The translations under genes were made by a program, and so were the position numbers. The notes beneath the pieces were generated by a model that ran no database searches, was not told the DNA's origin, and saw nothing but the letters and a program-made list of their open reading frames with translations. Positions 1 through 37,976 of a DNA stretch of 37,976 nucleotides are shown here, in pieces (positions within the stretch are counted from its first letter, which is position 1; each line of letters starts with the position of its first letter). The DNA is from Armatimonadota bacterium (lineage in GTDB: Bacteria > Armatimonadota > Hebobacteria > GCA-020354555 > CP070648): the NCBI GenBank assembly GCA_020354555.1, contig CP070648.1, positions 4,527,524 to 4,565,499 of the forward strand, in the 5' to 3' direction.

Positions 1-14
1 CGGCCATCTGCCTA

Positions 15-2060
15 ATGGCCGGACTGCTCATCGGATACATGCCGCAGGCCGCGTGGCGCCTTTTCCTGCGCGGCATCTTCACCGTGCACCTCGTGCTCGT
101 TTCGCGCATTGCTCGATCCAAGGCGCGCCGCCTCATCGCGGCGCAGCGCAGGGCGATTGGAGACGACCCGAGCAACGCTGAGGCCCACCATCGTCTCGCC
201 CTGCTCGAGTGGGTTGCCGACCAACGTCCGGCGGCGACTCAACACATGGAGACCGCCTACGAACTGACCGAAAACGATCCCGTGGTGGCGCACAACACGG
301 GCATCATTGCCGCACACAGGGGGGACCACCCACGGGCTCTCGAGTTGCTTCGGCGAGCCGCCCAGGCGCTGCCGCCATCGCCCCCCGTCCAGGCTAACGT
401 GGCCTATGCGTTGATCCAATCCGAGCAGCACGACGAGGCGCTCGCGGCGGTGGAAGCGGGCCTGCGGCTGGACGACGGCCACATGAACCTGCGTCAGAAC
501 CGCGCCTACCTGCTCGCGCGCCGCGGGAGGTACGAAGACGCGATCCGCGACCTGGAGTACGCTCTCACCAACTCACCGCGCCTGCCCGAAGCGCTCAATA
601 ACTTGGGCGTTATCTACCACGCTCAGCGCGACGACGCGGCGGCAATCGCGCAGTTTCGCCTCGCTCTGCGTTACGATTCGCACTACGCCCTCGCGCACTA
701 CAACCTCGGCGTCGGCTACGTCGTGCGCAATGAGTTCGCCGAGGCGGCGGAGCGCCTGACGCGCGCCCTGCGCAGCGCTCCCGACCACGCGCGAGTCCGC
801 GCCGAACTCGGGCTGGCCTACTACGGCATGGGCCAGATGGAGCAGGCGTCAGCCGAGTTCCGGCGCGCAATCGAGATCTCGGGCAGCGACTTCGAGATCC
901 GCTACAACTACGGCACGATGCAGCTCAACGAGGGCCACATAGACGCGGCGATGCACGAGTTGGAGCGTGCGGATCAACTGCGCCAGCGGAATGCCGATGT
1001 GCTGATCAACCTCGGGCTCGCCGTGTATCTCAAGGGACGGCTGCCCAATGCCCTGAACTACTTCCGCGGGGCGGTCGCGGCGGATGAAGGCCACGCCGTC
1101 GCGCGCTACGACGCCGGTCTCGCCTATGACTCGCTGCAGATGCTGGCCGAGGGGGAGGAGCAGCTCAAGCATGCGATAGAGTACAACCCGAATCTGGCCG
1201 AGGCCTACAACAACCTCGGCGTCGTCGCCCTGGTGCAGGGGCTGACCGTGGAATCGGTGCAGCACTTCGCCCGTGCGGTTGACCTGCTGCCCACCAGCCC
1301 GCTGCCGCCGTCCAACCTCGGCCTCGCCTATTACCTGGAGGGCGACGCCGACGCCGCCGAGCGCGCCCTTCGGCGCGCCCTCGACCTCGACCCCGATCTG
1401 CCCACCGCGAGAGACCTCCTCGGTCGCACCTACCGCGACAAGGGCAATCTCGTGAGCGCCATCGAGCAGTGGGAGAAGCTCGTTCAGTTGGAACCGCTCA
1501 ACCCCGACGCGCAGACCAACCTCGGCCTCGTTTACTTCAAGAAAGGCCGCATGGCGGATGCCATCGCGTGCTTCCGCAAGGTGCTTACGTTCACCCCGCA
1601 TTCCCCGGAGGCGCACAACAACCTCGGCCTCGCCTACGCCCGCAACAAGCAGCTTGACGAAGCCGTGTACCACCTCGGCCGGGTGTTGGACATGCAGCCC
1701 AACAACCCGATTACCCACAGCAACTACGGGCTGGCGCTCTACTTCAAGGGCGAGACGGAGAAGGCCGTCTTCGAGTGGATGGAGGTGACGCGGTTGGCAC
1801 CGGCCTACGCCCGCGCGCGCGGTGTGTTGTCGCGCGAAACGGCGTATGACGAGTCGCAGATGGTGCTGCGTCCCCTCGACCGCCCCGCGCGGGTGATGCG
1901 ATTCCCGCCGCGCAGCGCTCCCTTCCATCACAACTTCGAGATGGCGTGGGGTCAGGCGCTCTCCTTCCAGGTGCCGTGGCCTGATGTCGAGAATGCGCGG
2001 CGCTGGTTGGAGCGGCGCAGCCGCTTGGCCGAGCGCGTACGCCGGCTCCGGGTTGTGTGA
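15..2060 (+). CDS. TPR-repeat protein, possibly 5' partial
   Basis: At least 681 residues, almost entirely tetratricopeptide repeats of about 34 residues from roughly residue 50 to 605. Recurrent cores such as EAYNNLGVVAL, DAQTNLGLVYFKKGR and EAHNNLGLAYARN are visible. TPR solenoids are protein-interaction scaffolds, so no enzymatic role is claimed. Residues 1-35 are hydrophobic with basic flanks and could anchor the protein in the membrane. The reading frame stays open upstream of the ATG at 15 to the window edge, and no ribosome binding site can be seen, so the true start may lie outside. The last 75 residues leave the TPR pattern and are rich in Arg and Pro. A gap of 164 bases follows. Bases 2153-2168 of that gap form a small perfect inverted repeat (CATAGA, TTGG, TCTATG), possibly an operator for the next gene. 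Confidence 0.85.
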   Translation: MAGLLIGYMPQAAWRLFLRGIFTVHLVLVSRIARSKARRLIAAQRRAIGDDPSNAEAHHRLALLEWVADQRPAATQHMETAYELTENDPVVAHNTGIIAAHRGDHPRALELLRRAAQALPPSPPVQANVAYALIQSEQHDEALAAVEAGLRLDDGHMNLRQNRAYLLARRGRYEDAIRDLEYALTNSPRLPEALNNLGVIYHAQRDDAAAIAQFRLALRYDSHYALAHYNLGVGYVVRNEFAEAAERLTRALRSAPDHARVRAELGLAYYGMGQMEQASAEFRRAIEISGSDFEIRYNYGTMQLNEGHIDAAMHELERADQLRQRNADVLINLGLAVYLKGRLPNALNYFRGAVAADEGHAVARYDAGLAYDSLQMLAEGEEQLKHAIEYNPNLAEAYNNLGVVALVQGLTVESVQHFARAVDLLPTSPLPPSNLGLAYYLEGDADAAERALRRALDLDPDLPTARDLLGRTYRDKGNLVSAIEQWEKLVQLEPLNPDAQTNLGLVYFKKGRMADAIACFRKVLTFTPHSPEAHNNLGLAYARNKQLDEAVYHLGRVLDMQPNNPITHSNYGLALYFKGETEKAVFEWMEVTRLAPAYARARGVLSRETAYDESQMVLRPLDRPARVMRFPPRSAPFHHNFEMAWGQALSFQVPWPDVENARRWLERRSRLAERVRRLRVV

Positions 2061-2224
2061 AGAGCGCTTGGCGTCAGCCGCGTTGGCTTCGCGCGAGCGA
2101 ACGCCCGCGAGTCCCCGTCCCGAGAAGTGTTCGCCCACCGCACGTCGAATAGCATAGATTGGTCTATGCCGCGGCCCGCAGCGGCGCGCGGCGCCGCGGA
2201 CCTGATACCGAGACTCCGTGACCC

Positions 2225-3121
2225 ATGACCACCGGACTGATCTTCGATATCCAGCGATTCTGCCTCCACGATGGGCCGGGCATCCGCACCACGGTGTTCT
2301 TCAAGGGCTGCTCCCTGCGCTGCCGCTGGTGCCACAATCCGGAGTCCATTGCGCGGCAGCCGGAGATGTACTTCTGGCCGGAGCGCTGTCTGAAGTGCGG
2401 GGCGTGCGCGCAGGCGTGCCCGCGCGGCGCGATACGCCTCGACGGAGCCCGCCGCGTCCTGCGCCGTCTGTGCGATGCCTGCGGCGAGTGCGCTCGCGTC
2501 TGCCCGGGCACCGCCCTCGAGGTCATCGGGCGGGCCATGACGGCGGACGAAGTGCTCGCGGTCGTGCTGCGCGACGAACCGTTCTATCGCACTTCCGGCG
2601 GCGGCGTCACCCTCTCCGGCGGGGAGCCGCTCGCCCAGCCCGACTTCGCGCTGGAACTGATGGCCGCGTGCCGGGCGCACGGGCTGCACGTGACGCTCGA
2701 TACCGCCGGCAATGTTAGGGATGACGTTTTCGGAGCCGCGGCGGCAGCGGCCGACCTCATCTTGCTCGACGTCAAGCATCCGGATCCCGAAGCCCATCGC
2801 CGCTTCACCGGCGTGTCCAACGAGCGGGCGCTGCGCAACCTCGCCTTCCTGGCGCGCTCGGGGCGCCGGTTCATCGTACGCGTCCCCGTCGTCCCCGGGT
2901 TCAATGACTCTCCCGAGACGCTGCTCGCCCTGGCGCGCCTCGCGGCGGAGAGCGGCGCAGCGGAGCTGAACCTGCTCCCCTATCATCCGTTGGGCGAGTC
3001 GAAGAGGCGCCGACTCGGCCGCACGACCGGGTGGCCCGTGCGGGAAGTAATGAAGCGCGATTCGCTCCGCGAGATATGCGAGGAAGCCTCCCGCTTGCTC
3101 CGAACGACCATCGGCGGCTAG
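2225..3121 (+). CDS. Glycyl-radical enzyme activating protein (radical SAM)
   Basis: 298 residues, the usual length for pyruvate formate-lyase activase relatives that carry an inserted ferredoxin domain. The radical SAM cluster motif is C29-S-L-R-C33-R-W-C36, just after GPGIRTTVFFKGC. Two 4Fe-4S ferredoxin motifs follow: C55-C58-C61-C65 and C83-C86-C89-C93. The SAM-contacting stretch TLSGGEPL comes next. Enzymes of this family cleave S-adenosylmethionine to place a glycyl radical on a partner enzyme, working in the anaerobic cytoplasm. The partner is normally adjacent, but none is encoded in this window. The ATG at 2225 has only a weak ribosome binding site. A 55-base gap separates it from the downstream deacetylase. 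The family is certain, the substrate unknown. Confidence 0.9.
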   Translation: MTTGLIFDIQRFCLHDGPGIRTTVFFKGCSLRCRWCHNPESIARQPEMYFWPERCLKCGACAQACPRGAIRLDGARRVLRRLCDACGECARVCPGTALEVIGRAMTADEVLAVVLRDEPFYRTSGGGVTLSGGEPLAQPDFALELMAACRAHGLHVTLDTAGNVRDDVFGAAAAAADLILLDVKHPDPEAHRRFTGVSNERALRNLAFLARSGRRFIVRVPVVPGFNDSPETLLALARLAAESGAAELNLLPYHPLGESKRRRLGRTTGWPVREVMKRDSLREICEEASRLLRTTIGG

Positions 3122-3176
3122 GTCGGCACGCGTTCCATCGGAAGGACCGCAATCGCCACCACAGAAAACCTACGGC

Positions 3177-3953
3177 GTGGAACTGCTGTCACGATTGCTC
3201 CGCAGCCGCCAGCACGACGCGGCCGACGGCCTCCCCGTCCTGCTCTATCACAAGATCGCGGAGTACGCTCCGGGCGCCGCGGTCAAGAGCCACTACGTCT
3301 CCCCGGCGCTGTTCCGCGCGCACATGGCCTTCCTGCACCGCGGCGGCTATCGGACCGTCGGCGTGGACGAGATACTGCGCTACATGCGCGGCGAGGCGGT
3401 GGATGTTGAACGTCCGATCGCCATCACCTTCGACGACGGCTATGATTGCGTGTGCCATAACGCCTTGCCCGCGCTCCGGGAGTTCGGCTTCGGCGCGATC
3501 GTGTTCGTGCTCGCGGGATTCATCGGCGGGGTCAACGACTGGGAGCCGGAGCGCCCCGCCGTCGTCGAGCCGATGCTGACGGCGGAGCATGTAGTCGAGA
3601 TGACGGCGGCGGGCGTCGAGTTCGGCTCCCATGCGATGACCCACACCCGGCTCAGCCAGTTGGGGGACAGCGATTTGCGCGGCGAGATGGCGGATTCGAA
3701 GAGGATGCTCGAAGACATCATCGGGAGCGAAGTGACGGCGGTGTCGTATCCGTTCGGCGATCAGGACGACAGAGTGCGGGCGTTCGCAGCGCAGGCGGGA
3801 TACACCGCTGGGTTCACCGTGGAGCGTGGGGTCAACCGTGCCGGCGGTGATCCCTTCGCCATCAAACGCCTCAACATCCGGCGTCACAATTACGTGCCGT
3901 TGTTCGCGCGCAAGCTGCGCCGCGCCTACGCGAACGCGGCGCGGCGGGACTGA
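3177..3953 (+). CDS. Polysaccharide deacetylase (NodB/CE4 family)
   Basis: 258 residues starting at GTG. The CE4 fold motifs are visible: LLYHKI at residues 22-27, the metal and base motif TFDDGY with D86 and D87, and the metal-binding His pair in SHAMTHTRL (H152 and H156). VSYPFGDQ then supplies the motif 3 region. Such enzymes remove N- or O-acetyl groups from cell-wall or capsular glycans using a divalent metal. No signal peptide is obvious, so the protein may be cytoplasmic or leave by another route. It lies 14 bases before a GT4 glycosyltransferase, which suggests joint work in surface polysaccharide or glycolipid synthesis. The start is not supported by a strong ribosome binding site. 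Confidence 0.88.
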   Translation: MELLSRLLRSRQHDAADGLPVLLYHKIAEYAPGAAVKSHYVSPALFRAHMAFLHRGGYRTVGVDEILRYMRGEAVDVERPIAITFDDGYDCVCHNALPALREFGFGAIVFVLAGFIGGVNDWEPERPAVVEPMLTAEHVVEMTAAGVEFGSHAMTHTRLSQLGDSDLRGEMADSKRMLEDIIGSEVTAVSYPFGDQDDRVRAFAAQAGYTAGFTVERGVNRAGGDPFAIKRLNIRRHNYVPLFARKLRRAYANAARRD

Positions 3954-3967
3954 GGCCAAGGCCAAAC

Positions 3968-5035
3968 GTGCGAGTATATCAATTCATCACGCCCTCTCAG
4001 ATCGGCGGCGCCGAGGTGCACGTGCTGACCTTGTCGCGCAAGCTCATTGAGCGCGGCCACCGGGTGACCGTCGTCTGCCCGCGCGGCCGCGCGCTGACGC
4101 AGGAGCTGCGCCAGCGGGGGTTCGACGTGTGGGCGCCGCGGACGACCGGCAAGCTCGACCCGGTGACACTCCAGCGCCTCGCAGGGCGCCTGCGGCGCGA
4201 CCGGGCGGACGTGCTGCACACGCATCTGTCAACCGCGAGTCTCATCGGCAGCTTTGCCGCCCGGCTCGCCGGCGTGCCGGCCGTGGCCACCGTGCATGGG
4301 CTCAACAGCCGCACCTGCTTCATGCACGCGCGGCGGATCATCGCCGTGTCGCACGCCGTGCGCCGGCACCTGGCTGCGCAGAGCGTCCCCGGGGAGCGCA
4401 TCAGCGTCATCTACAACGGCATCGAGTTGGCGCGCTATCGGGATGCGCCCGATCCGCGGCTGCAGCGCGCCGTGCTGGGGGTCGTGGACGGCGAAATGCT
4501 GATCGGGGCCGTCGGCCGCCTGGGGCCGGAGAAGGGGCATTCCTACCTCATCGAGGCCGCGGCCATTCTGGTGCAGCGCGAATCCCTGCCCGTGCGCATG
4601 GTCATCGTCGGCGGCGGCAAGAGCCGCCACGCGCTGGAGCAGGTGGCGCGGCGGTGCGGGGTCGCCGATCGCGTCATCTTCGCCGGGTTCCAGCGCGATG
4701 TCATGCCGTACGAATCCGCACTCGACGTATTCTGCCTGCCGTCGCTCAAGGAAGGGCTGTCGCTGTCCGCCCTGGAGGCGATGGCTCTCAGCAAGCCGGT
4801 GGTGGCGTCGCGAGTCGGGGGCACGCCGGAGGTTGTGGCCGACGGGGAAACCGGGCTGCTCGTGGAGCCGGCGAACCCGGCGGCATTGGCGCAGGCGTTG
4901 TCCGAGCTGATCCGCGACCCGCAGCGCGCGCGGGCCATGGGTCAGGCCGGTCGTGCGCGCGTCGAGCGGCTGTTCGATCTCGAAACCGTGGTCGGGCAGA
5001 TCGAGGATGTGTATCGGGAGTTGGCGGGGGGATGA
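3968..5035 (+). CDS. Glycosyltransferase family 4 (GT-B fold)
   Basis: 355 residues from a GTG preceded by AAGG at six bases. The N-terminal Rossmann half opens with the GGAEVHVLTLSRKL signature typical of GT4 enzymes. The C-terminal half starts with a GRLGPEKGHSYLIEA block, then has the E-x7-E nucleotide-sugar binding motif in EGLSLSALEAM, followed by KPVVASRVGGTPEVV and GETGLLV. It is a retaining transferase that moves a sugar from a nucleotide donor to a glycan or lipid acceptor on the cytoplasmic membrane face. Donor and acceptor cannot be read from the sequence. The adjacent deacetylase fits an exopolysaccharide or lipid-glycan role. It is the last gene before an 855-base non-coding stretch. 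Confidence 0.9.
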   Translation: MRVYQFITPSQIGGAEVHVLTLSRKLIERGHRVTVVCPRGRALTQELRQRGFDVWAPRTTGKLDPVTLQRLAGRLRRDRADVLHTHLSTASLIGSFAARLAGVPAVATVHGLNSRTCFMHARRIIAVSHAVRRHLAAQSVPGERISVIYNGIELARYRDAPDPRLQRAVLGVVDGEMLIGAVGRLGPEKGHSYLIEAAAILVQRESLPVRMVIVGGGKSRHALEQVARRCGVADRVIFAGFQRDVMPYESALDVFCLPSLKEGLSLSALEAMALSKPVVASRVGGTPEVVADGETGLLVEPANPAALAQALSELIRDPQRARAMGQAGRARVERLFDLETVVGQIEDVYRELAGG

Positions 5036-5204
5036 CCTCGGAGCTCTGAGCCTGCGGGGCATGCGCGGTGAGTGCGAGAGGGTACCGGCGCGGATTCCGG
5101 CCCGGCGCGCCGCGCACTGGCCGGGCGCACGGAACCCAGTGGGGCGAACGGGGTCGTCTTTCTCGGGCGTTTCCCGGTTTCCCCCGTGCCCTGTCTTCCC
5201 CCGC

Positions 5205-5364
5205 CCGGAGAAATGGTGAGGCCGCAGGCTGTGCGGGCGTGCCTGCGGCCTCTCGGTGGGGGCTGGGTGGCGGGTCAGGTTCCTAGGTATTCAGTTGCCT
5301 GGCCGCGGGGCGAACGGTCGCCTGAGCGCCGCCGTGCCCGCGGTCACGGCTCCCTGTCAGGATC
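5205..5364 (-). ncRNA. Candidate small RNA
   Basis: A minus-strand transcript starting about 5364, seven bases after a near-consensus sigma-70 promoter, would contain three small hairpins. These are GCCGTG/CACGGC at 5350-5331, GGCGA/TCGCC near 5322-5308, and a looser CAGG/CCTG stem near 5300-5274. It would then contain a 12-base perfect hairpin at 5252-5218 followed by ACCATTTCTCC, which could end transcription. The short transcript carries no convincing reading frame, and leftward genes lie on the opposite strand. It does not match the conserved cores of SRP RNA, RNase P RNA or tmRNA. Identity is unknown. Confidence 0.4.
5218..5252. terminator. 12-bp perfect hairpin, possible bidirectional terminator
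   Basis: GAGGCCGCAGGC (5218-5229) and its exact complement GCCTGCGGCCTC (5241-5252) flank an 11-base loop. On the minus strand it is followed by ACCATTTCTCC, a weak U-containing tail. On the plus strand no T-tract follows. It could end the candidate small RNA and also the glycosyltransferase transcript. Confidence 0.45.
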
Positions 5365-5370
5365 GCCGGG

Positions 5371-5399
5371 AGTATAGCAGGAATCGCGCGGGGTGTCAA
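5371..5399 (-). promoter_or_regulatory. Near-consensus sigma-70 promoter
   Basis: Read on the minus strand, TTGACA (5399-5394) is a perfect -35 box. It is separated by exactly 17 bases from TATACT (5376-5371), a five-of-six -10 box. No minus-strand protein gene lies within reach, so the promoter points to an RNA gene. Confidence 0.6.
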
Positions 5400-5890
5400 G
5401 GTTGACGGGGGTTCGTCTTGGAGCCGCTCAAGGTGATTGTCGCCCCTGAGAAAGGCACTGCGCGTGCGGATTCGCATCTCCAAATCCTGTGGACCTGCCA
5501 CCGAAAAGCGCTTGCGCTACATTCTGCGCACCCCGGGCCGATACCCACTCCGAGCACCGGCGGAGGATCCGACGCCGCAGAGTCCAGCCCAGCCGGGAAG
5601 GAAGTGCTCGTCTTTGTCTCATCTCTACGCCCATTGGCATCGCTCAATCCGAGCTGACTGCTCGTCGCCACCGGTCGCTCTGTCGCTCCTCGATCGGGCA
5701 GCGCTCCGTACGAGCGCACACGAGGTGTTGCCGCTCGATCCGCAGAAGCAACGCAACGAAATCCGGATCGCAAGAGGCCGGTGGCTTCAGCGTCGGTGCG
5801 AGCACTGCCGAGAGAGGCTCAACGGATCCCGCCGACCTGCGCTCGACGACGCACAAAGGTCATCCGGCAGAACTGCTTGCAGAGGAACCC

Positions 5891-8278
5891 GTGTTGCGAA
5901 CCATTCAGGTGTCGAAGCCGGCGTTTGCCTTGTGCCTTTGCGCCTTGGTGGTCTTCGGCAACACTTCGAGGAGCCAGCCATTGAGTAATCCCAATCCGAT
6001 GATTCGTCTCACCCAGCCGGCGGCGCGGTGGCTCGACGCATTCCCCATCGGCAACGGTCGCCTCGGCGCCATGGTCTTCGGCGGAGCGCCGACCGAACGC
6101 CTCGCCCTCAACCACGAGAACTTGTGGCGTGGGAAGACCCGATATCGCACGACGGAACCAAAGCACCAGCACCTCGCCGAAATCCGCGGCCTGTTTTTCG
6201 AGGGCAAACTGATCGAAGCCGCCGACCTCGCCGTGCGCCATCTCAGCGGACACGAGCGGCGCGTCCAGCCCTATCAACCCGTCGGCGATCTCACCCTCGA
6301 CATGCCGGGCCACGATTCGGTGTCCGACTACACCCGCATGCTCGACCTCGCCGACGGCATAGCGCACGTCGCCTACGAATGCGGCGGCGCATCGTGGCAG
6401 CGCTCCTACTTCGTCTCCGCGCCGCACCAGGCGATTATCGCCCGGCTGACCTGCGACCAACCGGCGGGCATCACCGCCCAGGTCGCCCTCAGCCGCGTGG
6501 ATGACCCGGAATGCACCCTCACCCCGTGGGCTGAGGAGGATATCTGCGGCTTCGTCGGGCGCTTTGAGGAAGGCATCGAGTTCGTCGCGGCGCTGCGTGC
6601 GATACCCCGCAGCGGGAGAATCGTCCCTGCGGCGGACGGCGGCGCCGCGCTGCACGTCGAGGGCGCGGACGAGCTGCTTGTCCTCGCGGTCGCGGATGTC
6701 TCCTGGGATGGGCCGGTGGATCGCGCCGGGTGCATTGCGCGGCTCGCCGCTCTTCCCGCGGATTGGGAGACCCTCCGCGCCGCCCACGTCGCCGAGCACC
6801 GCACTCTCTTCGATCGCGTCGGCCTGGAGTTGCACGGCCCCTCGTCAGCCGACACCGCCGACCCGACCGACGAACGCGTTCAGGCGATGAAGGGCGGGGA
6901 GGCGGATCCGGATCTCATTGCGCTGTATTTCCAGTTCGGCCGCTACCTTCTCATGGCGAGTTCCCGCTCATGCGACCAGCCGGCCAACCTCCAGGGCATC
7001 TGGAACGAGCAGCTCGCGCCGCCCTGGGATTGCGATCTCCACCACGACGTCAACATCGAGATGAACTACTGGCCCGCGGAGGTGGCCAATCTCGGGGAGT
7101 GCACGCGGCCCTTCCTGAGCTACCTGGAGCGCGCGCTGCCCGAGGGGCGCAAGGCGGCGCGCGACCTCTATGGCTGCCGCGGCATCTGCCTACCCATCCA
7201 GACCGATGTCTGGGACCGCGCCACGCCGGAGGCCCCGTGCTATGACGTGTGGACCGGCGCCGCGGCCTGGCTGGCACAGCACATGTGGTGGCACTACGAG
7301 TACACGCAGGACGCCGACTTTCTGCGCGAGCGCGCCTACCCGTTCATTCGAGAGGTCACGGCGTTCTACGAGGACTACCTGGTGCCCGACAAACAGGGGC
7401 GGCTCGTGACCGTGCCCTCGCAGTCGCCGGAGAACCGGTTCGTCGGCGGCTCGTCGCCGGTCAGCCTGGGCATCGCGGCGACGATGGACCTGGAGCTGAT
7501 CCACGAGGTCATGACCCACGCCATCACCGCGAGCGAGGTCCTGGGCTGCGATGCGGCGGAGAGGGAGCGCTTGCAGCGGCTACTACGCGACCTGGCGCCG
7601 CTACAGATCGGCCGCCACGGCCAGCTTCAGGAATGGCTCGAGGACTACGAGGAACACGAGCCCGGCCACCGACACTTGTCGCATCTCTACGCCGTGTTCC
7701 CCGGAGACCAGATCACGCCGGAAACGCCGGGGATGTGGAAGGCGGCCCGCGTGTCGCTCGAGCGGCGGCTGGCGGCGGGCGGCGGACACACCGGCTGGAG
7801 CCGCGCATGGGTCGCGGCGCTGTGGGCTCGGTTCGGGGAAGGCGACCTCGCCCGCGAGCACATGGAGCATCTCATCACGGACTTCGCCACCCGCAGCCTG
7901 CTCGATCTGCATCCGCCGGAGATCTTCCAGATTGACGGCAACTTCGGCGGCGCGGCGGCGATTGCGGAGATGCTCCTTCAGAGCCACGGCGGGGTGATTC
8001 GCCTGCTGCCGGCGCTGCCTTCCGCCTGGCCCAACGGTCGTGTCAGCGGTCTGCGCGCCCGCGGCGGATTCGAGGTGGATATCGCCTGGGCCGACGGCCG
8101 GCTCACCTCGGCAGCGATCACCAGCCTTGCGGGGCGATCCTGCACGGTGGCGGCAGGCGGCACGAATCCGATCGTGACGCACGACGGGCAACCGGTTACA
8201 GCGACACGCGACAAGGCAGGGCGCGTGCAATGGCCGACGGCGGCTGGCGAGCGCTATCAAATCGCCCCGGGGAGGTAG
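5891..8278 (+). CDS. Secreted GH95 alpha-L-fucosidase-like enzyme
   Basis: 795 residues from a GTG four bases after AGAGGA; longer upstream starts lack family sequence. A signal peptide ([15 protein letters not shown] core) precedes [22 protein letters not shown]-type sequence at the start of the GH95 N-terminal beta domain. The (alpha/alpha)6 catalytic barrel contains [12 protein letters not shown] (D386, N388). E514 in SQSPENRF is the probable acid, and D682 in QIDGNFGG the probable carboxylate of the inverting machinery. A C-terminal beta domain follows. The family hydrolyses alpha-1,2-L-fucosyl, and in some members L-galactosyl, linkages. In characterised enzymes an N-x-N pair polarises the base; here the first position seems to be Asp386. 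A GH29 enzyme lies 99 bases downstream, so the pair probably defucosylates a glycan outside the cell. Confidence 0.92.
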
Positions 8279-8377
8279 GGGCGGCGGATTCCGTCCGCTC
8301 AGGTCCTCGCGGCGAGGTGTCGGGGAACGTCGCCGCCCACGACGGATCGATGTGCGCAGTCAGCATGGAGACACGCA

Positions 8378-9718
8378 ATGCGGGATAGTCTGTTTTCGCT
8401 TCCTCTCATGCTCTCCATCGCATGGGTATTGTGCGCCGCGAGCGGGCTCGGTGATGCGTCCGGCGCGGCGGCATTCGAGCGAACGACGCACCGCAACGCG
8501 CAGTGGTTCCCGAAGGCCGGGCTGGGTCTGTTCATGCACTGGGGGATTCACTCCGCGGCCGGCATCCAGCCCTCCTGGGCGATGATCAAGGATTACCCCG
8601 CAGGGGGCGATCCGCGCTTTCACCCGCCCGAGAAGTACTACGCCCTGGCCGATCAGTTCAACCCGCAGCACTACGACCCGGACCAGTGGATGGCCGCCGC
8701 CGCGAAGGCCGGTTTCCAATACGCGGTGCTCACCGCCAAACATCACGACGGCTACGCTCTGTGGCCTTCCGCCTACGGCGACCTCAGCACCCGCCAGTAC
8801 ATGGGCGGGCGGGACTTGCTGCAGCCCTACGTCGAGGCATGCCGCAGGCACGGCTTGAAAGTCGGCTTCTACTTCTCGCCTGCGGACTGGCACTACCCCG
8901 GCTACCCCGTCGGCGACATGGACTTCGACTACAACAAGCGCGGGCAGCACCGGGAAGTGCAGCCGGTCGAGAATCAGCGGAACTTCGATGCGTTCTATGC
9001 CTACACGCGCGGGCAACTCGAAGAACTCCTCACGCGCTACGGCAGGATTGACGTGCTGTGGTTCGACGGGATGGGCTGGCCCGGCATACAGGACATCCAC
9101 ACCGAGGAGACCCTGGCGTGGGTGCGCGAGCTGCAGCCCGGAATCGTCATCAACAACCGCTGGGGCGGGGTCGGCGACTACACGACGCCGGAATGGGATC
9201 TGCCCAAGGGCCGGCCCGAGGGATGGTGGGAATACTGCATTTCCTGGAACGGGCACTGGGGCTACAATCCGACGGGGCGATTCAGGCCCAATTCCTGGGT
9301 GCTCGAGACGCTGGCGACCGCGCGCGCCTGGGGCGGTAATTTCCTGCTCAACGTGGGCCCCGCACCGGACGGCACGATGCCGCCGGGGTTCTACGAGCGG
9401 TGCGACGAGTTGGCGCGCTGGATGGCGAACAGCCGCGAGTCGCTGATCGGGGCCGATCCGACCCCCGGCGACGACCGCGCCAATGTGCCCATCACGCGGC
9501 GGCTCGGAGTCTGGTATCTCCACGTGCTCCCGAGTCACGAGGGGGCGGTGGAGGTCCGCCGCGTGCCCGAGCCGAGGGAAGTGACGCTGCTGCGGACAGG
9601 CGGCGCGGTTCCGTATCAGTGCGTCGGCGGGGATCTCAGGCTTGACGTACCGGCGCACGAACGCACTGCTCTGGACGACGTCGTCGCGCTGTACTGGGAC
9701 GAGGCGCCCGGGCCGTAG
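8378..9718 (+). CDS. Secreted GH29 alpha-L-fucosidase
   Basis: 446 residues, ATG preceded by GGAG at seven bases. A signal peptide (LPLMLSIAWVLCAASG) ends near residue 30. GH29 hallmarks are the LFMHWGIHS stretch, AVLTAKHHDGYALWPS, the nucleophile D230 in VLWFDGMGWPG, and LNVGPAPDGTMPP near the end of the catalytic barrel. The acid/base residue is poorly conserved in the family and was not assigned. A small C-terminal beta domain closes the protein. GH29 enzymes are retaining exo-fucosidases acting on alpha-1,3/4 or alpha-1,6 fucose. Together with the GH95 gene this covers several fucose linkages. The gene is the last of its transcript and converges on a minus-strand methyltransferase 33 bases away. 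Confidence 0.95.
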   Translation: MRDSLFSLPLMLSIAWVLCAASGLGDASGAAAFERTTHRNAQWFPKAGLGLFMHWGIHSAAGIQPSWAMIKDYPAGGDPRFHPPEKYYALADQFNPQHYDPDQWMAAAAKAGFQYAVLTAKHHDGYALWPSAYGDLSTRQYMGGRDLLQPYVEACRRHGLKVGFYFSPADWHYPGYPVGDMDFDYNKRGQHREVQPVENQRNFDAFYAYTRGQLEELLTRYGRIDVLWFDGMGWPGIQDIHTEETLAWVRELQPGIVINNRWGGVGDYTTPEWDLPKGRPEGWWEYCISWNGHWGYNPTGRFRPNSWVLETLATARAWGGNFLLNVGPAPDGTMPPGFYERCDELARWMANSRESLIGADPTPGDDRANVPITRRLGVWYLHVLPSHEGAVEVRRVPEPREVTLLRTGGAVPYQCVGGDLRLDVPAHERTALDDVVALYWDEAPGP

Positions 9719-9751
9719 CCCCGCCTGAGCGGCGGTCGCGTCCGGCGAGCT

Positions 9752-10351
9752 TCAGCCCGGCTTGCGACCCGCCGCTAGGTAGAACTCCGGCTCGTCAATC
9801 ACCCGCACCTCGGTGAGCCCGGCCCGCTCGAGCAGCGCCTGCATTTCGGCGGCAACCGGCACGCGGTCTTCGGCGACCACCCCGCCCTGGTCGCAATGCA
9901 GCGCGTTGACCGCCTCCCGACCGATGGGGTGGGAGATGATGAGGTGGCCGCCGGGTCGCAGTACGCGGATCATCTCAGCCAGAGCGGCCCGCCGGTCGGG
10001 GAAGTGCGGAAACGCGGCATTGCAGATGACTCGGTCGAACGATTCGTCCGCCAGCGCTGGCGCGTCCTGCATGTCGCCTTCGAGGAACGTAACGTTTGCC
10101 GGAACGCCCTTGTCGCGTGCGACCGCAAGCATTTCGGCGGAGATATCGAGAGCAACGACGGCCCCGGTATCACCGATGCGCGGGACTATCCGCGGAATGA
10201 GCACGCCGGTGCCGGTGCCGACGTCGAGCACCCGCTGGCCGGCGCGCAGGTTCGCTTCTTCCAGCACCCTTTCCAGGCGCGGCGCCATCTCCTTCGGGCG
10301 CTCCTCGTCCCAGTGCCGCGCGTGCCGATCGAAAAACTGCCGACGGTTCAT
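9752..10351 (-). CDS. Class I SAM-dependent methyltransferase
   Basis: 199 residues, starting at an ATG that overlaps the permease stop codon as ATGA, so it is translationally coupled. The SAM-binding motif I is RVLDVGTGTGVLIPRI, followed by the acidic loop VVALDISAEMLAVAR, then GDMQD and FDRVICNAAFPHFPD. The post-motif IRVLRPGGHLIISHP is typical of UbiE/COQ5-like methyltransferases. The N-terminus (FFDRHARHWDEE) also fits that group. The acceptor is unknown. The link to a metal importer is unusual and might mean methylation of a metallophore or of the metal itself, but this is only inference from position. It is the last gene of the operon. Confidence 0.88.
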   Translation of the reverse strand: MNRRQFFDRHARHWDEERPKEMAPRLERVLEEANLRAGQRVLDVGTGTGVLIPRIVPRIGDTGAVVALDISAEMLAVARDKGVPANVTFLEGDMQDAPALADESFDRVICNAAFPHFPDRRAALAEMIRVLRPGGHLIISHPIGREAVNALHCDQGGVVAEDRVPVAAEMQALLERAGLTEVRVIDEPEFYLAAGRKPG

Positions 10352-11193
10352 TGCTGAGTCGCCTCCGCGGCGCGTGCGCGCTTGATCCGGCGCTTGGGTG
10401 AGAGCAAAGCCGCCGCGACAAACACCAGGCTGGACACCACGATGATGAACGCGCCGCTGGGTAGATTGAGCAGGGATGACAGCGCCAGACCCGCCCACCC
10501 CGAGAGAACGCCGAAGCCCACGGCGAGCAGAAACATGCGCCGCAGGCTGTACGTCAGTTGATACGCCGCTGCGGCCGGGTTGATGATGAGCGCGAAGACC
10601 AACAGCCCACCGATGGCTTTCAGCGACGCCGTGATGGCCGTGCCGCTGAGCAAGAGCAGCCCATAGTACACCGCGGTGGCCGGGATGCCCACCGCGGCCG
10701 CGAGTTCCCGATGGAAGACCACCGCCTGAATCTCTTTGAAGAACAGCCCGCTCAGGAGCACGGCGGCAGCAGCGACAACGGCAAGGATGATGAGATCGCT
10801 GGGGATGACGGTGAGCGGGCTCCCCCACAGAAGATTGAGCGCCTCGGTCTTGGGGCCGGGGATGAGGGCGAGCAGCAGGAACGACAGCCCAAGGGAGGAT
10901 GAGAACACGATCCCCATCGCGGTGTCGGGCGCGAAGTCGCCGCGGTCCGCGAGCGGGCCGAGCACACCCGCTGCGGCGAGGGCGAAGAGGAACGCGACGA
11001 GCAATGGATGCACGCCGAGCACGAGCCCGAGCAGCGCGCCGGCGAAAGCGGCGTGGGACATGCAGACGCCGATGAAGGACAGCCTCATGATGACGACGAG
11101 CACGCCGACCAACGGGCAGGCGATCCCCGCCAGGAAGGTCGCCAGCACGGCGTGCTGCATGAAGCGGTCCTGAAGCAGATCCCAGACCAGCAC
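10348..11193 (-). CDS. Metal ABC transporter permease (ABC-3/ZnuB type)
   Basis: 281 residues with seven to eight membrane segments. The GTG start at 11193 overlaps the ATPase stop TAG by one base and is preceded by GGGAGGAG. Sequence typical of the ABC-3 family includes LAGIACPLVGVLVVIMRLSFIGVCMSHAAF-like text near the N-terminus, a LLWGSPLTVI cytoplasmic loop, and AIGGLLVFALIINPAAAAY, which contacts the ATPase. Members import zinc, manganese or iron. The protein ends with a basic tail (KRRIKRARAAEA). Longer frames to the left of this start run through the ATPase gene and are not expected to be translated. Confidence 0.9.
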   Translation of the reverse strand: MLVWDLLQDRFMQHAVLATFLAGIACPLVGVLVVIMRLSFIGVCMSHAAFAGALLGLVLGVHPLLVAFLFALAAAGVLGPLADRGDFAPDTAMGIVFSSSLGLSFLLLALIPGPKTEALNLLWGSPLTVIPSDLIILAVVAAAAVLLSGLFFKEIQAVVFHRELAAAVGIPATAVYYGLLLLSGTAITASLKAIGGLLVFALIINPAAAAYQLTYSLRRMFLLAVGFGVLSGWAGLALSSLLNLPSGAFIIVVSSLVFVAAALLSPKRRIKRARAAEATQQ

Positions 11194-11942
11194 TAGCTCC
11201 TCCCGCCCTCGCCGGCCGTCTCGAACCGCGGCCGACTCAGGCAGAACTGGGCGAACGCCGCCGGGTCGCGCTCGCCGACGATCGCTCCGCCCTGCATCAG
11301 GACGACGCGCTCGCAGAGCCCGGCGACAGTGTCCGCGTCGTGAGAGACGACGACGGTGGTGAGCCCGCGCTGCCGGTGCACGGCCTGTATCAGTTCCGGC
11401 AGTTCGCGCTGCGCCGCCCAGTCGAGGGATGCGGTCGGCTCGTCCAAGAGCAGGAGACGCGGCTCCTGGGCCAGCGCCCGCGCGATGACGACGCGCTGCT
11501 GCTCCCCCCCGGACAGGTGCCCGAACGGGCGGTGTGAGAGATGCGACACGCCGACTTGCTCCAGGGCACGGCGCGCCGCTTCCCTGTCGGCGGCTCCCGG
11601 ACGGCGCAGAATGCCGAGCCGCCCGTAGCGCCCCATCACGGTCACCTCCCAAGCCGACACGGGAATCCGCGGATCAACACCCAGGGACTGCGGCACATAT
11701 CCGGCCTGGGTGCGCACAACTCTTGGACTGCCTGCGCCGAGGTCGTGATCGAGCACGCGGACGGTGCCCGATGTCGGCCGCACGAGGCCGTTGATGAGCC
11801 TGAGCAACGTCGTCTTCCCGGCGCCGTTGGGGCCGAAGACGCCGAGCAATTGTCCCTCGGGGACCGCCAGCGAAACGCCCCTCAGCGCCGCGTGTTCGCG
11901 GTAGGCGACGACGGCATTCTCGATCTCAACCGCGTTCGGCAT
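11193..11942 (-). CDS. Metal ABC transporter ATPase (ZnuC/MntB type)
   Basis: 249 residues. Walker A is GPNGAGKTT, Q-loop VPQSLGVDP, signature LSGGEQQR, Walker B LLLLDEPTASLD and H-loop VSHD, all intact. The ATG at 11942 has GGAG six bases upstream and overlaps the end of the binding-protein gene by 17 bases. The upstream in-frame start at 11999 would lengthen the overlap without adding family sequence. The cytoplasmic ATPase powers uptake of a divalent metal through the adjacent permease. The sequence around the switch regions appears complete, so an active transporter is expected. Confidence 0.93.
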   Translation of the reverse strand: MPNAVEIENAVVAYREHAALRGVSLAVPEGQLLGVFGPNGAGKTTLLRLINGLVRPTSGTVRVLDHDLGAGSPRVVRTQAGYVPQSLGVDPRIPVSAWEVTVMGRYGRLGILRRPGAADREAARRALEQVGVSHLSHRPFGHLSGGEQQRVVIARALAQEPRLLLLDEPTASLDWAAQRELPELIQAVHRQRGLTTVVVSHDADTVAGLCERVVLMQGGAIVGERDPAAFAQFCLSRPRFETAGEGGRS

Positions 11943-12819
11943 CGTCACTCCGGACCTTCGAGCGGGTTTCGCCGAGCGCGGCGATGACGCGGCGCACATT
12001 GTCGCGCAGGCAGGCGTCCCACGTCTCGGTGTCGGGGAAGCCTCCGGGGAAGTTCGATAACGTCACGTGTGCGGCCCCGATGTCCCCCGCCAGCCCGGCG
12101 CCCGCGTGAGGGCCGCTCTGCAAGTTGTCCACGACCAGGCTTATCTTCTGCGCGCGCCCGGTCTCCAACAGCCGGTGCAGCGCTGGCGGGGTCAGCTCCT
12201 CGGGCCGCCCGTACGTGCCCGCGATCTCGAATCCCATCCAGCGCACGACCGGCTCGAGCTGGTCCGAGCAAAGCGCGAACCTGCCGGACGGGACGGCTTC
12301 GTCGAGATCACGCCGCAGTTCGGCCTCGATCGCTTTGATGCGCCCGGCGGCTTCCGCCGCCCGCCGCTCGTATGCCTCGCGATGCTCGGGCTCGGCCTCG
12401 CCCAGAGCACGAGCCACCTCCCCAGCAGCCCGAGCTCGCACCTCCGGCACCAGCCAGTTGCCCTCGACCTCAAGCCGGAAGGTCCGCAGTTGCGGAGACC
12501 CCGCTGATTCCACCAACCGGGGCACGAACTGCTCGTAGTCGTGCGCGAACAGGAGCCCGCTGCGCGCGACGGCGCGAGCATCGCCCGGGCGCATGTCGTA
12601 ATGCCCCGGGCAGCTTCCCGGCGGCACGAGCACCCGAACGGCGATGCGCTCCCCGCCGATCTCCCGGATCAAGCTGGCCAGGTTGGTCGTTGTGGCGACG
12701 ACCTGCAGTTGAGAGCCGGACTCGGACGCGCAACCGCATACGAGCAATGCGCCGAGAAGCACCGCTGCCGACCACGCCGCCGCCGCGCGCGTGCATACTG
12801 CCGGTCGATCGAACCACAT
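11926..12819 (-). CDS. Metal-type ABC substrate-binding lipoprotein, diverged ligands
   Basis: 297 residues in the ZnuA/TroA cluster A-I family. A signal sequence leads to a lipobox-like VCGC with C30 as likely lipidated residue. Family landmarks are VVATTTNLASLIREIGG and a PGSCPGHYDMRPGD segment, in which H73 aligns with the first usual His ligand. The second ligand region, usually H-x-W-L, reads G120-N-W-L. The third, usually a His before an aromatic, reads C184-S-D-Q. Both His therefore appear replaced. There is no His-rich loop. The metal may differ from zinc or manganese, or ligation may use Cys, Asp or Asn. The ATG at 12819 follows the prepilin-like stop codon by two bases, showing tight coupling. 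Confidence 0.82.
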   Translation of the reverse strand: MWFDRPAVCTRAAAAWSAAVLLGALLVCGCASESGSQLQVVATTTNLASLIREIGGERIAVRVLVPPGSCPGHYDMRPGDARAVARSGLLFAHDYEQFVPRLVESAGSPQLRTFRLEVEGNWLVPEVRARAAGEVARALGEAEPEHREAYERRAAEAAGRIKAIEAELRRDLDEAVPSGRFALCSDQLEPVVRWMGFEIAGTYGRPEELTPPALHRLLETGRAQKISLVVDNLQSGPHAGAGLAGDIGAAHVTLSNFPGGFPDTETWDACLRDNVRRVIAALGETRSKVRSDDAERG

Positions 12820-12821
12820 GC

Positions 12822-13604
12822 TTAACGTCCCTCGTAGCTGGTATCCCAGTAATGCCGCCACACGTTCTCCGCCACCGGGCGCGCCGTATCGGGCATCGGA
12901 TTGCCGACCTCGTCAATGTGATCGGTCGTGCTGTGATACTGCTCGGGCCGCATCCACTTGACGTGCCCGTCGGCGAAGAGCACATTCGAGCCGCCGTTGT
13001 GCACGCGGCACACCGCCCAGTACGAGGTCGCGCCGCCCGCAAAGAGGCCCGTCGGGCCGCACGGCGGCCCGGCATTGCAGCGGTCCCACTCCGCGATAAG
13101 GATCTTCGCGCTGGGGTTGGCGATCTGATCCATGTACTTCAGCGGAAACCCCTCGACGCCTTCGCTGGGGCATCCGATGTTGTAGCCATGCCCGTAGAAC
13201 CACGGCAGATCGGGCCGGCTCGGGCAGCGGTTGATCAGTTCGGTCTTGATGTAGGGCTGGAGGCGACTCTTCCACATATACACCGGCGGATAGCCCTCGT
13301 CCCAGTCTGAGCAGTACATCGCGAACGCCAGCCCGAGCTGGCGCAGATTGCTCTGGCACACCACGGTGCGCGCCTTCTCCCGCGCCGCGGCGAACACCGG
13401 GAAAAGCATCGCCGCCAGGATCGCAATGATCGCGATGACGACGAGCAACTCGATCAGGGTGAAGCCGCGCGGGGGACGGTGAGACGGTGCTCCTGCCGCG
13501 GCGCGCAGGCATCTCGATCGGGAATGCCGCGCCGCAGCGGCGCGGCCGCTCTGCGTCCCTCCCATGGGTCGTTCGATCGTCCGCATCCTCTCCCCAGACA
13601 TCAT
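12822..13604 (-). CDS. Prepilin-like protein with H-X9-DG motif
   Basis: 260 residues. A basic leader ends at G47, followed by F48-T-L-I-E52 and a long hydrophobic helix, the type IV prepilin cleavage and methylation signature with the required Glu at mature position 5. The mature region contains [12 protein letters not shown], then [24 protein letters not shown], and H202[10 protein letters not shown]212-G, the H-X9-DG motif. Eight or more Cys may form disulfides. Such proteins are abundant in Planctomycetes and Armatimonadota and form pseudopilin-like surface or secretion parts, with roles mostly unknown. This copy is the first gene of a metal-importer operon. Starts at 13604 (GGAGG nine bases upstream) and 13586 (GGGGAGAGG just upstream) are both possible. 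Confidence 0.9.
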
Positions 13605-13706
13605 TCGTCGTCGCCTCCGCGCGTGCCGCCGCCGGTGCAGGCCGCCCCCGGCCGACTCGACCGTGCCCCCTGAGCGGCGGGATGTGTTGTTACGTTTCTT
13701 GATATC

Positions 13707-13729
13707 GTGCTACGATGGAATCATAGCAC
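13707..13729. repeat. Operator-like inverted repeat over the -10 box
   Basis: GTGCTACGA (13707-13715) and TCATAGCAC (13721-13729) are complementary at eight of nine positions (the ninth would be a G-T wobble) around a five-base centre. The repeat covers the -10 box and start region of the minus-strand promoter, the usual place for a repressor. A metal-responsive repressor is plausible given the operon content. The sequence does not match a Fur or DtxR consensus that I can recall. Confidence 0.5.
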
Positions 13730-13748
13730 AAGTCGCGGATTCAATCAA
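13720..13748 (-). promoter_or_regulatory. Sigma-70 promoter of the prepilin/metal importer operon
   Basis: Read on the minus strand, TTGATT (13748-13743) and TATGAT (13725-13720) are spaced by 17 bases. They sit in an AT-richer island about 115 bases before the first gene. TATGAT matches five of six consensus bases and TTGATT four of six. Confidence 0.6.
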
Positions 13749-14027
13749 GTGCCGACGGCGGGCGGCTCGAAGGTGGGACACGGGCCGGGGGCGTCACATC
13801 GCGTGGTCGCGATCGCCGGACCCCGCGGCGGGTTGCATCTCTCCGTCGGCGACCAATGCCACCGGGCAGTCGCGACGCTGTCGATCGAGTGCGCTTGCCA
13901 GCTAACCGTCCGGAGTGGAAAACGGCTGCGCCACTGGGGTGGCCAGGAGGGAGTGAGGGCAGGCGTCCTCCCGCGGGGGTGGCAGCGTCGGGGGTTGACC
14001 GTCGCAGCTACGCGGGGCCGGGATTCG

Positions 14028-15308
14028 TCAGCCCTTGGCCACGACGCTCAGGGCGCCGATCTTGATCGCCGGCGTATGGTGGGAGCCGATCCACTCCGGA
14101 TCCGAACCGATGGCCTCGATCCGGTTGAGCGCGTCGTAGACGTTGCCAGCGAGCATCGTGTCCTTGACGCGCCCGACGAGCTCGCCGTCCTCGATCTTGT
14201 AGCCCAATGAGACATTGACCGAAACGTCGCCGTTGATGACGTTGCTCTGACCAGCGCCCAACACGTGATCCACGAGCAGCCCCTCGCGCGTGCTTGCCAC
14301 CATCTCCGCCAGCGCGGCGTCGCCGGGAGCGATGATGACGTTGCTGGCCTCACACCCCGGCCCGTGGCCCGTGCTCTCCGTGCCGGCCTTGGCTGCAGTC
14401 TCGAGATCGTAGAGGAAGGCGTGCAAGCAGCCGTCCTTGATGATCTCGGTGCGGCGCCGGGGCACCCCCTCCGGGTCGTAGCTGCCGCTGAGCGGCGCAT
14501 AATCAACCGTGCCGTCATCAATCAGCGTGAACCCGTCCGCGGCCAACTTCTCACCCAGGCGGCCGGCGAGCGGCGAAGCGCCCTTGAGGACACTCTTGCC
14601 GTTGACGCCCATGAGCAGCGTCTCCATGAGCATGTCGCTCAACGCGGGGGTGAGGATGACGGGCATCGGTTTCGACGCCACCTCGGCCGTGTGTTCGGCG
14701 AGGCGGAACTTATCGATCGCGCGTTCGGCTACTTCGCGCGGCTTGACCACCGGCCTGCGCCAGTCGCGGAAATGGTAGGCCTGCAACACATCGGTGCCGC
14801 GCACGAGCACGCCGCCCGCATACAGCGTGAACCTGCTGCCGCGGTCGCTGATATCGAGCCCACTGGTATTCAGCAGGCGGCGCTCTGCGACTGACCATGA
14901 TGCGCCGCCTGACATCTTGATCTCCGCATTGTACCCCTTGATCAGCTCGAGCATCTCCGCACCCGCCGCGACGAGTGCTTCCTTGGAGGTGCGCTCGACG
15001 TCAGCGTCATATATCGCCACTTCGGCGGCGGCGGACGGGCCCGGGAAATCGAACCTCGCCTCGTTTCCGAACTCCGCGACCTCTACGGCGCGCGCGACCA
15101 CCGCCTCCATTTGCGCGACGTCCGTCGTGTCTGCGCTGCCGAGCTTGCCATCCACGATGACGCGTACCCTCAAGCCCGCGCTCTGCGCGACATCCACCCG
15201 CTTCAGCCTGTCGTCTTCATACTCGGCTCCCGTCGACCGTCGCCGCACCAGGGAGACCTCCGCCGCCTGCGCCTTGCCGCGGGCCGACTCCAACGCTCGC
15301 TCGATCAT
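14028..15308 (-). CDS. tldE: TldE/PmbA-family metallopeptidase subunit
   Basis: 426 residues of the PmbA/TldE family. Typical blocks are LRVRVIVDGKLGSADTTD near residue 50, PVILTPALSDMLMETLL, DDGTVDYAPLSGSYDPEGVP, and the C-terminal INGDVSVNVSLGYKIEDGE segment. TldE lacks its own zinc site and forms a heterodimer with TldD that degrades unfolded peptides and trims modified peptides such as microcin B17 or CcdA antitoxin. The start overlaps the tldD stop as ATGA, so the two subunits are made together. No peptide-modification gene lies nearby, suggesting a general quality-control role. Confidence 0.93.
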   Translation of the reverse strand: MIERALESARGKAQAAEVSLVRRRSTGAEYEDDRLKRVDVAQSAGLRVRVIVDGKLGSADTTDVAQMEAVVARAVEVAEFGNEARFDFPGPSAAAEVAIYDADVERTSKEALVAAGAEMLELIKGYNAEIKMSGGASWSVAERRLLNTSGLDISDRGSRFTLYAGGVLVRGTDVLQAYHFRDWRRPVVKPREVAERAIDKFRLAEHTAEVASKPMPVILTPALSDMLMETLLMGVNGKSVLKGASPLAGRLGEKLAADGFTLIDDGTVDYAPLSGSYDPEGVPRRRTEIIKDGCLHAFLYDLETAAKAGTESTGHGPGCEASNVIIAPGDAALAEMVASTREGLLVDHVLGAGQSNVINGDVSVNVSLGYKIEDGELVGRVKDTMLAGNVYDALNRIEAIGSDPEWIGSHHTPAIKIGALSVVAKG

Positions 15309-16675
15309 TGGCGGCCTCCCACGACAACGTCCTGCACCCGCACATGCGGGCTGCCGAAGCCGACGGGCAGGGGCGCTTGACCGCCTTTCCCGCAGCCACC
15401 GCCTCCATCATCCCACGCGAGGTCGTCCGCAATCATGTCTATGTTCTGCAAGGTCTGGAACACGTTGCCGGTGAGGACGACATCCCGCACCAGTTCGCCG
15501 ATCTTCCCGTTGCGCACCATGTACGCATATGCGGCGCTGAAGGTGAACATCTCCATCATGGTCTGCCCGCCAATGAGATCGCACGCATAGACCCCGAGAT
15601 CCACGTCCCGGATCAGATCGTCGAACGACGCCTGCCGTGGTTCGATATAGGTATTCGTCATGCGCACGATCGGCGGGAAGTGCCACGCCAGCGCGCGAGC
15701 GTTGCCCGTCACATTCTCTTTCATCTTCCCTGCGGTCTCGCGGTTATGCAGACGGCCGACGAGAATCCCGTCCTGTATCAGGTAGTTCTTGCGCGTCGGG
15801 ACGCCCTCGTCGTCGAGCGGGTGGGTGCCGCGGCCACCGGGGAAAGACCCGTCGTCAACGATGCTCAGGTGATCCGCCCCGAAGCGACTGCCGAGCACCA
15901 TCAACTCCAGCAGCTTCTCGTTCTCGTAGACGTGGTCCGCTTCGCTGAGATGGCCGAAGGCTTCGTGGGCAAAGACACCCCCGAGCTTCTGGTTCAGAAT
16001 CGCGGTGTACGTCCCGCCCGGCACCGGGCGCGCATCAAGGAGTCCGGCGGCGCGTTCCGCGGCGGTCTCCGCCTTCGCCTCCAAGCCGAGGGCGGCCTCG
16101 AATCCGGCCGCTCGTCCTATGCTCTCGCGGCCGCCCTGCACCACGTTGCCGTCCCTGGCGACTGCGGTCAGCCCGATGCCGACATCGGGCCGCATGTCCT
16201 CGAAGTAGCTGCCCTCGCTGTTCGCGAAGTAGACCTCGCGATAGCGGTCCGAGTATGATGCGCGCGTAGTTTGGATCTTGGGGTGCTGCCCCAGCATGAG
16301 GTCATTGTATCGCTGCACCACGCTCTTCTTCTCAGCCAGCGGCACGCCGCGGAAGTCGCGCTCCATCGGAGGCGGCGGGATCACCTGCTCAACGCGCTCA
16401 ACCGCCGCGAGTTCGCTCTTCTTGCCGCCCACCAGCCGCGCGCACGCGGTCGCCTCGCGGACTTTCTGGCGCAGGTCGTCGAGGTCATTGAATGTCGCCA
16501 CCCCCCACCCGCCGCGCACCAATGCGCGCGCGACGCCGCCGACCGAATTGGAGGCGGACACGGCGTCCAGCTCCGCGCCGCGGAAGCTGAGATCGGTCCG
16601 CGCCTCGCGTTCGATCCTGATCTCCGCGTAGTCCGCGCCGCTGCCACGCAGCGCTTGCTCCATACGATCTCGCAC
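15305..16675 (-). CDS. tldD: TldD-family metallopeptidase catalytic subunit
   Basis: 456 residues when started from the GTG at 16675, which has GGAG seven bases upstream. The ATG at 16663 is the alternative, and longer starts add only low-complexity sequence. The zinc motif is HEAFGHLSEAD, in which the two His and a later Glu match the HExxxH signature of TldD. Other family blocks are LSFRGAELDAVSASNS near the N-terminus, SIVDDGSFPGGRGTHPLDDEGVP, and LIGGQTMMEMFTFSAAYAY. The protein acts in the cytoplasm with TldE. It follows the kinase gene on the same strand after 171 bases containing a strong hairpin, so a separate transcript is likely. Confidence 0.94.
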   Translation of the reverse strand: MRDRMEQALRGSGADYAEIRIEREARTDLSFRGAELDAVSASNSVGGVARALVRGGWGVATFNDLDDLRQKVREATACARLVGGKKSELAAVERVEQVIPPPPMERDFRGVPLAEKKSVVQRYNDLMLGQHPKIQTTRASYSDRYREVYFANSEGSYFEDMRPDVGIGLTAVARDGNVVQGGRESIGRAAGFEAALGLEAKAETAAERAAGLLDARPVPGGTYTAILNQKLGGVFAHEAFGHLSEADHVYENEKLLELMVLGSRFGADHLSIVDDGSFPGGRGTHPLDDEGVPTRKNYLIQDGILVGRLHNRETAGKMKENVTGNARALAWHFPPIVRMTNTYIEPRQASFDDLIRDVDLGVYACDLIGGQTMMEMFTFSAAYAYMVRNGKIGELVRDVVLTGNVFQTLQNIDMIADDLAWDDGGGGCGKGGQAPLPVGFGSPHVRVQDVVVGGRQ

Positions 16676-16715
16676 CGTCTGACTCCGGTTTGCGAAACTG
16701 TGGGGGAGCCCGAGC

Positions 16716-16743
16716 CCCCTCGGAGGCGGTCCGCTCCGAGGGG
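16716..16743. terminator. 10-bp perfect hairpin between kinase and tldD
   Basis: CCCCTCGGAG (16716-16725) and CTCCGAGGGG (16734-16743) pair perfectly around an eight-base loop. It lies about 100 bases after the kinase stop and 40 bases before tldD on the minus strand. No T-tract follows, so it may be a terminator of the non-U type or a structured leader of tldD. Confidence 0.4.
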
Positions 16744-16846
16744 CCAACGCCCCGCACACCTCAACGTTTCGGGGGCGGGAGACGGGCTCCCTCCCCACCA
16801 CTCATCCGGGGAAGGCCGGCTCGGGAACGCTCGACGACCCCGGAGA

Positions 16847-18304
16847 TCACTGCCCCGGGCGGTCCGGCGTCGGCCGCATCGAGCCGGGCCGCGCCGACGC
16901 AATCGGGAAACGCACGCGAAACGTCGTCCCCTGGCCGACTTCGCTTTCGACCAGGATCTCGGCGCGGTGGGCGAAGCAGATGGCGTTGACGATGGAAAGG
17001 CCGAGTCCGGTCCCGTCCTCACAGGCCTCTCGGGCATTGCCAGCGCGGTAGAACTCGTTGAAGACGTGGGATAGCTCGTCGCGGGGGATGCCGATGCCTG
17101 AGTCTGCGACAGCGAGTTCGACCCGGCCCTGCTCCGCGCAGCCGGTAATCCGAACCGAGCCGCCAGCAGGAGTGTACTTGATGGCGTTCGTGCATAGATT
17201 GGCGACTAACTGTGGCAGCGACTCCGGATCTCCGGCGATGGCGGGCAGCTCGTCCGGGACGCTGACATCGAGTCTCAGGCCTGCTTCCTGCGCCCGCTCC
17301 TGGAGGTCGGGCAAACAGGCCGCGACCGCCTCCGCGAGCGTCGTTTCTTGCAGTTCACGCGACAGGTCTGCCTCGCGCGCCCGCGACAGCGCGAGGAGGT
17401 CGCGCGCGACGTCCATCAGCAACTTCAAGCGCACGCGCACGCGCGCGAGCGTCTCGCCGGCGGCGAGCGGGATGTCTCCCTTGCGCCCGTCCGCCACCAA
17501 GCCCACCATCTGGTACACGGTCGCGAGAGGGGAGCGCAGCTCGTGCGCGACGCGGCGCATGTACTCCGACTTGGTGCGCTCGCTGATGCGGAGCTTCTCA
17601 TTGGCGCGGCTGAGGTCGGCGGCTTTCTCCTCAAGCGATCGGCTGAGGCCGAGGATCTCGGCCTCGCGCTCGCGCAGGCGTGCCGTGATCGAGGTCGCGA
17701 AATACGCGGTGAGAAACAGCGTGCTGGCGACGACGAAGGAGGTGCCGTAGGCGAGCACGGCTTTGCGATGCGCGTGGTCGGCGAGGACGCCGGTGAGATG
17801 GAAGTGGGGCGCGAGGTCTTCGCTTTGCACGACGGCCATAGCGACGACGTACGCGGAGGCAAGGGCGGTCTGGAAGAACGTCGCCCGGCGCGAGAGCAGA
17901 ATACTGGCGATGACGATGTGGAACACGAAGTAAAAGGTGAACGGGTTCTCGATCCCCCCGGAGAAATAGAGCAGCGCAGCGAGGAAGAAGAGGTCGGCGG
18001 AGATCTGGATATTGGCAAGGGCGGAGGCCGCAAGAGCGGAGCGGGGCTGCCACCCCTGCAGTCGCCTGGTGAGGCCCCACATGACCGCGTTGTACGCGAC
18101 GAGTGCGGCAGTGATGACATAGAGGGGGCCCGCCGGCAGCGGCAGCCCGAACTGCCAGCGCGCGATAGTTATTGCAGCGGCGACGCAGGCGGCCGCCACC
18201 CACCGCAAGCGCACAATCCACGCAACGCGCTCGATGAGTTCGTGCGCAGACAGCACCTCTTGGCGCTCTTGCACTGCATCCGGACCTTGACGGGCGCGCA
18301 TCAT
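16847..18304 (-). CDS. Membrane sensor histidine kinase, RegB-like input domain
   Basis: 485 residues. Residues 30-205 hold about six membrane segments. Between two of them lies GGIENPF (116-122), matching the GGxxNPF motif that RegB/PrrB-type redox kinases use near the quinone site. A short coiled coil (210-245) leads to the H-box RVAHELRSPL with phosphoacceptor H254. The ATP domain shows NLCTNAIKYTP, DSGIGIP, FNEFYR and GTGLGLSI. All catalytic boxes are intact. The input motif suggests sensing of membrane redox state, by analogy only. The ATG at 18304 has GGAG five bases upstream. The response-regulator gene ends 65 bases before it. The C-terminal tail is Pro- and Arg-rich. Confidence 0.92.
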   Translation of the reverse strand: MMRARQGPDAVQERQEVLSAHELIERVAWIVRLRWVAAACVAAAITIARWQFGLPLPAGPLYVITAALVAYNAVMWGLTRRLQGWQPRSALAASALANIQISADLFFLAALLYFSGGIENPFTFYFVFHIVIASILLSRRATFFQTALASAYVVAMAVVQSEDLAPHFHLTGVLADHAHRKAVLAYGTSFVVASTLFLTAYFATSITARLREREAEILGLSRSLEEKAADLSRANEKLRISERTKSEYMRRVAHELRSPLATVYQMVGLVADGRKGDIPLAAGETLARVRVRLKLLMDVARDLLALSRAREADLSRELQETTLAEAVAACLPDLQERAQEAGLRLDVSVPDELPAIAGDPESLPQLVANLCTNAIKYTPAGGSVRITGCAEQGRVELAVADSGIGIPRDELSHVFNEFYRAGNAREACEDGTGLGLSIVNAICFAHRAEILVESEVGQGTTFRVRFPIASARPGSMRPTPDRPGQ

Positions 18305-18369
18305 GACGGGCTCCGGGATGAACGTGGATCAAGCTGGCGCGGGCGCGGCGCGACGATCCGGCGCGAGAG

Positions 18370-18798
18370 TCATGCCGACGGTCGCGCCAGGACGCGCGCG
18401 ACCTCGGCGAGCAGCTTCTTCGGCTCCACCGGCTTGTCCAGGAATGCCTGAACCGGCAGATACTCGCCGGGCTCGTAGGTATCGTCGCCCTCGCCGGGGT
18501 AGAAACGCAGGGGCGTGGTGCCGTGAATCGCGCTCAGCACGATGATCGGTACATCGCGCAGTCGCTCATCATCGGCATTGCGCAGGTCCCATACGAAGTG
18601 GAAGCCCTCTGTGCCGGAGGGCATCATCACGTCGAGAATGATCAGATCGGGGCGCTCCGCGCCGACGGCCTCCCACGCCTTGGCGGCCGAATCCGCCAGG
18701 CTGACCTGATAACCCTCCGCTTCCAGCACCGTCTTCACGACGTCGGCCGCGTCAACATCATCCTCGACCACTAGAATCCTCGCGTCTTTCGCTTGCAT
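18370..18798 (-). CDS. Single-domain response regulator
   Basis: 142 residues, a receiver domain only, without DNA-binding or enzymatic output. The acidic pocket is E12, D13 and D14, the phospho-acceptor is D56 in LIILDVMMPSG, the switch Ser is in IIVLSAIHG, and the conserved Lys is in FLDKPVEPKKLL. Between the Ser and Lys strands lies an extra acidic loop of about 25 residues (PLRFYPGEGDDTYEPGEYL) that ordinary CheY-like domains lack. The ATG has GGAG seven bases upstream. The gene precedes the kinase gene and probably shares its transcript, acting as phosphate acceptor or relay. The output partner is not in the window. Confidence 0.92.
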   Translation of the reverse strand: MQAKDARILVVEDDVDAADVVKTVLEAEGYQVSLADSAAKAWEAVGAERPDLIILDVMMPSGTEGFHFVWDLRNADDERLRDVPIIVLSAIHGTTPLRFYPGEGDDTYEPGEYLPVQAFLDKPVEPKKLLAEVARVLARPSA

Positions 18799-19293
18799 CC
18801 CTCATCTCCTCTCAGGACGGCCGCATCCATCGGCGCGGCCTCCCACGCCCGAACAACCACACGACCGGGCCGCGCGCTGAGCCGCCACGAGACGCCGGGC
18901 ACTCCACGGTGTCGCAATCATAGAGTCTCGCGTGTTACCGCAGCGCGGGTAATACGCGTAGACTCTTCCGGACGAGGTTCGTTTGGGAGGTGCCCCGCCG
19001 TCTCTTGCGTCCTTCCCTAATACACGCATCTCGATAACTGCGACACCATCTCTGTTTCTCCTCTTGCCCTCGCCCTCCCTCGCCCGTCCCCACGCCGCCG
19101 AGAAGATTGCGTCGCGCTCGGGCAGCCTGGGTCGAGCGAAAAGAGCCGCGCCCAGCGGCTCGGCCGCTGTCGCAACGTCGCCGTGCTGGGTCTCTTGGCC
19201 GGGCGATTGGTCGAATCCTTGGCGCCGCCGCGCTCAACCGTGAGTTGTCTGCGAGACGCGTTGTCGTTGATCACGCACGTGTGGGAGAGGAAG
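18799..19293. other. Divergent 495-base intergenic stretch
   Basis: It separates the minus-strand two-component genes from the plus-strand E1-like gene. It holds the 45-base inverted repeat at 18922-18966 and, overlapping its edge, a possible minus-strand -10 box TATGAT (18922-18917) without a clear -35 box. The plus-strand half ends with the strong ribosome binding site GGGAGAGG at 19283-19290. No small protein gene was convincing. Confidence 0.5.
18922..18966. repeat. 45-base imperfect inverted repeat
   Basis: Left arm: AGAGTCT, then CGCGT, G, TTACC. Right arm: GGTAA, T, ACGCG, a bulged T, then AGACTCT. Eighteen pairs form, including one G-T, around an eight-base centre (GCAGCGCG). No T-tract follows on either strand, so it is not an ordinary terminator. 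Its position upstream of the response-regulator gene suggests a regulator binding site or structured leader. Confidence 0.6.
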
Positions 19294-20130
19294 ATGCGCA
19301 TCCGGGTCAGAATTCCGACGCTGTCGGCACAGGTCGCCGAGCGTATCATGGCTCTCACGGAACACCAGGGTCGGAGATATGCGCGCCACGTATCGCTGCC
19401 CGAGGTCGGCGAGGCCGGCCAGGAGCGCTTGCTTCGGGCGAGGGTGCTGGTCGTGGGCGCGGGCGGATTGGGTTCGCCGGCGGTTGCGTATCTCGCTGCA
19501 GCAGGGGTGGGTGCCATCGGCGTCGCCGACGGCGAGGTCGTTGAACTCAGCAATCTCCAGCGTCAGATCATCCACGCCACGTCCGAGTTGGCCTGCCCGA
19601 AGACGCAATCGGCAGCGCGCCGCCTCCACGACCTCAATCCCGAGGTGCGGGTGATTCCGCACGAGGATCGCCTCTCCGCGCGCAACCTGCCGGGCATAAT
19701 ACAGGACTACGACTTCATCCTGGACTGCACGGACAACATCGCGTCGCGCTATCTCCTCAACGACGCGTGCGTGCTGACCGGCAAGCCTTTGTCCCACGCG
19801 GCCGTTGCGCGCTTCGAGGGACAGATAACGACAATCGTGCCGGGACGGGGACCGTGCTATCGCTGCCTCTATCCCGAGCCGCCCGCGCCGGGCGCCGTGC
19901 CGGATGCCGCACAGGCGGGGATCTTCAACATCGCGCCTGCGGTGATTGGCGCGATGCAGGCCGCCGAGACCATGAAATGGATTCTCGGCGCGGGGGAGTT
20001 GCTCGTCGGTCGGCTCGTCGTCTATGATGCGCTCACCGCGAGCTTCTGCGAGGTCTTAGTCGAGCGCGATCCCAACTGCGCCGTGTGCGGCAGTGAGCCG
20101 ACGATAACCCAACTGCGCGACATCCGGTAG
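19294..20130 (+). CDS. MoeB/ThiF/HesA-like E1 adenylyltransferase, catalytic Cys absent
   Basis: 278 residues. The nucleotide loop is VVGAGGLGSP (G55-G60). VELSNLQRQIIH holds the conserved Asn-x-x-Arg-Gln, and DFILDCTDN the catalytic Asp region. The zinc-binding Cys pairs are C188-x-x-C191 and the C-terminal NCAVCG. Family members adenylate the C-terminus of MoaD- or ThiS-like sulfur carriers. Where most have PxCxEAG, this protein reads P-D204-A205-A-Q-A-G, so the usual Cys is Ala. The ATG at 19294 has a strong GGGAGAGG site. The first residues, MRIRVRIPTL, resemble the start of MoaD/ThiS proteins rather than MoeB. The alternative start at 19348 would remove them. No sulfur-carrier gene is present nearby. 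Confidence 0.9.
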   Translation: MRIRVRIPTLSAQVAERIMALTEHQGRRYARHVSLPEVGEAGQERLLRARVLVVGAGGLGSPAVAYLAAAGVGAIGVADGEVVELSNLQRQIIHATSELACPKTQSAARRLHDLNPEVRVIPHEDRLSARNLPGIIQDYDFILDCTDNIASRYLLNDACVLTGKPLSHAAVARFEGQITTIVPGRGPCYRCLYPEPPAPGAVPDAAQAGIFNIAPAVIGAMQAAETMKWILGAGELLVGRLVVYDALTASFCEVLVERDPNCAVCGSEPTITQLRDIR

Positions 20131-20368
20131 CCGCCCGCCCGCGGTGGCCGCTTCGTTGGCCGAACGCCGGAGTCCGACGCAGCGCGGCTGACCGACGGCG
20201 GCACCGTTGTGTCCGCATCTCCCCCATGCAGTTGTCCGTTCCGCGCCCCAAGGTGCGAGTGGTGAGGTGGGGAAGACATATCGGTAATCGAGTGGGGCAC
20301 GCGGCGCCCTCATTGCCCGATGGCACTCGCGGTCTTCGCGCAGACCAAGCAGACGAGGAGCACAGCTG

Positions 20369-20698
20369 ATGACGAAACCCTTGGACTTAGGCGCTGACAG
20401 CTTCGACAAGGAGGTACTGGAGGAGACCGTTCCGGTGGTGGTGGACTTCTGGTCGCAGACCTGCCCGCACTGCCAGCGGCTGAATCCGGATTTCGAGAAA
20501 GCTGCCGACGATGACGAGTCGGCGACGAAGTTCTGCAAGGTCGCGGCGCAGGACGCGATGCCGTTGTTCGAGCGGTACCAAGTGAAGGCGGTCCCGACAC
20601 TGGTCATCTTTCGCGACGGCGAAGAACTGGCGCGACAATCAGGGTACAGGACCGCGGAGCAGATCCTGGAGTGGCTCAAGGAGCAGTTGCAGTTGTAG
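20369..20698 (+). CDS. Thioredoxin
   Basis: 109 residues, the usual length. The active site is WSQTCPHC with C32 and C35, replacing the common CGPC by CPHC, a change expected to make the redox couple more oxidising. The cis-Pro motif AVPTL and FRDGEELAR complete the fold. The ATG follows GAGGAG at eight bases. A peroxiredoxin starts 99 bases downstream, so this protein is a likely electron donor for it in the cytoplasm. No thioredoxin reductase is seen in the window. The 238 bases upstream hold no gene. Confidence 0.92.
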   Translation: MTKPLDLGADSFDKEVLEETVPVVVDFWSQTCPHCQRLNPDFEKAADDDESATKFCKVAAQDAMPLFERYQVKAVPTLVIFRDGEELARQSGYRTAEQILEWLKEQLQL

Positions 20699-20723
20699 CC
20701 CAGCCCCTCGTCGCGCCGCGCGC

Positions 20724-20754
20724 CCGAGCGACACGGATCACGCGCCGTGCTCGG
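20724..20754. repeat. Hairpin between thioredoxin and peroxiredoxin genes
   Basis: CCGAG (20724-20728) pairs with CTCGG (20750-20754), and CACGG with CCGTG inside it, giving ten pairs with a three-base bulge and an eight-base loop. It lacks a T-tract. It may modulate expression of the downstream peroxiredoxin gene or mark an mRNA end. Confidence 0.3.
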
Positions 20755-20797
20755 CTGCGGCCATCTACAGCCGGTTATTGGAAAGGAGATCGTCCCC

Positions 20798-21316
20798 ATG
20801 AGCCTGGTGACCCAGCAAGCCCCTGATTTTGAGATGGAGGGGGTGGTTGGCGGCAAGTTCGAGAAGGTCAGCCTGCGCGGCCTGCGCGGCAAATGGGTCG
20901 TGCTGTTCTTCTACCCCGGTGACTTCACGTTTGTGTGCCCGACGGAGATCAAGGAGTTCAGCAAGAGGAACGACGAGTTCGCCAACGCCGGCGCCGAGAT
21001 CCTCGCGGTCAGCGTGGACAGCAAATACTCGCATCTGGCGTGGCAGAAGGAAATCGGCGACATCGCGTACCCGATGCTGAGCGACATGACGAAGCGCGTC
21101 AGTCGCGACTACCGCGTGCTGCTGGAGAACGAGGGGGTGTCGCTGCGCGGGCTGTTCATCATTGACCCCGAAGGCGTCGTCAGATACGAACTGGTGCACG
21201 ACCTGAGCGTGGGACGCAGTGTCGACGAGACCTTCCGCGTGCTCGAAGCCCTCCAGACAGGCGAGCTGTGCCCGGTGGACTGGCAGCCAGGTGAGGAGAC
21301 GCTGAAGGGCGCCTGA
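20798..21316 (+). CDS. 2-Cys peroxiredoxin (AhpC/TSA family)
   Basis: 172 residues from an ATG seven bases after AAAGGAGAT; an upstream ATG at 20747 adds no family sequence. The peroxidatic C47 lies in FYPGDFTFVCPTEI, with Thr44 in the active site and a distal Arg in SRDYRVL. The resolving C158 is in GELCPVDW, so it is a typical 2-Cys enzyme that forms intersubunit disulfides. It reduces hydrogen peroxide, alkyl hydroperoxides and probably peroxynitrite. No AhpF partner is present; the adjacent thioredoxin is the likely reductant. The C-terminal tail is short and lacks the YF motif associated with sensitivity to over-oxidation. Confidence 0.95.
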   Translation: MSLVTQQAPDFEMEGVVGGKFEKVSLRGLRGKWVVLFFYPGDFTFVCPTEIKEFSKRNDEFANAGAEILAVSVDSKYSHLAWQKEIGDIAYPMLSDMTKRVSRDYRVLLENEGVSLRGLFIIDPEGVVRYELVHDLSVGRSVDETFRVLEALQTGELCPVDWQPGEETLKGA

Positions 21317-21402
21317 TTGGCCTGCGATCGAGAGGCGCGAGGCGATCCGCGCCGTCTGGCTCCAGGCGAGACATCGGACACCAGTGGCCGGGCTGGTCGC
21401 CT

Positions 21403-22581
21403 CTACGGTCCCAACGTCTTCACGACGACTCGTCCGCAGCAATCCTCGCGGACCTCCCGGACGCTTCCCTGGCACTCAAGGAACACGTGAGCGCCCGTAT
21501 CCGCGCTCGCCCACTCGAGGTCGCCCTTGACGCTTCCCAGAAGAACGGATCCGCTCATCGCCGACACGCGACATGGCTTGCCATGAATCTCGATCGGGCC
21601 GCCGAAGAACGTGCTCGCCTTCTGCAGGACGACGGCCCCGTTGAGGTCGGGCGCGCGGATAATGACGCGCGCACCCTCGGCGAGCACGTGCCCGTCATCT
21701 TCGAGGCCGATGACCGCATTGCCCTCGCGTTGCGCGCGGAGCGTCGTGGTCGTGCCGTGGAGGTCCACGCGGCCGGAGTTGTTCACTGCGATGACGTTCG
21801 ATTGCTCGCCCCACGACGTGATCTCAGCGCTCGCACAACCGAGTTCGATGATGCCGTAGTACGCGGCGGACAACTGACCGTTGCCAACGGAGAGGCGCCC
21901 CTCGTCATCTCGGAAGGCAACCGAGCCATAGTGAGTCGCGAGAATTCCGCTGAAGGATTCGTCGAGGGCCGTGTCGTGCAGATGCTCGTTGAGTTCAATG
22001 CTGCCGAGAAGCTCGACGCGGCCACCGCGAGCCGCGTGGATGCCTGCGCCCGAGAAGCTGCGCGTACGGATACGGATGTCCTTCAATCGGGCGATACCGG
22101 TGTCGCGGGCCTCGATTCCGCTGCGCTGCCGAGCGCTGCCGTCTCCAATTTGAAGGCGCTCGAATCGCCACCTGCCCTCTGACATCCGCACCAGCGGCTC
22201 TCCCTGCCAGTTGAACACCACGGCGCCGACAGCGGCGGGGCGGCGGAAGGATCCATCTCGGCCGACAAATGCCACCTCGACTCCCGGCCGCATCCGCCTG
22301 TGCAGCACGAGCGTGCCTCGAGGCATGTCATCGATGCCGGTTGCAGTATAAGCACCCTCTGCCACATGGATGGTCACTGATGACATGAGCACCTCGGGCA
22401 GCAATCGCACCGCGGCGGCGGGGCTGCGGACCGGTTCCGATGAGGTGCCGGGGGCGCTGTCGCTGCCGAGCGTGGGATGAACGTAGAGGTCCGGTGCGCC
22501 CCCCGGCGTCGCCCCTACCCGCAGCGGCTGACTTGTCGCCAGCAGGATGCCAAGGACGGCTGCCTGTCTCATCGCGCGCAT
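21403..22581 (-). CDS. Secreted right-handed beta-helix protein
   Basis: 392 residues. A signal peptide (QAAVLGILLATSQPLRVGA) is followed by APDLYVHPTLGSDSAPGTSS, the usual opening of secreted pectate-lyase-like beta-helix proteins. Further along, short strand-turn repeats of about 20-25 residues continue, for example VDLHGTTTTLRAQ and VLAEGARVIIRAP. No catalytic residues of a known lyase or hydrolase family were recognised, so it may bind or cut polysaccharide or be structural. The ATG at 22581 has GGAGG nine bases upstream; longer starts run into the divergent promoter region. It converges on the peroxiredoxin gene and diverges from the sugar locus. Confidence 0.8.
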   Translation of the reverse strand: MRAMRQAAVLGILLATSQPLRVGATPGGAPDLYVHPTLGSDSAPGTSSEPVRSPAAAVRLLPEVLMSSVTIHVAEGAYTATGIDDMPRGTLVLHRRMRPGVEVAFVGRDGSFRRPAAVGAVVFNWQGEPLVRMSEGRWRFERLQIGDGSARQRSGIEARDTGIARLKDIRIRTRSFSGAGIHAARGGRVELLGSIELNEHLHDTALDESFSGILATHYGSVAFRDDEGRLSVGNGQLSAAYYGIIELGCASAEITSWGEQSNVIAVNNSGRVDLHGTTTTLRAQREGNAVIGLEDDGHVLAEGARVIIRAPDLNGAVVLQKASTFFGGPIEIHGKPCRVSAMSGSVLLGSVKGDLEWASADTGAHVFLECQGSVREVREDCCGRVVVKTLGP

Positions 22582-22648
22582 GTTGGCTGACCTCCGTTCC
22601 TCATGCAGTGACCGCCTCGTTGCCGGCTCAGTGTGTTCGGCTTGATTA

Positions 22649-22674
22649 GACCTCTTGGCGCGGCAAGAGGTTTC
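22649..22674. repeat. Palindromic element in divergent promoter region
   Basis: ACCTCTTG (22651-22658) and CAAGAGGT (22665-22672) pair perfectly around GCGCGG; one G-T and one A-T pair extend the stem to ten. It lies between the divergent beta-helix and isomerase genes, a natural place for an operator shared by both. On the plus strand it is followed by TTTC, so a weak terminator is the alternative. Confidence 0.45.
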
Positions 22675-22819
22675 ACGGAAGGACATCCAAGCGGCGCGAC
22701 TTCCTTCACGCGCCGGCCAGGACCGGCTCCCTGGTGCGTCGAATCACACTTCTCGAAGCAGCGCGATTGTCTTGCCGGTGCACTCGTGCCTAAGCGCGCA
22801 GTCAACGGAGGGAGCGTTC

Positions 22820-23563
22820 ATGAGATTCGGTGTTGCGGACTACGGCATGAGCGTGTGGGACGGCGGCGGCTTCGATTCCGAGGAGCGCTGGGCCGGGCTC
22901 AAGGCGATCGGCTACGACGGCATCGAGCGGATCTACGCCGTCACCGCCGACGACGCCATGTCCAAGGCCGCGCGTATCCGCAGGATGGGCATGGACTTCG
23001 GCACGTGCCTCGGCCCCAATCCGGAAGCATCCATCCAGTGGACCGCTGCCTTGGGCAAGTCCTACGTATGGGTCGCTGTAGCCGCCCGGGACTTCGACAC
23101 CTTCTGCCGCCAGGTGAATATCCAGGCCGCTGCATGCTCGCGCTGGGGCATCCGCCTCGGCCTGCACAATCACCTCGGCTCGCTGATCGAGAAGCAGTCG
23201 CAGTTGGAGGAGTTCCTCGCGCGCTGCCCCGGATGCGGCATCATCCTAGACACCGCGCACCTCGCCGCCGCGGACGGAAGCCCGATCGAGATCGTAGAGA
23301 AACACCCGCATCGCCTGGTCGCGGTGCACCTCAAGGACTGGCTGCTGCTGAAACCGGAGATCGGCCTCGACAACTGGACCGAGCGCGGGCGGTTCTGCGA
23401 GCTGGGCGCGGGCAACATCGGCCTCGACAACGCCGGCGTCGTGCGCGCGCTGGTGGAGGCCGGTTACGACGGCTGGGTCTTCGTCGAGCAAGATACCCAT
23501 CTCCAAGACCCGCTGCAAGACCTCGCCATCAGCAGGCAGTATCTCCGCGACGCGGGCTTGTGA
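22820..23563 (+). CDS. Sugar phosphate isomerase/epimerase-like TIM barrel
   Basis: 247 residues of the xylose isomerase-like (AP endonuclease family 2) superfamily. The metal-site strands are LGLHNHLGS, ILDTAHLAAADG with Asp and His, VAVHLKDW, and the C-terminal FVEQD. FCELGAGNIG, common in this family, precedes the last barrel strands. Relatives include inosose dehydratase IolE and 3-keto sugar isomerases or epimerases. The ATG follows GGAGGGAG by five bases. It is the first gene of a sugar locus and its stop codon overlaps a possible GTG start of the URO-D-like gene, so the two are probably translated together. The substrate is unknown. Confidence 0.88.
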   Translation: MRFGVADYGMSVWDGGGFDSEERWAGLKAIGYDGIERIYAVTADDAMSKAARIRRMGMDFGTCLGPNPEASIQWTAALGKSYVWVAVAARDFDTFCRQVNIQAAACSRWGIRLGLHNHLGSLIEKQSQLEEFLARCPGCGIILDTAHLAAADGSPIEIVEKHPHRLVAVHLKDWLLLKPEIGLDNWTERGRFCELGAGNIGLDNAGVVRALVEAGYDGWVFVEQDTHLQDPLQDLAISRQYLRDAGL

Positions 23564-23583
23564 GGGGCGCGGGGGCGGCAGCC

Positions 23584-24813
23584 GTGACATCTACCAACGA
23601 CATACGCGTACTCCGCGACCTGGCGGCGCGCTACGTGGGGATCTGCGACACCGACACGCAACGCGAGCGCCGCGATCTATGGCGCAAGCACAACAGCCTC
23701 GTCAAAACGCGCCCCCCGATCTACGTGCGCGGCGTGCCGTGGAACGAAGTCCCGGAGTTGCAGCACCTGGAGTGCGACGATCCCTTCCTGCGCCGCTACG
23801 AGACGTGGTTCCGACAGATGCTGTACCAGGAGACGATCGGCGACGACTACGTCTTCGAACCGTGGGTGACGGTGGACGCCGCGCACGTCACGCCGCCTCA
23901 GGGCATCTGGGGGGTGGAGGTCAGAACCATCCCCAGCCCGGAGCCCGCCGGCGCGTGGCGATACGACCCGCCGCTGAAGCGCCTCGAGGATCGCGCGAGG
24001 CTGACCGCGCCGCACCACGTCGTCAACGAACAGGACACCACGCGCAAGGTCGCGCGCCTCCAGGACGCGATCGGCGACATCATCACCGTCGCCGTTGACC
24101 GCGCCCCAGCGTACCGCGTGTGGAACGCCGATATCTCAACCCAGCTCGCATACCTGCGCGGACTCGAGCAGGTGATGTGGGACATGGTGGATCACCCGCA
24201 GTGGCTGCACGAGCTGCTCGCCTTCATGCGCGACGGCATTGTGGCGACACATCAGGAGGCCGAGGCCGCCGGCGATTGGCGCCTCTGCGCGCACGAGAAC
24301 CAGGCCATGCCGTACGCCGAGGAGCTGCCCGATCCGAGCGCCGACCCCGCGCCCGTCGCGCGCGATCGGCTCTGGGTCTTCGTCGCCGCGCAGGAGCTCA
24401 CCTGGGTGTCGCCCGAGATGCACGACGAGTTCATGCTCCAATACCAACGACCGATCATCGAGAGATTCGGCCTCGTCGCGTACGGCTGCTGCGAGGACCT
24501 TACGGAGAAGATTTCCATCCTGCGGCAGATCCCCAACCTGCGGCGGATCGCCGTCGCCCCGCGCGCGAACGTGCGGCGCTGCGCGGAGCGGATCCAGGGG
24601 GACTACGTCCTGTCGTGGCGGCCCAATCCCGCGGAGATGGTGTGCTGCGGATTCGACCGAGATCACATCCGCGCGGTTGTGCGTGACGCGATGGAGGCCT
24701 GCACCGGCTGCCACGCGGACATCACGCTCAAGGACATTCACACCGTTGAGGGCCGGCCGGAGCGCCTGCGCGAGTGGGTCAGGATCGTGCGCTCCGTCTC
24801 GGACGATTACTAA
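23584..24813 (+). CDS. Uroporphyrinogen decarboxylase (URO-D) superfamily protein
   Basis: 409 residues with the general layout of the URO-D/MtaA/methionine synthase-like barrel. Blocks seen are LRGLEQVMWDMVDHPQWLHELLAF, VSPEMHDEFMLQYQRPIIERFG, VAYGCCEDLTEKISILRQIPNL and DITLKDIHTVEGRPERLREW. True HemE active-site sequence was not seen. Proteins of this group occur beside sugar importers and isomerases in Armatimonadota, Planctomycetes and Lentisphaerae, with unknown reaction, perhaps a corrinoid-linked methyl transfer or sugar modification. GTG at 23584 was chosen because the text matching the family starts soon after it. GTG at 23560 overlaps the previous stop codon as GTGA and is an equal rival; neither has a strong ribosome binding site. 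Confidence 0.82.
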   Translation: MTSTNDIRVLRDLAARYVGICDTDTQRERRDLWRKHNSLVKTRPPIYVRGVPWNEVPELQHLECDDPFLRRYETWFRQMLYQETIGDDYVFEPWVTVDAAHVTPPQGIWGVEVRTIPSPEPAGAWRYDPPLKRLEDRARLTAPHHVVNEQDTTRKVARLQDAIGDIITVAVDRAPAYRVWNADISTQLAYLRGLEQVMWDMVDHPQWLHELLAFMRDGIVATHQEAEAAGDWRLCAHENQAMPYAEELPDPSADPAPVARDRLWVFVAAQELTWVSPEMHDEFMLQYQRPIIERFGLVAYGCCEDLTEKISILRQIPNLRRIAVAPRANVRRCAERIQGDYVLSWRPNPAEMVCCGFDRDHIRAVVRDAMEACTGCHADITLKDIHTVEGRPERLREWVRIVRSVSDDY

Positions 24814-24858
24814 CGACGGAGCCTTTGGCCGAGCAGGCTGCGCGGCAACGGAAACCGC

Positions 24859-26181
24859 ATGAGGCACGCATTTCTAGTCTTTCTCGTGGTCGGCGCGCTG
24901 TTCGCGCTGCTCGCGCGGCGGGGCGGCGACGGCGGCGGAGCGGACGGGCGCACGGCGATTGAGTTCTGGGCCTACGCGGGGGGCGGATCGTCGGACTTGA
25001 CCATGCGCTGCTGGGACGAGATGGCGCGCGCCTTCGAGCGGGCCAACCCCGGCGTGCGCGTGAGGATGGTGACCAACATCAGCCACGGCCAGTACCTGTC
25101 GGTGCTGACGACGCGGTTCATCGGCGGCAATCCTCCCGACGTGTTCATCATGGACGACAACACGACGCCCGACCTCAACCGCGAGCGGCTGCTGCTGCCG
25201 TTGAACGAGTTCATTGACCGCGACCCCGACTACCACCTCGAGGACTTCCCACCCAGCATGCTGCGCGACGGCTGCGTCGGGACAGTCCGCTACAGCATTC
25301 CGTTCTACGGGGGCTACGGGTGCCTGTTCTATCGCACCGATCTGTTCCGGAGAGCCGGCGTCGAGCCGCCGACGACGTGGCAGGAGCTGCTCGACGCCTG
25401 CCGCGCGCTGCAAGCCAAGCTCGGCATGAAGTACCCGTTCGCCATGGAGCCCACCGCCGGATTCTGGATGATGCCGTGGATCTGGCAGAACGGCGGCGAC
25501 ATCCTGAGCCCCGACCATCGCAAGGTCCTGGTTGACACGCCGCAAGCCATCGGGGCGGTGCAATTCGTGCACGACCTGATGTACAAGCACGCGGTGATGG
25601 ATCCGTCCCTGGCGTCCGGCACGACCCTCGATTCCCTGTGGTCGTCCGGGCAGGTTGCATTCATGATCAACGGGGCCTGGATCATCGGCATGCACGACCG
25701 CAATTTCCCGCAGTGGCAGGGCAAGTGGCAGATCGCGCCGCTGCCGGCGGGCGTCGCGAACGTCGGCTTCTTCGGCGGCCAGCACTTGATGATCGCCAAG
25801 GCGTGCAAGCACCCGGAGGAGGCGTGGCGGTTTATGGTCTTTGTCACGTCGCCGCAGAGCCAACTGCAGTGGGCCGAACTCACCGGTTCGCCGCCATCCA
25901 ACCTGCGCGTGTTCGAGATGCCGGAGTTTCGCGCGGGACAGCCGCAGCTTGCGCGCATGCGCGAGGCCATGCTCCACGGGCGCAACAACCCGCTCGCGCC
26001 GTTCTTCGTCAAGATCTGGTACGGGCGGTTTCAGAGCCGCGTGCTCGATGTCGTGATGAAGGATCCGCATGCCGACATCGCCGCAGCGATGGGCGAAGCG
26101 GCGCGCGAGATGCAGGCGGTCGTGGACGATTACTGGATGATTCACACGCACTTCGTGCAGGGAGGATGCGGCCCTGAGTAA
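24859..26181 (+). CDS. Family 1 extracellular sugar-binding protein
   Basis: 440 residues. An N-terminal hydrophobic stretch (FLVFLVVGALFALLA) is followed by Arg-Arg and a Gly-rich linker, and no lipobox Cys is present. The protein therefore seems held by an uncleaved anchor, or is released by a signal peptidase. Family landmarks are IEFWAYAGGG, NISHGQYLSVLTTRFIGGNPPDVFIMD, IPFYGGYGCLFYRTDLFRRAGVEPPTTWQEL, read here as separate blocks, and AFMINGAWIIGM. It is the ligand-binding part of a MalE-like importer for an oligosaccharide. Two permease genes follow directly. The ligand cannot be named, but the neighbouring isomerase and URO-D-like genes suggest the same substrate. Confidence 0.93.
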   Translation: MRHAFLVFLVVGALFALLARRGGDGGGADGRTAIEFWAYAGGGSSDLTMRCWDEMARAFERANPGVRVRMVTNISHGQYLSVLTTRFIGGNPPDVFIMDDNTTPDLNRERLLLPLNEFIDRDPDYHLEDFPPSMLRDGCVGTVRYSIPFYGGYGCLFYRTDLFRRAGVEPPTTWQELLDACRALQAKLGMKYPFAMEPTAGFWMMPWIWQNGGDILSPDHRKVLVDTPQAIGAVQFVHDLMYKHAVMDPSLASGTTLDSLWSSGQVAFMINGAWIIGMHDRNFPQWQGKWQIAPLPAGVANVGFFGGQHLMIAKACKHPEEAWRFMVFVTSPQSQLQWAELTGSPPSNLRVFEMPEFRAGQPQLARMREAMLHGRNNPLAPFFVKIWYGRFQSRVLDVVMKDPHADIAAAMGEAAREMQAVVDDYWMIHTHFVQGGCGPE

Positions 26182-26185
26182 GCGC

Positions 26186-27151
26186 GTGCGGCAACCACGG
26201 AAGTCGGCCACGGGCGGGCCGGCGCCATCCCCGGCTGCGGGTGCTGCGGCAGGAATGCTTCCCGCGGCGCCGCCCGGCTCGGGCCTGACGAGGCGCCGGC
26301 ACGAAGCGCTGACCGGCGGCACCTTCCTGCTGCCCGGCCTGTTCATCATCTTCCTCTGCGTGATGATCCCGAGCGCGCTCGCCCTCGGGCTGTCGTTCAC
26401 GCATTGCAGCCGCTTCCTGTCCCTCCAGTGGGCGGGGCTCTACAACTACCGGAAGCTCCTGAGCGACCCCGTCGTGTTGAAGGCCTTCGGCAACACCTTG
26501 CGCTACGTGGTCGTGTTCGTGCCCGCGAACTTCATCATCTCGATGGCGATCGCGCTGCTCCTCAACCGTCAGTTCCGCGGCATCAAGGTCGTGCGCTCGA
26601 TCTATTTCGTGCCGGTGGCGGTTTCCAGCGTCGTCGCGATCAGCATCTTCCGCTTCATGTTCGACCGCAACTACGGGCCGATCAACGCGGCGCTCGGCAC
26701 GCTCGGCTTCGAGAAAGTGCCGTGGCTGTGGAGCGCGGAGTGGGCGCTGTGGGCGATCATCATGCTCATGCTGTGGAAGAGTGCGGCGTTCTTCTCGCTC
26801 ATCCTGCTCGCGGCGCTGCAAGACGTGCCCGAGGACCTCAAGCAGGCCGCGACGGTTGATGGCGCGGGCACGGTCGCGCAATTCGCGCACGTCACGTTCC
26901 CCTCGATTCGCGGCGTCGCGATGACGGTGATCATCCTGTCGAGCATCGGGGCGTTCCGCGTCTTCGAGCCGATGTTCGTCCTGACCAGAGGCGGGCCGAA
27001 CGATGCCACCCAGACGGTTGCCCTCCAGGCCTATGACACGGCGTTCACCAACGGCGAGCTGGGCTACGCGTGCGCGATTTCGTTCGCACTGCTCGCCGTG
27101 ATCGTGGCCGCGACCGCGCTGCTCAACAAGCTCACTGCGAGGCACGCATGA
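26186..27151 (+). CDS. Carbohydrate ABC permease, MalF type
   Basis: 321 residues with a basic, Pro- and Ala-rich cytoplasmic N-terminus, then six membrane segments. The ATPase-contacting EAA loop reads LKQAATVDGAGTVAQFAHVT, complete with the conserved Gly. The GTG start at 26186 has no ribosome binding site at normal distance. A CTG at 26174, eight bases after GGAGG (26161-26165), would give the N-terminus MSKRVRQPRKS and overlap the preceding stop codon; it may be the true start. The gene is coupled to the next permease by an ATGA overlap. Confidence 0.9.
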   Translation: MRQPRKSATGGPAPSPAAGAAAGMLPAAPPGSGLTRRRHEALTGGTFLLPGLFIIFLCVMIPSALALGLSFTHCSRFLSLQWAGLYNYRKLLSDPVVLKAFGNTLRYVVVFVPANFIISMAIALLLNRQFRGIKVVRSIYFVPVAVSSVVAISIFRFMFDRNYGPINAALGTLGFEKVPWLWSAEWALWAIIMLMLWKSAAFFSLILLAALQDVPEDLKQAATVDGAGTVAQFAHVTFPSIRGVAMTVIILSSIGAFRVFEPMFVLTRGGPNDATQTVALQAYDTAFTNGELGYACAISFALLAVIVAATALLNKLTARHA

Positions 27152-28020
27152 GGCGGCGGCGCGCGACGACGAAAGAGCTGGCGCTCACCGCCGCCTACGC
27201 CATGGTGCTGGCTGCCGGCATCGTCGTGTTCGGCTTTCCGCTCTATTGGATGGTGCGCGGCTCGCTCATAGACCAGGCGATGTGGATGCGGGTGCCGTTG
27301 GTCTGGATCCCGCCGCTGAGGGACCTCTCGCTCAACGCCTTCTTCAGCATTTTCGCCAGCGAGCAGTTCCGCATGTCGCGGGTGCTGTTCAACACCGCGA
27401 CCGTCGCCGTGCTCATCATGGGGCTCAACGTCGTGTTCGACTGCATGGCGGGCTTCGCGCTGTCCAAGATGCGCCTGCCCGGCAAAACGCTCATCCTCGC
27501 GGTGCTGCTGATTACGATGATGGTGCCCTTCGAGGGCATGATGGTGCCGCTCTACCTCACCGTGACCCGAATCGGCCTCGCCGACACCTTGCTCGGCATC
27601 ATCCTCCCCGGCGCGGCGAGCGCGTTCTCGATCGTACTGATGTGGCGGTTCTTCAACAGCGTCCCCGACGAGATCATCGAGGCCGCCGTCGTCGACGGCG
27701 CGAGCTGGGGGCAGATTCTGTTCTTAGTCGCCATGCCCGCCGCCGCGCCCGCGATCGCCACCATCGCCGTTTTCAGCTTCCTCGCGGGCTGGGAGGCGTT
27801 CGTCTGGCCGATGCTCATTACCGACCCGGAGAGCGCGTTCGACGTGCTGCAGAAAGTGCTCGCCAACGCGACCTATGTGAGCATGGGCGGGACGACCGAG
27901 ACCGAATGGGCCTACCTCATGGCCGCCGCGCTCATCTCGACGCTCCCGGTGCTCGCGCTCTTCCTGCTCTTCCAGCGGTTCTTCATCGCCGGGTTGACCG
28001 GAGGCGCCGTCAAGGGGTAG
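27148..28020 (+). CDS. Carbohydrate ABC permease, MalG type
   Basis: 290 residues with six membrane segments. The ATG at 27148 overlaps the previous stop codon as ATGA and has GAGG five bases upstream. The EAA loop reads EIIEAAVVDGASWGQILFLV. N-terminal GFPLYWMVRGSL, LSLNAFFSIF, and MVPFEGMMVPLYLTVTRIGL are typical of MalG-like subunits. It pairs with the MalF-type subunit to form the membrane channel. No MsmK/UgpC-like ATPase gene follows in this cluster, so a shared ATPase encoded elsewhere is expected. A 68-base gap leads to the O-methyltransferase gene. Confidence 0.93.
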   Translation: MRRRRATTKELALTAAYAMVLAAGIVVFGFPLYWMVRGSLIDQAMWMRVPLVWIPPLRDLSLNAFFSIFASEQFRMSRVLFNTATVAVLIMGLNVVFDCMAGFALSKMRLPGKTLILAVLLITMMVPFEGMMVPLYLTVTRIGLADTLLGIILPGAASAFSIVLMWRFFNSVPDEIIEAAVVDGASWGQILFLVAMPAAAPAIATIAVFSFLAGWEAFVWPMLITDPESAFDVLQKVLANATYVSMGGTTETEWAYLMAAALISTLPVLALFLLFQRFFIAGLTGGAVKG

Positions 28021-28088
28021 GCGATCGGGAACCCCGCTCGCCCGGAGACTGCCCGAGGTGTTGCGGCCGCGGAGGCAGAAGAAGGGGA

Positions 28089-28862
28089 ATGATTCCTGTG
28101 CGTCGGAGGAGTGCCGTCGTGGTCGTGACCCATCGCAGCGATACCTGGGACAGCTACCCCATGGACTACTCGAATCCGCATCTCGCCCTCGAACCACTGG
28201 AGGACGAGATCGCGGTAGTGGGCGAGGCGCTGAACGTCCTGTGCGAGGCCGGCATCCTGCCGCGCACGGAGTACGATCACGACAAGATGCTCGCCCACCG
28301 ACGGGCGGTTGCCGAGCGGTTCGAGATTCCGTGGACCGCGATCACCCCCCGCGTGCAGCGCCTGCTCTACGCGATCAACGCCATAGCGCAGCCGCAGAAT
28401 ATGATCGCCGCCGGCGTATTCTGCGGCAACACCTTCATTTCCAATGCCGGCGCCGCCGTCGGCCCGGGGGCGTGCTACACCGCTACGAACCTGATCGGCG
28501 TCGAGGTCAAACCGGAAGAAGCGGAACGAGCAGAGCGGAACGTCAGACGCATAGACCCCACGGGCGTCGCTCGCGTCGTGGCGGCGGATGCGGTGGATGT
28601 CGTGGCGCAGTTCCAGGAGCAGCTTGACCTGCTCTATCTCGACGCCGACGGCGACCGCGGGCGCGGCAAGGGGATCTACCTCGAGATCCTCGAGGCGGGC
28701 TATGCGCTCATGCCCGCAGGCAGCATCGTCCTCGCCCACAACAGCGTCAATGCCGCCGAGCGGCTCAAGCACTATCTCGACTTCGTCCGCGACCCCGCCA
28801 AGTTCCGCGCCAGCGTCAACGTCATCCTCGACACTGAGGGCGTAGAGGTGTCGGCGAAGTAG
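28089..28862 (+). CDS. SAM-dependent O-methyltransferase-like protein
   Basis: 257 residues with a class I methyltransferase core. MIAAGVFCGNTFISNAG corresponds to the SAM-binding loop region and LIGVEVKPEEAERAERNVR to the acidic loop. LDLLYLDADGDRGRGKGIYL carries the metal-site Asp pattern of catechol O-methyltransferase-like enzymes, and PAGSIVLAHNSVNAAERL the later Asn. The acceptor is unknown. The ATG lies after GAAGGGGA with very short spacing, so GTG codons near 28120 are alternative starts. It ends the plus-strand sugar locus and converges on the GATase/NodB-like gene 34 bases away, which shares the locus but not the strand. Confidence 0.8.
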   Translation: MIPVRRRSAVVVVTHRSDTWDSYPMDYSNPHLALEPLEDEIAVVGEALNVLCEAGILPRTEYDHDKMLAHRRAVAERFEIPWTAITPRVQRLLYAINAIAQPQNMIAAGVFCGNTFISNAGAAVGPGACYTATNLIGVEVKPEEAERAERNVRRIDPTGVARVVAADAVDVVAQFQEQLDLLYLDADGDRGRGKGIYLEILEAGYALMPAGSIVLAHNSVNAAERLKHYLDFVRDPAKFRASVNVILDTEGVEVSAK

Positions 28863-28896
28863 CGGCGGTCATCCCCGGGGCGAACCCGACGCGCGG

Positions 28897-30708
28897 CTAA
28901 CGAGAGGCAAACTTCACCGCCACGTCGTGCTCTCCGCGGGGCAGCGGCACGAGCACCCATGTCCTTCCGAAGCGTCGTTCGACGTGGAACCGCACGGGCT
29001 TGCCGTCCACCAGGCAGCGGGTTGGCTTCTCCCGCCCGAGCGGCAGCTTGACGACGAAGCCGCCGCTGTAGCCGCAGCGCGCGGTGAACGACACGGCGTC
29101 GCCGCCCGCCCGCGCCCGACCGATCCGCCCCCGCGATCGCTGCCACCACCATCGCCACAGCTCGTCACTGCCCATGAAGACCGCCCGCAGCTTGCGCCCC
29201 CGCACGTATCGCAGCAACTCGTCAATCGCCGTCCGACAGGCGGGGTAGCTGGCGATGTAGACGGGATGATAGAACATGTTCATCGTCATGTGGTATCGCG
29301 CCGCGATGTCAACCGCGTGGCGGAGCATGCGGAAATCGGTCGCACCGCCTTCATACCCGACCTCGTAAGCGACGATGGGCTCCTGCACGAACGGGATTCG
29401 CGCATTGCCCCCGCGCCAGTCGTCGCGGAAGAAGTACGGGAACGCGGTGCCGAAGGCGAAGCCCATGCGGTTGACCGGGTTGAGCGGCGGCGAGCCGTAA
29501 TGGATGCGGCTGTTGTCCGCCTTGGCCCCCGCCGCGAGCATCCATTTCGCGGGCTCCGCCCACCCCGCCCAGCGGCACCAGTGGTTGACGGTGCAGACCG
29601 GCGCGCGCCCGAACGCGGCGCGATAGAGCGCGACCTGCGCGGCGACGTCCTGCTCCGCGAACGGGCCGGGGTGGGTGAACCCGTCCATGAAGTTGTAATG
29701 CAGGCTCAACTCATGCCCGTTGGCGCGGATGCGCCGGAACTCCTGGCGGCTGATCGCGAACCGGCCGTCCAGCGGCATCAGGTTGATGTGATACGGCAGC
29801 CCCCGGCTCCTCATGAAGTCCGAAGCGGGAAGGTGCACCCCGGGCTGGCACTCATCATCGCCCCCGAAGTGGAACAGCGCGTCGGGCACTGCGCCGTCCG
29901 TGGGCGGCAACTGGTGCAGCATCGGCGTCGGGCGGCGCGCGAGCATGTTCTGCACCAGCAGCGCAAGCTCATCGGCATAGGGGACGTGGGGCGAATTGCT
30001 GCCGATGACCATCGCGTCGCCGAACCGCAGGTAGCCGTCGCCGTCGTAGTCGCGGTCAATCGGGCGGCCCTGCTGGAGCGCCCAGATGGTATGCGGCACA
30101 TCGAAGCCGAAGTAGAACGCCCAACCCTTGCCGACGCGGCGCGCCGTCACAATCGCGAGCCGGGTCGCGCGCGCCCGCGCTCCGTCGTCCGGTGCCGCCG
30201 CATGCGGCGCGAAGAACCGCGCCACCTCGCGGCCTTTCACCGGTACCACGGGGCGAACCGGTGAGATGATGATGAGCCGCTGCTCGGGCGCCAGCGGCGA
30301 GTGGATCCCGTGCGTCAGCGTGCCGCGTGTGAATTCGAGGTAGCCGGTGATGGCGAATTCATCCTCCGGCTGGGGCACCGCCGCACGCGGACGAATGCCG
30401 AACAGCCCATCCAGCCCCTCAACCGCGAATCCGATGAGCGTGCCGCCGGCGCGCACCCACTCCGTCAGGGCGGCGGCGGCTTCGCCCGGCACCGCTTCGG
30501 CGACGCCGCCGAGGATGATGCTGCCGAGCCGTGCGAGGCGTTTCGGCGTGGCGAGCGCCGAGGGAGGAACCCGTGCGGCGGCGATGCCGAGGCGCTCGAG
30601 CATGTCCCAGATATAGGCGTACCAGTAGTTGCGCCCGCTGCGATTGGCCTGCTCGCGCGCGGACTCATCCCAGACGACGCCGACGTCGAGCGGGCGCGAT
30701 CCGGTCAT
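28897..30708 (-). CDS. GATase-like plus NodB-like two-domain protein
   Basis: 603 residues without signal peptide. Residues 1-260 resemble the class I glutamine amidotransferase-like (ThuA or beta-galactosidase trimerisation) fold, seen in RLGSIILGGVAEAVPGE, WVRAGGTLIGFAVEGLDGLF and VGKGWAFYFGFDVPHT. D218-R-D-Y-D-G-D-G, a calcium-loop-like stretch, lies inside it. Residues 275-520 resemble a NodB barrel, with FHFGGDDE at 279-286 (the double Asp of TFDDG enzymes) and NGHELSLHYN at 330-339 in place of the second motif. A C-terminal beta domain of about 80 residues follows. The substrate is unknown. The ATG has GAGG eight bases upstream and lies ten bases after the aminotransferase gene. Confidence 0.78.
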   Translation of the reverse strand: MTGSRPLDVGVVWDESAREQANRSGRNYWYAYIWDMLERLGIAAARVPPSALATPKRLARLGSIILGGVAEAVPGEAAAALTEWVRAGGTLIGFAVEGLDGLFGIRPRAAVPQPEDEFAITGYLEFTRGTLTHGIHSPLAPEQRLIIISPVRPVVPVKGREVARFFAPHAAAPDDGARARATRLAIVTARRVGKGWAFYFGFDVPHTIWALQQGRPIDRDYDGDGYLRFGDAMVIGSNSPHVPYADELALLVQNMLARRPTPMLHQLPPTDGAVPDALFHFGGDDECQPGVHLPASDFMRSRGLPYHINLMPLDGRFAISRQEFRRIRANGHELSLHYNFMDGFTHPGPFAEQDVAAQVALYRAAFGRAPVCTVNHWCRWAGWAEPAKWMLAAGAKADNSRIHYGSPPLNPVNRMGFAFGTAFPYFFRDDWRGGNARIPFVQEPIVAYEVGYEGGATDFRMLRHAVDIAARYHMTMNMFYHPVYIASYPACRTAIDELLRYVRGRKLRAVFMGSDELWRWWWQRSRGRIGRARAGGDAVSFTARCGYSGGFVVKLPLGREKPTRCLVDGKPVRFHVERRFGRTWVLVPLPRGEHDVAVKFASR

Positions 30709-30718
30709 CCTTGCCGCC

Positions 30719-31873
30719 TCACGCCAGCCTCTCGATCACGCGCCTGACCTTCTCGGCGCCGCGCTCGTGGTCATCTCTCGCCCCGAAGGGGTAGCCGAGG
30801 ATGATGCGCGGGAGAAGCCATTCCGCATTGGGACACAGCCCGTCGGGATACTGATTGCCGCGCCCGACGTAGAGCGGGCAGTCGAGGGGGCAGCCCCGGC
30901 CATAGCCCAGGCGCTCCGCAATCAGGGGATGCTTGTACGCCGGCATATTCGTGTAGCCTACCGAGAGCGGCGCCTCCTCTTCCGCCAGCACGCGCTTGAA
31001 GTCGTCGAGCGCCATGCCCTTCTCATCGCCGCGGAACGTCGCGCCCCAGAGATGAAAGGTATGCTGCGCTTCATCGGGGCCGCGCTGGATTTCGATCCAA
31101 TCACACCCCTCAACGGCGGCGTCGTAGAGGCCTGCGTTCTCGACCAGCCCGTCAATGTACCCCCGCGCCCGCTTGAGCTGCACCAGCCCGATCGCCGCGG
31201 TCTGCTCGTTCATACGGTAGTTGAAATGAAGCCCGAACGCCACGCTGTGGAACGTCGGCGCGCTGGCATGCAGCCCCAGCGCCTTGGCCAGCGCCTCGTC
31301 ATCGGTGACCGCCATCCCGCCGTCGCCGAGGGCCATCTGCTTGGACATCTGGAAGCTGAACGATCCGATGTGCCCCCAGGTGCCCGTGTTCTTGCCCTGG
31401 TAGGTGGCGAACAGCGAATGGGCGCAGTCCTCAATCACGATCAAGCCGTGCCTGCGCGCAACTGCCATGATGCGATCCATCTCGGCAGGCAGGCCGCAGA
31501 CATGGGTGACGATCATCGCCTTCGTGCGCTCGGTGATCCTGGCCTCGATCAGGTCCGGGTCCATGTTCCAGGTCACGCGGTTGACGTCCACGAACACAGG
31601 CACCGCGTTGTTGTACATCACGGCGACCGCGCCGAACACGCACACCGGGTCGCAGATGACCTCGTCTCCCGCGCCCGCCGCGGCGGCCATCACCGCGCTG
31701 TGCAGCACGGACATCGCAGAGTTCATCGCGACACCGCGGCGCGCTCCCAGCGCCTCGGCGAACGCGGCCTCGAATGCGGGCGTCGCAGGCCCGCCCATCG
31801 AGGACAAGTTCCCCGACTCCAGCACGGCCCTGACCGCCTGCAGTTCCTCGTCGTCGAATGTCCTGACCGGCAT
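30719..31873 (-). CDS. DegT/DnrJ/EryC1/StrS sugar aminotransferase-like protein
   Basis: 384 residues. The PLP Lys is K178 in SFSFQMSKQMALGDGGM, and D149 in VIEDCAHSL supports the pyridine nitrogen. The opening PVRTFDDEELQAVRAVLESG and G-x-L-S-x-M-G-G (21-28) match the substrate-binding start of the family. In sugar biosynthesis these enzymes aminate nucleotide-linked 3-keto or 4-keto sugars. No nucleotide-sugar dehydratase is nearby, so a keto-sugar substrate made by the locus, for example by the isomerase-like protein, is a possibility. The ATG at 31873 follows GGGAGGGAG by three bases; longer starts lack family sequence. It heads a two-gene minus-strand transcript. Confidence 0.9.
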   Translation of the reverse strand: MPVRTFDDEELQAVRAVLESGNLSSMGGPATPAFEAAFAEALGARRGVAMNSAMSVLHSAVMAAAAGAGDEVICDPVCVFGAVAVMYNNAVPVFVDVNRVTWNMDPDLIEARITERTKAMIVTHVCGLPAEMDRIMAVARRHGLIVIEDCAHSLFATYQGKNTGTWGHIGSFSFQMSKQMALGDGGMAVTDDEALAKALGLHASAPTFHSVAFGLHFNYRMNEQTAAIGLVQLKRARGYIDGLVENAGLYDAAVEGCDWIEIQRGPDEAQHTFHLWGATFRGDEKGMALDDFKRVLAEEEAPLSVGYTNMPAYKHPLIAERLGYGRGCPLDCPLYVGRGNQYPDGLCPNAEWLLPRIILGYPFGARDDHERGAEKVRRVIERLA

Positions 31874-32021
31874 GTGCTCCCTCCCCGCCCCCGGGCGCGG
31901 TGTTCGCCGTGCAGCCGGCCCCCACCTGCGCCGGCACGGGAAAGCATGTGGTCGTTCGCGATCGGCCAATCAGACCCGCGCGGGACGGTTCGACCGACGC
32001 CAGGAACACCCCGAAATGAAA

Positions 32022-32047
32022 CGGCCCCGGGGCATATCCCGGGGCCG
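32022..32047 (-). terminator. Rho-independent terminator of the cold-shock gene
   Basis: CGGCCCCGGG (32022-32031) and CCCGGGGCCG (32038-32047) form a perfect 10-bp stem around GCATAT. On the minus strand the stem is followed by TTTCATTTC, giving the U-rich tail. It lies 32 bases after the cold-shock stop codon. Confidence 0.85.
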
Positions 32048-32078
32048 CACGTTCCATATTCGACGCTTGGTTTGGGTT

Positions 32079-32276
32079 CTAGCGGGGTCGAACCTTGGCG
32101 GCCTGGGGGCCCTTGGCGCCCTGGGTCACCTCGAGTTCGACTTCCTGGCCCTCGCTCAGGGAACGGAACCCGTCGGACTGAATCGCGGAGTGATGCACGA
32201 ACACATCACCCTCATCAGTCTCGATGAAGCCGTAGCCCTTCGCGTCGTTGAACCACTTGACTTTGCCAGTTGTCAT
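32079..32276 (-). CDS. Cold-shock domain protein
   Basis: 65 residues, the standard size. RNP-1-like [18 protein letters not shown] and RNP-2-like DVFVHHSAI motifs are intact, and [10 protein letters not shown] ends the OB fold. Such proteins bind single-stranded nucleic acid and melt mRNA structure. The ATG at 32276 follows AAAGGAG at eight bases. The upstream in-frame extension to 32411 runs through the promoter and leader and is not coding. A perfect -35 box and about 119 bases of leader precede it, and a strong terminator follows, so it is a single-gene transcript, as usual for csp genes. Confidence 0.96.
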
Positions 32277-32377
32277 GCGCGAATCTCCTTTCTGAAAGTG
32301 CACGCCGCAAGCAGGAGGTCGCACATGCGCTGACCGTAGGGGGGTAATGCTTGAGGTGTTGCCGCTTTCCACGTTCG

Positions 32378-32395
32378 GCGACGATTCCACGTCGC
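32378..32395 (-). repeat. 5'-end hairpin of the cold-shock leader
   Basis: GCGACG (32378-32383) and CGTCGC (32390-32395) flank ATTCCA, so the transcript would begin almost directly with a six-pair hairpin. TTCCACGT occurs twice, at 32367-32374 and 32385-32392. Cold-shock leaders commonly carry temperature-sensitive structure; a role here is inferred. Confidence 0.4.
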
Positions 32396-32401
32396 TACTG
32401 T

Positions 32402-32430
32402 AATATCCCATATTTCCACTGGAATGTCAA
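32402..32430 (-). promoter_or_regulatory. Cold-shock gene promoter
   Basis: On the minus strand TTGACA (32430-32425), a perfect -35 box, lies 17 bases before GATATT (32407-32402), a four-of-six -10 box. Transcription would start near 32395, leaving a leader of about 119 bases. Confidence 0.6.
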
Positions 32431-32483
32431 GTCAAACCAGGGTTTTGTCGCATCGCCTCGGTAGGGCCGGCCGCACGGCGACG

Positions 32484-33821
32484 CTATCCGGCCCGCGGCG
32501 GACGCGGCGCGCGAAGGTGGTGCGGCAGGTTGCGGATCAACTCCCTGGTCGGCAGGGAATCCGGCTCGCTGATGCGGCGCGCGACCCACGCGGCGGCGGC
32601 GATAAACGCCACCGCGAGGTAGAACGTCACCCGCAAGTCGGCATGAATCCCGAGGTGGTGGAGCAGTCCCGGAAGATGCCCGCCGAGGGCCGGCATCGGC
32701 GCCGCGCCGAGCATCACGACCGAGGAGTACACCGCGAACTGCACCGAGCGCCCCACGCTCGGGGTGACCTTGTATATCAGAGTGTTGACCGCCACCGATA
32801 CCCCGGCGACGGCGAACCCCGCGAGCAGATTCAGCGGTGGGATCGCGGCGTACACCGCGCGAGCGCTCGTCATCCCGAGCCAGATCAGCGGGATCGGCGC
32901 GAGCGTCGCCGTGCACGCGATGAGCACCGGGCGGCTGCCGTAGCGGTCCACCATGCGGCCCCAGAACGGCGACGCGGCCAGCATGGTCAGCGTCGCCACC
33001 GCATTGACCGCGCCGACGCCGAGGAATGGCATCTTCAGATCGCGCAGCATGTAGGTGGCGTAGAACGGGCCGGCGATTGACTGGAGTGACCACAGCAGGC
33101 CCCATGCCATGAGCAGCATCAGTTGCACGTTGGTGAAGGTCTCCCGCGCCAGCCGAACGAAGCGGCTGCCCGCCGGCGGTCGGGCCAGTGGAAGATCCGG
33201 CTGCGGCACGAAGAGCAGCGCGTTGAGCATGCCGAACATGATGCCGAACCCGAACAGCCAGCCAAACGCCCCGATTCCCATGTGCCTGACGCGGTCGAGG
33301 AATGCCCCTTCGACGAGCGCGAAGACGGTGCCGACGATGCCCGCGTACATGTTGAGGCGGCCGAAGAAGGTGACGCGCAAGCCGGCCGGTATGAGGTCGC
33401 CCAGCCAGCTCCCGCGGGCATTGCCGGAGATGTGCGCGAACACCGTGACGAGCGTGATGATGGCGATCAGCGCGCCGACCTTCACCGCGGGCGCCGCCCA
33501 CCCCGCCGCGGAGGGGATGAGAATGACGAACGCCCAACAAGAGACGTTGGCGAGCGCTCCCGCAATCGTCATGCTGCGCCGGCTCACGCCGCGCTCGACG
33601 AGCGCCGAGGCGAAGAGCTGCATCACAACGAACAGCATCGGCACCGTGCTCATCAGGCCGATCTGAACGTTGTTCGCGCCGAGCTTCAGCGCGTAGCCAA
33701 TAAGAAACATGCCGCCCGTCGAAGCGACATAGATCGAGCTGAGCATCGCCTGGCCGTAGGACAGGCGAATCGCGCGCTCGATTTCCGGCGGCGGCATCGT
33801 AAGAGCCGACGTTTCGGACAT
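32484..33821 (-). CDS. Major facilitator superfamily transporter
   Basis: 445 residues with about twelve membrane segments in two halves. The loop after segment two carries LVERGVSRRSMTIAG and the matching loop in the second half is WGRMVDRYGSRPVLIACTA, the typical MFS motif A pattern. The ATG at 33821 follows GGAGA at about seven bases; an upstream start at 33875 overlaps a hairpin. The substrate cannot be told. It diverges from the RbsC-RbsB-RbsA importer, and the 260-base space between them contains nested inverted repeats, so joint regulation with sugar uptake is possible. Confidence 0.88.
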   Translation of the reverse strand: MSETSALTMPPPEIERAIRLSYGQAMLSSIYVASTGGMFLIGYALKLGANNVQIGLMSTVPMLFVVMQLFASALVERGVSRRSMTIAGALANVSCWAFVILIPSAAGWAAPAVKVGALIAIITLVTVFAHISGNARGSWLGDLIPAGLRVTFFGRLNMYAGIVGTVFALVEGAFLDRVRHMGIGAFGWLFGFGIMFGMLNALLFVPQPDLPLARPPAGSRFVRLARETFTNVQLMLLMAWGLLWSLQSIAGPFYATYMLRDLKMPFLGVGAVNAVATLTMLAASPFWGRMVDRYGSRPVLIACTATLAPIPLIWLGMTSARAVYAAIPPLNLLAGFAVAGVSVAVNTLIYKVTPSVGRSVQFAVYSSVVMLGAAPMPALGGHLPGLLHHLGIHADLRVTFYLAVAFIAAAAWVARRISEPDSLPTRELIRNLPHHLRAPRPPRAG

Positions 33822-33833
33822 CCGACTATCTCC

Positions 33834-33848
33834 GCAGGCGGCGCCTGC
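33834..33848. repeat. 7-1-7 palindrome at the MFS ribosome binding site
   Basis: GCAGGCG, G, CGCCTGC is perfectly symmetrical and ends directly beside the GGAG of the MFS gene on the minus strand. It could be an operator or a hairpin controlling ribosome access. A second pair of arms, CTCTCCTCG (33859-33867) and CGAGGAGAG (33894-33902), is perfect over nine bases with a 26-base loop. Confidence 0.4.
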
Positions 33849-34081
33849 TGTTTGCCGGCTCTCCTCGTTCGCCAACCAGAGCGATGCAACCGGCGAGGAG
33901 AGATGAATTCTGCGGTGCGGCTTCGTTCCCTGCGAGCGACTGTCGCCTTGAGGCAGCGCGCGGGGCGTTCCACACGGCGCCCCCTAGAGGTTCGCGGCGG
34001 CGTTCACCGAAACCAGGGTGCTGAGGAGTATCAGGAGCCCACGGCTTGTCCACGCGCGGAGATCAGCGGAGGAACGCCCCG

Positions 34082-35176
34082 ATGAAACGCCTGCTCAACC
34101 GCTTCCTGCGTGCCCAACAGTCGGGGTTGATCCTGGTCATCCTGCTCCTCGGCTTCCTGCTGACCCTGTTCGCGGGATCGCACGTGGACCGGCTGACCGG
34201 CCGGGAAGTCAACAACTTCCTCAACTCCTACGCCCTGATGCAGACCGCCACCGACGCCTGCTTCTTCGCCATCATGGCGATCGGGGTCACGATGGTCATC
34301 ATTTCCGGCGGCATTGACCTCTCGGTGGGATCCACCTACGCGGTGTCGGGCGTCATCATGGCCATCGCGCTGCGCGCGTCGGGGACGACGGGATCCGCCG
34401 CGACCGTCGGCTTGGGCCTCGCGCTGTGCCTCGGCATCGGCGTCGTCTGCGGCGCGCTTAACGGACTGATGGTGGTCGGCCTGCGCGTGCATCCCTTCAT
34501 CATCACGCTGGGCACGATGTGGGTCTTCCGCGGCATCGCCTTCGTCGCCAGCAAGGCGGAGAGCATCCTCGTTCCGGCTAGCCTCACCGCGGTCGCCAAG
34601 AGCTCCCTCGGCTTGAGCTCGGCGGTCTATCCCGTGCCCATGCTCGTCATGCTGGTCATCACGCTAATCGGCGAGGTCTTCCTGCTCAGGACCGTGATGG
34701 GGCGCGACGTCTACGCGATTGGAGGAAACCCCGAGGCGGCCCGGTATTGCGGTCTGCGGATCGGCCGCGTCCTCATTGCCGTGTACGCGATATCCGGCCT
34801 GACCGCGGGCATCGCCGCCTTCGTCGGCGGCAGCTTCTACGGCTCCGTGTCATGCGCCGACGCGACCGGATACGAACTGTACGTCATCGCCGCCGCGGTG
34901 GTCGGCGGCGCCAGCCTGGTTGGGGGCAGGGGCAGCGCGGTCAGCGCCATGCTCGGCGCCGTGCTCATCGTGCTCATCCGCCAGTCCATCCGCACCCTGC
35001 ACTTCGACCAGAACTACGAATGGATCATCATCGGCTGCGCGATCATCATCGCGGTCGTGCTGGATCGAGTCAACGCCCAACTGGCGGAGCGGCGGATCGC
35101 GCGCATGGCTGGGGGCGTCGAAGTCCCGGCGCCGCCGCAGGATGACATGCCACCGTCAACCAACCCCGAAACGTGA
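34082..35176 (+). CDS. Sugar ABC permease, RbsC type
   Basis: 364 residues. About ten hydrophobic segments are seen, with landmarks GGIDLSVGSTYAVSGV, GALNGLMVVGLRVHPFIITLGTM, VYAIGGNPEAARYCGLRI and VVGGASLVGGRGSAVSAMLGA, all typical of the ribose/xylose/galactose-type family. The conserved ISGGIDLSVGS stretch is present. The ATG at 34082 follows GGAGG at nine bases. The gene order is permease, binding protein, ATPase, with ten and 66 bases between genes. The C-terminal tail is hydrophilic and Pro-rich. The ligand is unknown; fucose or other monosaccharides released by the encoded glycosidases would be sensible. Confidence 0.95.
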   Translation: MKRLLNRFLRAQQSGLILVILLLGFLLTLFAGSHVDRLTGREVNNFLNSYALMQTATDACFFAIMAIGVTMVIISGGIDLSVGSTYAVSGVIMAIALRASGTTGSAATVGLGLALCLGIGVVCGALNGLMVVGLRVHPFIITLGTMWVFRGIAFVASKAESILVPASLTAVAKSSLGLSSAVYPVPMLVMLVITLIGEVFLLRTVMGRDVYAIGGNPEAARYCGLRIGRVLIAVYAISGLTAGIAAFVGGSFYGSVSCADATGYELYVIAAAVVGGASLVGGRGSAVSAMLGAVLIVLIRQSIRTLHFDQNYEWIIIGCAIIIAVVLDRVNAQLAERRIARMAGGVEVPAPPQDDMPPSTNPET

Positions 35177-35186
35177 GGTGTGTGAG

Positions 35187-36203
35187 ATGAAACGAAACGT
35201 GCTGCTGTTCGTCGTGGGCTGTGCAGTCGTTGCGGCCCTCGCCGCCGGGTGCCGCGGGCCGGGCACCCCAGTCCAAGCGCCGGACGAGACGATCCGCATC
35301 GCCATGATCGCCAAGAGCTCGACCAACCCGGTGTTCCTGTCGGCGCGCACGGGCGCGGAGGCGGCGGCGAAGGACCTGTCCGAGAAACACGGCATAGACA
35401 TCGTGATCGACTGGCGCACGCCGCCGACCGAGGACGGCCAGGTGCAGGCGCAGCGCATCACGCAGGCGGTCAACGAGGGCGACGACGTCGTCCTGCTCTC
35501 GTGCTCCGACGCAAGCAAGGTCATCGGCAGCATCGACGATGCCGTCGCCCGCGGCGTCCCGGTGATGACCTTCGACAGCGACGCCCCGGACTCGAAGCGC
35601 TTCGCTTTCTACGGCGTGGACGACGTCAAGACGGGCGAGCTCGTCATGGCCGAACTCGCCAAGCAGCTCGGCGGCAAGGGCAGTGTGGCGATACTGGCGG
35701 GCAACCAGAACGCGCCCAACCTGCGCAAGCGCGTCGAGGGCGTGAAGAAAGAGGCCGCGAAGTATTCGCAGATCAAGCTCGCCGGCACGTTCTATCACAC
35801 CGAGACACCGCAGGACGCCGCCGCCGAGGTGCTGCGCGTGATGAACGCCTACCCCGAGATTACCGGCTGGGCGATGGTCGGCGGGTGGCCGCTGTTCACG
35901 ACGACGTTGCTCAACGACCTCGACCCGGCAAGGGTGAAGGTGGTCGCGGTGGACGCGCTGCCCGCCCAGCTGCCGTACGTCGAGAAGGGCATTGCGCCCG
36001 TGCTGCTCGCGCAGCCGACCTATCTCTGGGGTTACGTCTCGGTGGAGAAGATCGTGGACAAGGTCTTTCTCAACAAGGACGTCCCCGAGATCAACCCGAT
36101 GGAGCTCGTCCGCGTTGACAGGCGGAGCCTGGGCGACTGGGCGCGCCAGCTCAAGGAATGGGGCTTCACCGACGTCCCGGAGAAGTACCTCGAGATGACG
36201 TAG
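35187..36203 (+). CDS. Sugar-binding lipoprotein, RbsB type
   Basis: 338 residues. The signal peptide ends in the lipobox LAAGC with C22 as the lipidated residue. The mature part opens with IRIAMIAKSSTNPVFLSA, the usual two-lobed periplasmic-binding-protein start. Further blocks are DVVLLSCSDASKVIGSIDDA, VPVMTFDSDAPDS, GKGSVAILAGNQNAPN, and VVAVDALPAQLPYVEKGIAP. The ATG follows GAGG at eight bases and lies ten bases after the permease stop codon. It binds a monosaccharide or related ligand outside the membrane and delivers it to the RbsC-type permease. The exact ligand cannot be told. Confidence 0.94.
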   Translation: MKRNVLLFVVGCAVVAALAAGCRGPGTPVQAPDETIRIAMIAKSSTNPVFLSARTGAEAAAKDLSEKHGIDIVIDWRTPPTEDGQVQAQRITQAVNEGDDVVLLSCSDASKVIGSIDDAVARGVPVMTFDSDAPDSKRFAFYGVDDVKTGELVMAELAKQLGGKGSVAILAGNQNAPNLRKRVEGVKKEAAKYSQIKLAGTFYHTETPQDAAAEVLRVMNAYPEITGWAMVGGWPLFTTTLLNDLDPARVKVVAVDALPAQLPYVEKGIAPVLLAQPTYLWGYVSVEKIVDKVFLNKDVPEINPMELVRVDRRSLGDWARQLKEWGFTDVPEKYLEMT

Positions 36204-36269
36204 CCCGCGCGGCACCCGATGGCGCCGCGCCCGCAAGCGGGCGTCGGGTGCCGGATAGAGAACGCGTCC

Positions 36270-37772
36270 GTGAACGACAATCCCGTCGTCGAATTCAAAG
36301 GCGTCACCAAGCGCTTTCCGGGCGTGGTGGCGCTGGATGACGTCAGCGTACGCATCGCGCGCGGCGCATGCCACGGGCTCGTCGGCGAGAACGGGGCCGG
36401 CAAGAGCACACTCGGCCGGATCCTCGCCGGCATCTACCGGCCGGACAGCGGGCACGTCGTCGTGGACAGCCGGCCGGTTCGTCTGGCCAGCCCGCGCGAC
36501 GCCTTGGCCGCAGGCATCGGCATCGTCCACCAGGAACTCGCGTTCTGCGAGAACCTCTCTGTCGCGGAGAACCTGTGCCTGGGCCAGACTCCCGCGAAGG
36601 GGCCGTTCGTGTCCCGCGGGCGGATGATCGAACGCGCGCTCGACCGGCTGCGCGCGATCGGGGCGCGGGTTGATGTCGAGCGGCGGCTCGGGGAACTGCC
36701 GATCAGCCAACAGCAGATCATCCAGATCGCGGCGGCGGTCGGCCGCGGCGCGCGGATTCTCATCTTCGACGAGCCGACGAGCAGCCTCTCGCAAGCCGAA
36801 ACCGAGCGCCTGTTCGAACTGATTAAGCGGCTTCAGCGCGATGGCGTGACGTCCATTTACATTTCCCACCGCCTGTCGGAGGTGTTCCGCCTCTGCGAGA
36901 CGATCACGGTGCTCCGCGACGGCCAGGTCGTCGCGACCCGCCCGACCTCCGAACTCGACGAAGCAGCGCTGGTGCGGCTGATGATCGGCAGGCCGTACGA
37001 AGCGTATTTCCCGTCCCACCTCGAAGCCGAGCCCGGAGAGGAACTCCTGCGCGTGGAAGGGCTGTCGAGCGCGGGCAAGTTCGAATCGGTCTCGTTCACC
37101 CTGCGCGCGGGGGAAATCCTCGGGCTTGCAGGGCTCGTCGGATCGGGGCGGACGGAAATCGCTCAAGCGCTGTTCGGCCTGGATCCGTTGGTCGGCGGCC
37201 GCGTGTTCATCGCGGGCGCGCCGGCCGACATCGCGGGGCGGCCGGCGGCGGCGATGGAGTTGGGCCTGGGACTGATTCCCGAGGACCGCAAGCGCCACGG
37301 GCTGGTGCTGCCCATGACGGCGAAGCAGAACATCACCTTGCCGACGCTGCACCGGCTGGCGCGTATGGGATGGATTCGCAGCAAGGCGGAGGAGAGTCTG
37401 GCGCGGCGGTACTTCGACTTGATGCGCATACGAGCGCCGAGCATGAACGTCGTGTCCGCCGGCCTCTCCGGAGGCAATCAGCAGAAGCTCGTCATCGCCA
37501 GGTGGCTCGCCGCGCAGTGCCGCATTTTGCTGGTGGACGAGCCCACCCGCGGCGTGGACGTCGGGACCAAGGCGGAGATCCACGGCCTGATTGACAGGCT
37601 CGCCCGCGAAGGCAGCGGCATCTTGCTCATCTCGAGCGAGCTGCCGGAGATTCTCAATCTCTCCACGCGGATGCTGGTGCTCAGGCACGGCCGGATCGCC
37701 GGCAAGCTGTCGCGCGAGGAGTGCACACAGGAGGCGGTAATGCGTCTTATGGCGGGTATGGACGGCAGTTGA
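36270..37772 (+). CDS. Sugar ABC ATPase with two nucleotide-binding domains, RbsA type
   Basis: 500 residues from the GTG at 36270, the standard length for RbsA/MglA/XylG proteins; a start at 36219 adds unrelated sequence. The first domain has Walker A GENGAGKST (39-47), a weak signature in LPISQQQ, and Walker B RILIFDEPTSSL. The second has a degenerate Walker A (GLVGSGRTE), a normal signature LSGGNQQK, and Walker B ILLVDEPTRGVDVG, with LISSELPEI after it. This alternation of weak and strong sites is typical of the family, so the pump is probably functional. It is the last gene of the importer and is followed by a glycosidase remnant. Confidence 0.94.
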   Translation: MNDNPVVEFKGVTKRFPGVVALDDVSVRIARGACHGLVGENGAGKSTLGRILAGIYRPDSGHVVVDSRPVRLASPRDALAAGIGIVHQELAFCENLSVAENLCLGQTPAKGPFVSRGRMIERALDRLRAIGARVDVERRLGELPISQQQIIQIAAAVGRGARILIFDEPTSSLSQAETERLFELIKRLQRDGVTSIYISHRLSEVFRLCETITVLRDGQVVATRPTSELDEAALVRLMIGRPYEAYFPSHLEAEPGEELLRVEGLSSAGKFESVSFTLRAGEILGLAGLVGSGRTEIAQALFGLDPLVGGRVFIAGAPADIAGRPAAAMELGLGLIPEDRKRHGLVLPMTAKQNITLPTLHRLARMGWIRSKAEESLARRYFDLMRIRAPSMNVVSAGLSGGNQQKLVIARWLAAQCRILLVDEPTRGVDVGTKAEIHGLIDRLAREGSGILLISSELPEILNLSTRMLVLRHGRIAGKLSREECTQEAVMRLMAGMDGS

Positions 37773-37825
37773 CCCCCTGCAGTTGAAATCCCGGTGGCGA
37801 GCGGGAGAGGGAGAGACTCGGCCGC

Positions 37826-37963
37826 TGTCGCGAAGTGGCTGCGGTGCGCGACCTGTGGCTGCGCAAGGACCTCGGCAGGTCTGATGGATCCTTCGCCGCG
37901 TCGGTGCCGGCACACGGCGCCGTGCTCGTCAAGATCGGGACACCGAACCGGATGGACTGGTAG
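37826..37963 (+). pseudogene. C-terminal remnant of an alpha-galactosidase-like (GH27) enzyme
   Basis: The frame ending at TAG 37961-37963 reads VAAVRDLWLRKDLG, then SFAASVPAHGAVLVKIGTP. This is the characteristic C-terminal beta-domain ending of GH27 alpha-galactosidases, where VRDLW and DLG-x-F-x-G-S-F-x-A-x-V-P-x-H-G are common. Upstream the frame turns into Arg/Glu-rich sequence (ERERERLGRCREV) without family character and is stopped at 37784-37786. About 40 codons remain, so the catalytic barrel is missing. The deletion may have joined this end to the importer. Assembly chimerism is the alternative. Confidence 0.7.
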
Positions 37964-37976
37964 CATGCACCAGCGC

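Follow-up and report, generated by a model that had tools for sequence, protein, structure and literature searches.

The DNA analyzed here, a stretch of 37,976 nucleotides referred to below as the window, carries between a GT4 glycosyltransferase gene and a GH95 family gene a strong promoter-like sequence directed to the minus strand. Since both neighboring genes run in the plus direction, it may be asked what is transcribed from this site. An earlier note proposed a small RNA gene of a family that it did not recognize, on account of a promoter serving no protein gene, a terminator-like end and the lack of a coding frame. These three elements withstand the present analysis; the promoter is indeed an orphan, but nothing points to a new structured family, so that the proposal is only partly supported. 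We consider it reasonably likely that positions 5399-5203 of the minus strand form an independent small RNA gene, driven by a sigma70-type promoter, intrinsically terminated, untranslated and presumably acting by base pairing. The features involved are collected in Table 1.

Table 1. Features of the GT4-GH95 region and hairpins used for comparison (window positions unless another locus is named).
Feature	Position	Strand	Remarks
-35 hexamer TTGACA	5394-5399	minus	from the sequence
-10 hexamer TATACT	5371-5376	minus	TGC just before (extended -10); spacer 17 nt
Predicted non-coding transcript, ~160 nt	5203-5364	minus	start near G5364, end in TTTCT tail ~5203-5211; deduced from promoter and terminator
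C-rich linker, mostly unpaired	5253-5282	minus	candidate pairing region, from unpaired probabilities
Perfect hairpin, stem 12 bp, loop 11 nt	5218-5252	minus	terminator-like end of the predicted transcript
Weak U tail ACCATTTCTCC	5207-5217	minus	after the hairpin; compare TTTCT-like tails elsewhere in the genome
GT4 glycosyltransferase, convergent neighbor	3968-5035	plus	Pfam
GH95 family enzyme	5891-8278	plus	Pfam; mechanical frame start 5489
Comparison hairpin	L076 3455-3487		tail TTTCTTG
Comparison hairpin	L078 12593-12623		minus-side tail CGTCGTTTCTG
Comparison hairpin	L075 1806-1837		minus-side tail CCTCTTTCTGC
Comparison hairpin	L080 5215-5242		minus-side tail TTCTGCG
Comparison hairpin	window 32022-32047		minus-side tail TTTCATTTC

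The promoter and its calibration across the genome

The minus-strand promoter at 5399-5371 matches the consensus at 11 of 12 positions and has a TG ahead of the -10 hexamer. It is the top-scoring sigma70-type site of the window, as previously noted for this TTGACA-17-TATACT sequence, the next ones reaching 10/12 and 9/12. The exact motif TTGACA-N16-18-TATACT was searched in the whole 4.88-Mb genome and in a reversed control. It was found 21 times, against no occurrence in the control and about 0.11 copies expected from base composition, which corresponds to an enrichment of approximately 200-fold. Each of the 20 other copies lies at the start of a gene on the same strand or immediately ahead of it. 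Judging by sequence, these genes presumably include dnaK, groES, rpoB, ffh, infC, fur and lipA, together with what we take to be genes for a serine acetyltransferase, a response regulator, a TetR-type regulator, an ABC transporter ATPase and an export protein. One copy precedes a tRNA-Ser gene (ARAGORN). The copy of the window is the sole one of the 21 without such a gene, in agreement with the idea that it drives no protein gene. It is almost certain that an exact site of this type marks a gene start in this genome.

Less perfect sites were counted in 438 kb of the genome, a sample that also served for the hairpin statistics given below. This sample contains 19 sites matching at 10 or more of the 12 positions: 14 upstream of genes, two intragenic and three without a called gene. 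Among the latter three, one belongs to ftsZ, located behind a masked stretch, another is the promoter at 5399-5371, and the remaining site is weak (10/12). The ftsZ site (L074, 2482, minus strand) had the appearance of a second orphan promoter and was discarded, the gene call being interrupted by the masked stretch. Within the sample, the site at 5399-5371 is alone in being a strong orphan, and no other orphan has a T-rich-tailed hairpin downstream. The candidate unit has its own promoter, and this promoter serves no protein gene.

The terminator-like hairpin

The perfect 12-bp hairpin described previously is present, starts about 118 bases downstream of the promoter and is unique in the genome. 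The terminator segment is much more stable than shuffled sequences (z -4.8). Lying within the 40-500 bp downstream of the promoter where an intrinsic terminator would be expected, this strong hairpin is followed by a U tail (ACCATTTCTCC) that is real but weak, as the earlier note had it; the tail falls short of the "5 T in 8" rule and resembles other tails of the genome. In the 438-kb sample, perfect hairpins of at least 12 bp occur about once per 30 kb and mostly between genes, against about once in 400 kb of Markov-simulated sequence. Several of the long intergenic hairpins carry short TTTCT-like tails on the side that fits termination of the neighboring gene, and other long hairpins have no such tail (see Table 1 for examples of tails). 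Since the 6S RNA gene of this genome has a much better U tail than the hairpin at 5218-5252, weak tails are common but not universal here.

The orientation of the tail is informative. It belongs to the minus strand, which has no protein gene to end here, the two neighboring genes being on the plus strand, so that a minus-strand transcript from the gap would be implied. Tail orientation may thus be counted as independent support for such a transcript, and the transcription unit as a whole appears well supported at the sequence level.

Pairing of a promoter with a terminator is a criterion used in published screens for small RNAs (PMC2573895), and about 40% of the high-scoring predictions of one such tool were estimated to be genuine (PMC2916834). 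Because both signals could be calibrated against the genome itself, the reading as a small RNA gene is strengthened, which raises our estimate for this gene above the published rate.

Elsewhere in the genome, L075 (5500-8300) contains a GC-rich hairpin in two identical copies (CCGGCCCGCCCGAGATGCGCTTCGGGCGGGCCGG, at 5718 and 7038), in a row of co-directional units with common TTTACA-TATAAT promoters at 5570, 6890 and 8220 (minus strand), spaced by about 1.3 kb. This row is possibly a tandemly duplicated gene family.

Coding potential and folding of the predicted transcript

Between the promoter and the hairpin, the longest frame starting with ATG, GTG or TTG has only 18 codons. Longer overlapping frames, whichever strand they are on, match nothing in Pfam and do not display the third-position GC bias typical of genes in this genome. 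The earlier statement that the unit contains no protein-coding frame therefore holds.

The predicted RNA (162 nt) folds with a z-score of -2.1 as compared with dinucleotide shuffles, and this value is due to the terminator. The stability of the 112 nt ahead of the terminator does not exceed that of such shuffles (z -0.50); the first 84 nt alone reach z -1.9. The three small hairpins that had been drawn in this region are consequently less well supported, and they give no evidence of selected structure since the body folds like shuffled sequence.

Search for homologues and known RNA families

An Rfam search of the candidate region, which had been suggested in the earlier note, returned nothing relevant to the unit, either at the gathering threshold or with E-values up to 10. 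No homologue of the unit was detected by DNA search in the 291 genomes of the phylum, and no match was found in phage and plasmid collections. DNA searches in 101 relatives and in all 291 genomes gave only short GC-rich matches; those that were checked lie in coding frames. Matches attributed to chance on this ground are a second one in the genome itself, one in G001 and a weak one in G255 (from the 291-genome search). With neither a homologue nor an Rfam model match, and with a body that folds like shuffled sequence, the unit gives no support to a conserved structured RNA and no evidence of a new family of this kind.

The unit can nevertheless be compared with known systems. It is similar to 6S RNA (RF00013) in length and, likewise, in being a free-standing gene. 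However, the unit has no match to the RF00013 model and the genome has its own 6S RNA at another place (97.6 bits). A tRNA gene also comes to mind, the same exact promoter type driving tRNA-Ser in this genome and a serine-type tRNA following GT4 in three relatives (see below), but ARAGORN and Rfam detect no tRNA at the locus itself. The closest likeness is with the intergenic small RNA sets of Sinorhizobium meliloti and Salmonella (PMC2573895, PMC2916834), with which the candidate shares a free-standing promoter, a terminator-like end, a size of 100-200 nt, the lack of a frame and an intergenic position. It differs from them in being known from sequence alone, in lacking conservation in the relatives compared and in having a weaker U tail.

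The locus in related genomes

The true start of the GH95 gene is likely to be the GTG at 5891 rather than 5489. This GTG is preceded by AGAGGA and followed by a signal-peptide-like N-terminus, and the GH95 Pfam domains begin at amino acid 173 of the 5489 frame, that is, at about 6005. With this start, the real GT4-GH95 gap likely extends from 5036 to 5890.

For comparison within the family, a single further genome (G001) is available. Its GT4 orthologue is 73% identical and is directly followed by a convergent minus-strand gene containing TPR motifs, the end of which overlaps the end of GT4. There is no gap in G001, and the alignment of homologous gaps proposed in the earlier note finds no counterpart in this genome. 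For the TPR-containing gene, no orthologue was found in the genome studied here, which gives only weak TPR-level matches. In L055, L057 and L058, which belong to a different family of the class, inspection by eye shows GT4 directly followed by a serine-type tRNA sequence that has its own promoter. A scan of genome contigs with GT4 returned only distant glycosyltransferases. With a TPR gene after GT4 in G001 and a tRNA in three other relatives, the downstream side of GT4 is a site of gene turnover. The earlier note held that absence of the promoter from close relatives would speak against an RNA gene, and at the level of the family such an absence is observed in G001. We take it as indicating a lineage-specific gene rather than as disproving the gene. 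At the resolution of the genomes compared, the unit is specific to this lineage.

Possible mode of action and alternative explanations

Taken as a whole, the candidate is probably a small RNA gene of an ordinary kind, present only in this lineage. The housekeeping sigma70-type promoter would start transcription near 5364, the GC-rich 12-bp hairpin with its short U tail would end it near 5203-5211, and the product would be an untranslated RNA some 160 nt long. Such an RNA would most likely act by base pairing. C-rich unpaired regions can pair with ribosome-binding sites. It can be proposed that the unpaired C-rich linker recognizes G-rich ribosome-binding sites in trans, and/or that the RNA, being its perfect antisense, pairs with any plus-strand read-through mRNA from GT4, a gene for which no plus-oriented terminator is seen here. 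A genome-wide search for 20-nt sites complementary to the linker with at most three mismatches returned only the gene itself.

The main rival explanation, which we regard as unlikely, is that promoter and terminator are relics of a minus-strand gene lost or replaced upon arrival of the GH95/GH29 block, the residual transcript being functionless. The absence of sequence conservation, the TPR-containing gene found at this place in G001 and missing here, and the tRNA of the three other relatives, which points to turnover, would all fit such a history. Unused signals would decay, however, and here the hairpin is perfect and 11 of the 12 promoter positions are intact; furthermore, with a convergent gene overlapping the end of GT4 as in G001, the terminator would not sit in such a gap. 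Alternatively, the promoter and the convergent transcript could matter only in cis, by blocking or processing read-through of the GT4 operon through interference or antisense pairing, with an RNA inactive in trans. The convergent arrangement with GT4 and the failure to find a plus-oriented terminator between 5036 and 5400 are consistent with this role, but collision with the GT4 gene itself would be limited by an efficient terminator ahead of it, and we hold the proposal to be improbable.

Translation of a short peptide is considered very improbable. The best case for a tiny mRNA is the 18-codon GTG frame at 5347 (VTAGTAALRRPFAPRPGN), with GGGAG just ahead of the GTG; yet only 2 nt separate this motif from the start codon, there is no ATG start and no homologues were found by which conservation could be judged. 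A more elaborate version of the small RNA proposal, to which we give the least credence, is a regulatory RNA restricted to the species or genus and belonging to no described family, which would couple the surface-polysaccharide operon (GT4, deacetylase) to the adjacent GH95/GH29 glycan-degradation genes.

A dispersed double-hairpin repeat

The window also contains, at about 18920-19036 (plus strand), one copy of a double-hairpin repeat, about 120 bp long and dispersed in the genome, other copies of which are found in L090-L119. It has the form TATAGAGTCTCG...GTAATACACGTAGACTCTTCCGGACGAGGTTCGT...ACGAACCTCGATA. At least 36 copies are present in the genome (at most one mismatch in an 18-base core; none in the control), and none was found in the 13 other genomes of the class. 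The copies are almost all intergenic; among the 28 with both neighbors called, 12 are flanked by divergent genes and none by a convergent pair. Changes in the first stem affect both sides together (GTGTATTACC/GGTAATACAC vs. GGGTATTACC/GGTAATGCCC), and some copies (L096, L107, L112) begin directly after a TATACT -10 box. Two copies (L019, L029) searched against Rfam up to E = 1 gave no match. The repeat resembles an element of the REPIN/MITE type or a mobile 5'-leader structure, and it may deserve more attention than the small RNA candidate.

Implications

If transcribed, the unit would add one more lineage-specific small RNA to those of a class of bacteria that is poorly sampled. Of wider use would be the calibration of the promoter motif: orphan copies of the exact motif may offer a clean route to RNA genes where homologues are missing.
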